Source: Altererythrobacter sp. B11
GTDB lineage: Bacteria > Pseudomonadota > Alphaproteobacteria > Sphingomonadales > Sphingomonadaceae
Direction of reading: 5' to 3'
Assembly: GCF_003569745.1 (NCBI RefSeq)
Contig: NZ_AP018498.1
Location: 310,001-374,000 of the forward strand
DNA: 64,000 nt
Numbering within the stretch: the stretch's first letter is position 1; each line of letters starts with the position of its first letter. A program made the translations under genes and the position numbers. The notes below the pieces were generated by a model. The model did no database searches and was not told the origin of the DNA. It saw only the letters and a list, made by a program, of their open reading frames with translations. Shown piece after piece: positions 1 to 64,000 of the stretch.

Positions 1-518
1 CGCTCCGGATCGAGCGTGGGCGCCCATTGCACGATGCCGTGGAACGCCGTCGTGCGCTGGCCCCAATAGGCCGCCTTCGCCTCGTCACGGCTGCCCCAGT
101 CCTCCCGCGGAGGGCCGGCGACGGCTTCGGGCGGCATGCGGTCGATGAAATGGCGAGCATAGCCCTGGATCACATGGTTGCCCTGCCAATCCGTCATCCG
201 GTCGATCCACATGACGAGCCCGCCGGTGGAGAGCCCGCCGAGGCAGTTGTAGCGTTCGACCAGCGTGACATCCGCGCCCGCCTTGGCCGCCGCCCAGGCC
301 GCCGCGCAGCCGGCGGGACCGCCGCCGATCACCGCCACGTCGCACTGGTGATAGATGTCGATGTCCCGCGCATCCTCGCGGATCGTGCCCCCGCCATTGG
401 GCGGCGGCAGGTTGCGGCCGGAGCTTTCGAACACGTCGGAACCGAGGAAGCGATCCTCCCCATGCCCTTCGATTCGCTGCATGCGCGGCCGTTCGCCGCC
501 GTTGTTCTGGTCCGCCAT
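1..518 (-). CDS. FAD-dependent oxidoreductase, 3' end beyond the window
   Basis: The reverse strand encodes 172 residues running off the left edge, so only the N-terminus is visible. After a polar leader of about 60 residues comes a Rossmann dinucleotide-binding motif (VAVIGGGPAGCAAAWAAAKA), an acidic strand end (VTLVER) and CLGGLSTGGLV, which is the typical start of the FAD_oxidored (PF12831-like) family. The ATG at 516-518 follows a purine-rich GGGAAGGCGAAGG stretch. The gene diverges from the TonB-dependent receptor beginning at 751, and the two may share control. The substrate cannot be told from this part. The family call is firm for the FAD fold and only inferential for the subfamily. 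Confidence 0.85.
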   Translation of the reverse strand, partial: MADQNNGGERPRMQRIEGHGEDRFLGSDVFESSGRNLPPPNGGGTIREDARDIDIYHQCDVAVIGGGPAGCAAAWAAAKAGADVTLVERYNCLGGLSTGGLVMWIDRMTDWQGNHVIQGYARHFIDRMPPEAVAGPPREDWGSRDEAKAAYWGQRTTAFHGIVQWAPTLDPE

Positions 519-678
519 CGCGCCTTCGCCTTCCCGTTCAGATGCTCACAAGTTTGCGTAACTACCTACTGGTATTCATATCGTCCACGCGTTCAAACCC
601 CCAATCTGCGCGCCGGAACGAAATCTTCTCCGTTGATCCGCGTCTCCAACTACGTATGATGCTACTATCTTTGGGCGT

Positions 679-694
679 CGGAACAGGTGTTCCG
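679..694. promoter_or_regulatory. Inverted repeat in the divergent intergenic region
   Basis: CGGAAC and GTTCCG form perfect 6-bp arms around the spacer AGGT, 57 bp upstream of the receptor ATG. The 232-bp region 519-750 between two divergent genes is otherwise without a gene. The position and symmetry suit a regulator-binding site, but no regulator is adjacent. This is inference from symmetry only. Confidence 0.35.
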
Positions 695-750
695 CCGGCA
701 GGGATTCGAAGGGCATGGCCGAAAAAGGCCAGCTCACTGGGGAGAGACAA

Positions 751-3700
751 ATGGGAAAAGTGATTCGGCCCCGCGGCCATAAGTCCGTCCTTGCATGTTC
801 CACCGCCATGCTCCTGCTCGTGCCCGCCGCGGCCCGGGCGCAGGACGCCGGAGCCAACGATCCTCCCCCCGCCCCTGCTGCCGCCCCCGCGAATACAGAC
901 GCGGCCGAACCCGCCGGCCAGCCCATCGTCGTCACCGGATCGCGCATCCAGCGGCGCGATTTCAACTCCGAAAGCCCGATCGTCACCCTGTCCGACACCT
1001 TGCTGGAAAACACTGGCGAAGTCGGGCTGGACCAGGCGCTGAACGAATTGCCGCAATTCGGCGGGGGCGCCAACCAGATCACCAGCGCCACCGATATTCA
1101 GGCCACCCCCACCAGCTCGCCCGGTATCGCCACGGTCAATCTCCGCGGTCTTGGCGCCAATCGCACGCTGGTCCTGCTCGACGGCCGCCGCACGCAGCCG
1201 GCCAACGCCAGCCTGGTGGTGGACCTCAACACCATCCCCGTGGCCGCACTGGACGGGGTGGAGATCATCACCGGCGGCGCAGCTGCCACCTATGGTGCGG
1301 ACGCGGTGGCCGGCGTGGTCAATTTCCGGCTCAAGCGCAATTTCCAGGGCGTGGAGCTGGACGGCCAGTGGGGCCAGAGCTTCCGCGGCGACGGCGCGCA
1401 ATACAAGTTCAGCGCGCTGCTCGGTTCCGACTTCGCCGATGGGCGCGGCAATGCCATGATCGGCCTCACCTATCAGAAGCGCGGCGGCGTCTATCTGCGC
1501 GACCGGCCGTTCTACGAAGCCGCCTTCACCGATCCCAACACGCCCGGCCGCAACGTATGGCCCAATTTCGGCGGCTTCAACGGCACCTCCACCCAGGCGG
1601 CCTATGATTCCGTGTTCGTGCCCAAAGGCTATGCCCCGGGGGACGTACCCAACGGCACGCAGCTGTTCTTCAACACCGCACCCACGGTGGGAGAGGCAAC
1701 GCTGTTCTCCGTCGCCCCCGGCTCCGTCAGCGGCGCACCCGCGCCCGGGTTCGAAGGAACGCTTTATCCGGACAACAAATTGCTGGCGGACGGCACGCTG
1801 TCGCCCAATTCCTATCCGGGCCTGCTGTCCAGCCCGATGGAACGCTATTCCATGTTCGCCACCGGCTATTACGAAGTGGCCGACAACATCGAATTCTACG
1901 TGCAGGGGAATTTCGACCAGAACGAGACGATGACCGAGATCATCGGCTATTCCCCCGCCTTCAACCAATGGTCCGTCACCGTGCCGCGGGACGGCGCGCA
2001 TGCGGTGCCGGATGAATTCGCCACCATCCTCAACAACCGCGCGAACCCGAATGCCCCCTGGTCGCTCTACAAGCAGATGGACTATCTCGGGCCGCGGCAG
2101 ATCAGCACCAACACCTACACCTATGAAGTGCTGGCGGGCTTCCGGGGCGACATCGATTTTCGCGACTGGACCTTCGACATCTTCGCCTCTCACGGGCGAA
2201 CCAATGCCACCACGCATTATCACGGCTTTGCCGACCTGGCGCGGTATCAGGATCTGATCAACCGGCCAAATTACGGCGCCGGGGCCAGCTTCAACAACGG
2301 CCGCACCGGTCTGCTGGCCACTTGCACCAGCGGGCTCAATCCCTTCCTCAACACGCCGGTGTCGCAAGACTGCATCGACATCATCGGTGCGCCGATCAAG
2401 ACGGTGTCGGACCTCAAGCAGAACCAGGCCGAGCTGAATTTGCAGGGCTCGCTGACGGAGATTCCCGCTGGCGATCTGCGCTTTGCCGCGGGCGCCGCCT
2501 ATCGCGAGAACAGCTTCTCCTACGAACCCGATCCGGCCATCTCCACCACCAACACCACGTCGCTGACCGTCGGCCTGTTCGACACCTCGGCCACGGAAGG
2601 CAAGACCACGGTGAAGGAGGTCTATGGCGAACTGCTGATCCCGGTGCTGGCCGATCTGCCCTTCGTCCAGTCGCTGACGATCAACGCGGGCGCCCGCTAT
2701 TCGGATTACAACACGGCCGGCGGAGTCACCACCTGGAAGGTGAACGGCGATTGGTCGATCAATGACTGGCTGCAGGTTCGCGGCGGCTATCAGCGGGCCA
2801 ACCGTGCGCCCAATGTGGCGGAGCTGTTCCAGCCTGCAGTGTTCCAGACCGTACAATGGCCGGATCACGATCCATGTTCCATGTTCACCCGCGCCGATTA
2901 CGGCAATGTCGCCAGCAATCCCAACCGGGCGCAGGTTCAGGCGCTGTGCACCGCGCTGGCCGGCGGCTTCCCCATTGGCGACAATTTCGCCGGCAACGTG
3001 CCCACCTATTTCCCCCTCGGGCGCGATCTGCAGCGGGGCAATGAGAACCTGAAGTCGGAAAAGGCATCCACCTGGACGGCGGGCGTCGTGATCCGTTCGC
3101 CGCTGGAAACCCCGGCGCTGCGCAACCTCCAGCTCTCGGTCGACTATTACAACATCAAGATCGACGGGGCGATCGCGCCGGCCTCCACCCAGGTCGTGTA
3201 TCAGGAATGCTTCAACGCACTGGGCAACAACCCCACCTACGATCCCAATTTCGATTATTGCCAGCGGATCTCGCGCAGCGATGTGAACGGCTTCTGGATC
3301 GCCACCGAAGCCTCGTTCGAGAACCTCGGCATGATCGCCACCTCGGGCGTGGACGTGCAACTGGACTGGAGCGTGGATGCCCCCGGCATCGGCGGCGATA
3401 CCGGCGCCTTCTTTGCCAATGTGCTGTTCAATTACCTCGAGAAGTACGAAGTGCAGAACAACCCCGGCGGGCCGGTGTTCGACTATGCCGACACGATCGG
3501 GGCCACCATCTTCAACCCGCCCTATGGGGCGCAGTTCAAGTGGAAGCTCAACACCACTGTCGGCTATGATTTCGGGCCAGGTTCGCTTAGCCTCAACTGG
3601 CGCCACACGCCCAGCGTGCGGCATTTCGCCAAGGCCACGAACCCGACTGCGGCGCAAAACGACATCAAGGCTTACGACATCTTCGATCTGGCAGCGAATT

Positions 3701-3876
3701 ACCGCCTGAATGACAAGCTGCAGTTCCGCGCGGGGGTCGATAATCTGTTCGACCGCGACCCCAATATCTATGGCGCCATTCCCGGCACCACTGACGCGGT
3801 GGGCGAGCCGGAGCCGGGCGGCTCTTTCGACGTGCTCGGTCGCCGCTTCTACATCGGCGCGAAGGTGAGCTTCTGA
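751..3876 (+). CDS. TonB-dependent outer-membrane receptor
   Basis: A 1041-residue TonB-dependent receptor that would import a ligand across the outer membrane using ExbBD-TonB energy. A signal peptide covers about residues 1-30 (basic start, then LLLVPAAARA before QD). The plug follows with IVVTGSRIQRRDF and the conserved LRGLGANRTLVLLDGRR, then VEIITGGAAATYGADAVAGV. The long beta barrel ends in NLFDRDPNIYG and a terminal phenylalanine (GAKVSF), as outer-membrane barrels do. The ATG at 751 is chosen over an in-frame ATG at 715 because GGGGAGAGA lies just before it. The plug style is typical of the large receptor families of sphingomonads. The ligand is unknown. A divergent FAD oxidoreductase may process it. 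Confidence 0.93.
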   Translation: MGKVIRPRGHKSVLACSTAMLLLVPAAARAQDAGANDPPPAPAAAPANTDAAEPAGQPIVVTGSRIQRRDFNSESPIVTLSDTLLENTGEVGLDQALNELPQFGGGANQITSATDIQATPTSSPGIATVNLRGLGANRTLVLLDGRRTQPANASLVVDLNTIPVAALDGVEIITGGAAATYGADAVAGVVNFRLKRNFQGVELDGQWGQSFRGDGAQYKFSALLGSDFADGRGNAMIGLTYQKRGGVYLRDRPFYEAAFTDPNTPGRNVWPNFGGFNGTSTQAAYDSVFVPKGYAPGDVPNGTQLFFNTAPTVGEATLFSVAPGSVSGAPAPGFEGTLYPDNKLLADGTLSPNSYPGLLSSPMERYSMFATGYYEVADNIEFYVQGNFDQNETMTEIIGYSPAFNQWSVTVPRDGAHAVPDEFATILNNRANPNAPWSLYKQMDYLGPRQISTNTYTYEVLAGFRGDIDFRDWTFDIFASHGRTNATTHYHGFADLARYQDLINRPNYGAGASFNNGRTGLLATCTSGLNPFLNTPVSQDCIDIIGAPIKTVSDLKQNQAELNLQGSLTEIPAGDLRFAAGAAYRENSFSYEPDPAISTTNTTSLTVGLFDTSATEGKTTVKEVYGELLIPVLADLPFVQSLTINAGARYSDYNTAGGVTTWKVNGDWSINDWLQVRGGYQRANRAPNVAELFQPAVFQTVQWPDHDPCSMFTRADYGNVASNPNRAQVQALCTALAGGFPIGDNFAGNVPTYFPLGRDLQRGNENLKSEKASTWTAGVVIRSPLETPALRNLQLSVDYYNIKIDGAIAPASTQVVYQECFNALGNNPTYDPNFDYCQRISRSDVNGFWIATEASFENLGMIATSGVDVQLDWSVDAPGIGGDTGAFFANVLFNYLEKYEVQNNPGGPVFDYADTIGATIFNPPYGAQFKWKLNTTVGYDFGPGSLSLNWRHTPSVRHFAKATNPTAAQNDIKAYDIFDLAANYRLNDKLQFRAGVDNLFDRDPNIYGAIPGTTDAVGEPEPGGSFDVLGRRFYIGAKVSF

Positions 3877-3909
3877 CCCGGCGGAGGAACCCCCCGATCT
3901 CCGCCGCTG

Positions 3910-3936
3910 CAGGCCGGGCCGCAAGGGCCCGGCCTG
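3910..3936. terminator. GC-rich hairpin after the TonB-dependent receptor
   Basis: CAGGCCGGGCC and GGCCCGGCCTG form a perfect 11-bp stem around the loop GCAAG, 33 bp after the receptor stop codon. Only a short TTC follows, so it lacks a full U-tract. It may act as a weak terminator or a 3'-end stabiliser before the next gene at 3987. Confidence 0.5.
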
Positions 3937-3986
3937 TTCGCGGTGGCACCGGCGTGCCATTCGAAAGGCGTGAAGGAGTCCCGCTG

Positions 3987-4541
3987 ATGCGCCCTGCCCT
4001 GCTGTTCACCGCAATTGTGCTATCCGCCATGCCGGGCGCCGCCCCGGCGCAGGAGGCAAGCGCTCAGGATGCTCTCGCGCCCTTTGCCGCCTGTGCGAAG
4101 ATCGCCGGCGATCGGGAGCGGCATCGCTGCCTCGATGCGGCGCTGCGCAGCACCGGAATTATCGACGAAAAGCAGGCGGAGGCGCGCCGGCAGGAGAATT
4201 TCGGCCGCACCCCGGCACAGGTGGAGGCTCGCAGCGAAAGTGCTGTCCCGCCTGCCCCTGTCGCTCCCGATCCGAGCCGCACGGCAGCGGCCGAACCCAC
4301 ACGGACGGCCGATCCGGAGCGCCAGCCGTTGCAGGCCACGGTGGCCTCTGCCCGCCTGATCGGCCGCGACCGGATGGTGGTCCGCACAGCGGAGGCGGGG
4401 GAATGGGCGTCCGTCGAGCGCGAAACCTTCCGCCGCACGCCGCGGGCGGGGGATCCGTTCGAGATCATTCCGGGAAGCCTTGGCGGCTATCGCTGCCGGA
4501 TAGAGCGCACCACGCTGTTCGCCTGCCGCCGGATCGATTGA
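3987..4541 (+). CDS. Exported hypothetical protein
   Basis: A 184-residue protein with an N-terminal signal peptide (MRPALLFTAIVLSAMPGAAPAQ). The middle, about residues 70-115, is rich in Pro, Ala, Arg and Glu and looks disordered. The C-terminal 70 residues look folded and contain cysteines in YRCRIERTTLFACRR; an earlier pair sits in CAKIAGDRERHRC. Disulfides in the periplasm are therefore possible. The start at 3987 is favoured by AAGGAG ten bases upstream. The N-terminal part (FAACAKIAGDRERHRCLDAA) resembles small exported proteins annotated only as hypothetical. I cannot assign a function. Confidence 0.75.
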   Translation: MRPALLFTAIVLSAMPGAAPAQEASAQDALAPFAACAKIAGDRERHRCLDAALRSTGIIDEKQAEARRQENFGRTPAQVEARSESAVPPAPVAPDPSRTAAAEPTRTADPERQPLQATVASARLIGRDRMVVRTAEAGEWASVERETFRRTPRAGDPFEIIPGSLGGYRCRIERTTLFACRRID

Positions 4542-4555
4542 GCGCCAGGCCGCCC

Positions 4556-5176
4556 TCAGCTGCGAGCGGCGGCCTGCCGCGGCGAAAAACCGCGTTGCGA
4601 CCTGTCGCCCTTCGGTGCCGGAACGGAAGGAGCAGCGCGCACGTCGGCGCGCAGCAGTTCGTCCACCACGCGCTCGTAATGCTGCATGGCGCGGCGCATA
4701 TCGTCCTGCGACGCAGCGCCCCGCTCAAGCCGCAGAACGACATCATGGGCTGCACGATAAAGCTGTGCCGCGACGCCGTGATCGACGGTCAAATCTTCGT
4801 ACCGCTGCCGGGAATCGCCCGTCGAAAAGCCGCGCATGGTCATGATCCGGCCGATCAGCTGGTCGGCGCGACGCAGGGCCTCTTCCGGGTGATGGGAAAA
4901 GTGATTCGTGATCTCGGCCCATTCCCGCTGGATGCTTGCGGCTTCCGTGGGCACCACGGGCCGGATGCGCACGGCAGAGGGGTGGGAATTGCGCATGCTC
5001 GCCGCTGGCTCGCCCCGTGACCGGCTTGCAGCAGCCGCGAGCACGCGGGCGTATTCCTCGCCATAGCGGCGGCGCAGCTGTTCGGTGTGTTGGCGGCGGA
5101 AGCTGCGCCAGATCGCCGCAGCGGTCAGCAGGATCAAGCCGGCAGCGATAACAAGCAAGGCTTCGCCGAGCGGCAT
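4556..5176 (-). CDS. Membrane-anchored protein of unknown function
   Basis: A 206-residue protein with one N-terminal transmembrane segment (GEALLVIAAGLILLTAAAIW) followed by a basic stretch (RSFRRQ), so the rest should be cytoplasmic. The body carries RRRYGEEYARVL and then a helical part with REWAEITNHFSHHPEEALRRADQLIGRIM, TVDHGVAAQLYRAAH and a late YERVVDELL. From memory this matches a widespread uncharacterised family with a YxxARV-like start and an HY/YRAAH helix, also seen in actinobacteria and acidobacteria. The ATG at 5174-5176 has GGAG upstream. A longer open frame continues upstream but is low-complexity basic sequence and is rejected. It is convergent with the exported protein ending at 4541. 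Confidence 0.72.
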   Translation of the reverse strand: MPLGEALLVIAAGLILLTAAAIWRSFRRQHTEQLRRRYGEEYARVLAAAASRSRGEPAASMRNSHPSAVRIRPVVPTEAASIQREWAEITNHFSHHPEEALRRADQLIGRIMTMRGFSTGDSRQRYEDLTVDHGVAAQLYRAAHDVVLRLERGAASQDDMRRAMQHYERVVDELLRADVRAAPSVPAPKGDRSQRGFSPRQAAARS

Positions 5177-5300
5177 TGGGTTTCTCCAGCGACCATGCGG
5201 CGATTCAAGTCCGCCGCATGGAAGGGAAACCCGTGACTCGCGGGCGAGTTCCGCCCGGCTTCCAACATAGGTTAAAACCGTGGGAGCCGGGCGGAGAAGG

Positions 5301-5789
5301 TCAGGCCGACTTCTCGGTCGCCGGCGCCGTGCTGGCGGATGCCGCTTCCACCGGCGCATCGTCGCGCCGATACATGTTGGAGATCAGCACCTTGTCCACA
5401 CCGGTGTCTGCATCGGGCAGGTAGTAGATGGCGCCGTCGGCGATGGCGAAATAGCCCGGCTTGCCGTCCAGATCGTCGATCATGATGCGGTTGCCGTCCA
5501 CCCGGCTGAACTTGCCTTCGCTCTCCTTGCCGTTGGCGGCGACATATTTGTAGCTGGTGTCTTCGGGGTTCAGCGTCACCTTGGCCTGCGAGCCGTTGAT
5601 GCGCGTGAGGGCATAGGTGCCGGCGTAATTCACCGAATCCAGAGCGTCAGCCGGAACTTCGGGCATGGCGGGCGCAGCCGGGGCGGCGGCCACCTCGGTC
5701 TGTGCCTCTTCCGCCGGCTTGCTGTCACCGCAGGCAGCAAGCAGCGCGAGCGGGGCAAGGAGGATGGCGGCGGCAAGCGGGTTACGCAT
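5301..5789 (-). CDS. Predicted lipoprotein, hypothetical
   Basis: A 162-residue protein with a lipoprotein signal peptide: MRNPLAAAILLAPLALLAAC, where the LAAC lipobox would be cut and acylated at Cys. A disordered Ala/Glu/Pro spacer follows. The folded part contains YAGTYALTRINGSQAKVTLNP and GKFSRVDGNRIMIDD, which look like beta strands of a small barrel-like domain. The start is set by AGGAGAT upstream of the ATG. The 3' end is 125 bp from the oppositely named neighbour at 5176, with nothing obvious between. It lies downstream of mccB in the same direction but with a 161-bp gap holding a palindrome, so it probably has its own promoter. Confidence 0.78.
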   Translation of the reverse strand: MRNPLAAAILLAPLALLAACGDSKPAEEAQTEVAAAPAAPAMPEVPADALDSVNYAGTYALTRINGSQAKVTLNPEDTSYKYVAANGKESEGKFSRVDGNRIMIDDLDGKPGYFAIADGAIYYLPDADTGVDKVLISNMYRRDDAPVEAASASTAPATEKSA

Positions 5790-5847
5790 GAAGATCTCCT
5801 GGGGGAAGTCGTAGGTCGATAGCCCTCTAGCCACCCCATTGCGCGCT

Positions 5848-5877
5848 GCACAATACGCTAATCGCCCCGTATTGTGC
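5848..5877. promoter_or_regulatory. Perfect 10-bp inverted repeat upstream of the lipoprotein gene
   Basis: GCACAATACG and CGTATTGTGC are perfect 10-bp arms separated by 10 bases. The site lies between the end of mccB (5951) and the start of the lipoprotein gene (5789), both leftward. There is no U-tract in the leftward direction, so an operator is more likely than a terminator. The AT-rich arms contrast with the surroundings. Confidence 0.45.
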
Positions 5878-5950
5878 GGTTTGCCGCGGCTCAGCACGGA
5901 TTCGTCTCAGCGGAAATGCCGCACCTGCGGCCAAGCCGGTCAGGTGTCGG

Positions 5951-7552
5951 TCACATCCTGAACACACCGAAGCGCGGCGCGGGCGGAATGGGCGCTTCCA
6001 GGCAGGCGGAAAGAGCGAGCGCAAGCACGTCGCGCGTCTGGGCCGGATCGATCACGCCATCGTCCCACAGCCGCGCGGTGGCGTAATAGGGATTGCCCTC
6101 GCGTTCGTATTTCTCGCGGATCGGCGCCTTGAACGCCTCTTCCTCCGCGTCAGACCAGCGATCGGAGTCGCGATGCACGGTGGCCAGCACGCTCGCCGCC
6201 TGCTCCCCGCCCATCACGGAAATGCGGGCATTGGGCCAGGTGAACAGGAAGCGAGGGGAATAGGCGCGGCCGCACATGCCGTAATTGCCCGCGCCGAAGC
6301 TGCCGCCGATTACCACCGTGATCTTGGGCACCTGCGCGGTGGCGACGGCCGTCACCAGCTTTGCACCGTGCTTAGCGATCCCCTCCGCCTCGTATTTCCC
6401 GCCGACCATGAAGCCGGAGATGTTCTGCAGGAACAGCAGCGGAATGCCGCGCTGGCACGCCAGCTCGATAAAATGCGCGCCCTTCTGCGCGCTTTCGGAA
6501 AACAGCACGCCATTGTTGGCCAGGATCGCCACCGGCATGCCTGCCAGATGCGCGAAGCCGCACACCAGCGTGCTGCCATACTGCGCCTTGAACTCGTGAA
6601 ACTCCGACCCGTCCACCAGCCGGGCGATCACCTCATGCACATCATAGGGTGCGCGGACATCTTCCGGAACGATCGCGTAGAGATCCTCCGCGTCGAATCT
6701 CGGCGCGCGAGGTTCACACAATTGCACCGGCGTTGCGTGGTGCATGCCAAGCTGGCTGACGATGTCCCGCAGGATGGTCAGCGCGTGCTCGTCATTCTCC
6801 GCAAGGTGGTCCACCACGCCCGATCTGCGAGCGTGCAGATCGCCCCCGCCCAGGTCCTCGGCGCTGATCTCCTCCCCCGTGGCGGCCTTCACCAGCGGCG
6901 GCCCGGCCAAGAAAATCGTCCCCTGCTCGCGCACGATCACGGTCTCGTCGCTCATCGCCGGCACATAGGCGCCGCCGGCGGTGCAGCTGCCCATGACGCA
7001 GGCAATCTGCGGAATGCCCAAGGCGGACATATTGGCTTGGTTGTAGAAGATGCGCCCGAAGTGATCGCGATCGGGGAACACCTCCGCCTGGTGCGGCAGG
7101 TTGGCGCCGCCGCTGTCCACCAGATAGAGGCAGGGAAGCCGGTTCTCCTGCGCGATTTCCTGCGCGCGGAGGTGCTTCTTCACCGTCATCGGATAATAGG
7201 TGCCGCCCTTCACCGTGGCATCGTTGCACAGGATCATGCACTGCCGGCCCGAGACGCGCCCGATCCCGGCGATCAGACCCGCGCCCGGCACCTCATCGGA
7301 ATAGAGGCCGTTGGCCGCAAGCTGGCCGATCTCGAGGAAGGGAGAACCTGGATCGAGCAGACGCTCCACCCGATCGCGCGGCAGCAGCTTGCCCCGGGCC
7401 ACATGCCGTTCCCGGCTTCCTGCCAATCCGCCAAGCGCCGCCTGAGCTACCTTGTTGCGCAGGTCCTGCGCCAGCGCGCGATTATGCGCGGCGCGCGCCC
7501 TCGCCTCCCCGCTGTCGAGGTCGAGCCGGGAGACGAGGGCGGGCGCACTCAC
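5951..7552 (-). CDS. mccB: Methylcrotonoyl-CoA carboxylase beta (carboxyltransferase) subunit
   Basis: A 533-residue acyl-CoA carboxyltransferase that moves CO2 from carboxybiotin to 3-methylcrotonyl-CoA in leucine breakdown; the length matches bacterial MCC beta (about 535). Recognisable segments are [59 protein letters not shown] and [17 protein letters not shown], and in the second half [19 protein letters not shown]. This favours MCC over propionyl-CoA carboxylase. The start is GTG at 7550-7552, overlapping the stop of the esterase gene upstream (GTGA), so the two are translationally coupled. The biotin-carrying alpha subunit is not in the window. The gene is also called liuB. It is the last gene of the ivd-esterase-esterase-mccB run. 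Confidence 0.93.
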
Positions 7553-8586
7553 TTCTTGTCGAGGTGCTTGGCGAAGAAGGGCAGCACGACCTCGTCGAAA
7601 CGCTGACCGATCTTGTCGGTATGCGTGCCTTCATAGGTCGCCCAGTCGTGCTTGATGCCGAACTGCTCCAGCTCTTCATGGATCATCGTATCATCCTTTA
7701 TGAGCCCGTCCTTCGTGCCCACGTCTGCCCCGATCGCGCGGAAGCTGCTCAGTGCCGGGATATGCGAAGGCACCATGGCGAGCGGCGAATTGTTGGCCCA
7801 TTTCGCGATCACCAGATTGTCCACCTTTCCGTCAGAGATCGGAAAATCGACATAGTAAGGCGGCTTCTTCGGATTAGGCGCCCAGGCCACTGCCGAAGCC
7901 AGGCCAGCGCGCATGCCGAAGCCGGCCTGGTCCACATCGGCATAGGGCACATTCGCCATCGCCTGCGCCGATTCCACCGTTTCCGTCCGCGGTGACACGC
8001 AGCAGGCGCTCTGCGCATAGATCGCCGCGAAGGTCTCGGGATAGGTCATCCCGACCACCCAGGTGCCGTACCCGCCCATCGAATGGCCCGCGAGGCCCCG
8101 CCCGCCGCGATTGGCGATCGTGCGATAATGGCTGTCGATATAGGAGACGAGGTCCTTTGCCACGAAGGCGCGGAAGTCGCCCGTGGTGACCGATGAGGAA
8201 TACATGCTGCCGCCCATCTTGGTGAGCGTGTCGGGGATCACGACGATGAATTCCTCGCCGCGTTCCGCCGAGTGGGCGACGGCTTCGGGCACATGCATGA
8301 AGTTGTAGAAATTGCGCCCGCTGATGGCGAAGCCGTGAAGGTAATAGACCACGCGGTAGCGCTTGTTCTTGTCCTTGGCATAGCTGGGCGGCAGCACAAC
8401 CATCACTTCACGCTTGGTGGAATTGCCTTCCAGATTGCCGGCCAGCGAAGGGCCGGGCACCATCGGCGCTTCCACGGTGATGCCGGCGGGCACTGGCGGT
8501 TCCGGCGCAGTGATGTTCTGCGCGGCGGCGGGTACCGCCAGCAGCGCGAGCGCGGCGATGGCCAGGCTCCTCGAAAACATCTTCAT
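7549..8586 (-). CDS. Secreted alpha/beta-hydrolase, esterase D-like
   Basis: A 345-residue serine hydrolase with a Sec signal peptide ([20 protein letters not shown]). The oxyanion region is VVYYLHGF, the nucleophile elbow is [11 protein letters not shown] and the likely catalytic His is in [10 protein letters not shown] near the C-terminus, as in the esterase D / Fes-type family. It is a paralog of the next gene upstream: both share NLEGNS, the same nucleophile elbow and a CC pair shortly after it (SACC). The ATG at 8584-8586 shares its A with the upstream stop (TGATG) and has AGGAGGGG before it; a TTG one codon earlier is less likely. It lies within the leucine-degradation run. The substrate is unknown. 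Confidence 0.88.
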
Positions 8587-9626
8587 CAATTCCCCTCCTT
8601 GTTCACATTGTTCTGGCCGGACAGGTGCTTGCCGAAAAAGGGCAGCACCTCTTCGCGGATACGGTCGGCAATCCGGTTGCCGTGGTCGCCTTCATACAGT
8701 TCGAACTCATAGTTTACGCCGAAGCGGTCCAGCTCCTGGCGGAACAGGCGATTGCCTTCGATGAGAAAGTCCTTGTCGCCAATATCCATGGCGAAAGCAT
8801 CGAGCGCCTTCAGCGCGGGAAGATACTGGGGCACCAGCACGATCGGCGCATTCGCCGCCAGCCGCTGGTTGACCAGCGTATCGATCGTGCCGTCCTCCTT
8901 CAGTCCGGTATAGACATGCAGGATGCCGTCGTCCGATGGGTCCGGGGACCAGGTGGCAAGGGTCGAGACAGGCGCCAGATCGCCGAATTGCGCCTTGGCA
9001 ATGTCATCCTCGCCCATGCCCTCGATCCGGCGGGCGATCTCCGGCGTCATTTGCATGGGATCGAGGCAGCAGGCGCTCATCATATAGATGCTGGAGAAGG
9101 TATCGGGATATTTCATCGCCAGGCGGATCGTGCCGTAGCCGCCCATGGAATGGCCGGCGAGCCCACGCGAGGCGCGCTCCGGCAGCGTGCGGTAACTGGC
9201 ATCCACCCACTGCACGAGATCACGCGCAACGAAGCGCTCATAATCACCGACAGTGGGCGAGCTGGAGTAGAAGCCGCCCTTCAGCCGGGACGAGCCATCG
9301 GGGATGACCATAATCAGTTCGTTGCCGGCTTCCGCCGCAGCCTGAACGGCGGCATCGAACTTCATGCCTTCCTGATACATTTGCGGCGTGGCCCAGTAGC
9401 CGTGAAGGAAATAGACCACCGGATAACGCTTGTCGGGATGTTCGTCATACCCGGGCGGAGTCACAACATAGGCGCCGCGATCCGCGCTGTTGCCTTCCAG
9501 GTTGCCTTCCATGGCCGGGCTGTGCAGCACCTTCCATTCGATGCGCGCCTTGTCCTGCGCCGCGGCCGGTAGCGATATGATCGCTGCAAGCGCGGCCGCA
9601 CCGGCCCATCCGATCCGTCTCATCAT
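8586..9626 (-). CDS. Secreted alpha/beta-hydrolase, esterase D-like (paralog)
   Basis: A 346-residue serine hydrolase with a signal peptide (GWAGAAALAAIISLPAAAQ). Key segments are [25 protein letters not shown] (nucleophile Ser) and YEGDHGNRIA (likely catalytic His). It is a tandem paralog of the gene at 7549-8586 and probably arose by local duplication, with clear divergence since. GAGGAG lies before a double ATG at 9624-9626 and 9621-9623, and either could be used. The 64-bp gap to ivd contains TTGACA-like sequence in the leftward direction, so a separate promoter is possible. The export signal is odd for a gene set in a cytoplasmic catabolic run. Confidence 0.88.
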   Translation of the reverse strand: MMRRIGWAGAAALAAIISLPAAAQDKARIEWKVLHSPAMEGNLEGNSADRGAYVVTPPGYDEHPDKRYPVVYFLHGYWATPQMYQEGMKFDAAVQAAAEAGNELIMVIPDGSSRLKGGFYSSSPTVGDYERFVARDLVQWVDASYRTLPERASRGLAGHSMGGYGTIRLAMKYPDTFSSIYMMSACCLDPMQMTPEIARRIEGMGEDDIAKAQFGDLAPVSTLATWSPDPSDDGILHVYTGLKEDGTIDTLVNQRLAANAPIVLVPQYLPALKALDAFAMDIGDKDFLIEGNRLFRQELDRFGVNYEFELYEGDHGNRIADRIREEVLPFFGKHLSGQNNVNKEGN

Positions 9627-9690
9627 CCCCGCTCCTCTCCCACTTTTCTTTTCACGATGACGCAGAAAGGGCTGACTGTCACGGACATTG

Positions 9691-10854
9691 TCAACTTGCG
9701 CCGATCAGCTCCCGCCCGATCAGCATGCGCCGGATTTCGTTGGTACCGGCCCCGATATCGAGCAGTTTCGCATCGCGCAGATAGCGTTCCACGGGCCAGT
9801 CGGTGGTGTAGCCCGCCCCGCCTAGCGCCTGCACCGCTTCCCCCGCCACGCGGAAGGCATTCTCGCTAGAAAGCAGGATCGCCCCGGCAGCGTCGAAGCG
9901 GGTGGTGCGCCCGGCCGAACAGGCGCGGGCCACGGCATAGGTGTAGGCCCGGGCCGACTGGAGCGCGACATACATGTCAGCCACCTTGGCCTGCATCAGC
10001 TGAAAGCTGCCGATCGGCCGGCCGAACTGCTCGCGTTCGCGCACATAAGGGATCACCGTGTCGAGACAGGCCTGCATGATCCCCAGTTGCACGCCCGCAA
10101 GCACCGTCCGTTCGTAATCGAGGCCGCTCATCAGCACTTTCACGCCCTGGCCCACCTCACCCAGCACATGGCTGTCCGGCACCACGCAGCCGTCGAACAC
10201 CAGTTCGCTGGTGGGCGAGCCGCGCATCCCGAGCTTGTCGATCTTCTGCGCAGGGGCGAAACCGGCGAAATCCCGCTCCACGAGGAAGGCCGTGATGCCC
10301 TTGCTGCCCGCGGCCGGATCAGTCTTCGCATAGACCACCAGCACGTCTGCCTCGTGCCCGTTGGTGATCCAGAACTTGCTGCCGGTCAGCGACCAGCCAC
10401 CATCCACCCGCTCCGCTCGCAGCTTCATGGAAACGACATCGGAACCGGCCCCCGCCTCGCTCATCGCCAGTGCGCCGACGTGCTCGCCGGAAATGAGGCG
10501 GGGCAGGTGCCGCGCCTTCTGTTCCGCCGTGCCCCAGCGCGCGATCTGGTTGATGCACAGATTGGAATGGGCGCCATAGGAGAGTCCCACCGAAGCGCTG
10601 GCCCGGCTGACCTCCTCGATCGCCACGACATGCTCCAGATAGCCGAGTCCGAGTCCGCCATCCGCCTCCGCCACGGTGATGCCGTGCAGACCAAGTTCGC
10701 CCATCAGGGGCCACAACTCGCGCGGGAAGCGATCTTCCCGATCCACCTTCTCGGCGAGGGAGGCGATTTGCTCGTCTGCGAAGCGGGCGACGCTCTCGCG
10801 GATCATTCCCGCCTCGTCGCCCAGGCCAAAGTCGAAATCCGGGGTCGCGCGCAT
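9691..10854 (-). CDS. ivd: Isovaleryl-CoA dehydrogenase
   Basis: A 387-residue FAD-dependent acyl-CoA dehydrogenase, the usual length for isovaleryl-CoA dehydrogenase, which converts isovaleryl-CoA to 3-methylcrotonyl-CoA. Motifs include ALAMSEAGAGSDVVSMKL, SLTGSKFWITNGHEADVLVV, KLGMRGSPTSELVFD and YERTVLAGVQLGIMQACLD, whose Glu is in the position of the isovaleryl-CoA dehydrogenase catalytic base; the C-terminal part has REQFGRPIGSFQLMQAK and LGGAGYTTDWPVERYLRDAK. The substrate call is supported by mccB downstream, the next enzyme in the pathway. The ATG at 10852-10854 follows GGAGAGGA; the ATG nine codons earlier lacks a good site. Also called liuA. Confidence 0.9.
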   Translation of the reverse strand: MRATPDFDFGLGDEAGMIRESVARFADEQIASLAEKVDREDRFPRELWPLMGELGLHGITVAEADGGLGLGYLEHVVAIEEVSRASASVGLSYGAHSNLCINQIARWGTAEQKARHLPRLISGEHVGALAMSEAGAGSDVVSMKLRAERVDGGWSLTGSKFWITNGHEADVLVVYAKTDPAAGSKGITAFLVERDFAGFAPAQKIDKLGMRGSPTSELVFDGCVVPDSHVLGEVGQGVKVLMSGLDYERTVLAGVQLGIMQACLDTVIPYVREREQFGRPIGSFQLMQAKVADMYVALQSARAYTYAVARACSAGRTTRFDAAGAILLSSENAFRVAGEAVQALGGAGYTTDWPVERYLRDAKLLDIGAGTNEIRRMLIGRELIGAS

Positions 10855-10999
10855 AGTCAATTCCTCTCCGGCCAGAGCCATAGCAAGGCAGCGTCCACAG
10901 GCAAACTCGTTACGGGTGAAATCAACCTTACGCCTGCTTCATGCACTGAAAGGATTTGGAGGGTGGCAAATCTCGTCCAAACAGCCGAAAAGGGGCCAA

Positions 11000-12511
11000 G
11001 TGACCATACAATCCAATCTCATGTGGCCCGTCGGCAGCCCGCCGGCTCCGAGCTTCACTCACGAGCAGCAGCGCCTGCAGGTGCTCGAATCCTACGTTCT
11101 CGATTCGCTGGTCGATGATCCAGAGCTACGCACAATCACCGAATTCGCCGCCCGGCTCTGCGACGCTCCGGTAGCCCTGATCAGCCTGGTGGAGGAGGAA
11201 CGTCAGCTGTTCCTCGCGCGCGAAGGCCTGGATGCGCGCGAAACGCCCCGCGACGTCTCCTTCTGTGCCCATGCCATGCTGCACGACAGTGTGATGCTGG
11301 TCCCGGACGCGACGCAGGATGACCGCTTCGCCGATAATCCCCTCGTCACCGGGGCGCCACATATCCGCTTCTATGCCGGACAGCCGCTGATCTCCCAGGA
11401 AGGGGCTCCGCTGGGCACGCTGTGCGTGATCGACAGCCACCCTCGGCCACAGGGGCTCACGAGTTTGCAGCGGCAGGGCCTGGTGGTGCTCGGCCAGTCG
11501 GTGATGCGCCGCCTGCGATCCCGCCGCGGACAGATCGAAAGTATTCGCCGATTGCAGCGCAGCGAGGAGCAGTTACGCGCGCTGGCGGATTCCATGCCCG
11601 ACATCGCGTGGTCCGCCGATGCGAATGGCAAGCTGGACTATTTCAACAGCCGCTGGTTCGAATACACCGGCGTGAAGGACGCGGAATACAAGCGCGACCT
11701 TGTCCACCCCGAGGATTACGAGCGCGCGTCCGCCGCCTGGAAGCAGGCGGTGCGCGATGGCACGCCCTACGAGGCGGAAAGCCGATTGCGCAGCGCGAAT
11801 GGCGAATGGCGCTGGATGCTGGTGCGGGCCGAGCCGGTAATGGACGATGAAGGCCGGGCGCACCGCTGGTTCGGCACGATGACCGACGTGGACGAGGCGC
11901 ACCGCCTGTCCGAGACGCGGGAGCTGCTGGCGCGCGAATTGTCGCACCGGATCAAGAACATCTTTGCCGTGGTGGCAGGTCTTATCTCTCTGGCGGTGCG
12001 CAAGAAGCCGGAGCATCGCGAGTTTGCCGAGGAATTGACTGGCACGATTCGCGCGCTGGGGCGCGCACATGATTATGTCCGGCCATCGGGCGGGCAGCGC
12101 CAGGGCACTCTGCTGGGCATGCTGGGGGATCTGTTCCAACCCTATGCCGATTCGTCCGGCCCCCGCGTTCATGTGCAGGGCGACGATGCACCGATCGCGG
12201 CCCGCGCAGCCACGCCCGTGGCTCTGGTGTTCCACGAGCTGGCGACCAATTCCGCCAAATATGGCGCCCTTTCCAACGATACCGGCGTGGTGGAGCTGGC
12301 GATCGAGGATCGGGGCGAGATGCTGAAGCTGCGCTGGGTGGAGCAGGGCGGCCCGCCGCCCGGCAGCGAGATGAACGAAGGCTTCGGTTCGCGCCTCGTC
12401 GATATGAGCGTGAAGGGCCAGCTCGGTGGCAGCTGGGAACGGCGCTTCACCGAGGAGGGGCTGGTGGTCGAACTGAAGCTCTCCAGGCAGGCGATCTCTC
12501 CGGATCCGTGA
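11000..12511 (+). CDS. HWE-family sensor histidine kinase with GAF and PAS domains
   Basis: A 503-residue soluble sensor kinase with no membrane segment. A GAF domain spans about residues 30-170 (RLCDAPVALISLVEEERQLF, SFCAHAML), then a PAS domain about 190-310 (SMPDIAWSADANGKLDYFN, with LRSANGEWRWML before its end). The kinase part has ELSHRIKNIF with the phospho-accepting His near 316, an N-box HELATNSAKYGALS, and LRWVEQGG, the W-x-E that gives the HWE family its name. The GTG at 11000 is chosen because AGGGG precedes it; the later ATG at 11021 lacks a ribosome site. The stop overlaps the next gene's GTG (GTGA), linking it to the transporter. No response regulator is adjacent. Confidence 0.9.
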   Translation: MTIQSNLMWPVGSPPAPSFTHEQQRLQVLESYVLDSLVDDPELRTITEFAARLCDAPVALISLVEEERQLFLAREGLDARETPRDVSFCAHAMLHDSVMLVPDATQDDRFADNPLVTGAPHIRFYAGQPLISQEGAPLGTLCVIDSHPRPQGLTSLQRQGLVVLGQSVMRRLRSRRGQIESIRRLQRSEEQLRALADSMPDIAWSADANGKLDYFNSRWFEYTGVKDAEYKRDLVHPEDYERASAAWKQAVRDGTPYEAESRLRSANGEWRWMLVRAEPVMDDEGRAHRWFGTMTDVDEAHRLSETRELLARELSHRIKNIFAVVAGLISLAVRKKPEHREFAEELTGTIRALGRAHDYVRPSGGQRQGTLLGMLGDLFQPYADSSGPRVHVQGDDAPIAARAATPVALVFHELATNSAKYGALSNDTGVVELAIEDRGEMLKLRWVEQGGPPPGSEMNEGFGSRLVDMSVKGQLGGSWERRFTEEGLVVELKLSRQAISPDP

Positions 12512-13275
12512 CGGGGGGCCGCGCCCCGTTCCTGCGGTTCGAGCAGGTGTGCAAGAGCTTCGGCGGAACCCGCGCGGTTGCGGGCGTGACGCTGGATGTG
12601 CCGAAGAACGCCTTCGTGGCGCTCGTCGGCGCTTCCGGCTCGGGCAAATCCACCCTCTTAAAGACAGTCAATCGCCTGGCCGAGCCGGACACAGGCCGCG
12701 TGCTGCTGGAGGGGGAGGACGTCTCCGCCGCCCCGCCCGTGCAGCTGCGCCGACGGATCGGCTATGTCTTCCAGGGCATCGGCTTGTTCCCGCATCTGAC
12801 GGTGGCCGAAAACATCGGCATCGGTCCGCGCATCCGCGGGCAGCGCGCTTCACGCGAACGGATCGCCGAACTGCTGCGACTGGTCGATCTGGACCCCGGC
12901 GTGGCAGAGCGTGCGCCTGCGGCGCTGTCGGGCGGGCAGCGCCAGCGGGTGGGCGTGGCCCGCGCGCTGGCCGCCGGGCCTCACCTGCTGCTGATGGATG
13001 AACCGTTCGGCGCGCTCGACCCCGTGACCCGCGACGCGATCGGGCGGCGCGTGCGCGATTTGCACGATCGGCTGGGCCTCACCACGATCATGGTGACCCA
13101 TGACATGGCCGAAGCACTGCTTCTGGCCGACCGCGTGGTGGTGCTGGATGCCGGGCGGATCGCCGCCGACGCCACGCCCGCCGAACTGCTGGGCGGCGCC
13201 GGGGGAGACGTGGCGCAGGCGCTCGTCGCCGTGCCACGCGAGCAGGCCCGTGCCCTCGCGGGACTGGGCGGGTGA
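12508..13275 (+). CDS. ABC transporter ATPase, osmoprotectant (OpuCA/ProV-like) type
   Basis: A 255-residue ATPase that would power the permease encoded next. The Walker A is GASGSGKST (about residues 40-48), the Q-loop YVFQGIGLFPHLTVAENI, the signature [15 protein letters not shown], the Walker B LLLMDEPFGALD and the switch His is in MVTHDMAEAL. The family is glycine betaine/carnitine/choline-type quaternary amine importers. It lacks the C-terminal CBS pair found in many OpuCA proteins, since it ends soon after the core. The GTG start overlaps the kinase stop, and its own stop overlaps the next GTG (GTGA). Confidence 0.9.
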   Translation: MTGGRAPFLRFEQVCKSFGGTRAVAGVTLDVPKNAFVALVGASGSGKSTLLKTVNRLAEPDTGRVLLEGEDVSAAPPVQLRRRIGYVFQGIGLFPHLTVAENIGIGPRIRGQRASRERIAELLRLVDLDPGVAERAPAALSGGQRQRVGVARALAAGPHLLLMDEPFGALDPVTRDAIGRRVRDLHDRLGLTTIMVTHDMAEALLLADRVVVLDAGRIAADATPAELLGGAGGDVAQALVAVPREQARALAGLGG

Positions 13276-14804
13276 GCGCTCTCCTCGCTGCCTTCGCCGG
13301 GTTGGCACAGCCGCTGGCCGAACATGTGCTGCTGAGCGCCGCCGCGCTCGCCCTCGGCATCGTGGTGGCACTGCCGCTGGCGGTGTGGGCCAGCCGATCC
13401 CCGGTGGTGGCACGGCTTTCGCTCGGCTTCGCAGGGCTGGTGCAGACGATTCCGGCGCTGGCGCTGCTGGCGCTGTTCTTCCCGATCCTGCTCGCACTGC
13501 GCGCGGTGTTTGGCGAGGGGCTGCCGGCCCTGGGCTTCCTGCCCGCGCTGCTGGCGTTGGCCCTCTATGCCCTGCTGCCCATCCTGCGCAATGCCGTGGC
13601 GGCGCAGGCGGGGCTGGACCCCGGCGTGCTCCAGGCCGCCGATGCGATGGGGATGACCGCGTGGCAGAAGCTGCGGCTGGTGGAAGCACCGCTCGCCGCG
13701 CCGATCGTGATGGCCGGCGTGCGCACTGCGGCCGTGTGGGTCATCGGGGCCGCCACGCTCGCCACCACAATCGGGCAACCCAGCCTGGGTGATCCGATCT
13801 TCGCCGGCTTGCAGACGCAGAACTGGACACTGGTGCTGGCCGGCTGCATCGCATCCGCCGGGCTGGCGCTGGTGGCCGATGGACTGCTCGGCATGGTCGA
13901 GCGCGGCTTCGCCACCCGCAATCGCCCGCTGGCGCTGGGCGGAGCGGCGCTAGCCCTTGCGGGTATCGCCGCAGCCGCCCTCGCTGGCGCAGGCGGGCCG
14001 CGCGAACAGGTGGTGATCGGCGCCAAGACCTTTACCGAGCAATATATCCTCGCCCGGCTGATCGGAGACCGGCTGGAGCGCGCCGGTTACGACGTCACCT
14101 ATCGCGAGGGCCTTGGCTCGGCCGTGATCCATAGTGCCCTCACCAGCGGCGCGATCGACGTCTATGTCGAATATTCCGGCACGATCTGGACCAACGAAAT
14201 GCACCGGGACGGCAATCCGCCGCCCGAGGAGATGATCCGCCAAATCGCGCAATGGGAACGCGACGGCAGCGGCACGCTGGTGCTGGGCGCGCTCGGTTTT
14301 GAGAACGCCTATGCGCTGGCGATGAAGGAAGATCGGGCCAGGGCGCTGGGGATCGCCTCGCTGGCGGATCTCACGCCCATCGCCGCCACGCTGACCATCG
14401 GCAGCGATGTGGAGTTCTTCGAGCGGCCAGAATGGCACGCGGTGCGCAGCGCCTATGGGCTGGAGGCGGCGCGAACGCGCACCTTCGCACCCACCTTCAT
14501 GTATAATGCGCTTGGAAGCGGCGGGGCGGACGTAATCAGCGCCTACACCTCCGACGGGCGGATTGCCGCCGATCGCCTGCGCGTGCTGGACGACCCGAAG
14601 AACGCCTTGCCCAATTACGACGCGCTGCTGATGATCGCCCCCGGCCGGGCGGATGAAGCGCGCTTCGTGGAGGCGCTGCGTCCGCTGGTGGGCGCCATCC
14701 CGGTAGAAGCAATGCGCGAGGCGAACTACGCCGTCGATCGGGAGCAGGACAAGCGCACGCCCGCACAGGCCGCGCAAATGCTCGGCAAGGCGATCGGCCG
14801 CTAG
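13272..14804 (+). CDS. ABC permease fused to substrate-binding domain, osmoprotectant type
   Basis: A 510-residue fusion. Residues 1 to about 215 form a small ABC permease with five to six membrane segments and the coupling motif ADAMGMTAWQKLRLVEAPLA. Another membrane span near 220-240 leads to a periplasmic binding domain from about 245 (VIGAKTFTEQYILARLIGD, DVYVEYSGTIW, DVISAYTSDGRI), the OpuAC/choline-binding fold. Such fusions occur in OpuF-like systems and in the ergothioneine importer EgtU, so quaternary amines or ergothioneine are both possible. The start is a GTG overlapping the ATPase stop. The stop TAG at 14802-14804 shares a CTAG with the stop of the convergent methyltransferase gene. 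Confidence 0.9.
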   Translation: MSALLAAFAGLAQPLAEHVLLSAAALALGIVVALPLAVWASRSPVVARLSLGFAGLVQTIPALALLALFFPILLALRAVFGEGLPALGFLPALLALALYALLPILRNAVAAQAGLDPGVLQAADAMGMTAWQKLRLVEAPLAAPIVMAGVRTAAVWVIGAATLATTIGQPSLGDPIFAGLQTQNWTLVLAGCIASAGLALVADGLLGMVERGFATRNRPLALGGAALALAGIAAAALAGAGGPREQVVIGAKTFTEQYILARLIGDRLERAGYDVTYREGLGSAVIHSALTSGAIDVYVEYSGTIWTNEMHRDGNPPPEEMIRQIAQWERDGSGTLVLGALGFENAYALAMKEDRARALGIASLADLTPIAATLTIGSDVEFFERPEWHAVRSAYGLEAARTRTFAPTFMYNALGSGGADVISAYTSDGRIAADRLRVLDDPKNALPNYDALLMIAPGRADEARFVEALRPLVGAIPVEAMREANYAVDREQDKRTPAQAAQMLGKAIGR

Positions 14805-15880
14805 CCGCTGCCCGGCGCCCGGGGAGCAGGCGGAAAACCGGCGCCATCGGGCCAGCCCGGTGCTGCAAGCGCCATCACCTTGAACAACTCGCCCATTTGC
14901 TCCGGCGCGATCAGCCGATCCTTCGCCAGCAGCAGGCTTTGACGCTCTTCCGGCGCGACGCGCCCGAGCGCCTGCGCTCTTTGTTCGATCCCCAGCGCGC
15001 GGAGGAAATCCCCCTGCGTCACCGTGCCCAGCCAGCGCGCATCGCGTGACAGGGTGACATCCCGGAGGATCGAAAAATCGACCAGCGCGGTCAGATCCGC
15101 CTCCCCCGGCTCTGCGAAGGGATCGACCTTCCGATGTGCCCGCACCGCCTGCAGCGTCGAGCCGAAGCGCGGTTCCGCATAGCCATAATCCACGAACAGC
15201 GCCGCCCCGCCCTGTTGCTTCAGCCGCCCCGCGATCTCGAAAGTGATCGCCGCAGCCGCCGGGCAGGTTTCCAGAATCGTGCCGATTTCTGCCGTGCGGC
15301 GCGCCTCGGGCACGGCGGCATCCATCGGCTGGCGCCCGGCAGTGAACACGAACTCTCCATCGCGTGCCGCCACCATGCGCTCGCGCCAGCCCTCTTCGGT
15401 GTAGACCAGCTGCCTGATCGGGAGCGCGTCGAAGAACTCGTTGGCGACGACGAGGATCGGCCCATCGCTGGGCACGCGCGACAAATCTTCATAGAAGCGC
15501 GCCTCGGGCACGGCTTCCAGCGCCAGCGCCTTCAGCCGCTGCGAGGCTTCCACGAAATGCACCGACGGCGCGGCACCATGCTGGCGCATCGCCCGCAGGG
15601 CGTCGCGCGCCAAGGTTCCGCGCCCCGGACCAAGCTCCACGTAATGGAGCGGTGCCGCGGCGCCTGAGCGCAGCCACATATCCGCCAGCCACAGGCCGAT
15701 CAGTTCGCCGAACATCTGGCTGATCTCAGGCGCGGTGATGAAGTCCCCACCTGCACCGAACGGATCGCGGGACGTATAGTAGCGGGCGTTCGCCTCGCCC
15801 ATGAAGTGCTGCACGCTGATCGGCCCGGTGGCCCCGATCAGCCGCCGGAAACTCTCACCGAGCGACGCAGGTTCGCTCAC
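14801..15880 (-). CDS. MidA/NDUFAF7-family SAM-dependent methyltransferase
   Basis: A 359-residue class I methyltransferase of the family (PF02636) whose mitochondrial member NDUFAF7 (MidA) methylates an arginine of complex I. Visible features are ISVQHFMGEANARYYTSRDP, GGDFITAPEISQMFGELIG, the SAM-binding YVELGPGRGTLARDALRAM and VVANEFFDALPIRQ. The start is GTG at 15878-15880, seven bases after the lgt stop, with GAGAAGGG before it; so it is in one transcription unit with lgt. The bacterial target is not established, and the neighbour gives no clue. Confidence 0.9.
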   Translation of the reverse strand: MSEPASLGESFRRLIGATGPISVQHFMGEANARYYTSRDPFGAGGDFITAPEISQMFGELIGLWLADMWLRSGAAAPLHYVELGPGRGTLARDALRAMRQHGAAPSVHFVEASQRLKALALEAVPEARFYEDLSRVPSDGPILVVANEFFDALPIRQLVYTEEGWRERMVAARDGEFVFTAGRQPMDAAVPEARRTAEIGTILETCPAAAAITFEIAGRLKQQGGAALFVDYGYAEPRFGSTLQAVRAHRKVDPFAEPGEADLTALVDFSILRDVTLSRDARWLGTVTQGDFLRALGIEQRAQALGRVAPEERQSLLLAKDRLIAPEQMGELFKVMALAAPGWPDGAGFPPAPRAPGSG

Positions 15881-15887
15881 GCCCTTC

Positions 15888-16811
15888 TCATGTGCCGGGA
15901 GACGGTGCCATGCTTGCGCCGGACCGGCGGCCGCCCGCCAGTTCCGGCCGCGACAGCGCCCAGCCGACCAACCCCAGCCCGGCGAGGAACAGCGGAATGG
16001 TAAGCCACTGGCCCATGCTCAATCCCGTGCGCAGGGCAAATTCCGCCAGTTGGGCATCCGGCTCACGAAAGAACTCCACGATGAAGCGTGCAGCGGAAAT
16101 GGTGCAGACAAAGGTGCCCACCAGCAGGCCGGTACGATAGCGAGCGCGCGTTTTCCAGAACAGCGGCAGCATGATTGCGATCACCAGCGCACCTTCCAGC
16201 AGCGCTTCATAAAGCTGGCTGGGGTGGCGGGGCAGCGGCCCTGCGTGGGGAAACACCATGGCCCAGGGCACGCTGGCGTCCGTCACCCGGCCCCACAATT
16301 CACCGTTCACGAAATTGGCCAGCCGACCGAACAACATGCCGAAGCCCACATTCACCGAGATGTAGTCGCAAACGCGAATGAAGGAGAGATGCCCGCGCCA
16401 GGAGACGAAGGCGATCGCGATCGTGGTACCGATCAAGCCGCCGTGGAAGCTCATCCCGCCATCCCACAGGCGCAGCAGATCCCAGCTGATCGTTTGCCCC
16501 GGAGTGAAATGGGTGAAGAGGCTGGGCGTGCCTGTATCTCCCCCGGTGTAGAAGGCGGCATACCCCAGCCGCCCGCCGAAGATGATGCCGAGCGTGCAAT
16601 AGAAGAACAAATCGTCGGCATGCTTCTGCGCCATTGGCGCGCCGGGTGCCTTCACCATCTTCGAGAGGTGCCAATATCCCAGCAGAATCCCGCATAGATA
16701 GGCGAGCGAATAGAAGCGCAGGGTAAAGGGGCCGATCGGAATGCCAGGGCGCAGGCCGAGATCTTCCCAGTGAAGCGGGGCACTCGCAGCCGCGCTGAGC
16801 AGGTCCAACAT
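15888..16811 (-). CDS. lgt: Prolipoprotein diacylglyceryl transferase
   Basis: A 307-residue polytopic inner-membrane enzyme that moves diacylglycerol from phosphatidylglycerol to the lipobox Cys of prolipoproteins, the first step of lipoprotein maturation. The Lgt signature region is GFGMLFGRLANFVNGELWGR, with WDGGMSFHGGLIG before it and RHPSQLYEALLEG after. The ATG at 16809-16811 is chosen because AAGGAGG lies 10-16 bases upstream; an upstream in-frame extension is basic and non-membrane. Several predicted lipoproteins in this window would be its clients. It diverges from glnD. Confidence 0.96.
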   Translation of the reverse strand: MLDLLSAAASAPLHWEDLGLRPGIPIGPFTLRFYSLAYLCGILLGYWHLSKMVKAPGAPMAQKHADDLFFYCTLGIIFGGRLGYAAFYTGGDTGTPSLFTHFTPGQTISWDLLRLWDGGMSFHGGLIGTTIAIAFVSWRGHLSFIRVCDYISVNVGFGMLFGRLANFVNGELWGRVTDASVPWAMVFPHAGPLPRHPSQLYEALLEGALVIAIMLPLFWKTRARYRTGLLVGTFVCTISAARFIVEFFREPDAQLAEFALRTGLSMGQWLTIPLFLAGLGLVGWALSRPELAGGRRSGASMAPSPGT

Positions 16812-16909
16812 CTGAATCGCGTCCTCCTTGCCCGGCCTTTGCCACCAATCGCGCCGCCGCGCAAAGCCCGCGCCGGCTTTGCCGCCGGGCACGCGTCACC
16901 TCGCGTTGC

Positions 16910-19693
16910 ATGCGCCGCGCCAGCCTCTATGTGAAGGGTGTGAGCACGCTAAAGATTCCCAACCAGCGCGCGGTGGTCGATCGCCGCCGGCTCGCAGCCG
17001 CCATTGCCGATGCCGTGGCCGAGGACGGGGCGCAGAAGGCCCGCCCGCGCGTGCTGGAGCTGCTGCGCACCGCGCTCGCCGAAGGGCGTGATGAGCTGGC
17101 GCGCCGTCTGGCCGAGCGCCCCTCCGCCGGGCACGACGCGACGCATGGCTATGCCTTCCTGATCGACCAGTTGATCCGCGTGCTGCACGATCATGTGATC
17201 GAGCATGTCTATCCCAACGCCAACCGCAGCAGCGGCGAACGGCTCGCCCTGCTGGCGGTGGGCGGGTATGGCCGCGGCGAGATGGCGCCGCATTCGGATG
17301 TGGACATCGGCTTCATCACTCCGATCAAGACGCCCGCCTGGTGCGAGCAGGTGATCGAGGCGATGCTCTATTTCCTGTGGGATCTCGGCCTGCATGTGGG
17401 CCATTCCAGCCGGTCGCTGGACGAAATGGTGCGCATGGCGCGCAGCGACCTGACGATCCGCACCGCCCTGCTGGAAGGCCGCTTCCTGTGGGGCGACCAG
17501 GATCTGTATGACGAGGCCAGCCGCCGCTTCTGGAGCGAGGTGGTGCCCGGCTCCGAAGCGCAGTTCGTTGCAGAAAAGCTGGAAGAGCGCAACGCCCGGC
17601 ACAAGCGAATGGGCGACAGCCGCTATGTGGTCGAACCCAATGTGAAGGACGGCAAGGGCGGGCTGCGCGATCTGCAAACGCTCTACTGGATCGGCAAGTA
17701 TATCCACCGCGTGAAGAGCGCGGCCGAGCTGGTCGACGTGGGCCTGTTTACCCAGAAAGAATATCGCAGCTTCCGCCGCGCGGAAAACTTCCTGATGGCG
17801 GTGCGCTGCCATCTCCACACGCTGGCGAAACGGGCGGAGGACCGGCTGACCTTCGACGTACAGCGTGAAGTGGCCCGGCGGATGAACTTCGCCGACCGGC
17901 CGGGCAAGAGCTCGGTCGAGCGCTTCATGCAGTATTATTTTCTGCAGGCCCAGCACGTGGGCAATCTGACCGGCGTGTTCCTTGCCCACATCGACACGCA
18001 GATGGAGATGCGCAAGCGGACGCGCGGGCTGTTCCCGACGCGGCGCAAGCGCGCCCGCCGGCTCAAGGGCTATGCGGTCGAGGATGGACGCATCAGTGCT
18101 CCGAGTGACGACTGGTTCCGTGAAGATCCCGTCCGGCTGCTGGAAATCTTCAGGCTGGCCGAGGAACAGGGGCTGGAAGTCCACCCGGAAACGATGCGCA
18201 GCGCCCGCCGGGATGCGGAGCTGATCAAGGCCCCGATCCGCCGCGACAAGCGCGCCAATGCCCTGTTCATGGATGTGCTGACGGGTCGCAACGACCCCGA
18301 AACGGTACTGCGCTGGATGAACGAGGCGGGTGTATTCGGTCGCTTCGTGCCGGATTTCGGCAAGGTCAACGCGCAGATGCAGTATGACATGTACCACCAC
18401 TATACGGTGGACGAGCATACGATCCGCGCCATCGGCCTGCTCGCGCGGATCGAGCGCGGCGAACTCAACCAGGACCACCCGCTCGCGAGCGCCATTATCG
18501 CGCGGATCACCCACCGCAGGGTGCTCTATGTCGCCACCATGCTGCATGACATCGCCAAGGGGCGTGGGGGCGACCACTCGCTGCTCGGCGCGGAGCTGGC
18601 ACTCAAGCTGTGCCCGCGGCTGGGCCTCGACAAGGATGAGACGGAGCTGGTCAGCTGGCTGGTGCGCTGGCACCTGCTGATGAGTGCCACCGCCTTCAAG
18701 CGCGATCTCTCCGATCCGAAGACTATCGATGATTTCGTGGGCGAAGTGCATACGCTGGAACGACTGCGCCTGCTGACGCTGCTCACCATCGTCGATATCC
18801 GCGCAGTAGGCCCTGGCATCTGGAACAGCTGGAAACGGCAGCTTCTGGGTGAGCTCTACGAGCTGGCCGAGGAGCGGATGCGGCTGGGGAAGGCGACGCA
18901 CTACCGCGCCGAGCGTGTGGGCGCCAAGAAGGAGCGCGTGGCCGAAATCCTGGGCGAGAAGGCCGCCCTCATCGGCGAGCTGGAAGACCGCTTCGACGAT
19001 GCCTACTGGATTGCCGAGCCCGCGGACATCATCGCGCGCAACCTGCTGCACTATGACGCCGCCAAGCGGGTGAACGACAAACTCTCCATCTATGCCGAAT
19101 ATTATCCTGCACGCGGCGCCACGCTGGTGACCTTCGTGGGAGACGATCATCCTGGCCTGTTCTACCGCATCGCAGGGGCCATCCATCTCGCCGGCGGCAA
19201 TATCATCGACGCGCGCATCCATACCAATCGTCTGGGCAAGGCGGTGGACAATTTCCTGGTGCAGGATCCGCTCGGCAAGCCATTCAGCGAGGAGAGCCAG
19301 ATCGAGCGGCTGCAGACCGCGATGAAGGATGCGCTGGCCGACAAGATCGAGCTCGTCCCGCAGCTGGCCAAGCGCCCGCTGGCGCGGCCCCGCGCCGACG
19401 CCTTCACCGTGCGCCCGCAGGTGTTCTTCGACAATGATGCGTCGGAGCGTTTCACCGTGATCGAAGTCAACGCCACCGATCGCCCGGCATTGCTGAACCG
19501 GCTGGCGCGCGCGCTGTTCGAAGCACAGCTGATCATCAATTCCGCGCATATCACGCAATATGGCGAGCGGGCGGTGGACACGTTCTACGTCACCGATCTG
19601 CTGGGCCACAAGATTACCAGCAAGGAACGCCAGCGGAAGGTGGAAAAAGCGCTGCTGGCAGCCGCTGGCGAATCCGCAGCGGTTGCGGCATAG
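16910..19693 (+). CDS. glnD: Bifunctional uridylyltransferase/uridylyl-removing enzyme
   Basis: A protein of about 927 residues that uridylylates and deuridylylates PII proteins according to glutamine. Order: nucleotidyltransferase with GGYGRGEMAPHSDVDIGF (about 118-135), PII-uridylyltransferase helical domain (VEPNVKDGKGGLRDLQTLYW), HD domain with LHDIAKGRGGDHS (near 546), and two ACT domains (FVGDDHPGLFYRIAGAI near 740, VIEVNATDRPALLNRLARAL near 850). The start is uncertain: ATG at 16910 has no clear ribosome site, while in-frame GTGs at 16931 and 16940 are also possible. It is divergent from lgt and has no PII or glnA nearby. Confidence 0.95.
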   Translation: MRRASLYVKGVSTLKIPNQRAVVDRRRLAAAIADAVAEDGAQKARPRVLELLRTALAEGRDELARRLAERPSAGHDATHGYAFLIDQLIRVLHDHVIEHVYPNANRSSGERLALLAVGGYGRGEMAPHSDVDIGFITPIKTPAWCEQVIEAMLYFLWDLGLHVGHSSRSLDEMVRMARSDLTIRTALLEGRFLWGDQDLYDEASRRFWSEVVPGSEAQFVAEKLEERNARHKRMGDSRYVVEPNVKDGKGGLRDLQTLYWIGKYIHRVKSAAELVDVGLFTQKEYRSFRRAENFLMAVRCHLHTLAKRAEDRLTFDVQREVARRMNFADRPGKSSVERFMQYYFLQAQHVGNLTGVFLAHIDTQMEMRKRTRGLFPTRRKRARRLKGYAVEDGRISAPSDDWFREDPVRLLEIFRLAEEQGLEVHPETMRSARRDAELIKAPIRRDKRANALFMDVLTGRNDPETVLRWMNEAGVFGRFVPDFGKVNAQMQYDMYHHYTVDEHTIRAIGLLARIERGELNQDHPLASAIIARITHRRVLYVATMLHDIAKGRGGDHSLLGAELALKLCPRLGLDKDETELVSWLVRWHLLMSATAFKRDLSDPKTIDDFVGEVHTLERLRLLTLLTIVDIRAVGPGIWNSWKRQLLGELYELAEERMRLGKATHYRAERVGAKKERVAEILGEKAALIGELEDRFDDAYWIAEPADIIARNLLHYDAAKRVNDKLSIYAEYYPARGATLVTFVGDDHPGLFYRIAGAIHLAGGNIIDARIHTNRLGKAVDNFLVQDPLGKPFSEESQIERLQTAMKDALADKIELVPQLAKRPLARPRADAFTVRPQVFFDNDASERFTVIEVNATDRPALLNRLARALFEAQLIINSAHITQYGERAVDTFYVTDLLGHKITSKERQRKVEKALLAAAGESAAVAA

Positions 19694-19865
19694 AGCGGAT
19701 CAGCGGCGATCCCGATCGCTGGAGGACAGGCGCTGCTCGGCCGGCCGGAGATTGCGCACCACCTGTCGCTTCGCGGACTGAAACCGAGCTTAGTTAACAT
19801 AGCAGACAGGAAAGCCCACCGATCCACGGCAGGCGCATCAGCGTGGGGCAGGACGAATCAAATAT

Positions 19866-20912
19866 ATGTCTTTCATGAATTTTTTGCCGTTTCGCGCGGC
19901 TGACCTGGCGATCGACCTCGGCACGGCGAATACCGTCGTGTTCCTGAAGGGGCACGGCATCGTGCTGGCGGAACCATCGGTGGTGACGCTTGAGACGATC
20001 GGCGGCATCAAGCAGGTCCGCGCCGTAGGCGACGATGCCAAGCTGATGCTGGGCAAGACGCCCGACAATGTCGAGACGATCCGCCCGCTGCGCAATGGCG
20101 TGATCGCCGATCTCGAAATCGCCGAGCAGATGATCAAGCACTTCATTGCCAAGGCGAAGTCCAACGCCGGCGTGCGTCTTCGCGGCAGCCCGGAGATCGT
20201 GCTCTGCGTGCCCTCCGGCTCGACCGTGGTGGAGCGGCGCGCCATCCGCGATGCCGCAAGCAATGCCGGCGCGCGCAAGGTGTGGCTGATCGACGAGCCG
20301 ATGGCCGCCGCCATCGGTGCGGATCTGCCGGTCACACGCCCGATCGGCTCGATGGTCGTGGATATCGGCGGCGGCTCGACCGAGGTGGGCGTGCTCTCCG
20401 TGGGCGGCTTGGCCGTCACCCTCTCCATTCGCATCGGCGGCGATCACATGGACGAGGCGATCGCTGCCCATGTCCGCCGGGCGCATAATCTGGTGATCGG
20501 CGAAGCCACCTCCGAACGGGTGAAGATGGACATCGGCGCCGCCACCGTGGCCGACGGTCCCGATCCGGTCGACGCGCGCATCCGCGGGCGCGACGTGGTG
20601 CGCGGGGTGCCGACCGAAAAGATCATCACCCAGGCCGAGATCGTCGATGCGCTGTCCGAAACCGTGGGGCAGATCGTGGGTGCGGTGCGCGGCGCGCTGG
20701 AAGCCACTCCGCCCGAAATCGCCGCCGACATCATCGAAGGCGGCATTGTCATGACCGGCGGCGGCTGCCTGCTGCAGGGTCTGGACACGGTGCTGACCGA
20801 GGCTACCGGCCTGCCGGTCGTGCGGGCGGAGGATCCGCTCTATTGCGTGGCTCGCGGTGCCGGCCGTGCGCTGGAGGATCTGGAATATCGTGCGGTGCTG
20901 CACCCCGTCTGA
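19866..20912 (+). CDS. MreB-like actin homolog, orphan locus
   Basis: A 348-residue actin-fold ATPase of the MreB family, which forms cell-shape filaments at the inner membrane. Phosphate loop 1 is AIDLGTANTVVFLKGHGIVL, the connect/phosphate 2 region MVVDIGGGSTEVGVLSVGGL, and the adenosine loop GGIVMTGGGCLLQGLD; LEATPPEIAADI is also conserved. It differs from canonical alphaproteobacterial MreB in several places (VRRAHNLVIGEATSERVKMD) and is not followed by mreC, mreD, pbp2 or rodA. It may therefore be a second MreB copy rather than the one in the main cell-shape operon. The start is the first of two close ATGs (19866, 19875). Confidence 0.85.
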   Translation: MSFMNFLPFRAADLAIDLGTANTVVFLKGHGIVLAEPSVVTLETIGGIKQVRAVGDDAKLMLGKTPDNVETIRPLRNGVIADLEIAEQMIKHFIAKAKSNAGVRLRGSPEIVLCVPSGSTVVERRAIRDAASNAGARKVWLIDEPMAAAIGADLPVTRPIGSMVVDIGGGSTEVGVLSVGGLAVTLSIRIGGDHMDEAIAAHVRRAHNLVIGEATSERVKMDIGAATVADGPDPVDARIRGRDVVRGVPTEKIITQAEIVDALSETVGQIVGAVRGALEATPPEIAADIIEGGIVMTGGGCLLQGLDTVLTEATGLPVVRAEDPLYCVARGAGRALEDLEYRAVLHPV

Positions 20913-20943
20913 GCGGGGCAGCGCCAGGCCGACACGCGGCGGA

Positions 20944-21309
20944 TCAGAAGCGCGGCGCGCCCGTGGCGCGCTGACGCGGCAGCAGCCGGCCGAAGCGGTC
21001 ATAGAGCAGATGCGCGTCGCCATCGCTCTCGGGGCGGAAGCCCATCTTGCGCACGATCGCCTCATGCAGCGGTTCAAGGAAGGCCACGCCGCCGATCTGG
21101 CGTCGCATCCAGACCATCCGACCGGAGACATCCGCCCAGGGGGTGAAATGCAGCAGGATGCGATCGCCGGGGATGATCTCGTTCTCCCCCACATCCACCA
21201 TGCAGCCGCTAGTGGACAGATCGGTCACGCTGACGCGGCACAGGCGCTCCTTGATGACCGCGTCGATTTCGACATCGACCACGACGCGTCTGGCCAAGCG
21301 TTCATCCAT
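20944..21309 (-). CDS. PilZ domain protein, likely c-di-GMP receptor
   Basis: A small PilZ protein of 121 residues. The c-di-GMP-binding signature is present as an N-terminal Arg cluster (DERLARRVVVDVEI) and DLSTSGCMVD, matching the RxxxR and D/NxSxxG pattern. The rest reads as the PilZ beta barrel (ILLHFTPWADVSGRMVWMRR, GGVAFLEPLH). The ATG at 21307-21309 places the Arg motif at the very start, as in single-domain PilZ proteins; a longer frame starting with ATG at 21438 is possible but has no ribosome site. It is convergent with the mreB-like gene. A diguanylate cyclase is encoded at 33603. Confidence 0.8.
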   Translation of the reverse strand: MDERLARRVVVDVEIDAVIKERLCRVSVTDLSTSGCMVDVGENEIIPGDRILLHFTPWADVSGRMVWMRRQIGGVAFLEPLHEAIVRKMGFRPESDGDAHLLYDRFGRLLPRQRATGAPRF

Positions 21310-21465
21310 TGCCCGATCCCCCGATCGTTGCTGCCGCACAAGCGCGGCCTCCTGCGGATAAACCCGCGTGTGGAAGGGATTTTGTATCGATAGTATTGAT
21401 AGCACCGGGTGAAGATCAGTGCTTAACGGGCGCTTCATCAATTCGCCCGCGCGCGCTCCTGCCGG

Positions 21466-22056
21466 TTAATCGCTCACGATCGACGCGATGTCGTTATCAC
21501 GCCAGGGTTCGGGCAGGCTCGATTGAGGGCAGTGCTTCACGGTCTGCTCGCCGCCATCGCCGATGATCGTGAAGCGCGTTTCACTATCAACGCGGTAGGT
21601 CGAAATGTTGGTATATACATGCTCCTCTGTTCCCCAGGCTTCACCGCCCTCGGAACAGCTTTCGCTGACGCGATAGCGATCCGGCCCCGTCTTTTCGATG
21701 CGAGTGAAATCGCACGGCACGCGGGAGGTATTGAGGCCCCCCTTGCGGAGCAGCATCAGCGTGGCGTTGGAAGCATTGCCGCAGCTTGTATCGTCGGCGA
21801 TATAGAAGCCGAGCTTGAGCGGCAGGCTGGCTTTTGCGCCTTCGGCGTGCGGCGCTGCTTCTCCGCTCGCCTGCCCCGGCGCCTCCGCAGGAACGGCAGG
21901 GGCTGACGAGGGCTCCTCGGCATCGTCGTCCGCTACAGTCCCGGGATCGGCGGCCGAGCCGGCCTCAGCCACTGCTGAGACGCCGCTTTCCTCCGCATCG
22001 GCGCCGCCACAGGCTGCCAGAACGCCGCACAAAGCCATCACGATCGTTTTCCGCAC
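21466..22056 (-). CDS. Predicted lipoprotein, hypothetical
   Basis: A 196-residue protein starting with a short lipoprotein signal, VRKTIVMALCGVLAAC in coding order, where the lipobox LAAC fits Lgt and Lsp processing. About 60 residues of Ala/Glu/Pro-rich linker precede a folded domain with four Cys (TSCGNASNA, RVPCDF, ESCSEGG, VKHCPQS), so two disulfides are likely. The GTG at 22054-22056 is chosen because the next ATG (22038) would leave the signal without its basic end. A GTG two codons earlier is also possible. The C-terminal part reads EEHVYTNISTYRVDSETRF and I do not recognise the fold. Confidence 0.75.
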   Translation of the reverse strand: MRKTIVMALCGVLAACGGADAEESGVSAVAEAGSAADPGTVADDDAEEPSSAPAVPAEAPGQASGEAAPHAEGAKASLPLKLGFYIADDTSCGNASNATLMLLRKGGLNTSRVPCDFTRIEKTGPDRYRVSESCSEGGEAWGTEEHVYTNISTYRVDSETRFTIIGDGGEQTVKHCPQSSLPEPWRDNDIASIVSD

Positions 22057-22142
22057 AGGCACCCCCCGCCAGCGAGAATCCGCTAGAGAAGATTCCATCG
22101 CTCGGTCCCGCTGTAAAGCGTTAACCTTCGTGAGCGACGGAA

Positions 22143-22805
22143 TCAGCCGCGATCGCCGAACAGCGCCGTGCCCACGCGCACATGGGTGGCGCCCAGCATG
22201 ATCGCAGTCTCGTAATCCCCGCTCATGCCCATGCTGCGGCCCGCCAGCCCGTGATCCCCCGCGAGCTTGTCCAGAAGGGCGAAGAACGGCGCCGGCTCCA
22301 CGTCCAGCGGCGGCACGCACATCAGCCCCGCAAGCGGCAGATCGGCGGCGCGCGCCTGATCCAGCAGCGCGGGCAGTTCCGCGATGGCGCAGCCGCCCTT
22401 CTGCTCTTCCGCGCCGATGTTCACCTGCACGAACAGCGGAACGCGCCGACCGGCCTTGTCCATGGCCTTCGCCAGTGCCTTGACCAGGCTGGGCCGGTCG
22501 AGCGAATGGATGGCATCGAATAGCGCCACTGCCTCTTCCGCCTTGTTCGATTGCAGCTGGCCCACAAGATGCAGCGCCACATCCGGGAAGGATTCGCGCA
22601 ACTGCGGCCACTTGCCCTGCGCCTCCTGAACCCGGTTTTCGCCAAAGACGCGTTGCCCCGCTTCCAGCAGCGGGAGGATTTCAGGTGCATCATGCGTCTT
22701 GCTGACAGCGATCAGTTCCACGTCCCGTCGTGGCCGCCCGGCGATCCCGCAGGCATGCAGGATGCGACTTTCCACTTGGGCGAGACGATGGGCTGCGCTT
22801 TCCAT
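22143..22805 (-). CDS. yggS: YggS/PLPBP-family pyridoxal-phosphate homeostasis protein
   Basis: A 220-residue member of the YggS (PLPBP) family, a PLP-carrying TIM-barrel protein that keeps vitamin B6 and amino-acid pools balanced. Evidence: LIAVSKTHDAPEI with the PLP-binding Lys, VFGENRVQEAQGKW, LHLVGQLQSNKAEEAV, VNIGAEEQKGGC, GLMCVPPL, and SMGMSGDYETAIMLGATHVRVGTALFG at the phosphate site. All hallmark segments are intact. It diverges from the ThiE-like gene with only 22 bp between start codons, so at least one promoter must overlap coding sequence. Confidence 0.95.
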   Translation of the reverse strand: MESAAHRLAQVESRILHACGIAGRPRRDVELIAVSKTHDAPEILPLLEAGQRVFGENRVQEAQGKWPQLRESFPDVALHLVGQLQSNKAEEAVALFDAIHSLDRPSLVKALAKAMDKAGRRVPLFVQVNIGAEEQKGGCAIAELPALLDQARAADLPLAGLMCVPPLDVEPAPFFALLDKLAGDHGLAGRSMGMSGDYETAIMLGATHVRVGTALFGDRG

Positions 22806-22827
22806 GGGCGCGGCCTATAGCAAGGTC

Positions 22828-23472
22828 ATGCCCCCGCACCAGACCCTGCCGGATCGCTGGCTGCTGTCCGACGCGCGCAACGATGCCGCGCTCGAACGCG
22901 CTCTGTCGCGCCTGCCGCGCGGCTCGGGCTTCATCTATCGCCACTATCACCTACCGGACGAGCAGCGCTTCGCCCGCTTCCGCGTTCTGGCGCGCCTTGC
23001 CCGCGCGCGCGGACACTGCGTGATCCTGGCGGACAGTGCGCTGACGGCGAAGGAATGGCGCGCCGATGGCTATTACGGCGCGCCCCGTGCGCTGCTGCCG
23101 CGCCGCAGCGGCCTGCTGACGCTGGCGACGGTGCATAATCTGCGCGAGATCGCCCTTGCCAACCGCCTCGGGGCTGCGGCGGTGCTGCTCTCGCCCGCCT
23201 TCGCCACCCGCTCGCATCCGGGCGCCAGCACGCTCGGCCCAATGCGCTTTCATCGCCTGGCCGCCCGGTCGAACGTGCCGGTGATCGCACTGGGGGGCAT
23301 GGACCAGCAGGCGGCTCGTCGCCTTCGCCACCCCCGCTGGGCGGCGATCGACGGGCTTTCGGGGCGCCGGCGGATCGGTGCCACCGAGGCGGCAATTCTT
23401 GACGGCGAGTCCGCCGGAGGCGATGATGCGCATCGCGAACACAGGGAGTACACATGGCAAGCCGCGCGATAG
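22828..23472 (+). CDS. Thiamine-phosphate synthase-like (ThiE/TenI family) protein
   Basis: A 214-residue TIM-barrel protein resembling ThiE/TenI. Supporting segments are GSGFIYRHYHLPDEQR, HCVILADSALTAKEWRADGYYG, LATVHNLREIALANRLGAAA, LLSPAFATRSHPGASTLGPM and VPVIALGGMDQQAARRL; the SPAFAT..HPG..LG stretch parallels the family's phosphate-binding part (VFxTxTKxxxxPxG). It lacks the strict ThiE T-K-x(4)-P-x-G form, so thiamine synthase activity is uncertain and TenI-like roles are possible. The ATG at 22828 is preceded by CAAGGT. Its 3' end overlaps ftsK by 19 bp. Confidence 0.75.
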   Translation: MPPHQTLPDRWLLSDARNDAALERALSRLPRGSGFIYRHYHLPDEQRFARFRVLARLARARGHCVILADSALTAKEWRADGYYGAPRALLPRRSGLLTLATVHNLREIALANRLGAAAVLLSPAFATRSHPGASTLGPMRFHRLAARSNVPVIALGGMDQQAARRLRHPRWAAIDGLSGRRRIGATEAAILDGESAGGDDAHREHREYTWQAAR

Positions 23473-25799
23473 CCCGATCGCAGCCGACGGATTGGCGCGC
23501 CGCCTTCCGCCGCTCGCTGGCGCGCGCCATGCAGCTGGCCGGCGGCGCGCTGCTGTTCGCCGGGATGATCTTCCTCGCCGTATCGCTGATCACCTACACG
23601 CAGACGGACCCCTCCCCCTCCACCGCCGCCGGGGGCGAGATCGGCAATTGGATGGGTCGCCCCGGCGCCTGGCTGGCGGACCGGGCGCTGGTAAGCTTTG
23701 GCCTCGTCTCCGCGCTGTTCCTGCCGCTGCTCTATGCCTTCGCCAGCAAGCTGTGGCGGGACGCGGCGGAAGAAGAAAGCCTGGACGGGGATCGCTGGTG
23801 GCGCACGGTGGCCCTGCTGCTGATCGCCATGGCGCTGCTGTCCACGGTGCTATCGCTCGCCACCGATCCGCATGAATGGCACCTGCCCGCGTCTGCCGGC
23901 GGGATGGCCGGCCTGCTGGGCGAAGGGGCCGTGCATGCACTGGCCGGCCTGCTGCCAGAGGCGGCGCAGTTCTGGGCCACGCTGGGGGCAGCGGTACTAT
24001 GCCTGCTTGGCGGCGCGGCGTTGGCCGGGCGGGTCTTCACGCTCGACTGGGCGCGGCTGCTGACCTTACCCGCAGCCTTGCGCCGGGCATCCACACGGCC
24101 GGACCGCGAAGCCGTGACCGCCCGGCCTCGCCGTCAGGCACCGCCGCCTGAGGATGCCGTCGATGAGATGGACGACGGGCCGGCGGCGGAGGATCGGCCT
24201 CCACGCCGACCAACGGAGATCAGCGATCCTTCGCGCCCGCCACGCCCGGCGCAGCCCGCCAATGCGCGGCAGAAGGATCTGTTCGCCGATTTCGAGTTGC
24301 CGAGCCTCGACCTTCTCACCGATCCCCCGGTCGAAACCGCACCGAAGCTCGACAAGCTGGCGCTGGAGCGCAACGCGCGCCTGCTCGAAAACGTGCTCGA
24401 CGATTTCAACGTGAAGGGCGAGATCACGGCCGTGCGCACCGGCCCGGTGGTCACGATGTACGAGCTGGAACCGGCGCCCGGCATCAAGGCCAGCCGCGTG
24501 ATCGGCCTGGCGGAAGACATCGCCCGCAACATGAGCGCGATCAGCGCCCGCGTCTCGCCCATTCCCGGGCGCACGGTGATGGGCATCGAACTGCCGAACA
24601 AGGACCGGCAGATGGTCAGCTTCAAGGAGCTGGCGGCCTGTGCCGATTTCGTCGATCACAAGGGTGGCCTGCCGATCATCCTGGGCAAGGACATCGCGGG
24701 CGAACCGGTCGTGGCCGATCTCGCCGCCATGCCGCATCTGCTGGTGGCGGGCACCACCGGATCGGGCAAATCCGTGGGCCTCAACACGATCCTGCTGTCG
24801 CTGCTCTACCGCTTCACGCCCGCCGAATGCCGGCTGATCCTGGTCGATCCCAAGGTGCTGGAGCTCAAGAGCTACGACGATATTCCCCACCTGCTCTCCC
24901 CCGTGGTCACCGAGCCGCACAAGTCGGTGCGGGCGCTGAAATGGGCGGTGGAGGAGATGGAGCGGCGCTATCGCATGATGAGCGACATCGGTGCCCGCAA
25001 CATCAACGGCTTCAACGAGCGCATTCGCGCCGCCGCCGCCAAGGGGAAGCCGCTGGGCCGCCGCGTACAGACCGGCTTCGATCCGGAGACGGGCGAGGAA
25101 CTGATCGAGGAAGAGCAGCTCGATTATCAGGTGCTGCCGCTGATCGTGCTGATCGTGGACGAGCTGGCGGACCTGATGGTTACCGTGGGCAAGGAGATCG
25201 AAGTCCTGATCCAGCGGCTCAGCCAGAAGAGCCGCGCGGCCGGCATTCACCTGATCATGGCGACGCAGCGCCCCTCCGTCGACGTCATCACCGGCGTCAT
25301 TAAGGCGAACCTGCCTACCCGCGTCAGCTTCCACGTCACCAGCCGCATCGACAGCCGCACCATCCTGGGCGAGCAGGGGGCCGAGCAGCTGCTGGGCAAG
25401 GGCGACATGCTCTACAAGCCTTCCAGCGGGCCACTGAAGCGCGTGCATGGTCCGTTCGTTTCCGACGAGGAGGTGGAATCGGTCGCCAATCACTGGCGTG
25501 CGCAGGGCGAACCTGCCTACATCGATTCGGTCACCGAAGAACCGGAAGATGGCGGCTTCAATTTCGAGGACGACTTTACCGCTTCAGACAATCCGGAAGA
25601 GCGGAAATATCGCCAGGCGTGCCAGGTGGTGTTCGAAAACCAGAAGGCTTCGGGCAGCTGGCTGCAGCGCCAAATGGGCGTTGGCTACAACACCGCCGCC
25701 AAATGGATCGAGCGGATGGAAGGGGATGGGCTGGTGGGCCCCGCCAACCATGTCGGCCGGCGCGAAATCTATCGCGACCGGGACGGCAACCCGCTTTAG
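23454..25799 (+). CDS. ftsK: DNA translocase FtsK
   Basis: A 781-residue septal DNA translocase that pumps chromosome termini and activates XerCD recombination. About four N-terminal membrane segments (first LAGGALLFAGMIFLAVSLIT) are followed by a short linker rich in Pro and Arg (about 200-280), much shorter than in E. coli. The motor has Walker A LVAGTTGSGKSVGLNT (about 429-444), Walker B LPLIVLIVDELADLM and MATQRPSVDVITG. The C-terminal gamma winged helix (RQACQVVFENQKASGSWLQ, VGYNTAAKWIERMEGDGLVG) is intact and should read KOPS. GGGAG precedes the ATG. The stop overlaps the convergent gene by 4 bp. Confidence 0.97.
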   Translation: MASRAIARSQPTDWRAAFRRSLARAMQLAGGALLFAGMIFLAVSLITYTQTDPSPSTAAGGEIGNWMGRPGAWLADRALVSFGLVSALFLPLLYAFASKLWRDAAEEESLDGDRWWRTVALLLIAMALLSTVLSLATDPHEWHLPASAGGMAGLLGEGAVHALAGLLPEAAQFWATLGAAVLCLLGGAALAGRVFTLDWARLLTLPAALRRASTRPDREAVTARPRRQAPPPEDAVDEMDDGPAAEDRPPRRPTEISDPSRPPRPAQPANARQKDLFADFELPSLDLLTDPPVETAPKLDKLALERNARLLENVLDDFNVKGEITAVRTGPVVTMYELEPAPGIKASRVIGLAEDIARNMSAISARVSPIPGRTVMGIELPNKDRQMVSFKELAACADFVDHKGGLPIILGKDIAGEPVVADLAAMPHLLVAGTTGSGKSVGLNTILLSLLYRFTPAECRLILVDPKVLELKSYDDIPHLLSPVVTEPHKSVRALKWAVEEMERRYRMMSDIGARNINGFNERIRAAAAKGKPLGRRVQTGFDPETGEELIEEEQLDYQVLPLIVLIVDELADLMVTVGKEIEVLIQRLSQKSRAAGIHLIMATQRPSVDVITGVIKANLPTRVSFHVTSRIDSRTILGEQGAEQLLGKGDMLYKPSSGPLKRVHGPFVSDEEVESVANHWRAQGEPAYIDSVTEEPEDGGFNFEDDFTASDNPEERKYRQACQVVFENQKASGSWLQRQMGVGYNTAAKWIERMEGDGLVGPANHVGRREIYRDRDGNPL

Positions 25800-27100
25800 C
25801 TCCGGGCCGGCTGCCCGGCGAGTTCGGAAGCCAGCGCCAGCACCCGCTCGGACGCCAGTTCGCCCGTTAGCGCATAGGCCATCGAGCCTTCTTCCCAATA
25901 GGCCATGGATCGGCGCTCCCGCCGTTCCAGCAGCGGCAGCTTTTCCGCCGGCGTTTCCGCCCGGGTGGCAAAGAGCGAAACCTCGTCGCCCGATTCCGTC
26001 ACGATCATCAAGGCCACCGAAATGCCGAGATCTGAGGGGAAGACCTGCACATCCTTCAGCTCCCAGTCGCGCGGCAGATCGGGCAGGCGCAGGCCTGTCG
26101 CGCGCGCGATCTCCGCGCGGTCAAGGCTGGTGCTCTCAAGCTGCGAGACCATCCGCTGCCGGGCCTGGCTGGCATCGTAGGACGCCGCGGCTTCATCGAA
26201 GAAGGAAGCGGCGTGGGCCGGCGGCGCGACATCGCCCACCACATCATGCGCCAGCCATCCGCTGACAAGCAACGCCGCCATGGCCGCCGCGCGCCGCCAG
26301 TGGGATGGCCTGCGCTCCGCACGCGCCCGATGCGGCATGGGAATGACTTGCCCCGAGCGGAGCTTGCGGCCGATCAACGTGCCCTTGGTGCTGCCCGCCA
26401 GGCGTTCGAAACGGATCTCCGGCCAAGCCTTGCGCCAGCGCCGCGCGACGATCCGTTCCCCGGGCCGCGCCGCATCGTCCAGCAGGACGATGCCCCCCGG
26501 TGAAAGGCGGTCGAACAGGCACTCCGCCCCTCCGCGAACGAACGGATGGATCGCCCATGGGGGGCCATCGATGATCAGCAGGTCGATCGTGTCGGGCAGA
26601 TCGCGCAACGCATACCAGCGGCCGGGCCAGCCGCGCACCTGCGCGGTGAGCGGGGCGTGGCGCAGAGCGGCCGTGCCGCCTTCCTTTTCCACCCATTCCG
26701 CCGTGGCGGCGACGAAGCCGCGATGCTGGTCATAGCTGAACAACCGCCCGCCACCGTTGTGCTGCAAGGCCCGGGCACACACGAGCGTGGTCGCGCCCGC
26801 GCCCAGTTCCACCACGTTCCGTGGGCGAATTTCCTCCACGGCATCGACGATGCGATGCAGGAAGCCGGTATCGGCCTTCCAGCTGCCGAGGTGGGGCAAG
26901 GCATCCTCGCCCAGGCCGACGCGCGCCAGCAATTCGCGCTTGGAGGCCTTCGTTCCACCCCACAGGCTGTAGAGCAGCCAGGGCCAGCCGATCGCACCAA
27001 AGGCAATTCGATAGGCGCGGTCCGACCAGGTGGAATCGCTGCGCTCGTCCGCATCCTCGTCCGGCAAGGCCAGCAGTCCGGTAACATTTCTAGAGGTCAT
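25796..27100 (-). CDS. Class I methyltransferase fused to anti-sigma-factor-like membrane/sensor half
   Basis: A 434-residue protein in two parts. Residues 1 to about 255 look like a SAM-dependent methyltransferase: NVVELGAGATTLVCARAL (SAM loop), DLLIIDGPPWAIHPFVRGGA and GGIVLLDDAARPGERIVARR. After a basic linker comes one membrane segment (AAAMAALLVSGWLAHDVVG, near 285-303) and a domain with AEIARATGLRLPDLPRDWEL, KDVQVFPSDLGISVALMIV, EVSLFATRAE and MAYWEEGSMAYALTGEL. From memory this matches the transmembrane and periplasmic half of sphingomonad anti-sigma factors; the usual N-terminal zinc anti-sigma domain is absent. No ECF sigma gene is adjacent. The frame is continuous across the junction. 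The start ATG at 27098-27100 has no strong ribosome site. Confidence 0.8.
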   Translation of the reverse strand: MTSRNVTGLLALPDEDADERSDSTWSDRAYRIAFGAIGWPWLLYSLWGGTKASKRELLARVGLGEDALPHLGSWKADTGFLHRIVDAVEEIRPRNVVELGAGATTLVCARALQHNGGGRLFSYDQHRGFVAATAEWVEKEGGTAALRHAPLTAQVRGWPGRWYALRDLPDTIDLLIIDGPPWAIHPFVRGGAECLFDRLSPGGIVLLDDAARPGERIVARRWRKAWPEIRFERLAGSTKGTLIGRKLRSGQVIPMPHRARAERRPSHWRRAAAMAALLVSGWLAHDVVGDVAPPAHAASFFDEAAASYDASQARQRMVSQLESTSLDRAEIARATGLRLPDLPRDWELKDVQVFPSDLGISVALMIVTESGDEVSLFATRAETPAEKLPLLERRERRSMAYWEEGSMAYALTGELASERVLALASELAGQPARS

Positions 27101-27273
27101 GGGGGAATCCGTCAGGGGAGATGGACCGCCCTACTGCGCCTGCGCCGCCCTTGCCAGCCCGTGTTCGGCTGTCCGCCGCGCTTCGCCTCAGTCCCGATAC
27201 GCTGCGCCTCACTCCTAGCCGAGGGCAAGGGCGACGTGCGATGCTCCGGCAAAACTGTTGGAGAAGGATCGAA

Positions 27274-27888
27274 ATGGCCAGCAAATACGAAGCTCAGGTC
27301 TATCACTGCATGGACCCCGCGCTCGAACTCTACGAGCGCACTGCAACACCACTACACAAGGCTATCCTACTCAATTACTGCCGCCACGTTCATCTGGAGG
27401 GCGCGGCCATGTTCGCGGAGATCACCGCGCCCGACATGATGGCCGACGATCCGGTCTATCACGTGAGCTGGGGGGAGAACCCGGTGGTGGTGAAGGGGCG
27501 GCAGGGCGTGGCCGATTTCTACTCCGCAATCGGCGACATCGTGCTGTGGAACACCGGGGACCAGATCGCCGTGGCGGACTGGGGCATCGCGGACGAGATG
27601 TGGTTCCACCAGATGTCCACCGGGGCGGAGCTGCGCAAGATCGGGCATCGGGTGGAGAAGGAGGACGGGCTCTACCTCGTGTCCAGCCGCCAGGCCTTCA
27701 TCTGGCCCTATGACGAGCGCGCGCTGCTGAAGGGAGAGCATCTGTATGAGGACAAATCGACCCTGCGGATCGAGGAGATCGACCCCGCCGATGCGATGAC
27801 GCCGGAGCGCGTGCGGCAGATCCACCGCGAGTGCCTGGAAGAGCTCGAGGCCCGCTTCGGCGCCCGCTACTGGGTGTGGCAGGGCTGA
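27274..27888 (+). CDS. NTF2/SnoaL-like protein
   Basis: A 204-residue protein probably with an NTF2-like cone fold. Typical parts are an N-terminal helix pair (LHKAILLNYCRHVHLEG), MADDPVYHVSWGENPVVVKG, GVADFYSAIGD and a sheet with RKIGHRVEKEDGLYLVSSR. NTF2/SnoaL-like proteins include isomerases, hydratases and binding proteins, so the activity cannot be called. The ATG at 27274 follows GGAGAAGGA; an upstream in-frame extension is low-complexity and is rejected. It ends 45 bp from the convergent TonB-dependent receptor gene and may belong to the same uptake/catabolic locus. Confidence 0.65.
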   Translation: MASKYEAQVYHCMDPALELYERTATPLHKAILLNYCRHVHLEGAAMFAEITAPDMMADDPVYHVSWGENPVVVKGRQGVADFYSAIGDIVLWNTGDQIAVADWGIADEMWFHQMSTGAELRKIGHRVEKEDGLYLVSSRQAFIWPYDERALLKGEHLYEDKSTLRIEEIDPADAMTPERVRQIHRECLEELEARFGARYWVWQG

Positions 27889-27895
27889 GGGGGTG

Positions 27896-27926
27896 TCCGG
27901 GGGTAGCGGCAGCCGCCGCCCCCGGA
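27896..27926. terminator. Hairpin between convergent genes
   Basis: TCCGGGGG and CCCCCGGA form a perfect 8-bp stem around 15 bases in the 45-bp gap between the NTF2-like gene and the convergent receptor. There is no U-tract on either strand. Position suggests a shared bidirectional 3'-end signal, most likely weak. Confidence 0.45.
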
Positions 27927-27933
27927 TCACACC

Positions 27934-30357
27934 TTAGAAGTCGGCGGAGAGCTGGATGTACCAGTTCCGCGGACGGGCGTAGATCTTCTCCGCATAGCCC
28001 AGCGTGCCGAGCGAGGCGTTGCCCTGGATCAGATAGTCCTTGTCGAACAAATTGATCACGCCGGCCTGCAGCCGATAGCGATCCTTCGCCGCCAGCTCGA
28101 TCGAGGCGTTGGCCACGAAATAGCCGTCCTGCTCGATCTCCGGCACGCTGCCGGTGATGAAGGTGAGGCTCGAAGTGTAGCTGCCATCGAACCGCGGCGT
28201 CAGCGTGAAGTCGCTGTTCAGCTCGAACTCGTAGCCGATCGCGAAATTGCCCTGGAAGGACGGCGTCAGCGGCAAATCGTCCCCCGGCTGCACCGTCGCC
28301 GTGGTGCCGGGCACGGGCGTGATCGTCTTGATCTTGTCGTCCAGCACGCTCATCCCCGCGTCGAAACGCAGGCCGGTGCCATAGGGATGCCAGCTCGTCT
28401 CCGCCTCGAAGCCGCGGATGCGTGCCTTGCCGGCGTTGAACAGCAGCGGCACCGCACCCTGGCGGAACACCAGTTGGATGTCACCATACTCGGCCTGGAA
28501 GGCAGCAAGGTTGAGGCGGAAATCGCCCACCTGCATCTTCGCGCCGATCTCGTAGCTGTCCACCTTCTCCTCACCGAAAGGCGAGGGGACATTGCCCGGG
28601 GGCGGCGCGTTGTAGCGCGTGTTGAAGCCGCCGGACTTGAAGCTGCGGGCATAGGAGATGTAGGTGTTGAGCCAGTCACTGACCTTGTAGGCCGCGCTGG
28701 CCGAACCGGTGAGCGCAGTGAACGTCTTCCGATTGGGCGTGTTGTAGATATACAGCGGGCCGCCCTGCGGGATCGCCAGCGTCGGCAGCGGATCGGGATC
28801 GGGCAGCGTCCACGGGAACAGGTTGAACACCGTGCCCTGGTAGGTCTTGCGATCGGCCGTGTAGCGCAGGCCGCCGGTCAGTTCGAGCCGGTCGGTCACT
28901 TCCACGGACACTTCACCGAAGGCCGCCAGCGAGCGCGTCTCCAGATCGGAGAACTGCAGGTCGCGCGAACCAGGGCCGCCCGCCAGCAGCGAGCCGATGA
29001 CTGGCGGAGACGGCGGGAAGGAGAGCGGCACGGTCGCCCGCTCCGTCGTATCCTCGTCAAAATAATAGCCGCCGAGGATACCGCTCACGGGTCCCGAGTC
29101 ATATTGCAACTGCAGTTCCTGGCTGAACTGCTTGGACTTGCCGCCCACGTCGGTGGTGATGATCACGAAGGGCGTGTTGTCCGCATCGCGAATGCCGCGC
29201 GAGTCGGTGGAGCGATAGGCGGTGATGCTCTTCAGCGTGAGGCTGTCGGACAGTTCGAGCGCGGCGGTGCCCGAGACACCCCAGACTTCGGAGGTGCTGA
29301 GAACGTCGGCCGTGCCGCCGTTCACATACTTGCCCTTGGCCTGGAAGTCGTTCGCACAGCGCGGATCGTCGATGTTGGGCACGAAGGGCGCGCCGAAGCG
29401 CGGATCGCCAGGTGTCAGCGGGGCGAAGGGGATGGTCGCCCCCGGGCAGCCTGCCGCGACGCTGACAATTGCCGGCACCGGCGCCGTTTCATTGATGCCG
29501 GCGAAGACGAAGGGCGCACCATTTTCCTTACGCTTGGTGTAATCGCCGCGCAGCGAGATCTTCAGGGTCGGCGTCGGCTCCCACCGCAGCGCGCCATTGA
29601 AGGTATTGCTGTTTTCATTGCCCAGATCCAGCCCGTCGAAGGAGCGGATCACATAGCCGTCGCGGTTGCGGAAGCCGGCCGATACCCGCGCCGCCAGCGT
29701 ATCGCCCAGCGGGATGTTGAGCGCGGCGAAGCCCTCATAAAGGTCGTAATCGCCGACACGGAACCGTGCACGGCCGGAAAGCTCGCCAAACTCCGGTTCC
29801 TTCGTGCGGACCAGGATGGCGCCACCGATCGTGTTACGGCCGAACAGCGTGCCCTGCGGGCCGCGCAGCACTTCCACGCTGGCGATGTCGCCGAATTCCA
29901 GCGTGCCGCCCACCGAGCGGCCGACATAGACCTCGTCGATATAGATGCCCACGCCCGGGTCCACCGCTGCGGTGGGATCGAGCTGGCCGATGCCGCGGAT
30001 GAAAACCACGGAGGCCGCGCTGTTGCCGGAAAGCTGGCCGGCGGGCTTGAACTGCAGGCTTGGCGTGATCTTTTCGAGATCCTGCGTCTGCTGGATCTGC
30101 CGGTCCTCCAGCGTCTGCGCGGTAAAGGCCGAAATGGCGACCGGTGTTTCCTGGAGCGATTCCTCGCGCCGGCGGGCGGTCACCACGATTGCTTCCCCCT
30201 GCGGCGCGGGCTGAGCCACGGCGTCGGGCTGAGCCTGACCGGCGGTATCCTGCGCTACGGCGGGGGCAAAGGTGGAAAAGGAGGCGGCAGCGGCAAAGCT
30301 CAACAGCGCAGATCCGCGCAGCATCTTCGCCTTGTGACCAAGGGCACGCTCAAACAT
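27934..30357 (-). CDS. TonB-dependent outer-membrane receptor
   Basis: An 807-residue receptor of the siderophore-receptor-like class common in sphingomonads. A signal peptide (residues about 1-35, ending APAVAQ) is followed by the plug with EAIVVTARRREESLQETPVA, VFIRGIGQLDPTAAVDPGVG, IDEVYVGRSVGG and VEVLRGPQGTLFGRNTIGGA. The barrel ends with GVINLFDKDYLIQGN and a final phenylalanine (RNWYIQLSADF). GGGGAGAT precedes the ATG. A 7+7-bp palindrome lies upstream, between this gene and a divergent MarR regulator, suggesting local control. The ligand is unknown. Residues QETPVAISAF typify receptors often linked to aromatic or terpenoid substrates, which is only a hint. Confidence 0.94.
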   Translation of the reverse strand: MFERALGHKAKMLRGSALLSFAAAASFSTFAPAVAQDTAGQAQPDAVAQPAPQGEAIVVTARRREESLQETPVAISAFTAQTLEDRQIQQTQDLEKITPSLQFKPAGQLSGNSAASVVFIRGIGQLDPTAAVDPGVGIYIDEVYVGRSVGGTLEFGDIASVEVLRGPQGTLFGRNTIGGAILVRTKEPEFGELSGRARFRVGDYDLYEGFAALNIPLGDTLAARVSAGFRNRDGYVIRSFDGLDLGNENSNTFNGALRWEPTPTLKISLRGDYTKRKENGAPFVFAGINETAPVPAIVSVAAGCPGATIPFAPLTPGDPRFGAPFVPNIDDPRCANDFQAKGKYVNGGTADVLSTSEVWGVSGTAALELSDSLTLKSITAYRSTDSRGIRDADNTPFVIITTDVGGKSKQFSQELQLQYDSGPVSGILGGYYFDEDTTERATVPLSFPPSPPVIGSLLAGGPGSRDLQFSDLETRSLAAFGEVSVEVTDRLELTGGLRYTADRKTYQGTVFNLFPWTLPDPDPLPTLAIPQGGPLYIYNTPNRKTFTALTGSASAAYKVSDWLNTYISYARSFKSGGFNTRYNAPPPGNVPSPFGEEKVDSYEIGAKMQVGDFRLNLAAFQAEYGDIQLVFRQGAVPLLFNAGKARIRGFEAETSWHPYGTGLRFDAGMSVLDDKIKTITPVPGTTATVQPGDDLPLTPSFQGNFAIGYEFELNSDFTLTPRFDGSYTSSLTFITGSVPEIEQDGYFVANASIELAAKDRYRLQAGVINLFDKDYLIQGNASLGTLGYAEKIYARPRNWYIQLSADF

Positions 30358-30406
30358 CGATATCTCCCCGACATTCCGGGCATTAGGTACCCGGCTAGTT
30401 ATGTGT

Positions 30407-30427
30407 TCTGTTAATGGGTATAACAGA
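30407..30427. promoter_or_regulatory. Likely MarR operator
   Basis: TCTGTTA and TAACAGA are perfect 7-bp arms around ATGGGTA, in the AT-rich 124-bp region between the TonB-dependent receptor and the divergent MarR gene. The 21-bp dyad matches the 16-25-bp dyads MarR proteins bind. It sits 50 bp from the receptor start and 55 bp from the regulator start, so one bound dimer could affect both promoters. Confidence 0.6.
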
Positions 30428-30481
30428 TATGTTCAATAACAACCCGTTGCCAGCATCGGAACGAAAGCGCACACGCAAGCG

Positions 30482-30988
30482 GTGAGCAACCCGGCCAAAG
30501 CCCCAGCGGAGCAGAAAATCTCCATTGATTCCGTGCGGTTACGCGCGCCAAAACTCCAGGACACGGAAGTGGACTATGGCGTGCTGGGCGAGGTCACGGG
30601 TTTTTCTGTCAAGCTGGTGTGGATTCTCGGCTACAGTCTGCTGGCCCGCCACATCGGCGATTCCGCCATCACGCCGCAGCGCTTTTCCATGCTGGAGCTG
30701 GTCGGCAGCAACCCCGGCCTGCCGCAGACGCAGCTGGCCGCTGCACTGGGACTTTCGCGCCCGGCCGCCACGGTATGCATCGATTTCTGGCAACAGCGCG
30801 GCTGCGTGCAGCGGCGAACCGAGCCGGGTGACCGCCGGTCCTTCGGCATTTACCTGACCCCCGCCGGAGAGCGCGAACTGGCCCGGCTGCGCGAATGCGT
30901 GCGAGCATCGGATCAGGAACTGACCGGGGCGCTGGAGCCGGCCGAGCTGGCCGAGCTGCGTCGGCTGCTGGCGAAGATTCACCAATAG
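30482..30988 (+). CDS. MarR-family transcriptional regulator
   Basis: A 168-residue winged-helix regulator of the MarR type. After about 30 N-terminal residues comes the dimerisation helix (GFSVKLVWILGYSLLARH), the recognition part (GLPQTQLAAALGLSRPAATVCI), the wing (QRGCVQRRTEPGDRRSFGIYLTPAG) and a C-terminal helix pair. The GTG at 30482 is the only plausible nearby start, and its ribosome site is weak. It diverges from the TonB-dependent receptor, with a palindrome between them, so it likely represses the receptor and itself and is released by a ligand related to the imported compound. Confidence 0.88.
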   Translation: MSNPAKAPAEQKISIDSVRLRAPKLQDTEVDYGVLGEVTGFSVKLVWILGYSLLARHIGDSAITPQRFSMLELVGSNPGLPQTQLAAALGLSRPAATVCIDFWQQRGCVQRRTEPGDRRSFGIYLTPAGERELARLRECVRASDQELTGALEPAELAELRRLLAKIHQ

Positions 30989-31088
30989 ACCGGCGCCCGC
31001 CAGAGCCGCCTTTGCGGGGCTGGCACGGTGGGGTACGCGCCGCTAATCTGCCGGCCAAAGACAAAGCGAGTCCGGGGGAGATCGGGAT

Positions 31089-32321
31089 ATGGTTCGGATC
31101 AGGCAATTGGCCATTGCGGTGGCGGGGCTCACGCTGGCCGTGGCAGCGCCAGCGCAGGCTGAATGGGTGGCAAGCTGGGCGGCATCCCCTCACGCACCGC
31201 TGACGACCGAAGGGCCCTTCGCCGCGGCCTCCTTCCGCAATGTCACCATCAGCCAGATCCTGCGGGTGAGCGAAGGCGGCGATCGCGTGCGGCTGCGCTT
31301 CTCCAACCGCTATGGGCCCCATCCGCTGGTGATCGGCAAGGCGCGCGTGGTGCGGATCGATGAACGGGGGGCCGAAGTCCCCGGCACCGCCGCGCTGCTG
31401 ACCTTCGGCGGCGAGCCCGGGGCGGTGATCCCGCGCGGGGCGCCCTTTGTGAGCGACGCGATAAAAATGGCGCTGCCTGATCTCGCGCGGCTGAAGGTGG
31501 AAATCTACCTCCCCGAAGAAACCGGCCCCTGCACCTGCCATCTCACCGGCATGGACGAGCTCGCCGTATCCCCGCCGGGCGACTTCGTAGGCAAGCGGTT
31601 CGAGCCCGCGGCGCGCGCGCAATACCGCGCCTTCCTGAGCGCGGTGGAGGTCGATTCACCGGATTCCCCCGGTACGATCGTGGCCTTCGGGGATTCGATC
31701 ACCGATGGGGTGGGATCGACCCCCGGTGCGAACCGCCGCTGGCCGGATATCTTGGCGGATCGGCTGCACGCGGCGGGCAGGAACTGGGCCGTCGCCAATG
31801 CCGCCATCAGCGGCAACCGCCTTTTGAGCCCCGGCATGGGCGAGGCGGCGCTGGCGCGGTTCGACGAGGATGTGCTGAGCCTGCCCAACGCGAAATACCT
31901 GATCCTGTTCGAAGGCGTGAACGACATCGGCAATCGCTATGGGCCCGTGCAGGGGGGCATAGGCGGCCTGTCGCTGGACCAGCCGAAGATCGACGCGGAG
32001 CAGATGATCGCCGGATATCGCCAGCTGATCGCCCGCGCGCATGAAAAGGGCATCAAGGTAATCGGATCGCCCATCGGCCCTTACAAGGGCGCCAGCTATT
32101 GGTCGGAAGAAGGGGAAGCCGCCCGGCGCCGCATCAACGACTGGATCGTCAACGGCGGCGCCTTCGATGCCGTGGTGCGGCTGGACAGCGCCTTTGCCGA
32201 TCCGCGCGATCCGGCGGCAATGCGCGAAGGCTATCACATGGGCGATCACCTGCACGGCAGCGACGCGGGGCTCAAGGCCGCGGCAGAAGCCATCGACCTT
32301 TCGCTGTTCAAGCCGGGCTGA
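31089..32321 (+). CDS. Secreted SGNH/GDSL-family hydrolase
   Basis: A 410-residue exported esterase-type enzyme. The signal peptide is MVRIRQLAIAVAGLTLAVAA up to PAQAEW. The N-terminal third (about 25-190) is a beta-rich domain with SWAASPHAPL, as in many secreted GDSL lipases. The catalytic domain has block I FGDSITDG with the Ser nucleophile, block III GVNDIG and block V DHLHGSDAG with Asp and His. The usual substrates of such enzymes are acyl or acetyl esters on carbohydrates or lipids. It follows the MarR gene by 100 bp and may belong to the same locus. GGGGGAGAT precedes the ATG. Confidence 0.92.
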   Translation: MVRIRQLAIAVAGLTLAVAAPAQAEWVASWAASPHAPLTTEGPFAAASFRNVTISQILRVSEGGDRVRLRFSNRYGPHPLVIGKARVVRIDERGAEVPGTAALLTFGGEPGAVIPRGAPFVSDAIKMALPDLARLKVEIYLPEETGPCTCHLTGMDELAVSPPGDFVGKRFEPAARAQYRAFLSAVEVDSPDSPGTIVAFGDSITDGVGSTPGANRRWPDILADRLHAAGRNWAVANAAISGNRLLSPGMGEAALARFDEDVLSLPNAKYLILFEGVNDIGNRYGPVQGGIGGLSLDQPKIDAEQMIAGYRQLIARAHEKGIKVIGSPIGPYKGASYWSEEGEAARRRINDWIVNGGAFDAVVRLDSAFADPRDPAAMREGYHMGDHLHGSDAGLKAAAEAIDLSLFKPG

Positions 32322-32414
32322 GGGCAAGCTGCCCGCCCGGGGGCCTGGGCGGCGGGGCCGATTGCGCTATTCCGGTTTCACCTGTAACCACTCCGCCGCA
32401 AAAGGAGAGTGCCA

Positions 32415-33530
32415 ATGCTGATCGGTTGCCCGCGCGAGATCAAGAACCGCGAATATCGCGTCGGGCTGACGCCCGAGAGCGCAAAAGAGCTGGTGCGCCA
32501 CGGCCATGGCGTGTGGATCGAAGCGGGTGCCGGGCTCGGCATAGGAGCGAGCGACGAGGAATATCGCGCGGCGGGCGCGGATATCGTCGAAGGGCCGGAC
32601 GCGATCTTTGCCGAATGCGAGATGGTGGTGAAGGTGAAGGAGCCGCAGGCCGAGGAACGGGCGCGGCTGCGCGAGGGGCAGATCCTCTACACCTATCTCC
32701 ACCTGGCCCCCGATCCGCAGCAGACCGCCGATCTGGTCAGTTCCGGGGTGACGGCGATTGCCTATGAAACCGTCACCGGGCCGGGCGGCAGCCTGCCGCT
32801 GCTCAAGCCGATGAGCCAGGTTGCCGGGCGCATGAGCATCCAGGCCGGGGCCACTGCGCTGCAGAAGGAGCATGGCGGGCGCGGCGTGCTGCTGGGCGGC
32901 GTACCGGGCGTCCTGCCGGGCAGAGTGGTGGTGATCGGCGGCGGCGTGGTGGGCTTCAATGCGGCGCAGATGGCCGCGGGGCTGGGCGCGGATGTCACGA
33001 TCATGGACCGCAGCCCCGAAGTGCTCGAGCGCGTGGGCACCCATTTCGAAAGCCGGGCGAAGACGCGCTTTTCCAATCAGGCCAATCTCGAAGCCGCGGT
33101 GCGCGAGGCCGATCTGGTGATCGGCGCCGTGCTGATCCCCGGCGCGGCGGCGCCCAAGCTGGTCACCCGCGCGATGCTGCCAGCGATGAAGCCGGGCGCG
33201 GTGCTGGTGGATGTGGCGATCGATCAGGGCGGCTGCTTCGAAACCAGCCGACCGACCACGCATGACGAGCCGACCTATATCGTCGACGGCATCGTGCATT
33301 ACTGCGTCGCCAACATGCCGGGCGCCGTGGCGCGGACGAGCACCTATGCGCTCAACAACGTGACCCTGCCGCATGCACTGCGCATCGCCGATCTCGGCTG
33401 GCGCGAGGCCATGCGCACCGACCCCCACCTCGCACAGGGCCTCAATGTCCACGCCGGACGCGTCACCTATCCCGCCGTCGCCAAGGAGCTGGGGTACGAG
33501 TTGCTCGATCCAGCCGAGGTGATCGGCTGA
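32415..33530 (+). CDS. ald: Alanine dehydrogenase
   Basis: A 371-residue NAD-dependent enzyme interconverting alanine and pyruvate plus ammonia; the length matches the family. Motifs: [31 protein letters not shown] with the substrate Lys, [11 protein letters not shown] with the catalytic His, [20 protein letters not shown] for NAD, and [18 protein letters not shown]. The ATG at 32415 is chosen over an in-frame GTG two codons earlier because AAAGGAGA is spaced correctly for the ATG only. It stands alone, with its own upstream region of 93 bp. Confidence 0.96.
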
Positions 33531-33602
33531 AACCGGCAGGAATGCGTGGTTTCGCCGTAAGGTATTAACGTCTTGGAAGGGTCGTCGGCCTAGGCCCGGC
33601 AG

Positions 33603-35309
33603 ATGATGCCACGGCCAGTCCGACTGTTCCTGCTGGGCCTTTGCGCCCTGCTGCTCGGCGCCGTGCCCGCTGCTGCCGCGACCGCGGCCGTAGCACCGAT
33701 CTGCCACGCCTATTCCGGGCGTGACATTACCGCCGAAAGCGCCGGCACGCTGGACTGGACCTGCACGGACGACCACTGGCGCGATGGACAGCCGATCACC
33801 TGGCTGCGCTTCTCCGGATGGAACGACAGGGCCCCGCCCCGCGCTTTCAGCAGCCGGATCACCGTGTTCGATTCGGTCACCATCACGGCGGTGAGCGAGG
33901 ACGGCACGCTGCGCAAGCGGCGCTATCTGATGGACGAGGCACGGCCGATCGTCGCGGGCGCCGTGTTCACGCTGCCCCTGCCCACCGCGCGCAGCGACAC
34001 CGTTGCCTATCTGGTACGCATCGAGGGGCCGCACAGCGTGACCGTGGCCAGCGAGGCACGGATCGCGGCCGATCCGCAGGCCTATGGCACGCAGCTCGGC
34101 CCCATCATGCTGCTCTCTCTGGTAGCAGGCATGATGCTGATGCCGCTGCTGTTCGATGCCAGCTTCTACATCGCCAACCGCGAACGCTTCGTGCTGTTGC
34201 ACGGTTCAGTGATCGTTTGCATGCTGCTCTACCTCCTGTTCTCCGGCGGGCTGGTAAGCGCCTTCGCCACGATTCCCGTGCAGGTGCTGGCCATAGGCGG
34301 GCCGCTTTCCTGGTGCGTCGGATCAGGCCTTGCCGGATTTTTCATGGCAGCGTTTCTCGAGCCGATGGCCCTGCCCCGGCGACTGCGCCAGGCCCTGGTC
34401 GTCAGCGCCTGGTGGTGCATCGCCGTGCCGGGCTTCTGCTCGCTGCAATTGCCGGCGACCCAGCCCTTCGACAACCAGCTCTATTTTCTCGGCTTCCTGC
34501 CTGTGATTGCGATGTACGGGCTGGTGATCGTCGTGGCACTCCTGCGCGGCAGCCTGCCCGCGCGCTTTCTGCTGATGGCATGGGTGCCGGTGATCCTGAC
34601 CGCAACTGAGCGCCTCCTGCGCGGCATGGGCTTCTATTCCGCGGACAGTTCCGTGGACGACCTGCTGTTCCTGGCGATCGGCGCGGAAGCGGTGATCTTC
34701 ACACTTGGCGTGGTGCATCGCTTCATCGCCCTGCACCGCGAACGCGATCAGGCGATCGGCGAAGCGCGCACGCTGGAGGAACTGTCCGAACGCGATCCGC
34801 TGACCGGGTTGCTCAACCGGCGCGCTCTTTCCGACCGCTTCGCCACCCTGCGGCGCGAGGGCTTCGTCAGTCTGGCCCTGATCGATCTCGACGGGTTCAA
34901 GGGTGTGAACGACCACTACGGCCACCAGATGGGCGACCGCGTGCTGCGCGCCGTGGCCCGCACGCTGGTGGGGGATAGCGAGATCCGCGCCTTTCGATTC
35001 GGGGGCGAGGAATTCCTGCTCCTCCTGCGCGGCCAGGATGCCGCCAAGCGCGCAGAATGGACGCGGCAGGCGATTCCGCTGCGCGTTGCCAAGGAAGTGC
35101 CCGGGCTCGACCGCGTGGTGACCGCAAGCGTGGGAATGCTGGAGATGTCGGCCGACGCCCTGCCGGACGATGCGGATTTCGAAGAGCTATACGTCCGGGC
35201 CGACCAATTGCTCTATGAGGCGAAGTTTAGCGGCCGCAATCGCATCATCTCGGAGAAGCTGCGCGCCGAGCGGCGGCGGCGGGGCGTGCGGCGCAAGGAG
35301 GCCGCCTGA
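33603..35309 (+). CDS. Membrane diguanylate cyclase (GGDEF)
   Basis: A 568-residue protein. A signal peptide (ending AVPAAAAT) leads to a periplasmic beta-rich domain (about 30-165) like the 7TMR-DISM extracellular domain, then about seven membrane segments (165-370), a short coil (RERDQAIGEARTLEELSE) and a GGDEF domain: RDPLTGLLNRRAL, LIDLDGFKGVNDHYGHQMGD and the active site RFGGEEF. The RxxD product-inhibition site expected five residues before GGEEF is absent (DSEI there), so feedback may be missing. It should make c-di-GMP in response to an extracellular cue. There are two adjacent ATGs at 33603 and 33606. Confidence 0.92.
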   Translation: MMPRPVRLFLLGLCALLLGAVPAAAATAAVAPICHAYSGRDITAESAGTLDWTCTDDHWRDGQPITWLRFSGWNDRAPPRAFSSRITVFDSVTITAVSEDGTLRKRRYLMDEARPIVAGAVFTLPLPTARSDTVAYLVRIEGPHSVTVASEARIAADPQAYGTQLGPIMLLSLVAGMMLMPLLFDASFYIANRERFVLLHGSVIVCMLLYLLFSGGLVSAFATIPVQVLAIGGPLSWCVGSGLAGFFMAAFLEPMALPRRLRQALVVSAWWCIAVPGFCSLQLPATQPFDNQLYFLGFLPVIAMYGLVIVVALLRGSLPARFLLMAWVPVILTATERLLRGMGFYSADSSVDDLLFLAIGAEAVIFTLGVVHRFIALHRERDQAIGEARTLEELSERDPLTGLLNRRALSDRFATLRREGFVSLALIDLDGFKGVNDHYGHQMGDRVLRAVARTLVGDSEIRAFRFGGEEFLLLLRGQDAAKRAEWTRQAIPLRVAKEVPGLDRVVTASVGMLEMSADALPDDADFEELYVRADQLLYEAKFSGRNRIISEKLRAERRRRGVRRKEAA

Positions 35310-35310
35310 G

Positions 35311-35715
35311 TCAGGCGCTCCCCGGCAAGAAGGGGCGGGCGACCTCTGGCGGCACGCGCATGATCCGCCCGCTTTCGCGCTCGATCATGGCCCAGGTGGT
35401 TTTCGCGCGGACCAGCTCTTTGCCATCCGCATCGGTGAAGACGAAATAGCGATCGAACCGCGCGCCCTTGGGCGCTTCGCGGATTTCCGTCTGTCCTTCC
35501 ACGCTGCGGCCGAGCGCGATGTTGCCGCGATAGTCGATCTCGTGCCGGGTCACGACCCAGGCATAGCGCCGCTGGTGCTCCGGCTCGGCCAGAGCTTCCC
35601 AATGCGCGGTGGCGAGCCGTTCCATCCACTGGACCCACACCGCATTGTTCACATGGCCGTTCTCGTCGATGTCGCCGGGCCCGGCGGTGAAGGAGAGCGT
35701 GAAGCGGTTGCTCAC
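35311..35715 (-). CDS. Acyl-CoA thioesterase, 4HBT hotdog family
   Basis: A 134-residue hotdog-fold thioesterase (YbgC/4HBT type). The signature is DENGHVNNAVWVQWMERLAT, with HVNN in the place of the family's HVNNA active helix, and RRYAWVVTRHEIDYRGNIALG following. The start is GTG at 35713-35715, which overlaps the stop of the peptidase gene (GTGA); thus they are co-translated. The upstream open frame seen before the GTG overlaps the peptidase gene and is not coding. Its stop TCA and the diguanylate cyclase stop TGA lie within a short palindrome at 35303-35317. Confidence 0.88.
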   Translation of the reverse strand: MSNRFTLSFTAGPGDIDENGHVNNAVWVQWMERLATAHWEALAEPEHQRRYAWVVTRHEIDYRGNIALGRSVEGQTEIREAPKGARFDRYFVFTDADGKELVRAKTTWAMIERESGRIMRVPPEVARPFLPGSA

Positions 35716-37808
35716 CGCTCCACGCCAAGCTGCCACAGGATGAAGGCGAATTCCTCCGCCGTCTCGTGCAGGCTCTGGAAGCGACCGGACTTGCCGCCAT
35801 GGCCCGCGCCCATATTGGTCTTGAGCAGCAGCTCGTTCCGATCCGTCTTCAATTCGCGCAGCTTGGCGACCCATTTCGCCGGCTCCCAATAGGTCACGCG
35901 CGGATCGTTAAGGCCTGCTGTCACCAGCATCGGCGGATAGTCCTGCGCCCGCACATTGTCATAGGGGCTGTAGGAGCGGATCAGTTCGAACGCCTCCCGG
36001 TCCTCGATCGGATTGCCCCATTCGGGCCATTCGCCCGGCGTCAGCGGCAGTGTCGCATCAAGCATGGTGGCGAGCACATCCACGAAGGGCACATGCGCCA
36101 CCACGGCGCCGAACAGGTGCGGATCGGAATTGACCACCGCACCCATCAACTCGCCCCCCGCCGAGCCCCCGGCGATGGCGATCCGGCCGGGAACGGTCAG
36201 GCCCCGATCCACCAGCCCCTTCGCCACATCGACGAAATCGTTGAAGGCATTGGTTCGCTGGGCCAGCTTGCCCGCCTTGTACCAGGCGCGGCCCAGATCA
36301 TCGCCGCCGCGGATATGCGCGATGGCATAGACGAAACCGCGATCGACCAGGCTCAAACGCGTGGTTGAAAACCCCGGCGGAATGGCAATGCCGTAAGCGC
36401 CATAACCATAAAGGTACAGCGGCCCCGGAGAGACACGGTCTTTCCGGTACATGATGCTCACCGGAATCGCCGTACCGTCGCGCGCGGCAATCTCGAGCCT
36501 TTCCGTGACATAGAGGCCCTGATCATATCCCGACGGAATTTCCTGCACCTTCAGCAGTTCGAGCGAGCGCGCATCGACATCGTAGTCATAGGTGCTGGCC
36601 GGGCTGACCATACTTTCATAGGACAGGCGCAGCGTATGGGTATCCCATTCGGGATTGCTGCCGAGGCCCGCGGTGTAGCTTTCTTCCGGGAACAGGATCG
36701 GCTCGATCCGCGTGGGATCGTCGTAATAGCGGATTTCGATGCGATCGAGCCCGCCCAGCCGACCTTCCACCACGTAGAAATCACGGAACAGCTCGAAGCC
36801 GGTGAGATAGAAGGCGTCCGTGCCTTCGATCAGCGTAGTCCAGTTTGCCGGATCGGCCAGCGGCGCAGTGGCGAGGCGGAAGTTCTCATGCGTATCGTTG
36901 GCGTGGATGAACAGCGTGCCCTCCCGCTCGTCCACGTCATATTCCACGCCCTTCTCCCGGGCGCGCACGAGCAGCGGCTGCGCCAGCGGATCGGCAGCGG
37001 GCACCAGCCAGGCTTCGCTAGTCTCGTGGTCCCCTGTGCCGATGACGACCCAGTTCTCGTTCGCGGAAAGGGAGGCGGAGACGCGGAAGCCCTCGTCATC
37101 CTCGTGGAACAGCTCCACATCCTTGCGCGCGGGCTGGCCCAGCCAATGGAGCCGCGCATTGTCCGTCCGCCATTGCTCGTTGGCGAGCGAGTAAATGAGC
37201 CCTTGATCCTCCGCCACCCAGACGAGCGAGGACAGCGTGCCCTTGATCGTGTCCTTCAGCAGCTTGCCGGTGGTGAGATCCTTGATCTTCACCGTGTAGC
37301 GTTCGGACCCGTTGTCATCGACGGAATAGGCCAGCAGCTTGCCATTGCGGCTGATGGAGATCGCACCCAGGCGGAAATACTCCTTGCCCTTCGCCAGCGC
37401 CGTCTCGTCGAGGATCAGTTCGTCCGCGCTCCCGTCGGCCGCAGCATCCACGGCGCGGCGCCACCATTTCTTGTATTCGGCGCCTTCCTCGAACTCGATC
37501 CAGTAAAGCCAGCCGCCATCCTTGTAGGGCACGGATTTGTCCGCTTCCTTGATCCGGGCCCGCATCTCGGTGAACAGCGCGTCCACCCGGTCCTTGTGCG
37601 GCGCCATGCGCGCTTCGAACCACGCATTCTCCGATTCCAGATGCGTCAGGATCGCCTTGTCGCTCACCTTCGGATAGCCGGGATCGCGCAGCCAGGCGTA
37701 ATCGTCTGACACCGTAATGCCGTGATGGGTGACGCTGGAAGGATGCTTCTTCGCGACGGGCGGGAGCGCGGATTGCGACGCTGTGGTGGTATCGGCCATG
37801 CGCTGCAT
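35712..37808 (-). CDS. ptrB: S9A peptidase, oligopeptidase B-like
   Basis: A cytosolic serine peptidase of up to 698 residues with an N-terminal beta-propeller and a C-terminal alpha/beta-hydrolase. The propeller half includes AWLRDPGYPKVSDKAILTHL. The catalytic part has YLYGYGAYGIAIPPGFS, AHIRGGDDLGRAWYKAGKL, the Ser in AGGSAGGELMGAVVN, the Asp region GLNDPRVTYWEPAKW and the His in MGAGHGGKSGR; all three are intact. This is the oligopeptidase B (basic-residue specific) branch. It has no signal peptide. The start is ATG 37808, or 37799 (MADTTT); no good ribosome site exists for either. Only 27 bp separate it from the divergent M24 peptidase. Confidence 0.92.
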   Translation of the reverse strand: MQRMADTTTASQSALPPVAKKHPSSVTHHGITVSDDYAWLRDPGYPKVSDKAILTHLESENAWFEARMAPHKDRVDALFTEMRARIKEADKSVPYKDGGWLYWIEFEEGAEYKKWWRRAVDAAADGSADELILDETALAKGKEYFRLGAISISRNGKLLAYSVDDNGSERYTVKIKDLTTGKLLKDTIKGTLSSLVWVAEDQGLIYSLANEQWRTDNARLHWLGQPARKDVELFHEDDEGFRVSASLSANENWVVIGTGDHETSEAWLVPAADPLAQPLLVRAREKGVEYDVDEREGTLFIHANDTHENFRLATAPLADPANWTTLIEGTDAFYLTGFELFRDFYVVEGRLGGLDRIEIRYYDDPTRIEPILFPEESYTAGLGSNPEWDTHTLRLSYESMVSPASTYDYDVDARSLELLKVQEIPSGYDQGLYVTERLEIAARDGTAIPVSIMYRKDRVSPGPLYLYGYGAYGIAIPPGFSTTRLSLVDRGFVYAIAHIRGGDDLGRAWYKAGKLAQRTNAFNDFVDVAKGLVDRGLTVPGRIAIAGGSAGGELMGAVVNSDPHLFGAVVAHVPFVDVLATMLDATLPLTPGEWPEWGNPIEDREAFELIRSYSPYDNVRAQDYPPMLVTAGLNDPRVTYWEPAKWVAKLRELKTDRNELLLKTNMGAGHGGKSGRFQSLHETAEEFAFILWQLGVER

Positions 37809-37835
37809 CTATGTAAGCGCTGAAAGGACCGCAAC

Positions 37836-39641
37836 ATGCTGATGCAAACCCATGAAGCCCGGCTGGATGCCCTGCGCAAGGAACTGGCGCGCCGCGGGCT
37901 GGACGGCTTCGTCGTGCCGATCTCCGACGAGCACGTTTCGGAATATGTCGGCGCCTATGCTCAGCGCATGGCCTGGCTGAGCGGCTTCGGCGGATCGGCC
38001 GGCACGGTCGCGGTGCTGAAGGACAGGGCGGCGATCTTCGTGGATGGCCGCTACACCATCCAGGTGCGCGAGCAGGTGGACGGGCGGCTGTTCGAATATA
38101 AGTCGGTGCCGCAGGATTCGATCGGCGGCTGGCTGGCGGAGAATGCCGGCGAGGGCGCGCGGATCGGCTATGACCCCTGGCTGCACACTTCGGGCTGGGT
38201 GCGCACCGTGAGTGCGGCGCTGGAAGCCGAAGGCGCGACGCTGGTGCCGGTGGACAGCAATCCCGTGGACGCGGTGTGGGACGATCAGCCCGCTCCGTCC
38301 GCCGCCGCGGCCTTCGTGCAGGAAGACAGGCTGACCGGGCGCTCCAGTGCGGAAAAGCGCGCCGAGCTGGCCGAGTGGCTGAAGGCTGGGAAGCTCGACG
38401 CGGCGGTGGTTTCCGCCCTCGATTCCATCGCCTGGCTGCTCAACATCCGCGGCAGCGACGTCGACCGGACGCCGGTGGCGCTCTCCTTCGTGATAGCCCA
38501 TGCCGATGGCACGGCCGAGCTGTTCATTGCGCCGGAGAAGGTCACGCCGGAACTGGTCCAGCATCTGGGCAATGCCGTGCGCATCCGCCCGCGCCTGGAG
38601 TTTGAGGCGGCGCTGGCGCAGCTGGGCGGGAAGCGCGTCGCCGTGGACCCGAATTTCGGCGTGGCGGCGATTTTCCAGGCGCTGGAAGCAGCCGGTGCGC
38701 ATCCGGTGGCGCGGCAGGATCCGACCATTCTCGCCAAGGCAGTAAAGAACCCGGTGGAGCAGCAGGGCCAGCGCGATTCGCAGGCGCGCGACGGCGCGGC
38801 GGTGGCGCGCTTCCTGCGCTGGCTGGAGGAAACGGCACCGCAGGGTGGCGAGACCGAGCTTTCCGCCGCCGCACGCCTGCGGGCGTTCCGCGAAGAGACG
38901 GGGCTGCTCAGGGATCTCTCGTTCGACACGATCTCCGCCGCCGGCCCCCATGCCGCGATTCCCCATTATCGCGTGGACGAGGAGAGCAATCTGCCGATTG
39001 CGCCCGGCAGCATCTATCTGGTCGATTCGGGCGGCCAGTATCCTGACGGCACGACCGACATCACCCGCACGGTGTGGGTCGGCCCGGGCCAACCCTCCGC
39101 CGAGCAGAAGGACCGCTTCACCCGCGTGCTGAAGGGCCATATCGCGCTGGCCCTGCAGACCTTCCCACAGGGCACCAGCGGCGCCCAGCTGGACACGCTG
39201 GCCCGGCAGTTCCTGTGGCAGGCGGGCGTGGATTATGCCCATGGCACCGGGCACGGCGTGGGCAGCTTCCTGGCCGTGCACGAAGGCCCCCAGCGCATCG
39301 CCAAGCCGCGCGGCGGGCAGGCGGGCACCGATCAGGAGCTGATGGCGGGCATGATCCTGTCCAACGAGCCCGGCTATTACAAGCAGGGCGAATACGGCAT
39401 CCGGATCGAGAACCTTGTGCTGGTGGAATCGCGCAAGATCGCCGGGCAGGAGGGCGAATGGCTGGGCTTCGAGACGCTAACCCTCGTCCCGATCGATGCG
39501 ACGCTCGTGGACCGCAGCCTGCTGAGCGAGGCGGAAATCGCCTGGTGGAACGCCTACCACGCGCGCGTGCTGGAGGTGCTCGGCCCGCAGCTGCAAGGCG
39601 ACGATTTGGCCTGGGTGGAATCTGCCTGCAAGCCACTGTGA
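37836..39641 (+). CDS. pepP: Xaa-Pro aminopeptidase, M24B
   Basis: A 601-residue three-domain M24B aminopeptidase (about 600 residues, the eukaryote-like long form) cleaving Xaa-Pro N-termini. Two creatinase-like N-domains are followed by the pita-bread domain, where all five metal ligands are seen: Asp397 (VDSGGQY), Asp408 (TTDITRT), His469 (HGTGHGVGSF), Glu511 (NEPGYY) and Glu525 (IRIENLVL). No signal peptide, so cytosolic. The symbol is by family only. It diverges from the oligopeptidase gene, which also degrades peptides, so the two may act in sequence. Confidence 0.93.
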   Translation: MLMQTHEARLDALRKELARRGLDGFVVPISDEHVSEYVGAYAQRMAWLSGFGGSAGTVAVLKDRAAIFVDGRYTIQVREQVDGRLFEYKSVPQDSIGGWLAENAGEGARIGYDPWLHTSGWVRTVSAALEAEGATLVPVDSNPVDAVWDDQPAPSAAAAFVQEDRLTGRSSAEKRAELAEWLKAGKLDAAVVSALDSIAWLLNIRGSDVDRTPVALSFVIAHADGTAELFIAPEKVTPELVQHLGNAVRIRPRLEFEAALAQLGGKRVAVDPNFGVAAIFQALEAAGAHPVARQDPTILAKAVKNPVEQQGQRDSQARDGAAVARFLRWLEETAPQGGETELSAAARLRAFREETGLLRDLSFDTISAAGPHAAIPHYRVDEESNLPIAPGSIYLVDSGGQYPDGTTDITRTVWVGPGQPSAEQKDRFTRVLKGHIALALQTFPQGTSGAQLDTLARQFLWQAGVDYAHGTGHGVGSFLAVHEGPQRIAKPRGGQAGTDQELMAGMILSNEPGYYKQGEYGIRIENLVLVESRKIAGQEGEWLGFETLTLVPIDATLVDRSLLSEAEIAWWNAYHARVLEVLGPQLQGDDLAWVESACKPL

Positions 39642-39669
39642 TACGCCGCCGGGAGGAAGGGGTAAGGGC

Positions 39670-40080
39670 ATGAGTGACGAGGCGCGGCCGCTGGCCGATT
39701 TTCCGATCCACCTGGGTCTTGGCGCCCGGGCCATCCCGCAACCCGCCTTCCCGCGAGACGAGCGGGCCATGCAATGGTACGCGGATTATACGAGCCGCCA
39801 TGCCGCCGACGGGGCCGAGGGCCGGCTGGTTTCCTACTATCGCTTCACGGAAAGCTGGTCTGCGTGGGAAATGCATCCCGCCGGCGACGAAGTGGTGTTC
39901 TGCACCGAAGGGCGCATGGTGCTGGTGCAGCAGGTCGAAGGGACGGAAATCCGCCTTCCGCTCGAGGCGGGGCATTATGCGATCAACCCGTCCGGCGTGT
40001 GGCATACGGCCGACATCGACGGCGAGGCGGCAGCCTTGTTCATCACCGCCGGGGTCGGAACCGAACACCGCTCGCGATAG
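39670..40080 (+). CDS. Cupin-domain protein
   Basis: A 136-residue single cupin. The core reads WEMHPAGDEVVFCTEGRMVLVQQ (cupin motif 1, with H, E and E in metal-ligand-like places), EIRLPLEAGHYAINPSGVWHTADI (motif 2 with the final His). Such proteins bind a metal and may be isomerases, dioxygenases or sensors. GGAGGAAGG lies just before the ATG. It follows the M24 peptidase by 28 bp and may be in the same transcript. No substrate is implied. Confidence 0.85.
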   Translation: MSDEARPLADFPIHLGLGARAIPQPAFPRDERAMQWYADYTSRHAADGAEGRLVSYYRFTESWSAWEMHPAGDEVVFCTEGRMVLVQQVEGTEIRLPLEAGHYAINPSGVWHTADIDGEAAALFITAGVGTEHRSR

Positions 40081-40189
40081 CCGCGCGCGTTGCGGAACGA
40101 TGAACGGCGCCTCCGCCGGGTGACAAATTGCGACACTTTCCCCGCGAACGGGCAAACCGGTGCGACATAGCGCCGGTAGAAAGGGCTTC

Positions 40190-40249
40190 ATGAGTGACGG
40201 AGCGCCGGTTCTCCTCCTACCCCTTCTGCCCGGCGCTCCGTTGCTCTAA
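40190..40249 (+). CDS. Possible 19-residue leader peptide upstream of the EF-hand gene
   Basis: A short frame, MSDGAPVLLLPLLPGAPLL, begins with ATG preceded by AAAGGG at a good distance and ends with TAA 23 bp before the EF-hand gene. It is hydrophobic and made of Leu and Pro repeats. Its whole body lies in a 12-bp inverted repeat (40197-40208 and 40230-40241), so translation through it would unfold the hairpin. That is the layout of a leader peptide or a very small membrane protein. It could equally be a chance frame. Confidence 0.35.
   Translation: MSDGAPVLLLPLLPGAPLL
40197..40241. repeat. Perfect 12-bp inverted repeat in the EF-hand gene leader
   Basis: ACGGAGCGCCGG and CCGGCGCTCCGT are perfect arms 21 bp apart. 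The loop is C/T rich. No U-tract follows, so it is not a simple terminator. It lies 31 bp before the EF-hand start and could sequester or expose ribosome binding downstream. Confidence 0.55.
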
Positions 40250-40272
40250 CAGCCCTTCGGAGAGACAGTATA

Positions 40273-40827
40273 ATGCGCAAGACTATCACCCTTTCACTCG
40301 CCGCGGCGGCCCTGCTCGCCAGCGGCGCGACCTATGCAGCCACGGGCGGCCCAGGCCTCCGCGGACCCGGCAAGGACATCACCCGCGACCAGGTACAGCA
40401 GATGGCCACCAAGGCCTTCGCCCGCATGGACGCGAATGGCGATGGCAAGCTGGATCAGGCCGATCGCACGGAGCGCCAGCAAGCCCGCTTCGATAAGCTG
40501 GATGGCGACGGCAACGGCGCCGTGACCTTCGCGGAATATTCCGCCGCCCAACAGAAAATGCGTGACGCCGTGAGCCAGCGCGGCGGCAAGGATGGCGCTG
40601 ACCGTCCCGATCGCAAGCGTCGCTTCGGCCACCGCGGCGCCGGCATGATGCGCGGGCAGGCTGACGCCAATGGCGACGGCACGATCACCGCAGCGGAATT
40701 CCAGACCGCGGCGCTCACCCGCTTCGACGCGATGGACACGGACCGGAACGGCACCGTGACAAGCCAGGAGCGCCGCGCCGCGTTCCCGCGCAAGGACGGC
40801 ACGGGCCAGCGGACCTCGACCCGCTGA
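40273..40827 (+). CDS. Exported EF-hand calcium-binding protein
   Basis: A 184-residue protein with a signal peptide (MRKTITLSLAAAALLASGAT) and four EF-hand loops: DANGDGKLDQAD, DGDGNGAVTFAE, DANGDGTITAAE and DTDRNGTVTSQE. The first three have the classical D-x-[DN]-x-[DN]-G pattern; all four end in an acid. A basic region (RPDRKRRFGHRG) separates the pairs, and the tail is basic. It should bind Ca2+ in the periplasm. It is 25 bp from an OmpR-type regulator and its sensor kinase and probably in one operon; a similar CpxP/EF-hand accessory arrangement occurs in other proteobacteria. GGAGAGA precedes the ATG. Confidence 0.9.
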   Translation: MRKTITLSLAAAALLASGATYAATGGPGLRGPGKDITRDQVQQMATKAFARMDANGDGKLDQADRTERQQARFDKLDGDGNGAVTFAEYSAAQQKMRDAVSQRGGKDGADRPDRKRRFGHRGAGMMRGQADANGDGTITAAEFQTAALTRFDAMDTDRNGTVTSQERRAAFPRKDGTGQRTSTR

Positions 40828-40852
40828 CAATGGTGCGGCACCGGAGAGACAA

Positions 40853-41587
40853 ATGAGCGAAGCGGTGCCGACTAAGCTGCTGCTGGTCGATGACGAGCCC
40901 AGCCTGCGCGAGCCCCTGGCGGACTATCTGTCCCGCCAGGGGTTCGCCGTTTCGCAAGCGGAAGATGCGGCCAAGGCCCGCGCCCGACTGATCGAAGACA
41001 CGCCCGACCTCGTGCTGCTGGACATCATGATGCCGGGGGAAGACGGGCTTTCGCTGTGCCGCCACCTGACCGAGGCGAAGGACATTCCGGTCATCTTCCT
41101 CACGGCCCGCGGCGAGGCGACCGACCGCATCGTGGGGCTGGAAATCGGCGCCGACGATTACGTGGTGAAGCCGTTCGAACCGCGCGAGCTGGTGGCGCGC
41201 ATCCGCTCCGTGCTTCGCCGCTCGCAACGCGCAGCCCCCACGCCCGAGGAAGATGCCCTCTATTTGTTCGAAAGCTGGAAGCTCGATCCGCTCAAGCGCC
41301 GGCTGACCGACCCGGAAGGTACGGTGGTGCCGATCTCCTCGGCCGAATTCCGCCTGCTTGTCGCCTTCCTCACCCATCCGCGGCAGGTGCTTGATCGCGA
41401 CCGGCTGCTCGACATGGTGCAGGGGCGCGAGGCGCATCTGTTCGATCGCGCGGTGGACAATCAGGTGAGCCGCCTGCGCCGCAAGATTGAGGCGGACAGC
41501 CGCGACCCGCGCCTGATCCAGACCGTATGGGGCGGCGGCTATCGCTTCGCCGCCGATGTGCGCCGGCTCGCGCAGGACCGGAGCTGA
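40853..41587 (+). CDS. OmpR-family response regulator
   Basis: A 244-residue regulator. The receiver domain (about 7-125) has the acidic pair LVDDEP, the phospho-acceptor Asp57 in LVLLDIMMPGEDG, a conserved Thr in FLTARG and the Lys in YVVKPF. The C-terminal winged helix (about 140-240) has RRLTDPEGTVVPISSAEFRLL and DRAVDNQVSRLRRKIEAD. Its stop shares an A with the kinase ATG (TGATG at 41585-41589), so the pair is coupled. GGAGAG precedes the ATG. It likely controls the EF-hand gene and others. Confidence 0.95.
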   Translation: MSEAVPTKLLLVDDEPSLREPLADYLSRQGFAVSQAEDAAKARARLIEDTPDLVLLDIMMPGEDGLSLCRHLTEAKDIPVIFLTARGEATDRIVGLEIGADDYVVKPFEPRELVARIRSVLRRSQRAAPTPEEDALYLFESWKLDPLKRRLTDPEGTVVPISSAEFRLLVAFLTHPRQVLDRDRLLDMVQGREAHLFDRAVDNQVSRLRRKIEADSRDPRLIQTVWGGGYRFAADVRRLAQDRS

Positions 41588-42978
41588 TGCGCCGCCTGCT
41601 TCCCCGCAGCCTGCTGGGGCAGATGCTGCTGTCCGTGGCGCTGGCGCTGCTCGTGGCGCAGACCCTGTCCGCGGTGCTCCAGTATCGCGCCGCGGAGCAG
41701 CGGCGAGAGCTGAGCGCGGCCAACCAGCTGGCCTTCCAGCTCGTATCCGATCCGCGCTTTGACTATCGGCTTTCCGGCAACGGGCTCGACGACAGGAAGC
41801 GGCGCTGGCTGCGCCTGCGGGTGGAGCGGACCGAGCAGAACCCGCTGCGACCGGGCGAGCCCCGCAATCCGCAGCGCGAGGAGCTGCTGGGCAATATCCT
41901 GGGCGACCAGGGCATCCAGCCGGCGGAACTGATCGTCACCCAGCGCCGCGTTTCGGATGATCCCTATGTCATGCAGCGGGTACGCAGCCACGCCAGTGGC
42001 GAGCCCCCCGGCTGGACCCAGAGAATGGAACTCGTGGCCGCACTCCGGCGCCCGGGTGACAGCGAATATCACGTGGCGCGCATCCCGCTGTCAGAGCGTG
42101 AGAACCGGCAGATCGGCGCGCTGGTGGCGCAGACCATGGTGCTCTACGTCGTGCTGGTGGGCGGCCTCGCGCTCCTGCTGCGGCGGATCACACGGCCGCT
42201 TGCCGCGCTGACCCGCCGGGTGGAAAGCTTCGCCCGGACGCGGGAAACCGACGGCCAGATGGCGCTCTCCGGCCCGGAAGACATGCGGCGGCTGATCGCC
42301 GCGCACAATGCCATGGAACGCAGCATTGCCGCCCTGCTCGACGAGAAGGACGTGATGCTCGGCGCGATCGGGCACGACCTGAAGACGCCGCTGGCAGCAC
42401 TGCGGGTGCGCATCGAATCGGTGGAGGACAAGACGGAGCGCGAGCGCATGGCCGCCACGATCGAAGACATCACTCGATCGCTGGACGATATCCTCTCCCT
42501 CGCCCGGGTTGGGCGGCCGAGCGATGCGCTGGAGCGCACCGAGCTGTCCGCCCTCGTCGCCGCCGTGGTTGAGGAATATGAGGATATGGGGCAACCGGTG
42601 ATCCTGGGCGAGACCACTCGCATCGCTATGCCGCTGCGCGCAACCTGGCTCCGTCGCGCCCTGCGCAACCTCATCGGAAACGCACTGCGATACGGTAGCA
42701 AGGCCCACGTAACGGTGGCGCGAGAAGGCGGACAGGCCGTCATCCGCATTGAGGACGAAGGGCCGGGCATCCCGGCGGGCGAGATCGCGGCGATGATGGA
42801 GCCCTTCGCGCGCGGCGAAACCTCGCGCAATCGCGAAACGGGGGGCGCGGGCCTGGGCCTCACCCTTGCGCGCGCCATTGCGGACCAGCACGGCGGCTCG
42901 CTGACGCTGCGCAATCGCGCCGGGCAGGCGGGTGCCGCAAGCGGCCTGATCGCCGAACTGCGCCTGCCGCTCGATTGA
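41587..42978 (+). CDS. Membrane sensor histidine kinase
   Basis: A 463-residue kinase partnering the regulator encoded upstream. Two membrane segments (about 8-30 and 178-198) flank a periplasmic sensor domain of about 145 residues rich in Arg, Pro and Glu. HAMP follows (RRITRPLAALTRRVESFA), then the H-box with His263 in IGHDLKTPLAALR, the N-box LRRALRNLIGNALRYG, the G1 box DEGPGIPAGE and G2 GGAGLGLTLA. The start ATG overlaps the regulator stop. The sensor domain has no recognised fold; linkage to an EF-hand protein suggests an envelope or cation signal. Confidence 0.94.
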   Translation: MRRLLPRSLLGQMLLSVALALLVAQTLSAVLQYRAAEQRRELSAANQLAFQLVSDPRFDYRLSGNGLDDRKRRWLRLRVERTEQNPLRPGEPRNPQREELLGNILGDQGIQPAELIVTQRRVSDDPYVMQRVRSHASGEPPGWTQRMELVAALRRPGDSEYHVARIPLSERENRQIGALVAQTMVLYVVLVGGLALLLRRITRPLAALTRRVESFARTRETDGQMALSGPEDMRRLIAAHNAMERSIAALLDEKDVMLGAIGHDLKTPLAALRVRIESVEDKTERERMAATIEDITRSLDDILSLARVGRPSDALERTELSALVAAVVEEYEDMGQPVILGETTRIAMPLRATWLRRALRNLIGNALRYGSKAHVTVAREGGQAVIRIEDEGPGIPAGEIAAMMEPFARGETSRNRETGGAGLGLTLARAIADQHGGSLTLRNRAGQAGAASGLIAELRLPLD

Positions 42979-43042
42979 CGGCTTCGCATTTGCCGCCCCG
43001 CGCTCTAGGGCAGTTGCTTCGGAAACTACCGGAGTCGCAATC

Positions 43043-45688
43043 TTGCCGCGAATCGCACAGTCCGCCCTGTCTGCCTTCCTCCTCGCCACCGCCGCCACCC
43101 CCGCCCTCGCCGCCGAGCCGGCGCCGCTGGCGGAATCGGTGCCGAGCGACCTGCCGCGCACCGCGGCGCCGGTGCATTATGCGATCAGCTTCCGCCCCGA
43201 TCTGGAGAAGCTGACCTTCACCGGAAGCGAACGGATCACGCTGGAGGTCTTCTCCGCCAGCGACAGCCTGACGCTGAATGCGAACAACCTGCGCATCTCC
43301 TCCGCGCAACTCACGCCGGCGAGCGGCGGAGCCGCAGTGGCACTGACGCCGGCTTTCGACGAGAATGCGCAGCGGGTGACGCTGTCCTCCGGCAAATCCA
43401 TCGCGCCGGGCCGCTATGATCTGGAAATCGCCTATTCCGGCGCGATCAACACGCAGGCCTCCGGCCTCTTCGCCCTCGACTATCCGGACAAGCGCACCGG
43501 CAAGGAAGTGCGCGCGCTGTTCACGCAGTTCGAAGCGCCGGATGCGCGGCGCTTCGCGCCCATGTTCGACGAACCGAGCTACAAGGCCACCTTCGATCTC
43601 ACTGCCACCGTGCCCGACCAGCTCATGCCGGTCAGCAATATGCCGGTGGCGCAGGTGGACAAGCTGGGTGACGGCACCAAGCGCGTCACCTTCGCCACCA
43701 CCCCCCGGATGTCCAGCTATCTGCTGTTCTTCGGCCTGGGCGATTTCGAGCGGCTGAGCATGACCGCGCCCGACGGCACCGATGTGGGCATCGTCGGCCC
43801 GGCCGGCAGCGGCGACCAGTCGCGCTATGCGCTGGAATCGCTAGCGCCGCTGATGACCTATTACGGCGACTATTTCGGCGTCCCCTTCCCGCTGCCCAAG
43901 CTCGACAACATTGCCGGGCCCGGACAGTCGCAATTCTTCGGCGCGATGGAGAACTGGGGGGCGATCTTCACCTTCGAGCGCATCCTGCTGGAAGATCCGG
44001 CGATCGCCAGCCCCGCAACGCGGCAGAGCATCTTCACCGTGCAGGCGCATGAAACCGCGCACCAGTGGTTCGGCGATATCGTGACCATGGCGTGGTGGGA
44101 CGATCTGTGGCTGAACGAGGGCTTCGCCAGCTGGATGGAGACCAAAGCCACCGATCATTTCAACCCGAAATGGCATGCGCTGCTGGGCCGTGTCGGCGGG
44201 CGGGAACAGGCGATGGGGCTTGATGCCTTCGCCACCACTCATCCCGTGGTGCAGAAGATTTCTACCGCCGCGGAAGCGGAAGAGGGCTTCGATGCCATCG
44301 CCTATCAGAAGGGCGAGGCGGTGATTTCGATGCTGGAAGCCTATGCCGGGGAAGACGTGTGGCGCGACGGCATTCGCAAATATATCAAGGCGCACACCTA
44401 CGGGAACACGGTGAGTGCCGACCTGTGGCGCGCGGTGGAGGATGCCGGGGCCGCCGGCATCACCGATATCGCCCATGATTTTACCTATCAGCCCGGCGTG
44501 CCGCTGGTGACCGTGCAAGCCCGCTGCACCGGGGGCAAAACCACGCTGAATCTGGCGCAGAGCGAGTTCAGCCTGGATCGCAAGGCCGATGCAGCGGCCT
44601 CTCCGCAAAGCTGGCGCGTCCCGCTGCTGATCGAAAGCGGCGATGCGGCGCCGATCCGCAAGGTGCTGCAGGGCAAGGCGCAGGTGAGCGTGCCCGGCTG
44701 CGGCCCGGTGATCGTGAATGGCGGCCAGCTGGGCTATTTCCGCACGCTCTACGAGCCCGAGATGCTCGCCCGATTTGCCAAGGCGATGCCGGGGCTCAAG
44801 CCGATTGACCAGCTGGGCCTGACGGCGGACAATCTGGCGCTGGCGCGGGGCGGCTACCAGAAGGAAGGGGCGGCGCTCGATCTGCTCGCGGCGATCCCCA
44901 CCGATGCCAATCCGGTGGTGGCGGAAGGCACCGTGGAGCGCTGGGGCGACGTTTACGGCACACTGTCCGACGATGCCGCGAAGGCGAAGCTCGCCGGCCT
45001 CGTGGAGCAGATGTGGCAGCCGCGCCTGCGCGCGCTGGGCTTCGAGCCGATTGAAGGCGAGCCGGTGGCGGACAGCAACCTGCGTGCCCGGCTGATCTCC
45101 ACCCTCGGCGCGATGGGCGACAAGGAGGTGCTGGATCAGGCGACGCGCCGCTTCGCCGCGCTGGCGAGCGATCCGCGCGCTCTCGACGGGCCGCTCAAGA
45201 CAACCTGGCTCGCGATCGCCTCGCGCAATGCCGATGCCGACAGCTGGAACCTGCTCGCCCGCCTTGCCGCGGACTCGACCAGTTCGTCGGAAAAGCAATC
45301 CTATTATACCCGCCTTGGCGCCGCGCGTGACGAGGCGCTGGCGCGCAAGGCCCTCGGACTCGCGCTTACCGGCGAGGCAGGCACGACCAGCGCAGCGATC
45401 ATCACCTCGGTGGCGGAGGAGCATCCCGCCCTCGCCTTCGACTTCGTGCTGGAGAACCGGGCGGCGGTGGAGAAGATGCTCGACAGTTCGGGTCGGGCGC
45501 GGTTCTTCTCACGTATCGCCTCCGCCACGGATGATCCCGCCCTGCTGCCCCGGCTCGCGAGCTTGCAGGCCACCCTGCCGGCGGACGAGCAGCGCCCGAT
45601 CGAACGCGCGCTGGTGGCCCTGAAGGAACGCTTCGCCAGCGAGCCGCGGCTGCGCGGCGAAATCGCCGAGTGGCTCGCCGGGAAATAA
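43043..45688 (+). CDS. Exported M1-family aminopeptidase
   Basis: An 881-residue zinc aminopeptidase of the M1 family. The N-terminal signal peptide (PRIAQSALSAFLLATAATPALAA) implies the periplasm or outside. The exopeptidase motif is GAMEN (about 300-304), the zinc motif HETAHQWFGD with His336 and His340, and the downstream Glu is in LWLNEGFASW. The C-terminal half is the ERAP1-like helical domain. The start is a TTG at 43043 with GGAG ten bases upstream; no closer ATG would keep the signal peptide. All catalytic residues are intact. It begins 64 bp after the sensor kinase. Confidence 0.92.
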   Translation: MPRIAQSALSAFLLATAATPALAAEPAPLAESVPSDLPRTAAPVHYAISFRPDLEKLTFTGSERITLEVFSASDSLTLNANNLRISSAQLTPASGGAAVALTPAFDENAQRVTLSSGKSIAPGRYDLEIAYSGAINTQASGLFALDYPDKRTGKEVRALFTQFEAPDARRFAPMFDEPSYKATFDLTATVPDQLMPVSNMPVAQVDKLGDGTKRVTFATTPRMSSYLLFFGLGDFERLSMTAPDGTDVGIVGPAGSGDQSRYALESLAPLMTYYGDYFGVPFPLPKLDNIAGPGQSQFFGAMENWGAIFTFERILLEDPAIASPATRQSIFTVQAHETAHQWFGDIVTMAWWDDLWLNEGFASWMETKATDHFNPKWHALLGRVGGREQAMGLDAFATTHPVVQKISTAAEAEEGFDAIAYQKGEAVISMLEAYAGEDVWRDGIRKYIKAHTYGNTVSADLWRAVEDAGAAGITDIAHDFTYQPGVPLVTVQARCTGGKTTLNLAQSEFSLDRKADAAASPQSWRVPLLIESGDAAPIRKVLQGKAQVSVPGCGPVIVNGGQLGYFRTLYEPEMLARFAKAMPGLKPIDQLGLTADNLALARGGYQKEGAALDLLAAIPTDANPVVAEGTVERWGDVYGTLSDDAAKAKLAGLVEQMWQPRLRALGFEPIEGEPVADSNLRARLISTLGAMGDKEVLDQATRRFAALASDPRALDGPLKTTWLAIASRNADADSWNLLARLAADSTSSSEKQSYYTRLGAARDEALARKALGLALTGEAGTTSAAIITSVAEEHPALAFDFVLENRAAVEKMLDSSGRARFFSRIASATDDPALLPRLASLQATLPADEQRPIERALVALKERFASEPRLRGEIAEWLAGK

Positions 45689-45692
45689 CGCC

Positions 45693-45735
45693 TTCGGCCG
45701 CCTGCTCTCCATAGCTGCGGAGGCAGGCGGCCGAA
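45693..45735. terminator. Bidirectional hairpin between convergent genes
   Basis: TTCGGCCGCCTGC and GCAGGCGGCCGAA form a perfect 13-bp stem with a 17-bp loop. It lies exactly between the M1 peptidase stop and the stop of the convergent HerA-like gene. Without a U-tract it is a likely shared, partly Rho-assisted 3' end. Confidence 0.65.
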
Positions 45736-45741
45736 CGGCGC

Positions 45742-47316
45742 TCAGCGCATCAGTCCGCCGATCAGATTGCGGACGAAGCGCCCTGCCAGCGGCCCCGCCA
45801 GATCGGTGGCGAGCGAGCCGAGCCCGGAAGACAGCGCGGTTTGCGCGGGATTGGCGCGCGACTTGCGCCCGGTGATCGCCGCCGCCGCGATGGAGGCGCC
45901 GGAACCCGCCGCCGCGCCCGTCGCCCGCTTCAGCGCCTTGCCCCAGATTCCGGGGCTGCGCCGCTCGCGCTTGCGAACCTCAGCTTCCCCCTGCTCAGCC
46001 ACTTCTTCCGCAGTGGCGGCCGCATCCTCTGCCTTGCGGGCCAGCACTTCGGACGCGCTTTCGCGGTCTACCGGCGTATCGTATTTGCCTTCCACCGGGC
46101 TGGCCGATCGGATGATCGCCCGCTCCTTCTCCGTCACCGGACCCAGCCGCGAGCGCGGCGGCTTGATCAGCGTGCGCTGCACCACACTGGGCGCGCCGTC
46201 TTCCAGCAGCGTGGATACGAGCGCCTCCCCCACGCGCAGTTCGGTGATCGCCTGCTCGACATCGAGATCGGGATTGATGCGGAAGGTTTCCGCCGCGGCG
46301 CGGATCGCCTTCTTGTCGCGCGGCGTGAAGGCGCGCAGCGCATGCTGTACCCGATTACCCAGCTGGCCGGCCACCTCCTCCGGCACGTCGATCGGATTCT
46401 GCGTCACAAAATAGACGCCCACCCCCTTGGAGCGAATCAGCCGAACGACTTGTTCGATCGTGTCCTGCAGCGCCTTGGGCGCATCGTCGAACAGCAGGTG
46501 CGCCTCGTCGAAGAAGAACACCAGCTTCGGCTTCTCCGGATCGCCGGCCTCGGGCAGCACTTCGAACAGCTCGGCCAGCAGCCAGAGGAGGAAGGTGGCA
46601 TAGAGCTTGGGGCTGCGCATCAGCCGGTCGGCGGCCAATATGTTGATATAGCCGCGCCCCTGATCGTCGCAGGCGATGAAGTCCTCGATCTCCAGCGCCG
46701 GCTCGCCAAAAAAGCGGCCGCCGCCCTGACTGTCGAGGCTGAGAAGCTGGCGCTGGATCGCCCCCACGCTGGCCCGCGTGACATTGCCATATCTCGCGCT
46801 GAGCTGCGCCGCATTTTCCGAAGCATGGGCCAGCATCGCCTGCAGATCGCCGAGATCGAGCAGCAGCAGCCCTTCCTCGTCCGCCAGGCGGAAGACGATA
46901 TTGAGCACGCCTTCCTGCGTGTCGTTGAGATCAAGCAGGCGGGCGAGCAACAGCGGCCCCATCTCCGAAACGGTGGTGCGGATCGGGTGACCCTGTTCGC
47001 CGAAGAGATCCCAGAAGATCGCCGGGTTATCGCCATAGGCGTAATCCGCCATGCCGAGCTCGACGGCGCGCGCTTCAAGCTTCCCGGCATTGGCGGCCGT
47101 TGGCGATCCGGCCATGGCAATGCCCGAAAGATCGCCTTTCACATCGGCCAGGAACACCGGCACCCCGGCGGCGGAGAAGCTCTCGGCCATGCCTTGCAGC
47201 GTCACCGTCTTGCCCGTTCCGGTGGCGCCCGCGACGATGCCGTGCCGATTGGCCCGCGACAGTTCCAGAACCTGCCGTTCGCCATTGGCGCCCAGCCCCA
47301 GGAAGATTTCCGCCAT
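45742..47316 (-). CDS. HerA-like (DUF853) ATPase
   Basis: A 524-residue P-loop ATPase of the bacterial DUF853/HerA-like family. The Walker A is [20 protein letters not shown], and further motifs are [48 protein letters not shown] (Walker B), [20 protein letters not shown] and [19 protein letters not shown]. An Ala/Glu/Arg-rich segment (about 430-480) precedes a glycine/alanine-rich C-terminal tail, perhaps membrane-associated. AAAGGGG lies before ATG 47316. No NurA nuclease is adjacent. The cellular role of this family is not established. Confidence 0.93.
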
Positions 47317-47409
47317 CGCCACCCCTTTGCGCTTCACTGTCCGTCTGGCGCAGCCCTCGCCGCGTGGTCAAGCAATAGACAAGGAAGGATTTGCGGCTAG
47401 AGCGGCGAA

Positions 47410-49209
47410 ATGGCCGGATACGAACCCTTTGTCCTGCTCGACGACGCGCGCGAGGATGGCGCCAGCGATGCGCAATTGTTCGAGGCGCCGCGCGAGATCT
47501 TCGTGGCGCGGCGGCCGCAGGATGTCGCCCGCGTGCTACAGGAAGCGGATGAGGCGCGCCGGCGCACCGGGGGTACGCTGGCCGGCTATCTCGCCTATGA
47601 GGCGGGGCTCGCGCTCGAGCCCCGGCTGGAACCGCTCGCGGCCGAGCGCAGCGGGGCGGACGGACCGCTGATATGGTTTGGCCTGTTCGATACCATGCGC
47701 AGCATTCCGGCGGGCGAGGTGCCGCAGTGGCTGGCCGGGCGCGCGGCGCAAGGCCCTGCCTCGATCGGCCCCCTGGATCCGCAGCTGTCCACCGGCGGCT
47801 ATCTGGAGGGGTTCGACGCGCTGCAGGAAGCGATCCGGGCGGGCGACATCTACCAGGCCAATCTGACCATGCCGCTGGCCGGCCCGGCGCGCGGCGATCC
47901 GCTGGCGATCTATGCCGCGATCCGCCCCGCCGCCCGCGCCGGCTATGGCGGGGTGATTTTCGACGGATCGCACTGGCTGCTGAGCTTCAGCCCGGAACTG
48001 TTCTTCAGCCTGCGCGGCCGCTCCGCCAAGTGCAAGCCGATGAAGGGCACGCGCCCCCGCGGGCGCACGGCGGAGGCCGACGCGGCGCTGGCCGCGGAAC
48101 TCGCCGCCTCGGTCAAGGACAAGGCCGAGAACCTGATGATCGTGGACCTGATGCGCAACGATCTGAGCCGCGTGGCAGAACCGGGCACGGTGCGGGTGGA
48201 ACAGCCGTTCCATGTCGAAAGCTATCCCACCGTGCACACCATGGTCACCACCGTGCGCGCCGAACTGGTGGACGGCATGGGCGCCATGGACATGATGCGC
48301 GCCCTGTTCCCCTGCGGATCGATCACCGGCGCGCCGAAGATCCGCGCCATGGAGCTGATCCAGGAAATCGAGCGCGAGGCGCGTGGCCCCTATTGCGGAT
48401 CGATCGGCCGCATCGCACCGAATGGAGACGCCGCCTTCAACGTCGCCATCCGCACAATTCGCCTGACACCGGGCGAGAACCAGCGCCATCAGGCCGTGCT
48501 GGGGGTAGGCGGTGCCATCGTGGCCGACAGCGAAGGCATGGACGAGTGGCGCGAATGCCTGGTGAAGGGCGGCTTCGTGCGCGGGGAAGCCGGCGGGCAC
48601 GATTTGATCGAGAGCATGCGCGTGGACCCGCTGGAGGGCATCCCCTTGCTCGAACAGCATCTGGAGAGACTGAAGGCGAGCGCGAGCGAACTCGGCTTCG
48701 CTTTCGATCGGCACGAGGCGCGCAATCGCATCCAGGCGCTGTGCTTCGAGCTGGAACAGCCGGCCAAGCTGCGCCTGCTGCTGTCACGCAGCGGCGCGCT
48801 CGCTCTGGAAACGCAGCCGCTTCCGCCTACGCCGCAGGAGCCGGTGCGCTGCATCGCCCTGCCTCTGCCGGTTCACCCCGGCGACTGGCGCCTGCGCCAC
48901 AAGAGCACCGATCGCTTCTTCTACAAAGCGGCGCATGACATCGCCCGCCGGGAAGGGGCCGGCGAAGCCCTGTTCGTGCGGGATGATGGGAAGCTGACCG
49001 AAGGCAGTTTCACCAGCATCTTCGTAGAGCGCGGCGGCGTGCTGCTCACCCCGCCGGCCAGCCTGGGCCTGCTGCCCGGCGTCCTGCGCCGGCAGTTGCT
49101 GGAAGATGGGCGAGCGCAGGAGGCGGAGCTGACGCTGGACGATCTCGACGGCGGCTTCTTCATCGGCAATGCCGTTCGCGGCCTCATGCCTGCTATGTGG
49201 CTGCCATGA
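47410..49209 (+). CDS. pabB: Aminodeoxychorismate synthase component I fused to 4-amino-4-deoxychorismate lyase (PabB-PabC)
   Basis: A 599-residue fusion for p-aminobenzoate synthesis, a folate precursor. Residues 1 to about 390 are the chorismate-binding enzyme (GDIYQANLTMPL, CKPMKGTRPRGRTAEADAAL, NLMIVDLMRNDLSRVAEPG, VESYPTVHTMVTTV, FPCGSITGAPKIRAMELI). The rest is a class IV PLP aminotransferase/lyase (DRFFYKAAHD with the PLP Lys, LFVRDDGKLTEGSFTSIFVE, LLPGVLRRQLLEDG). Fusions of this kind are known in several alphaproteobacteria. The glutamine amidotransferase PabA is not here. The stop overlaps the next gene (ATGA). Confidence 0.95.
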   Translation: MAGYEPFVLLDDAREDGASDAQLFEAPREIFVARRPQDVARVLQEADEARRRTGGTLAGYLAYEAGLALEPRLEPLAAERSGADGPLIWFGLFDTMRSIPAGEVPQWLAGRAAQGPASIGPLDPQLSTGGYLEGFDALQEAIRAGDIYQANLTMPLAGPARGDPLAIYAAIRPAARAGYGGVIFDGSHWLLSFSPELFFSLRGRSAKCKPMKGTRPRGRTAEADAALAAELAASVKDKAENLMIVDLMRNDLSRVAEPGTVRVEQPFHVESYPTVHTMVTTVRAELVDGMGAMDMMRALFPCGSITGAPKIRAMELIQEIEREARGPYCGSIGRIAPNGDAAFNVAIRTIRLTPGENQRHQAVLGVGGAIVADSEGMDEWRECLVKGGFVRGEAGGHDLIESMRVDPLEGIPLLEQHLERLKASASELGFAFDRHEARNRIQALCFELEQPAKLRLLLSRSGALALETQPLPPTPQEPVRCIALPLPVHPGDWRLRHKSTDRFFYKAAHDIARREGAGEALFVRDDGKLTEGSFTSIFVERGGVLLTPPASLGLLPGVLRRQLLEDGRAQEAELTLDDLDGGFFIGNAVRGLMPAMWLP

Positions 49210-50384
49210 GCCAGCACCACCTCAGCCCCGCGCTGCGCCGCATCGCCGCATCCCCTACCACCGCGATGACCGACCGCGCGACGGCACTGCGCGAAGCCGG
49301 GCGCGACATCATCTCGCTTTCCGTGGGGGAGCCCGATTTCCCCACCCCGCCGCATGTGATCGAAGCGGCCAAGGCCGCGCTGGATGCGGGGCTCACCCGC
49401 TACACCCCCGTGACCGGCATGGCCCGGCTGAAGGAAGCGGCGGCGCTGCATTTCGCGCGCGACCTGGGCATCGCCGCTGACCCCGCACGTATCGTTGTGA
49501 CCGCCGGGGGCAAGCAGGCGATCTTCGAAGCGCTGGCCGCCACCGTTGGGGAGGGGGACGAGGCGATCGTTCCTTCCCCATGGTGGGTCAGCTATCCGCA
49601 GATGGTGCGTTTCGCCGGCGGCCGCGTGGTGCCGCTGATCACGCATCCGCGCGAGGGCTTCCGCTTCGACCCCGCCGATCTGGAAGCCCTTATAACGCCG
49701 CGCACGCGCTGGCTGCTGCTGAACAGCCCCGGCAACCCCACAGGCGCGGTCTATCCCGCGGAAATGCTGCAGGGTATCGGGGCGGTGCTGCGGCGCCATC
49801 CGCAGGTGATGGTGCTGTCCGACGACATCTACGCGCCGCTGAACTACACCGGCGCCCCCCACGCGACCCTCGCCAATCTGTGCCCCGATCTGGCGGACCG
49901 CATCTGCACCGTTTCGGGCGTGTCCAAGAGCCATGCGATGACGGGCTTCCGCATCGGCGTGGTGACCGGGCCGGACTGGCTGATCGAGGCGATCGGGCGG
50001 CTGCAGAGCAACAGCAGCGGCAACCCCGCGGCCGTCAGCCAGGGCGCAGCCATCGCCGCTTTCGAAGGGCCGCAGGATTTCCTGAGCGACTGGCGCGAGC
50101 GGTTTCGGGCTCGGCGCGACATGGTCGTTGGCGCAATCAACAGTGTGCCTGGGCTGTTCACGCCCGTGCCCGATGGCGCCTTCTACTGCCTTGTCGATGC
50201 GGCCCCCTTGATGGAGCGCTTCGGCGGGGATGACGGCGAGCTGGCGCTGCATCTGCTGGAACACGGCGTGGCGGTGGTGGCGGCGAGCGCCTTCGGCGGC
50301 CGCGACGGCTTCCGCATCAGCTTCGCCGCCGACGAGGCCGTGCTGGAAGAGGCGATGCAGCGGATCGCCACGGCGCTCTCGTGA
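49206..50384 (+). CDS. Class I PLP aminotransferase (aspartate aminotransferase-like)
   Basis: A 392-residue fold-type I aminotransferase. Landmarks: SLSVGEPDFPTPPHVIEAAK, VTAGGKQAIFEALAATVGEG, PSPWWVSYPQMVRFAGG, LLNSPGNPTGAVYP, VLSDDIYAPLNYTG and the PLP lysine in VSGVSKSHAMTGFRIG, then RLQSNSSGNPAAVSQGA. This is the Iγ aspartate/aromatic/prephenate-type aminotransferase group; exact substrate is not clear. The ATG at 49206 overlaps the pabB stop (ATGA), favoured over the GTG three codons earlier. Its stop overlaps the next GTG, so it is coupled at both ends. Confidence 0.9.
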   Translation: MSQHHLSPALRRIAASPTTAMTDRATALREAGRDIISLSVGEPDFPTPPHVIEAAKAALDAGLTRYTPVTGMARLKEAAALHFARDLGIAADPARIVVTAGGKQAIFEALAATVGEGDEAIVPSPWWVSYPQMVRFAGGRVVPLITHPREGFRFDPADLEALITPRTRWLLLNSPGNPTGAVYPAEMLQGIGAVLRRHPQVMVLSDDIYAPLNYTGAPHATLANLCPDLADRICTVSGVSKSHAMTGFRIGVVTGPDWLIEAIGRLQSNSSGNPAAVSQGAAIAAFEGPQDFLSDWRERFRARRDMVVGAINSVPGLFTPVPDGAFYCLVDAAPLMERFGGDDGELALHLLEHGVAVVAASAFGGRDGFRISFAADEAVLEEAMQRIATALS

Positions 50385-51034
50385 AGATCCCGATCCTGTT
50401 CGAGGATGCGGAGGCGCTCGTGATCGACAAGCCGGGCGGCCTGCCGATCGACCGGCCCCGCGCCGGGGGGCCTTCGCTCGCGGATCACCTCAACGATCTG
50501 CGATTGGGCTTCCAGCGCGTGCCGGGCCCCGCGCATCGAATCGACACCGACACCTCCGGCTGCCTGCTGCTGGCGCGCAATCCGCGCGCCCTGCGCCGCT
50601 TCGCCGCGGCGTTCGAGGAGCGGCGCGTGCTCAAGCGCTATCTCGGTATTCTGTCCGAAGTGCCCGGCACGCAGGAGGGCACGATCACCCTCTCGCTCAC
50701 CAAGATCAGCAGCGAGAAGGGCGGCTGGCGAATGATCGCCGCCCGCGCGGGCAAGCCGGCCGTCACCCATTGGCGGCTGGTGGCGGAGATCGGCCCCCAT
50801 GCGCTGGTCGAGTTCCGGCCGGAGACGGGGCGGACCCATCAGATTCGCGTCCATGCCGCCAGCGGCCTGGGCATCCCGCTGCTGGGCGATCCGGTCTATG
50901 GCAAGGCGGGCAGCGCGCCGCGCACCATGCTGCACGCCTCGGGCATCGAAGTGCCGCGCTATGGCCGCGAACCCGTGGCCGCCTACGCCCCGCTGCCGGC
51001 GGATTTTCTGGATCAGGGCTTTCACGATGAATGA
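50381..51034 (+). CDS. RluA-family RNA pseudouridine synthase
   Basis: A 217-residue pseudouridine synthase, single catalytic domain without an S4 domain. The active site is HRIDTDTSGCLLLARNPRAL, where Asp is the nucleophile; the first ILFEDAEALVIDKPGGLPIDR and late ETGRTHQIRVHAASGLGIPLLGD are characteristic of the RluA group. The target, 23S rRNA or tRNA, cannot be fixed. The start GTG overlaps the aminotransferase stop (GTGA), and the stop overlaps arfB by 8 bp. Confidence 0.92.
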   Translation: MKIPILFEDAEALVIDKPGGLPIDRPRAGGPSLADHLNDLRLGFQRVPGPAHRIDTDTSGCLLLARNPRALRRFAAAFEERRVLKRYLGILSEVPGTQEGTITLSLTKISSEKGGWRMIAARAGKPAVTHWRLVAEIGPHALVEFRPETGRTHQIRVHAASGLGIPLLGDPVYGKAGSAPRTMLHASGIEVPRYGREPVAAYAPLPADFLDQGFHDE

Positions 51035-51431
51035 CGTGGTCGCCCGCGCCCATTCGCTGGCGGAGGAGAGCTTCATCGCCGCCTCTGGCCCCGGCGGGCA
51101 AAACGTCAACAAGGTGGCCACCGCAGTGCAGCTGCGGGTCAACATCTACCGCCTGGGGCTGGAGCCGGCCGTCTTCCATCGGCTGAAGGCGCTGGCGGGC
51201 AAGCGAATCAATGCCCGGGGAGAGATCGTGCTGGATGCGCGCCGCTTCCGCACGCAGGAGGCCAATCGCGAAGATGCCCGGGCCCGGCTGGCCGAACTGA
51301 TCGAGAAGGCGTTGGTGGAGCCCAGAAAGCGGGCGAACAGCCGCGTAAACCGCGTGGGGAAGGTGCAGCGGCTCAAGGCGAAGAAGGTGCGTGGGGAAGT
51401 GAAGGCGAACCGCGGCAAGGTGGACTGGTAG
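51027..51431 (+). CDS. arfB: Alternative ribosome-rescue factor B (peptidyl-tRNA hydrolase)
   Basis: A 134-residue ArfB (YaeJ) protein that releases ribosomes stalled without a stop codon. The GGQ loop is in [19 protein letters not shown], and the C-terminal tail is basic and long ([35 protein letters not shown]), as needed to enter the empty mRNA channel. The ATG at 51027 overlaps the previous gene by 8 bp. No other reading-frame partner is needed. It ends 134 bp before rpmG. Confidence 0.95.
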
Positions 51432-51565
51432 CGCCCGCGGCGCTTGACTTTCCGACCCCTTTCGCGCAGAGGCGCGCCCGATGGGCGGCGCCGGCGCGTC
51501 GCCCGTATTGTTTCGGGCACCGGCCAGATCGGCTGCCCCGGTTTAGAGATTTTGGGAATCAGACC

Positions 51566-51733
51566 ATGGCGAAGCCCGCAACCATAAAGATCCGGCTGAA
51601 CTCCTCTGCTGGCACCGGTTTCTTCTATGTAACGAAGAAGAATCCGCGCAATCAGACGGAGAAGCTCTCCTTCCGCAAGTACGACCCGGTTGCGAAGAAG
51701 CACGTCGAGTTCAAGGAAGGCAAGATCAAGTAA
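51566..51733 (+). CDS. rpmG: Ribosomal protein L33
   Basis: A 55-residue L33 of the large subunit: [40 protein letters not shown] and a basic end with VEFKEGKIK. The form lacks zinc-binding cysteines, the C-minus type. The upstream 134-bp region contains TTGACT at 51444-51449, a promoter-like -35, and T-rich bases. The weak GGGAAT lies before the ATG. Confidence 0.97.
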
Positions 51734-51796
51734 GCTGCACCCGGTGGAACTGCCGGGTTCACGCATCGTTCAATGCGCCCGAGATAGCGAGGGAGC

Positions 51797-52462
51797 ATGA
51801 ACATCTTGACTACCATTTCTGTCCGCAAGCCGCTGCGCGGGGCCATGGCCGCCGCGCTGGCGCTCGCCGTGCCGGCAGCGCTAACGATTCCCGCTGCGCC
51901 CGTGGCTGCCGCGGCGGACCCGCTCGACCAGGCCGTGGCGGCGCTGCGCGGCATTTCCACGATGCGCGCGGATTTCACCCAGACCGACCGCACCGGCAGC
52001 ACGGTGAGCGGCGAGTTGACGCTTAAGCGCCCCGGCAAGATCCGCTTCGAATATGCCAAGGGCGTCAACATGCTCGTGGTGTCGAACGGCAAATCGCTGA
52101 CGCTGATCGATTACGATGTGCAGCAGGTGCAGCGCTGGCCGATCAGCAATTCGCCGCTTGGCGCTCTCCTCGACCCCAATCGCGACGTAAAGCGCTATGG
52201 CAAGCTGATGCCGACGGGCAATCCCGACGTGGTGAGCGTCGAGGTACGCGACCCCAAGAAGCCCGAATACGGCACGATCACGATGATCTTCGTGAAGGAT
52301 GCCGGCGCGCCCGGCGGGCTGGAACTGGTCAGCTGGGTGGCGCTGGATGCGCAGAACCAGCGCACCACCGTCCGGCTCTCGAACCAGCGCTATGGCATCT
52401 CCGTGCCGGACAGCACATTCACCTATCGCGACCCGCGTCGGACCACCCGTCGCCCGACCTGA
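51797..52462 (+). CDS. lolA: Outer-membrane lipoprotein carrier protein LolA family
   Basis: A 221-residue periplasmic chaperone that would carry lipoproteins from LolCDE to the outer membrane. The signal peptide is residues about 1-40 (ending PVAAAAD). The core has MRADFTQTDRTGSTVSGELTL, RPGKIRFEYAKGVNMLVVSNG, LTLIDYDVQQVQRWPI and VALDAQNQRTTVRLSNQRY, matching the LolA half-barrel. It would serve the lipoproteins processed by Lgt. A C-terminal basic tail (RRTTRRPT) is short. The gene ends 90 bp before a structured region. Confidence 0.88.
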   Translation: MNILTTISVRKPLRGAMAAALALAVPAALTIPAAPVAAAADPLDQAVAALRGISTMRADFTQTDRTGSTVSGELTLKRPGKIRFEYAKGVNMLVVSNGKSLTLIDYDVQQVQRWPISNSPLGALLDPNRDVKRYGKLMPTGNPDVVSVEVRDPKKPEYGTITMIFVKDAGAPGGLELVSWVALDAQNQRTTVRLSNQRYGISVPDSTFTYRDPRRTTRRPT

Positions 52463-52551
52463 ACGGCTGGCGGACGAACGGTTTTCCGCCTGCGACCAAT
52501 TGCACGGCGCCATTCATTCGCCAGCAAGCCTGTTTCTCATATTCTCTCCTC

Positions 52552-52671
52552 ACAAGGCGGTGACGAGGCGGGTTTCCCCCCTGTTGCCCTTCCTCGACGA
52601 AGAGCCGCCTTGTTTGCGTGACGAACGCTCGAACGAACCCTCGTCCCACTGCCCCCGGGACGAGGGTTTTT
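52552..52671 (+). ncRNA. Candidate small structured RNA with its own terminator
   Basis: The 300-bp gap between lolA and xth has no credible coding frame. It holds ACAAGGCGG at 52552-52560 pairing with CCGCCTTGT at 52605-52613, an inner CGAGG (52564-52568) pairing with CCTCG (52592-52596), a small GCGT-GACGA-ACGC hairpin at 52616-52628, and then a strong intrinsic terminator. TATTCT at 52540-52545 is a fair -10 and would place transcription start near 52552, at the base of the long stem. I cannot tie it to a known family; the long stem with inner bulges recalls 6S RNA, without proof. Confidence 0.5.
52636..52671 (+). terminator. Strong Rho-independent terminator
   Basis: CCCTCGTCCC (52638-52647) and GGGACGAGGG (52657-52666) form a perfect 10-bp GC-rich stem, extended by AA/TT pairs, with a 9-bp loop ACTGCCCCC and a TTTTT run on the + strand. 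It ends transcription rightward after lolA and the candidate small RNA, insulating xth. On the - strand it has no U-tract. Confidence 0.9.
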
Positions 52672-52762
52672 CCTTGCCCCTTCCCGGGCTTTCCGTGGGT
52701 AACCAGGCGAAACTTTCCCCGTCTTGCTTGCCGCAATGCAGCAGCCTTCCTAAGCGCAACAA

Positions 52763-53557
52763 ATGGTCTCCATCGCTTCTTGGAACATCAATTCCGTTCG
52801 CCTGCGCATGCCCATCGTGGAGCGCTTCCTGCGCGAGCAGGCGCCCGATGTGCTGTGCCTGCAGGAGATCAAGTGCCAGGAGCCGCAGTTCCCCTACCGC
52901 GCGTTCGAGGAGCTGGGTTACACCCATTTTGCGGTGCACGGGCAGAAGGGATACCACGGCGTCGCCACGATCAGCCGCATCCCGCTGCGCGACTTCTCCC
53001 GGCACGACTGGCAGGACAATGGCGAAGCGCGCCATGTGGGCGTGGAACTGCTCGGCCCCGGTGAGGGCATGGTGCTGGAGAATGTCTATGTCCCCGCCGG
53101 CGGGGACGAGCCCGACCGGGAGATCAATCCCAAGTTCGGCCAGAAGCTCGACTTCCTCGAGCGGATGACCCGCTGGGCCGACGCGGTGGACCGGCCGACG
53201 CTGATCGTGGGCGATTTCAACATTGCGCCGCTGGAATGCGACGTGTGGAACCACCGCCAGCTGCTGAAGGTTGTCAGCCATACCCCGATCGAGGTGGAGA
53301 CACTCCAACGGTTCAAGGATGCCCACGGCTGGAGCGATATCGGGCGCGAGCACATCCGCGCACCCGACCGCTATTACTCCTGGTGGAGCTATCGCTCCAA
53401 GGACTGGAAGGCGAATGATCGTGGCCGGCGGCTGGACCATATGTGGGCCAGCCCAGAGCTGGCAGCGCAGGCCACAAACCATCGTGTGGTGGAAGGCGCC
53501 CGCGATTGGGAAAGGCCGTCGGACCATGTTCCCCTGGTCACCGAATTCGCCCTCTGA
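52763..53557 (+). CDS. xth: Exodeoxyribonuclease III
   Basis: A 264-residue AP endonuclease/3' exonuclease of the ExoIII family for base-excision repair. Motifs: IASWNINSVRLR, the metal Glu in VLCLQEIKCQ, GYHGVATISR, LENVYVPAGG (Tyr), VGDFNIAPLECDVW and SDHVPLVTEFAL with the catalytic Asp-His near the end. No truncation. The start ATG at 52763 lies after AAGCGCAACAA, a weak ribosome site. It is 12 bp from the acetyltransferase. Confidence 0.95.
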   Translation: MVSIASWNINSVRLRMPIVERFLREQAPDVLCLQEIKCQEPQFPYRAFEELGYTHFAVHGQKGYHGVATISRIPLRDFSRHDWQDNGEARHVGVELLGPGEGMVLENVYVPAGGDEPDREINPKFGQKLDFLERMTRWADAVDRPTLIVGDFNIAPLECDVWNHRQLLKVVSHTPIEVETLQRFKDAHGWSDIGREHIRAPDRYYSWWSYRSKDWKANDRGRRLDHMWASPELAAQATNHRVVEGARDWERPSDHVPLVTEFAL

Positions 53558-53569
53558 AGCGAATATCTC

Positions 53570-54073
53570 ATGAGCATTTGCACGGTCCGGCAAGAGCAAC
53601 CGGGGGACGAAACGGCAATCGCAGCGCTGACGCAGGCCGCCTTTCGCGGCGCGCCCTATAGCCGCGGCGACGAGGCCGCCGTCGTCAGCCGGCTACGGGC
53701 TGCCGGCGATCTCACGCTCTCGCTGGTCGCGCTCAACATGGACCTTGCGGTGATCGGCCACGCGGCCTTTTCCCCCGTCTCCATTTCCGATGGCACATCC
53801 GGCTGGCTCGGGATTGGCCCCGTATCGGTGATGCCGCTCCGCCAGCGCGCCGGCATCGGATCGCGGCTGGTTGAAACGGGCCTGGAACGGCTGAGCGAGA
53901 TGGGAGCAAAAGGCTGCGTCGTGCTCGGCGAGCCGGAATATTACCATCGCTTCGGCTTCGTCACCGATCCCCACCTGACCTTGCCGGGTGCCCCCGCGGC
54001 CTATTTCCAGCGGCTGGTCCTGTCAGGCTGGGCCCCCCGCGGTACGGTGAGCTACGCCCCCGCGTTCGCGTGA
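53570..54073 (+). CDS. GNAT-family N-acetyltransferase, YhbS-like
   Basis: A 167-residue GNAT enzyme. It has VRQEQPGDETAIAALTQAAF at the start, VIGHAAFSPVSISDG, the acetyl-CoA motif A VMPLRQRAGIGSRLVETGLERL and LGEPEYYHRFGF, which is the YhbS-type hallmark. The acceptor is unknown. The start is 12 bp after xth and probably shares its transcript. The stop TGA and the next gene's stop form TGATCA. Confidence 0.88.
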   Translation: MSICTVRQEQPGDETAIAALTQAAFRGAPYSRGDEAAVVSRLRAAGDLTLSLVALNMDLAVIGHAAFSPVSISDGTSGWLGIGPVSVMPLRQRAGIGSRLVETGLERLSEMGAKGCVVLGEPEYYHRFGFVTDPHLTLPGAPAAYFQRLVLSGWAPRGTVSYAPAFA

Positions 54074-55048
54074 TCAGCGCCGCTCGAACCGCTTGAGGCC
54101 AGGCCCGAGCACGTTCCCCCCCAGCGCGAGCGAATCGCCGGACCAGTCCGCCACGAACACCGTGTTGCGATCGACACCCGGCGCCAGCCGCGCATCATTG
54201 CCCTGAATGACGAGACCCGCGCTGCTGTGATTGCGCCCCTCCGCCGCCAGGGCAATGAAGGCGGAGTAATTCTCCTTGTCGCGGCCCTGCACGAACCAGT
54301 TGTTGCTGATCTGCCCCGTCGCCCCGCCGGGGAGGTCGATCATGTAATTGGTCGCCTTGCCCCGAGAATCATCGAAGCTGGAGCCGGCGATTTCCACGCG
54401 GGCGGCTCGCGATTTCACGTAATGGCCGCCACGCCCTTCCTCGAACCGGCTGCGGGTGACGCGAAGCTGCCCATAGTCGCCGACGTAGATCGAATGCGCG
54501 CAGCCGCCCGCGCCTTCGCAGGTGCCGAGCCGGCTGAAGGTGGAGCGATCCACCACGATGGTGCCGTTGGGATCGGCCGCGGTGAGGATGCCCTGCTGGC
54601 TGTCGCGGAACCAGCTCTGCGCCACGGTGAGGTCGCCCTGCTCCAGCCGAATGCCTGCGCCGTTGAAATCGGGCACCCGCATGTTCTCGAACACCAACCC
54701 AGAAACCTCCGCCCCCTGCCCGCGCAGCACGAGCGCCGCCTTGCCTTCGCATGTCACCCCATCGAGGATCGCCGCGCCCGGTTCGGTGGAGAGATAGGAG
54801 ACGCGCCCCTCCGTCTGCACCGCGCAATCGGCATGCCGCCCGGGGGCGATGGCGATTGCACCGCGCCCGCCGCCGATCGCATCCACGGCCTGCTGCAGCC
54901 GGGCATAGCCGCGCCCCGTCTCCACCACCGTATAGGGTGCTGCGCGATCCTGCGCCGGCACGGCGGCAAACGGCAGCGCCAGCGCGGCGACACTGGCGAG
55001 AACGAGGGCGAAGCGCGCGCCACGGCGCGTGGGGGCAAAGCTGTCCAT
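54074..55048 (-). CDS. Secreted parallel beta-helix protein
   Basis: A 324-residue exported protein (signal peptide to about residue 34, ending AAVPAQ). The body is a right-handed parallel beta-helix: GIRLEQGDLTVAQSWFRDS, IVVDRSTFSRLG, LRVTRSRFEEGRG and ISNNWFVQGRDKENYSAFI repeat the N-x-F/W turn pattern. These folds include pectate lyases, polysaccharide-modifying enzymes and adhesins; no catalytic motif of a named family is visible. A CEGAGGC pair may form a disulfide. The first 18 residues are basic. It has no operon partner upstream. Confidence 0.78.
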   Translation of the reverse strand: MDSFAPTRRGARFALVLASVAALALPFAAVPAQDRAAPYTVVETGRGYARLQQAVDAIGGGRGAIAIAPGRHADCAVQTEGRVSYLSTEPGAAILDGVTCEGKAALVLRGQGAEVSGLVFENMRVPDFNGAGIRLEQGDLTVAQSWFRDSQQGILTAADPNGTIVVDRSTFSRLGTCEGAGGCAHSIYVGDYGQLRVTRSRFEEGRGGHYVKSRAARVEIAGSSFDDSRGKATNYMIDLPGGATGQISNNWFVQGRDKENYSAFIALAAEGRNHSSAGLVIQGNDARLAPGVDRNTVFVADWSGDSLALGGNVLGPGLKRFERR

Positions 55049-55082
55049 GCCGCCGGTTTAGCGGCGATCGGTTAACCAGCAG

Positions 55083-55280
55083 TCAACCACGCGGCGGGCG
55101 GCCGCGGCGCGGCGGCTTGGCCGGGTCCAAGGTCACGCCGCGCCGCGCCAGCGCCTCGCGCAGCAGCACTTCATATTCGGCGTTGACCGAGCGAAGCTCC
55201 TGCGCCGCCAGCCGCTCGACCGCCGCGTGCAGCGCGGGGTCGAGCCGCAGGGCGAAGGCCTTCCTGCCTGATTGCGCCAT
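55083..55280 (-). CDS. Arc-type ribbon-helix-helix protein
   Basis: A 65-residue RHH DNA-binding protein. The strand is KAFALRLDPALHAAVERLAA, then RSVNAEYEVLLREALARRG with the Arc/MetJ-like helix pair; the tail is basic (KPPRRGRPPRG). The ATG begins 15 bp after the SPFH stop, so the two are one unit. It may bind the palindrome at 56219-56241 upstream of the SPFH gene, giving autoregulation. It could also be an antitoxin-like protein, though no toxin is seen. Confidence 0.8.
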   Translation of the reverse strand: MAQSGRKAFALRLDPALHAAVERLAAQELRSVNAEYEVLLREALARRGVTLDPAKPPRRGRPPRG

Positions 55281-55295
55281 CCGCCCGCGCCGACC

Positions 55296-56195
55296 CTATT
55301 GGTAGAGCGAGCCGGCGTTGACCACCGGGTTCACTTCCCGCTCCCCGCACAGCACCACCATCAGGTTGGAGACCATCGCGGCGCGCCGTTCGTCATCCAA
55401 TTCGATGATCTGGTCCTCGCTCAGCTTCGCCAGCGCCATTTCCACCATGCTCACCGCCCCCATCACCAGCTTGGCACGGGCGGCGATCACCGCCTCGGCC
55501 TGCTGGCGGCGCAGCATCGCCCCGGCGATTTCCGGCGCATAGGCGAGATGCGTCAGGCCTGCTTCGTCCACCACGATCCCTGCCACGGCGAGCCGCTCGT
55601 TCAGTTCGGTCTGCAACTCGCTGTTGATCACATCCGCGCTGCCACGCAGCGTCGTCACATCGTCCTCGCTCATGTCGTCATAGGGATGCCGCGCGCCCAC
55701 GGTGCGCAGACCGGCTTCGATCTGGATGTTCACGAAGGCACGATAGTCATCGACGTCGAAACTGGCCTGCGCCGTATCGCGAACGCGCCACACGACGTTG
55801 CAGGCGATCTCTATCGGGTTACCGCGCAGATCGTTGATCTTCACTCGCTCGGAATGGATGTTGTGCGCCCGCACCGTTACCTTGGCGCGCATCATCCACG
55901 GCCAGATCCAGCGCAGGCCCTGCCGTCGATCCGTTCCGCGATATGCGCCGAACAGGGTGATCACCGCGCCCTGGTTGGGCTGGATCATGTAGAATCCCGA
56001 CAGCAGGAAGATAAAAGCAAACACCGCAAGGCCCAGCACCGCGCCGCCCGCACCCGCGCCCCCTCGCAACATGCCGAGGCCCCAGAGCCCCACCGGCAGG
56101 GTGGCAACCCACAGCAGCAACAGCAGATAGCCGTTGAAGGTGGTGGCCCGGCTTTCCCGGCTGCGAGTGATTGCGCCGTCATTCCCCTCGATCAC
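55296..56195 (-). CDS. SPFH/band-7 domain membrane protein
   Basis: A 299-residue membrane scaffold of the SPFH superfamily. Two membrane segments (about 23-43 and 50-70, [18 protein letters not shown]) precede [20 protein letters not shown] and the SPFH domain ([52 protein letters not shown]). The C-terminal helix is Ala/Glu rich ([20 protein letters not shown]) and would oligomerise. The start GTG at 56193-56195 has CAGGAG upstream. The pairing with an Arc-like gene is, as I recall, recurrent in proteobacteria, but the pair's function is not established. Confidence 0.88.
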
Positions 56196-56218
56196 GACCG
56201 GTCTCCTGATGATATAAT

Positions 56219-56241
56219 TGTGATATCGTTTTTATATCACA
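56219..56241. promoter_or_regulatory. Palindromic operator upstream of SPFH gene
   Basis: TGTGATAT and ATATCACA are perfect 8-bp arms around CGTTTTT, with a further half-site TGATATAA at 56210-56217. The region is strikingly AT-rich in GC-rich DNA and lies 24 bp before the GTG, over the likely promoter. Two or more TGATAT half-sites with regular spacing suit binding of an RHH dimer pair. Confidence 0.65.
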
Positions 56242-56285
56242 TGCCGCCCCCGTCAAGCGAAACCGGATGGTGCGCCCGGGGGGAC

Positions 56286-58070
56286 TCAGTGGGCGCGGAT
56301 CGCGGCCAGAAAGGCCTCGCCGTAAGCTTCCAGCTTGCGCGCCCCGACGCCGCTGATCGCGCCGAGTTCGACGAGGCTCGTCGGACGCGCGGCAGCCATT
56401 TCGCGCAAAGTGGCATCGTGGAACACCACATAGGGCGGCACCTGCGCTTCTTCCGCCAGTTCGCGCCGCAGGTTGCGCAGGGCCTCGAACAGCGGATCGC
56501 CCACGGGATTGGGCGCCGCATCGCGCCCGCGCCGCCGCTTTCCAGCCGCCGGGGGGCTGACGATTACCACAGGCATGCCGCCAGTCAGGATGTCCCGCGC
56601 GTCGCCCGCCAGGCACAGGCCGCCGTGTTCGTTCGCAACAAGGCTGCCACGCGCCTGCAAGGCACGGCTGACCGGCTGCAACAGCCGCGCTTCCGCCTGT
56701 CCGACAATGCCGAACACGGATAGCTTGTCGTGCCCCTTCTGGCGCACCCGCTCGTCCTCCGCACCGGTAAGCACCTTCTGCAGATGGCCGAAGCCATAGC
56801 TCTGGCCCGTACGATAGACGGCGCTCAGCAGCTTGCGCGCCAGCTCCGTGGTGTCGATCACGTCGGGCGCATCCAGGCAATTGTCGCAATTGCCGCAGCG
56901 TTCGGGCGGCTCTTCTCCGAAATGGCGCAGCAGCACCGCGCGGCGGCAGGTGGGCGTTTCCACCAGCACGGCCAGCGCATCCAGCCGCTGGCGTTCGCCG
57001 GCCTGCCGCCCCTCATCCAGTTCTGTCAGCCTTTGCCGCGCCTGGGCAAAATCGCCCGCCGCCCACAGCATCACCGCGCGCGCGGGATCGCCGTCGCGCC
57101 CGGCACGGCCCGTCTCCTGGTAATAGGCTTCGATCGACTTAGGGATACCCGCATGGGCGACGAAGCGGACATCGGGCTTGTCGATCCCCATGCCGAAAGC
57201 GATCGTCGCCACGATCACCATGTCTTCGCTGGCCACGAATTCGGCCTGATTGGCGGCGCGCTGCTCCGGCGGCAGGCCGGCGTGGTAAGGCAGCACCCGC
57301 CGCCCGGAGACACTGGCGAGCCGCTCCGCCAGATCCTCCACCTTCCGCCGCGTGGGGGCATAGATGATGCCCGGCCCGCGTTCCTCCGCCAGCAAGGTCA
57401 CCAGTTGGCGCAGCCCGTTCTCGCGATGGCGGATGGCATAGCGGATGTTCGGCCGGTCGAAGCCGGCGACGATCAGCCCATCCTCCCCGATGCCCAGCTG
57501 CGCCAGGATATCCGCCCTGGTATGCGCATCCGCCGTGGCGGTCAGCGCCAGCCGCGGCACGGCGGGGAAGGCGTCCATCAGCGGGCGCAGCTGCCGATAG
57601 TCGGGGCGGAAGTCATGCCCCCATTCGGACACGCAATGCGCTTCGTCCACCGCGAACAGTGCCAGCCGGGCACTGCCCAGCAGATCGCGGAAGTGCGGCT
57701 GGCTGGCACGCTCAGGCGCGACATACAGCAGGTCCAGCTCGCCCGCGCGGAAGGCGTCCATCGTCGCCATCCGATCGTCGTCCACGCTGGTCAGCGCGGC
57801 TGCACGGATGCCGTTGGCCCGGGCCGAACGCAGCTGGTCGTGCATCAGCGCAATGAGCGGGGAGACGACCACGCAGGTGCCGTCCAGCATGCAGGCGGGC
57901 AATTGATAGGTCAGAGACTTGCCTGCACCGGTGGGCATCACCGCCAGCGTCGATTGCCCGGCCAGAACGCGCGCCACCACGTCGCGCTGCACGCCGCGGA
58001 ACTGCTCGAATCCGAAGATCCGCCGCAGCGCCGCTTCCGCTTCGCCCTGCATCTGCCCTGCATCCGCCAT
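56286..58070 (-). CDS. recQ: ATP-dependent DNA helicase RecQ
   Basis: A 594-residue 3'-5' RecQ helicase for recombination repair. Order: helicase motifs I (MPTGAGKSLTYQLPA), II (FAVDEAHCVSEWGHDFRPDY), VI (YYQETGRAGRDG), RecQ-CT zinc site (CRRAVLLRHFGEEPPERCGNCDNCLD, four Cys), RQC winged helix and HRDC (DATLREMAAARPTSLVELGA, ISGVGARKLEAYGEAFL). All are intact. The start is ATG 58070; an alternative at 58052 (MQGEAEAAL) follows GCAGGG. Nothing nearby limits its expression except the upstream T-rich strand. Confidence 0.96.
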   Translation of the reverse strand: MADAGQMQGEAEAALRRIFGFEQFRGVQRDVVARVLAGQSTLAVMPTGAGKSLTYQLPACMLDGTCVVVSPLIALMHDQLRSARANGIRAAALTSVDDDRMATMDAFRAGELDLLYVAPERASQPHFRDLLGSARLALFAVDEAHCVSEWGHDFRPDYRQLRPLMDAFPAVPRLALTATADAHTRADILAQLGIGEDGLIVAGFDRPNIRYAIRHRENGLRQLVTLLAEERGPGIIYAPTRRKVEDLAERLASVSGRRVLPYHAGLPPEQRAANQAEFVASEDMVIVATIAFGMGIDKPDVRFVAHAGIPKSIEAYYQETGRAGRDGDPARAVMLWAAGDFAQARQRLTELDEGRQAGERQRLDALAVLVETPTCRRAVLLRHFGEEPPERCGNCDNCLDAPDVIDTTELARKLLSAVYRTGQSYGFGHLQKVLTGAEDERVRQKGHDKLSVFGIVGQAEARLLQPVSRALQARGSLVANEHGGLCLAGDARDILTGGMPVVIVSPPAAGKRRRGRDAAPNPVGDPLFEALRNLRRELAEEAQVPPYVVFHDATLREMAAARPTSLVELGAISGVGARKLEAYGEAFLAAIRAH

Positions 58071-58167
58071 GGGCGGGCTGTGGCAGACGACGGGGGATGC
58101 GGGAACCGGCCAGGGCGGTTTTTTGGCGGTTTTTTTGCGCGCTTCAGTGGTCTAGCGTGCGCGCTCC

Positions 58168-58183
58168 GCAGGGGCGCCCCTGC
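58168..58183. repeat. 16-bp perfect palindrome upstream of lipoprotein gene
   Basis: GCAGGGGCGCCCCTGC is fully self-complementary and lies 27 bp before the small lipoprotein ATG at 58210. It may be a hairpin in the mRNA leader or an operator. No loop is available, so in RNA it would open at the centre. Confidence 0.4.
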
Positions 58184-58209
58184 CGGTTCGTTTCAGAGAG
58201 GTATCGAAA

Positions 58210-58512
58210 ATGAAGAAGTTTGCACTTGCGGCCTTTGCCGCTGCTTCGGCCATGACGCTGGCCGCTTGCGGCAGCGCCGACGATGCGAGCACCGATGCGG
58301 AAGCCGATACGGTGGAAATGCCTGCCGACGAGGCAATGGCCGATGTGCCGGACCCAGCCGTCGATCCCGATGCCACCTCGGAGGCGGTGGACGATGCGGT
58401 GGACAATGCCGAAGAGACGACCGACGCCTATCAGGCGGCCGGGGATGCCGCGGCCGCAGCCGCTTCCGACGTGGAAGCAGCCGCCAGCCCCACCACCGCT
58501 CCCACCGAGTGA
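58210..58512 (+). CDS. Small acidic lipoprotein
   Basis: A 100-residue protein: MKKFALAAFAAASAMTLAAC is a lipoprotein signal (lipobox LAAC), and the rest is low-complexity Asp, Ala and Glu (DEAMADVPDPAVDPDATSEA, DAAAAAASDVEAAA). It should sit on the outer membrane as a disordered acidic chain. GAGAGG precedes the ATG. The stop overlaps the next gene's GTG by 4 bp (GTGA), so the two lipoproteins are coupled. No function known. Confidence 0.82.
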   Translation: MKKFALAAFAAASAMTLAACGSADDASTDAEADTVEMPADEAMADVPDPAVDPDATSEAVDDAVDNAEETTDAYQAAGDAAAAAASDVEAAASPTTAPTE

Positions 58513-58796
58513 CGGAGATCGCCAACAGGGCGGGCGGGGCCAGCGCCCTGCCCGCCTTGCGCGGCCTATGCCCGGCCGCGCTCCTTCCGGCCGTGCTGCT
58601 CCTCTCCGCCTGCGGAGCGAGCGATAATGATCCGGGACCGGGCGGAGTGACGGTGGGGGAGGCGCGCGCGCTCGATCGCGCGGCCGCAATGCTCGATTCC
58701 CGGCCGCTTCCCGCCGAGGCGCTGCAGCCCGGCAGCGCCGCGCCGGCGGCCGTATCGCCGGAGCCGAGTGGAACGCCGGCGGCCAGCCCACGTTAG
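58509..58796 (+). CDS. Small lipoprotein coupled to the preceding one
   Basis: A 95-residue protein that starts at GTG 58509 and has a lipoprotein signal ending LLPAVLLLSAC (Cys about residue 35, so the n-region is long). The mature part (GASDNDPGPGGVTVGEARAL) and the Pro/Ala/Ser-rich tail look unfolded. If translation starts later, GTG or ATG alternatives are not evident. It lies 9 bp before phhA, so its translation may be coupled to that gene too. Confidence 0.65.
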   Translation: MTEIANRAGGASALPALRGLCPAALLPAVLLLSACGASDNDPGPGGVTVGEARALDRAAAMLDSRPLPAEALQPGSAAPAAVSPEPSGTPAASPR

Positions 58797-58805
58797 TTTA
58801 CTACC

Positions 58806-59744
58806 ATGCCGGAAAGCGCACTCAGCGAAATCGACTTCGCGGCCTTGCCGGAGCCTTCGGACACGGTGTTCACCGCTCCGCTCCGCCGCCCACCGCATGT
58901 GGACGAGGACTGGCTAGAGCCGGCGCAGCGGGACTATTCGGCAGGGGATGATGCGATCTGGGATGCGCTGTTCGCGCGGCAGATGGACGTTCTTCCCGGC
59001 CGCGCCTGCAGCGCCTTCCTCCAGGGCCTCGAGCAGCTCGATCTGGGCGCCGGCGGCGTGCCCGATTTTGGCCGCCTGTCAAAAGAGCTGGGGCGGCTCA
59101 CCGGGTGGAGCGTGGTGCCCGTCCCCATGCTGATCCCCGACCATGTGTTCTTCTGGCATCTGGCCAATCGCCGCTTCCCCGCCGGCAATTTCATCCGCAC
59201 CCGCGAAACCTTCGACTACATCCAGGAGCCGGACGTGTTCCACGATGTGTTCGGCCATGTGCCGATGCTCGCCGACCCCGTATTCGCCGATTACATGCAG
59301 GAATATGGCCGGGCCGGCTGGAAGGCGATGCGCCACAACCGGCTGAAGGCGCTGGGGGCGCTCTATTGGTACACCGTGGAGTTCGGCCTGATCCGCGAAG
59401 CGGGCGAACTGCGCATCTATGGTGCGGGTATCCTGTCCGGGCCGCAGGAAGCGGTGTTCGCGCTGGAGGGGCATTCGCCCAACCGGATCACGCTCGATGT
59501 CGACCGGGTGATGCGGACGGATTACGTGATCGACGATCTGCAGCCGACCTACTTCGTGATCGAGAGCCTGGCGGACCTCTACCGCCTGACGGTGGAGCGC
59601 GATTTCGATCAGCTCTATCGCAACCTCGATCCCGGCTTCACCTATGCCAACGCCGCGGTGCTGGATAGCGACAATGTGCTGCATCCCGGCACGCAGGAAT
59701 ATCATCTGCGCGGCGGCCGCGGCTCTTCCGCCAAGCCGGTCTGA
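58806..59744 (+). CDS. phhA: Phenylalanine 4-monooxygenase
   Basis: A 312-residue non-haem iron enzyme converting phenylalanine to tyrosine with a pterin cofactor. The iron ligands lie in DVFHDVFGHVPML (two His) and YWYTVEFGL (Glu), and RPPHVDEDWLEPAQRDYSAG is the expected start of the catalytic domain. No regulatory ACT domain, as in bacterial enzymes. The pterin recycling enzyme PhhB is not seen. It follows the lipoproteins and shares their direction. Confidence 0.95.
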   Translation: MPESALSEIDFAALPEPSDTVFTAPLRRPPHVDEDWLEPAQRDYSAGDDAIWDALFARQMDVLPGRACSAFLQGLEQLDLGAGGVPDFGRLSKELGRLTGWSVVPVPMLIPDHVFFWHLANRRFPAGNFIRTRETFDYIQEPDVFHDVFGHVPMLADPVFADYMQEYGRAGWKAMRHNRLKALGALYWYTVEFGLIREAGELRIYGAGILSGPQEAVFALEGHSPNRITLDVDRVMRTDYVIDDLQPTYFVIESLADLYRLTVERDFDQLYRNLDPGFTYANAAVLDSDNVLHPGTQEYHLRGGRGSSAKPV

Positions 59745-59768
59745 GACCCGCCGAAAGCGGGCACAGAA

Positions 59769-59799
59769 AAGCCGGCCGCGGGTAATCCCGGGCCGGCTT
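59769..59799. terminator. Bidirectional hairpin between phhA and a convergent lipoprotein gene
   Basis: AAGCCGGCC (59769-59777) and GGCCGGCTT (59791-59799) form a 9-bp stem with an inner CGGG-TAAT-CCCG. Leftward, TTTT follows the stem, so it is a Rho-independent terminator for the 59822-60055 gene; rightward, TTCC gives a weaker tail. Confidence 0.75.
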
Positions 59800-59821
59800 C
59801 CTGAACTCGTGGTGCGAGAAC

Positions 59822-60055
59822 TTACTCGGCAGCCGGAGCTTCCGTGGTCTCTTCAGCCATCGGCGTTTCGGTCGACATGGCGTCGGTCGCAGCCGCGGTG
59901 TCTTCAGCCATCGGGGTTTCGGTGGCCATGGCGGTGTCTTCAGCCATCGGGGTTTCGGTGGCGGTGGCGTCGGCGGCAGGCTCTTCCGAAGCGCTGCAAG
60001 CGGCGAGACCCAGACCCAGAGCGGCAGCCGAAGCGACGGCGATAAGCTTCTTCAT
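59822..60055 (-). CDS. Small repeat-containing lipoprotein
   Basis: A 77-residue lipoprotein (MKKLIAVASAAALGLGLAAC, LAAC lipobox) whose mature part has three copies of TETPMAE(D/E), spaced 12 and 17 residues, inside Thr/Ala/Glu-rich sequence. The DNA copies share CTTCAGCCATCGG at 59851, 59902 and 59938, 51 and 36 bp apart, so copy number could vary. It is like entericidin-length acidic lipoproteins but no family is certain. GGGGAAT precedes the ATG. Confidence 0.82.
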   Translation of the reverse strand: MKKLIAVASAAALGLGLAACSASEEPAADATATETPMAEDTAMATETPMAEDTAAATDAMSTETPMAEETTEAPAAE

Positions 60056-60327
60056 TGTAATTCCCCTTCACATGGTGGGGCGCCAGCCTATGACCAGACC
60101 ACCCCCGATTTGAACGCTCGATAGCGACCAAGCCCCCGGCGACGCAGTCCGCTGCGGCGCAACAGGTCGGCCGCAAATAGCAGCACTTGCGGGCGGGGCA
60201 AATAGAACAAGCAGGGTTGGCACCGGCGCAACGCAAAAAAACCGCGATCTCCTTGTGGAAAGCGGCAAGATTTATCGCCAGCGAAGCAGGCGATCCGGCG
60301 GGATCGGCCCCGAATCGCAGCCCTGCG

Positions 60328-61140
60328 TCACCGAAAAGCGAGCCAGAGCACGGCAGCGGCGCCGATAATGATTCGGTACCACGCAAAAGGGGCGAATCCA
60401 TGGCGGCTGACATAGGCAACGAAAGCCCGGATCACGAACAGCGCCACAATGAAGGAGACGACGAAGCCGATCGCGATCTCGGCCCAGCCCACCGGCGATG
60501 CGCCGCCCTTCGCGCCCGAGAGATTGTCGAACAGTTCCAGCGTGGAGGCGCCGATCATCGTGGGAATGGCGAGGAAGAAGGAAAACTCGGCCGCCGTCTT
60601 GCGGCCGACACCCATCGCCAGCGCGCCCATGATCGTGGCGCCGGAGCGGCTGACGCCCGGCACCATGGCGAGGCATTGCGCAAGCCCCACCCCAGCAACC
60701 TGACGCAGCGGCAGGTTGGCGACGCCGACGTCGGCGCCCGGCTTGGCCGTGCGCTCCACCCCCAGGATAGCGATGCCGCCCACGATCAGTGCCCAGGCCA
60801 CCACCGACGGGCTGCCCAGAAGGATGTCGATATAGTCCTTGAGCATCAGGCCGAGCACGGCCGACGGCAGGAAGCCGACGAGGATGTTGCGCGCGAAGCG
60901 CAGCCCTTCCGCCTGCAGCCGCAGCACGCCCATTCCGGCGTCCCAGAAGGTCTTCCAGTATTGCACGACGACGGCGAGGATCGCCCCGAGCTGGATCACG
61001 ACATTGAACATCGCCCAATGGGCGGAATCATAGCCGAACAGTTCGGAGGCGAGAATCAGGTGCCCGGTCGAGGAGACCGGAACGAACTCGGTCAAACCCT
61101 CGACGATACCGAGAAGTATGGCGGTGAGGGTCAATCCCAT
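60328..61140 (-). CDS. uppP: Undecaprenyl-diphosphatase
   Basis: A 270-residue inner-membrane enzyme recycling undecaprenyl pyrophosphate for peptidoglycan and O-antigen carriers; about eight segments. The family motifs are GIVEGLTEFVPVSSTGHLIL (E-rich loop with the catalytic Glu) and AMVPGVSRSGATIMGALAMG (P-x-S-R-S-G). Both are intact, so bacitracin-type phosphatase activity is expected. The 272 bp between 60056 and 60327 contains no gene I can support. The ATG at 61138-61140 has a weak ribosome site. Confidence 0.95.
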   Translation of the reverse strand: MGLTLTAILLGIVEGLTEFVPVSSTGHLILASELFGYDSAHWAMFNVVIQLGAILAVVVQYWKTFWDAGMGVLRLQAEGLRFARNILVGFLPSAVLGLMLKDYIDILLGSPSVVAWALIVGGIAILGVERTAKPGADVGVANLPLRQVAGVGLAQCLAMVPGVSRSGATIMGALAMGVGRKTAAEFSFFLAIPTMIGASTLELFDNLSGAKGGASPVGWAEIAIGFVVSFIVALFVIRAFVAYVSRHGFAPFAWYRIIIGAAAVLWLAFR

Positions 61141-61201
61141 TGCGGGCGATCAATGGCAAAGCAGGCGGCGAAGTCAAGCGCCGCCTGCTGCACCTGCGAA
61201 A

Positions 61202-63313
61202 TCACCAGATATGCACGCGCTTTTCCGGCGGCAGATAGAGCTTGTCGCCCGGCTGCACGTTGAAGGCCTTGTACCATGCATCCTGGTTGCGCACCGCGCC
61301 GTTGGCGCGGAATTCCTCAGGGCTGTGCGGATCGGTGAGCAGCCGCTGGCGGCCCGCAGCCTCGCGCTGCGCCGAACGCCACACCTGCGCCCAGGCGAGG
61401 AAGAAGCGCTGGTCCCCGGTGAGGCCATCGATCACCGGCGGCTCCTTGCCGTCCAGCGACATGCGATAGGCGCGATAGGCGACGCTGAGCCCGCCATTGT
61501 CGCCGATGTTCTCGCCCAGGGTGAAGCGGCCGTTCACGCAGGTCTTGCCATCGTCATAGGGGCAATAGCTGTCATACTGCGCCGCCAGCTGGTCGCCCAG
61601 TTCGTTGAAGCGGGCGAGGTCGGCAGGCTGCCACCAGTCGCGCAGCGCGCCGGTGCCGTCGCTCTTGGCGCCCTGATCGTCGAAGCCGTGTCCCATCTCG
61701 TGGCCGATCACCGCGCCGATGCCGCCATAGTTCACCGCCGGATCGGCATCGGGATTGAAGAAGGGCGGCTGCAGGATCGCAGCGGGGAACACGATCTCGT
61801 TGAAGGTCGGGTTGTAATAGGCGTTCACCGTCTGCGGCAGCATGCCCCATTCGGTGCGATCCACCGGCTGGCCCAGCTTGGAGCGGTTGTCCTCGATCGT
61901 CCATTCGATGGCGCGAACCATATTGCCCAGCGCATCGCCGGGCTTGATCTCCAGCCCGTCATAGGTTTCGAACTCGTCGGGATAGCCGATCTTCGGAGTG
62001 AAGGCGTCGAGCTTGGCTGTCGCCTCCTTCTTCGTCTCCGGCGTCATCCAGCTGTTCTCGCGGATGCTGACCCCCAGCGACTTGCGCAGGTTCTTCACCA
62101 GATCATCCATCGCCGCCTTGCTCTCGGGCGGGAAATACCGCTCGACATAGAGCGCGCCGAGCTGCTCGCCCAGTTCGCCTTCGGTCGCGGCGATCGCGCG
62201 CTTCCAGCGCGGGCGCTGCTCTTCCTGCCCGTTGAGGAACTTGCCGTAGAAATCGAACTGCGCCTGATCCACGTCGCTGGGCAGCACCGAGGACATGCTG
62301 TTGAGGAACTGGGCCGCCATGAAGGCCTTGAGCGTGGCCAGCGGGGTCTTGGCCACCAGTTCCATCATCGCGGGCGTTCCGCCGCCGATGGCCTTGAGGT
62401 CTTCCGCCGTAAGGCCCAGTTGCTTCGCCTCTTCCGCACTCGGCGGCACCTGCGGCGTGTCGAACTCGTCCTGATCGGCGAATTGCGACGCCTCCAGCAG
62501 CTCGGCCATCGGGAAGTCGGGCGCCAGCGCCAGCAGTTCAGCGCGGCTCAGCTTGTTATAGGTAATGTCCCGGTTGCGCAGGGCGGTGCGGTCCCACTCC
62601 AGCTGCGCCACCTGATGTTCGAAGGCATAGACCGATTCCGCCGCCGCGGCCGGATCGGCGTAGCCCGCCTTCCCCAGCAGGAAGGCGAGATACTTCTTGT
62701 AGCGATCGCGGATCTCGAGGTTCCGCTCGCTGTCCACGAGGTAATAATCGCGGTCAGGCAGGCCCATGCCGTCGAAGCCGACGCTGACGATATATTTATC
62801 GGGATCCTTGGAATCCACATCCACGCTGGCCGCAATGAGTGACGGCAGGCCCGCTTTCGGAAACAGCTTCACCAAAGAGGTGAGATCGGAGGCGGAGAAT
62901 ATCTCGTCGAGATAGGGGCGCGCCGGCGCCATGCCGGCCGCGTCGATCGCCTTGGTATCAAGATAGGACTGATAGGCATCGACGATGCGCCGCGCCTGCG
63001 TGCCCTGTGCGGGGTTTTCCTTCACCAGATCGGCCACCAGCTTCTCGACGTCCGACGTCGATTTCTCGCGCAGGATGTTGAAAGCGCCGAAGCGGGTGTA
63101 TTCCGCCGGGATCGGGTTGGCGGCGATCCACTTGCCATTCACATAAGTGAAGAAGTCATCGCCGGGCTTCACCGCCGTATCCAGCAGCGCCGGATCCACG
63201 CCCCAGGTGCCGAATTCCATGGTGGGCGCGTCACGCGTTTCATCCTGCGCGACGGCGGGAACAGTGATTGCGAGAGCTGCGGCAGATGCGCCGGCAAGCA
63301 GTTTACGAAACAT
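61202..63313 (-). CDS. Exported M13-family metallopeptidase
   Basis: A 703-residue neprilysin-like peptidase with a signal peptide (LLAGASAAALAITVPAVAQ). Zinc site: VIGHEMGHGFDDQG (His538 and His542), the downstream GENIGDNGGLSVA with the third ligand Glu and Asp, and NAYYNP for substrate binding; CPYDDGKTCVNG lies between. The family normally has Cys pairs; the last residues are HIW rather than the usual CxVW of many members, so that C-terminal Cys is missing. GAAAGG precedes the ATG. It probably degrades peptides in the periplasm. Confidence 0.94.
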   Translation of the reverse strand: MFRKLLAGASAAALAITVPAVAQDETRDAPTMEFGTWGVDPALLDTAVKPGDDFFTYVNGKWIAANPIPAEYTRFGAFNILREKSTSDVEKLVADLVKENPAQGTQARRIVDAYQSYLDTKAIDAAGMAPARPYLDEIFSASDLTSLVKLFPKAGLPSLIAASVDVDSKDPDKYIVSVGFDGMGLPDRDYYLVDSERNLEIRDRYKKYLAFLLGKAGYADPAAAAESVYAFEHQVAQLEWDRTALRNRDITYNKLSRAELLALAPDFPMAELLEASQFADQDEFDTPQVPPSAEEAKQLGLTAEDLKAIGGGTPAMMELVAKTPLATLKAFMAAQFLNSMSSVLPSDVDQAQFDFYGKFLNGQEEQRPRWKRAIAATEGELGEQLGALYVERYFPPESKAAMDDLVKNLRKSLGVSIRENSWMTPETKKEATAKLDAFTPKIGYPDEFETYDGLEIKPGDALGNMVRAIEWTIEDNRSKLGQPVDRTEWGMLPQTVNAYYNPTFNEIVFPAAILQPPFFNPDADPAVNYGGIGAVIGHEMGHGFDDQGAKSDGTGALRDWWQPADLARFNELGDQLAAQYDSYCPYDDGKTCVNGRFTLGENIGDNGGLSVAYRAYRMSLDGKEPPVIDGLTGDQRFFLAWAQVWRSAQREAAGRQRLLTDPHSPEEFRANGAVRNQDAWYKAFNVQPGDKLYLPPEKRVHIW

Positions 63314-63410
63314 CAGCGACCTTTCTTCGAGAGATGCACTGCCCGGCGAAAGGCGCGGGCGCGCCGGATCGGAATGGCTTACAGCCCCGCGGCGGACGCC
63401 GGAGGCCGTT

Positions 63411-63447
63411 CGTCGGTTACATTTGTGACTTTATCGATTAACCGACG
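63411..63447. promoter_or_regulatory. Inverted repeat before the M13 peptidase gene
   Basis: CGTCGGTTA and TAACCGACG are perfect 9-bp arms, 19 bp apart, in an AT-rich stretch between the M13 start and the ABC gene end. The loop holds TTTATCGAT, promoter-like. It could be an operator, or a weak 3' hairpin of the ABC gene. Confidence 0.45.
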
Positions 63448-63489
63448 CTTGATGCACGGCGCAAGCACCCTTGCGCGCCGGGGGCTGGC

Positions 63490-64000
63490 TCAGGCAGCCT
63501 TGTAATCGTGAAACTGCAGGGCGGCGAGATGGGCATAGAGCCCGCCATTGGCGATCAGCTGCCCATGACTGCCCTGTTCCACGATCCGTCCGTCATCCAT
63601 CACCACGATCCGGTCTGCCGCGCGAACCGTCGCCAGGCGATGGGCGATCACCAGCGTGGTGCGCCCTTGCATCAGCCGCTCCAGCGCCTGCTGCACCAGC
63701 CGTTCGCTTTCCGCATCCAGCGCGCTCGTCGCTTCGTCCAGCAGCAGGATCGGCGCATCGCGCAGCAGCGCGCGGGCGATCGCCACCCGCTGGCGCTGCC
63801 CGCCGGACAGCCGTGCACCGCCCTCGCCCAGGAACGTGTCGAGACCATCGGGCAGAGCCTTCAGGAACTCTTCCGCATTGGCGGCGCGGGCGGCTTCCCA
63901 GATCAGCTCTTCCGGCGCGTCCCACGCGCCATAGCGCAGATTGTCCCGCGCGCTGGCGGCAAACAGCGTGCCTTCCTGCGGCACCAGCGCCATGCGGCGG
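63490..64000 (-). CDS. ABC exporter ATPase domain, 5' end beyond the window
   Basis: The C-terminal 170 residues of an exporter. The Q-loop is [12 protein letters not shown], the signature [15 protein letters not shown], Walker [13 protein letters not shown] and switch His [20 protein letters not shown]. These fit an MsbA-like half transporter with a membrane domain off the edge. The transported lipid or peptide is unknown. The frame remains open up to 64000. Confidence 0.92.

Follow-up and report, generated by a model that had tools for sequence, protein, structure and literature searches.

A sphingomonad methyltransferase joined in one protein to the membrane span and periplasmic half of ECF anti-sigma factors

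A gene of Altererythrobacter sp. B11 encodes, in a single protein, a class I methyltransferase followed by the membrane span and periplasmic domain otherwise seen in a group of ECF anti-sigma factors, and the reality of this join is confirmed. The C-terminal half is likely to be a transplanted envelope-stress module that controls the enzyme or anchors it at the inner membrane. We propose, with about an even chance of being right, that the protein is an inner-membrane methyltransferase in which the anti-sigma span and periplasmic module act as the part that reads the envelope and controls the enzyme. This reading combines the observed domain composition, its conservation, a charge-based topology, a predicted RseB-like fold and the reuse of the module on three enzyme families with a sensing role, a class of substrate and a step of control that we infer. 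Titles and the opening lines of abstracts in the open-licence literature disclosed no report of an anti-sigma C-terminal half on a methyltransferase.

The features on which the argument draws are placed as follows in the window, that is, the whole stretch of 64,000 nucleotides analysed:

25796..27100, minus strand: fused gene, 434 amino acids (methyltransferase, membrane span and RseB-C-like periplasmic domain)
26966..27028, minus strand: hydrophobic N-terminal helix (GAIGWPWLL), residues 25-45, from the AlphaFold2 model; also in stand-alone enzymes
26360..27025, minus strand: class I methyltransferase domain, residues 26-247 (Pfam Methyltransf_24, E 1.6e-11; Foldseek)
26792..26812, minus strand: SAM-binding loop VELGAGA, residues 97-103
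26555..26572, minus strand: acidic motif IDGPPW, residues 177-182, with a putative active-site role
26453..26485, minus strand: putative metal-site motif LLDDAARPGER, residues 206-216
26240..26302, minus strand: membrane span, N-in/C-out, residues 267-287 (AlphaFold2 helix; charge gradient)
26210..26218, minus strand: signal-peptidase-I-like A-x-A site (A-H-A), residues 295-297, directly beyond the span
26096..26218, minus strand: periplasmic stretch with two helices (295-316 and 328-335), residues 295-335, from structure models
25817..26095, minus strand: periplasmic domain of six strands and a helix, residues 336-428, RseB/MucB C-terminal-domain-like and shared with ECF anti-sigma factors
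23454..25799, plus strand: DNA translocase, which we take from its sequence to be ftsK-like, convergent with the fused gene, the two stops overlapping
25816..27259, no strand: stretch without counterpart in sister species G001, where the site from ftsK to the next gene is empty

The original prediction of one continuous frame was borne out, with every quoted motif in place, as was its order of a methyltransferase, one span and a separate C-terminal domain, which the AlphaFold2 model (mean pLDDT 86.8, helix at 267-287) reproduces. The same two-part architecture, which it had proposed should be sought in relatives, is present at full length at 51 of the 80 loci kept from the named-genome set, the others having the enzyme alone (27) or a broken frame (2). 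Since the same junction recurs at these 51 other loci, we can exclude sequencing error near 26,300, and with it the reading of the gene as two neighbours fused by a frameshift or assembly error, to which we attach practically no probability and in favour of which no point was found. Nor were the halves seen as two separate genes in relatives, the case named as refuting the prediction: no C-terminal half was detected in the 4.3 to 20.8 kb of sequence around the stand-alone enzymes at all 27 loci of the named-genome set, or within the 1.5 kb flanks of all 19 in a second set. Some enzyme-only rows continue through a stop, that of G095 as far as residue 297 and that of G058 as far as 321, and there too no C-terminal half was detected.

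In the enzyme half, Methyltransf_24 (PF13578) is the sole Pfam match of the protein, covering residues 97-209 at 45.5 bits against a curated cut-off of 26.3, and O-methyltransferases rank best in a Foldseek search with this domain (E 2.1e-9), many of these structures having been solved with Mg. The SAM-loop and acidic active-site residues are intact: E98, G100 and G102 of the loop, D178 of the acidic motif and both D208 and D209, whose motif would have a metal role as in COMT-type enzymes, show no variation among the 52 fused or the 27 stand-alone proteins. In the region of the N-terminal helix, W39, P40, G48 and G49 occur in all 52 fused proteins; the 27 stand-alone enzymes all share P40, G48 and G49, and all but one have W39. 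These sphingomonad stand-alone enzymes (243-263 amino acids at the 27 loci) are 55-72% identical to the window protein over the entire enzyme domain at the 19 loci compared, and differ from it in having neither span nor periplasmic domain.

Recognition of the C-terminal half as that of alphaproteobacterial anti-sigma factors proved well founded. The two are homologous, and 82 of the 111 loci that carry this half have an ECF sigma ORF adjacent on the same strand; for the enzyme-joined copies the figure is 0 of 26. With an anti-sigma-type ORF of the same genus that stands beside an ECF sigma ORF (L004), the window C-terminal half shares 41.7% identity over 115 amino acids. In all four plasmid regions with an annotated match, an "anti-sigma factor" comes immediately after a sigma-70 family gene, and the fifth plasmid region is a fused copy that bears no annotation. 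The span and periplasmic C-terminal half typical of this anti-sigma group, single-span proteins with an RseB-C-like domain, are both present and collinear in the fusion, which departs from them in having a methyltransferase for the sigma-binding N-terminal domain and no sigma neighbour. That the N-terminal anti-sigma domain has been replaced by a methyltransferase holds good, with Methyltransf_24 alone matching and no sigma-binding (zf-HC2/ASD) domain found in the window protein; the description of a zinc domain as the norm fits this lineage badly, because the N-terminal sequences of the anti-sigma relatives, read by eye, mostly have no Cys-rich zinc motif. Among four such N-terminal domains scanned, one was zf-HC2-like above the cut-off and three fell below it.

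The predicted lack of a sigma gene near the fusion also stands, as a profile built from eight sigma ORFs detected, at E <= 1e-6, nothing ECF-sigma-like in the 64-kb window, nor in any of the 80 loci of the named-genome set. This argues against the fusion still being part of sigma regulation, for instance by competing with an anti-sigma factor for a common periplasmic ligand or partner. The periplasmic domain is the same, and in 3 of the 19 genomes with the fusion (G173, G330, G340) the module is present in anti-sigma form as well, as such competition would ask; scoring of the best eight candidates per genome (E <= 1e-6) turned up no anti-sigma factor with the module in the other 16, among them the genome of the window, and we consider the idea very improbable.

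The periplasmic domain is predicted from models to have a fold like that of the RseB/MucB C-terminal domain. RseB/MucB chains make up 12 of its top 13 Foldseek matches (E 6.4e-4 to 2.7e-2), these 12 representing two proteins and the output being silent on the RseB domain concerned. For the nine best matches the TM-scores, normalised to the query, reach no more than 0.46-0.49, which is low, and E <= 0.001 applies to three matches only. Profile-profile comparison aligns the module with the RseB C-terminal domain over 88 columns (P 2.9e-6), a match that none of 100 shuffles attained, and none of the 30 other families used as controls. The HMM of that domain (PF17188, MucB_RseB_C) has no match in the genome of the window or among 55 module sequences. 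The similarity is remote, and we therefore use the label RseB-C-like and not membership of PF17188. No named Pfam or NCBIfam domain matched the C-terminal half of the window protein by HMM, although weak matches among the 55 module members, which serve as leads, were to DUF4245 (15, best E 5.1e-4) and DUF4367 (4, best E 3.8e-4). Solved structures searched by sequence did not match the module at E <= 1, nor the fused set at E <= 0.1.

RseB and MucB are periplasmic regulators of sigma-E, and RseB, a soluble protein in its own right, has an additional, LolA-like N-terminal ligand domain. The fusion module has no such ligand domain and, unlike RseB, carries its RseB-C-like domain covalently joined to a span and an enzyme. 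RseB binds the periplasmic part of the anti-sigma factor and blocks site-1 cleavage (PMC8103513).

Net charge is greater ahead of the span than beyond it in 52 of 52 fused proteins, which indicates an N-in/C-out topology; the span is only modestly hydrophobic, its best 19-mer scoring 1.45 in the window protein against a median of 1.27 over the 52. In the linker directly beyond it, A297 is present in all 52 and A295 in 50 (V in the other two), with S as the next residue in 26 and A in 19. A signal peptidase cut here could yield two products, the methyltransferase, still bound to the membrane, and a soluble RseB-like protein in the periplasm, and a cut gated by a signal would equal the mode of control of RsiV and RsiP. 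The destruction of RsiV starts with signal peptidase (PMC6066255), and the site-1 cut of RsiP is made by it (PMC8844934). The only moderate hydrophobicity of the span would suit such a cut. However, the related rows give 38.0 of 52 A-x-A matches when the linker is shuffled, against 51 observed, so that chance would account for a large share of the matches, the linker being Ala-rich (the count took in 37 of 85 anti-sigma-type or unresolved rows under bit-score limits, with L004 and L123 left out), and the motif is missing from one of six other enzyme fusions. RsiV and RsiP are similar in layout, a signal-peptidase-type site following the span and preceding an extracytoplasmic part that senses, a resemblance that need not mean homology, and their cytoplasmic part binds sigma where that of the fusion is a methyltransferase. 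A guarding helix, proposed to be amphipathic in RsiV (PMC6066255), is not supported here, the first periplasmic helix being amphipathic in 0 of 52 fused proteins. The formation of two products seems improbable to us. The genome of the window has matches to Peptidase_M50 (site-2 protease family) and Peptidase_S26 (signal peptidase family).

Of 397 genomes of the family, 19 have the full-length fusion, at 20 loci of which a contig end truncates one, and the two other genomes of the genus lack the gene; homologues of the ftsK-like gene were retrieved. Among the matches listed, enzyme-only forms appear in 64 of 298 family genomes and the fusion in 11, and hence the module is dispensable for retention of the enzyme. 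No sigma gene or obvious pathway gene recurs beside the Methyltransf_24 fusion, whose context varies between genera, and the neighbours thus do not name a function. On a single origin of the fusion the enzyme tree speaks both ways. In its careful version (41 of 52 fused and 23 of 27 stand-alone proteins after near-copies were thinned), the fused or stand-alone state needs two changes, and one change sufficed in 0 of 200 bootstrap trees, yet a constraint that unites all fused rows is tolerated (p-AU 0.437).

Purifying selection acts on enzyme and module alike. Across 127 close pairs, which share sequences and so are not independent, the median dN/dS is 0.075 for the enzyme and 0.145 for the module, and no pair reaches 1; close pairs alone were used, as saturation distorts distant ones. 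These values bear on whether the module is a passive anchor or scaffold, which takes in no signal and merely tethers the enzyme to the inner membrane or docks it to some partner in the periplasm that anti-sigma factors also use. The faster evolution of the module would agree with this, as would the same catalytic residues and hydrophobic N-terminal helix in stand-alone enzymes without it, but selection maintains an entire folded periplasmic domain, beyond the need of an anchor, and sigma/anti-sigma pairs use the same domain. We regard a passive anchor as the less favoured, somewhat unlikely explanation.

The Methyltransf_24 fusion is no lone oddity, since the C-terminal half is joined to two further enzyme families. 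Three copies (L124, L126, L154) are on FkbM methyltransferases, with the Pfam FkbM domain in 3 of 3 and TIGR01444 in 2 of 2 scanned; they resemble the fusion in having this module on a methyltransferase and no sigma neighbour, and differ in methyltransferase family and in forming their own branch of the module tree. Three more are on an enzyme that we tentatively assign by sequence to a glycerophosphotransferase-like family: of two scanned with Pfam, one gave Glyphos_transf below the cut-off (E 0.0041) and the other nothing, and the PDB gave by sequence one short, unrelated-looking match only. In the genome of the window, a stand-alone relative of this third enzyme adjoins a polysaccharide-biosynthesis (flippase-type) protein, a glycosyltransferase, a HAD phosphatase and an NTP-transferase. 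Among the three genomic neighbourhoods inspected for the third enzyme, that of L255 shows by eye no glycan gene. The module tree was built from 26 of the 52 fused proteins after thinning of near-copies and, under bit-score limits, 41 of 85 anti-sigma-type or unresolved rows, L004 being left out. Its clades are those of Methyltransf_24 (96/81), into which all 26 copies supplied fall, FkbM (100/98) and the third enzyme (100/99). The best tree needs two changes between anti-sigma and enzyme context, with one change in 0 of 200 bootstrap trees, although the starred branches by themselves force only one.

We hypothesise that, in the envelope-reading methyltransferase proposed above, the periplasmic domain would read the state of the envelope and the cytoplasmic output would be methylation in place of the normal sequestration of a sigma factor. 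The original prediction of a membrane sensor with methylation as its output is thereby supported in part, in its architecture, the sensing and the signalling role of methylation being hypothetical. A surface-glycan or lipid-linked intermediate associated with the membrane would be the likeliest substrate. The enzyme might be controlled by a conformational change, or by regulated cleavage directly beyond the span that would free or destroy the enzyme, as anti-sigma factors are destroyed. A broader and more speculative idea, which we rate as unlikely, is that in sphingomonads an RseB-like sensor has been detached from sigma control and attached, probably on more than one occasion, to cytoplasmic enzymes of envelope polymers (Methyltransf_24, FkbM and glycerophosphotransferase-like), with envelope damage acting on the enzyme itself by regulated cleavage near the span. 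This could allow fast post-translational repair or remodelling of the envelope, with transcription bypassed.

Retention of the fusion in dozens of related species suggests that one envelope sensor has been reused to control enzymes directly and not genes. If this is right, the periplasmic half of anti-sigma factors would be a portable sensor that sigma factors do not monopolise. To transcription, phosphorylation and cyclic-di-GMP, as outputs coupled directly to a transmembrane sensor, one would then add methylation or the transfer of sugar phosphates. It would also suggest that the gammaproteobacterial RseA-RseB pair has a one-piece counterpart in alphaproteobacteria. The enzyme fusions would then help to find what the anti-sigma factors of this group sense, because the substrates of the enzymes should indicate the same envelope process.

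The fused gene of the window occupies a single open frame beginning with ATG, in which all of the motifs quoted in the original prediction are found, confirming that a methyltransferase is joined to the C-half (the membrane span and periplasmic domain, or module).

25796-27100, minus strand: fused gene, 434-amino-acid ORF with a Pfam Methyltransf_24 (MT24) match at residues 97-209

That match (E 1.6e-11) is the only one of the protein to Pfam, an NCBIfam scan gave none, and the stop of the gene overlaps that of a convergent ftsK-like gene. Foldseek groups the enzyme model with O-methyltransferases, many of them solved with Mg (best E 2.1e-9), and E98, G100, G102, D124, D178, D208 and D209 are invariant in 52/52 fused proteins (the window protein and 51 relatives) and in 27/27 stand-alone enzymes. 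The AlphaFold2 model of the whole protein (mean pLDDT 86.8, pTM 0.62) places the span helix at 267-287, and the charge difference across the span predicts an N-in/C-out topology in 52/52.

The original prediction held that the C-half is that of an anti-sigma factor, and this is borne out by its relatives. In G002, a genome of the same genus, it is 41.7% identical over 115 amino acids to the C-terminal part of a 269-amino-acid ORF (locus L004) lying after an ECF sigma ORF, with which it overlaps. At E <= 1e-6 the C-half profile A2 matches 51/397 family genomes and, in the class, 53/385. The family matches fall at 60 places; one is a fragment of 62 residues, and the other 59 were read. Sorted by N-terminal part, Methyltransf_24 accounts for 20 (including one truncated at a contig end), FkbM for 3 and a third enzyme for 3, and 33 are anti-sigma-type or unresolved. 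Outside the family all 52 places were read, and in 51 an ECF sigma ORF lies on the same strand no more than 400 bp away. Overall, with a sigma profile whose eight input sigma ORFs came from this very set of loci, such an ORF adjoins the C-half at 82 of the 111 scored loci; the 29 without one are the enzyme fusions (20 + 3 + 3) and three others, one of which (L193) sits at a contig end. The original prediction was also right that the join is unusual. On plasmids of Phyllobacterium, Rhizobium, Microvirga and Chelatococcus the module gene is annotated 'anti-sigma factor' at all four annotated matches read, other plasmid matches having no listed feature, and in these Hyphomicrobiales plasmids (L213-L216) a sigma-70 family gene, the anti-sigma gene and a Bax inhibitor-1 gene follow one another in 4/4. 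Elsewhere, a sigma/anti-sigma pair is followed by one protein with AhpC-TSA and 2OG-Fe(II) oxygenase domains (L114 3580-4662, plus strand), and similar genes, by eye, come after several other sphingomonad pairs. At L123 2635-3595 (plus strand) a proline-rich stretch precedes the module in a frame without a recognisable N-terminal domain.

A whole-protein search (E <= 1e-5) matched 100/298 family genomes, of which, counted from the match listing, 11/298 have the full-length fusion and 64/298 an enzyme-only match (about residues 1-250), the remainder having the C-half alone or a short methyltransferase match. In the named collection relatives are encoded at 211 loci, and the best 80 of these, which were retained, hold 51 full-length fusions of the same architecture, 27 stand-alone enzymes and 2 with full-length homology in a broken frame. 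The alternative raised originally, that relatives would carry the two parts as separate genes, was not seen, as no C-half was found around 27/27 stand-alone enzymes of the collection (4.3 to 20.8 kb examined) or at 19/19 further such loci outside it (1.5 kb flanks). Among the loci listed, most from Sphingobium have the fusion, and other carriers are Aurantiacibacter, Alteraurantiacibacter, Croceicoccus, Croceibacterium, Rhizorhabdus, Novosphingobium endophyticum and Qipengyuania huizhouensis; in Croceicoccus marinus one copy is carried by plas1, a large plasmid. Two distinct copies of the fusion occur in Croceicoccus bisphenolivorans strain H4 (L043 10001-11299; L044 3245-4519). The broken frames of two Sphingobium records (L083 and L088, about 10001-11270) are decayed genes or draft errors. 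In Alteraurantiacibacter aquimixticola a 372-amino-acid ORF, methyltransferase-looking by eye, directly precedes the fused gene (L038 8775-9893, plus strand). No published account of this join was found in the literature searched, judged from titles and the starts of abstracts.

Presence or absence of the fused gene is clear-cut. In the sister species G001 the gene starting at 27274 in the window comes about 160 bp after ftsK, window 25816-27259 has no counterpart, and there is no match to the fused protein at E <= 0.001; the fusion is also absent from G002. Its neighbours vary from genus to genus. No second module copy was found in the window's own genome at E <= 1e-6, and an anti-sigma-type copy accompanies the fusion in 3/19 fusion-bearing family genomes (eight first-look candidates scored per genome).

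The same span and domain also occur on FkbM methyltransferases (Pfam 3/3; TIGR01444 2/2 scanned) and on a third enzyme, roughly 400 amino acids long, with a weak Glyphos_transf match under the cut-off (E 0.0041, 1/2 scanned).

L126 3067-4497, minus strand: FkbM with module
L154 2612-4009, plus strand: FkbM with module
L124 3045-4241, minus strand: FkbM with module, N-terminal part likely split from the main ORF by stops
L132 1071-2825, plus strand: third enzyme with module
L151 2296-4023, plus strand: third enzyme with module
L152 1494-3233, minus strand: third enzyme with module

The module is portable, being common to anti-sigma factors, MT24, FkbM and the third enzyme. A tree of the module gathers the 26 MT24 copies entered in one clade (96/81), the FkbM copies in another (100/98) and the third-enzyme copies in another (100/99), this last beside MT24 at 97/65. 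The best tree needs two changes between anti-sigma and enzyme contexts, and one change suffices in 0/200 bootstrap trees; the starred branches alone force just one, so that a single switch is unlikely.

Remote similarity suggests what the periplasmic domain may resemble. When the module is modelled alone (residues 294-434; pLDDT 92.1, pTM 0.88), Foldseek ranks PDB chains of RseB (E. coli) and MucB (P. aeruginosa) highest: they fill the first nine positions and 12 of the first 13 (E 6.4e-4 to 2.7e-2), with three at E <= 0.001. TM-scores of the top nine are low (0.46-0.49 of query), and the match is therefore remote; the RseB domain matched is not given in the output. Of 150 phylum genomes, 24 have an RseB C-terminal (PF17188) domain, and 23/24 of these domains were aligned. 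Using hhalign, the module matched this alignment with probability 88.3 and P 2.9e-6, the aligned region spanning 88 columns (positions 8-97 of 98), and the smaller profile A2 with 84.7 and P 6.7e-6. This score was reached by 0/100 column-shuffled controls (lowest P 0.017), by none of 30 flanking-gene families (lowest P 0.0012) and not by the reversed alignment (P 0.12). PF17188 itself has no HMM match to the module, which we hence name RseB-C-like rather than a family member.

A candidate cleavage site directly follows the span, where an A-x-A motif has A297 in 52/52 and A295 in 50/52 (V in 2). The motif is in the linker of 51/52 MT24 fusions (38.0 expected from shuffled linkers), 5/6 other enzyme fusions (2.9 expected) and 30/37 anti-sigma rows counted (21.9 expected), an excess that is a lead only, because the rows are related and alanine-rich. 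In excerpts of the cited papers, destruction of RsiV is begun by signal peptidase upon lysozyme binding, with amphipathic helices proposed as a guard (PMC6066255), and RsiP is cut at site 1 by signal peptidase (PMC8844934). Unlike the proposed RsiV guard, the equivalent helix is amphipathic in 0/52 fused proteins. The window's genome has four Peptidase_S26 and two Peptidase_M50 matches, one of the latter partial.

In gammaproteobacteria, as excerpted from PMC8103513, RseB is bound to the periplasmic portion of RseA and has to come off before DegS can make its cut, with LPS the proposed releaser. Whereas RseB binds a separate RseA, the RseB-C-like domain and span of the fused protein lie in one chain. 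Over 127 close pairs (module identity 75-98%, usable dS, pairs sharing sequences), the enzyme has a median dN/dS of 0.075 and the module one of 0.145, with no module value of 1 or more. The main rival is that the module acts as a passive anchor, and the original interpretation of sensing with methylation as output is unproven. The simplest reading is of a one-piece envelope sensor controlling the methyltransferase, in which domain and span would form a single-chain putative sensor that holds or frees the enzyme in place of a sigma factor.

As to the process served, relatives of the third-enzyme domain occur in 64/149 family genomes, counting the G117 fusion itself. In the window's own genome one adjoins a glycosyltransferase, a polysaccharide-biosynthesis (flippase-type) protein, a HAD phosphatase and an NTP-transferase, and in G147 the latter two; in G058 (L255) none of these neighbours was seen nearby by eye. 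In one genome a stand-alone relative (L253 6523-7707, plus strand) lies just before an FkbM-like match (G147:C1:133832-134491, plus strand), two types of enzyme found elsewhere with the module thus being neighbours here. Two of the three neighbourhoods read thus point to surface polymers for the third enzyme, and by extension the MT24 enzyme itself may act on such polymers.
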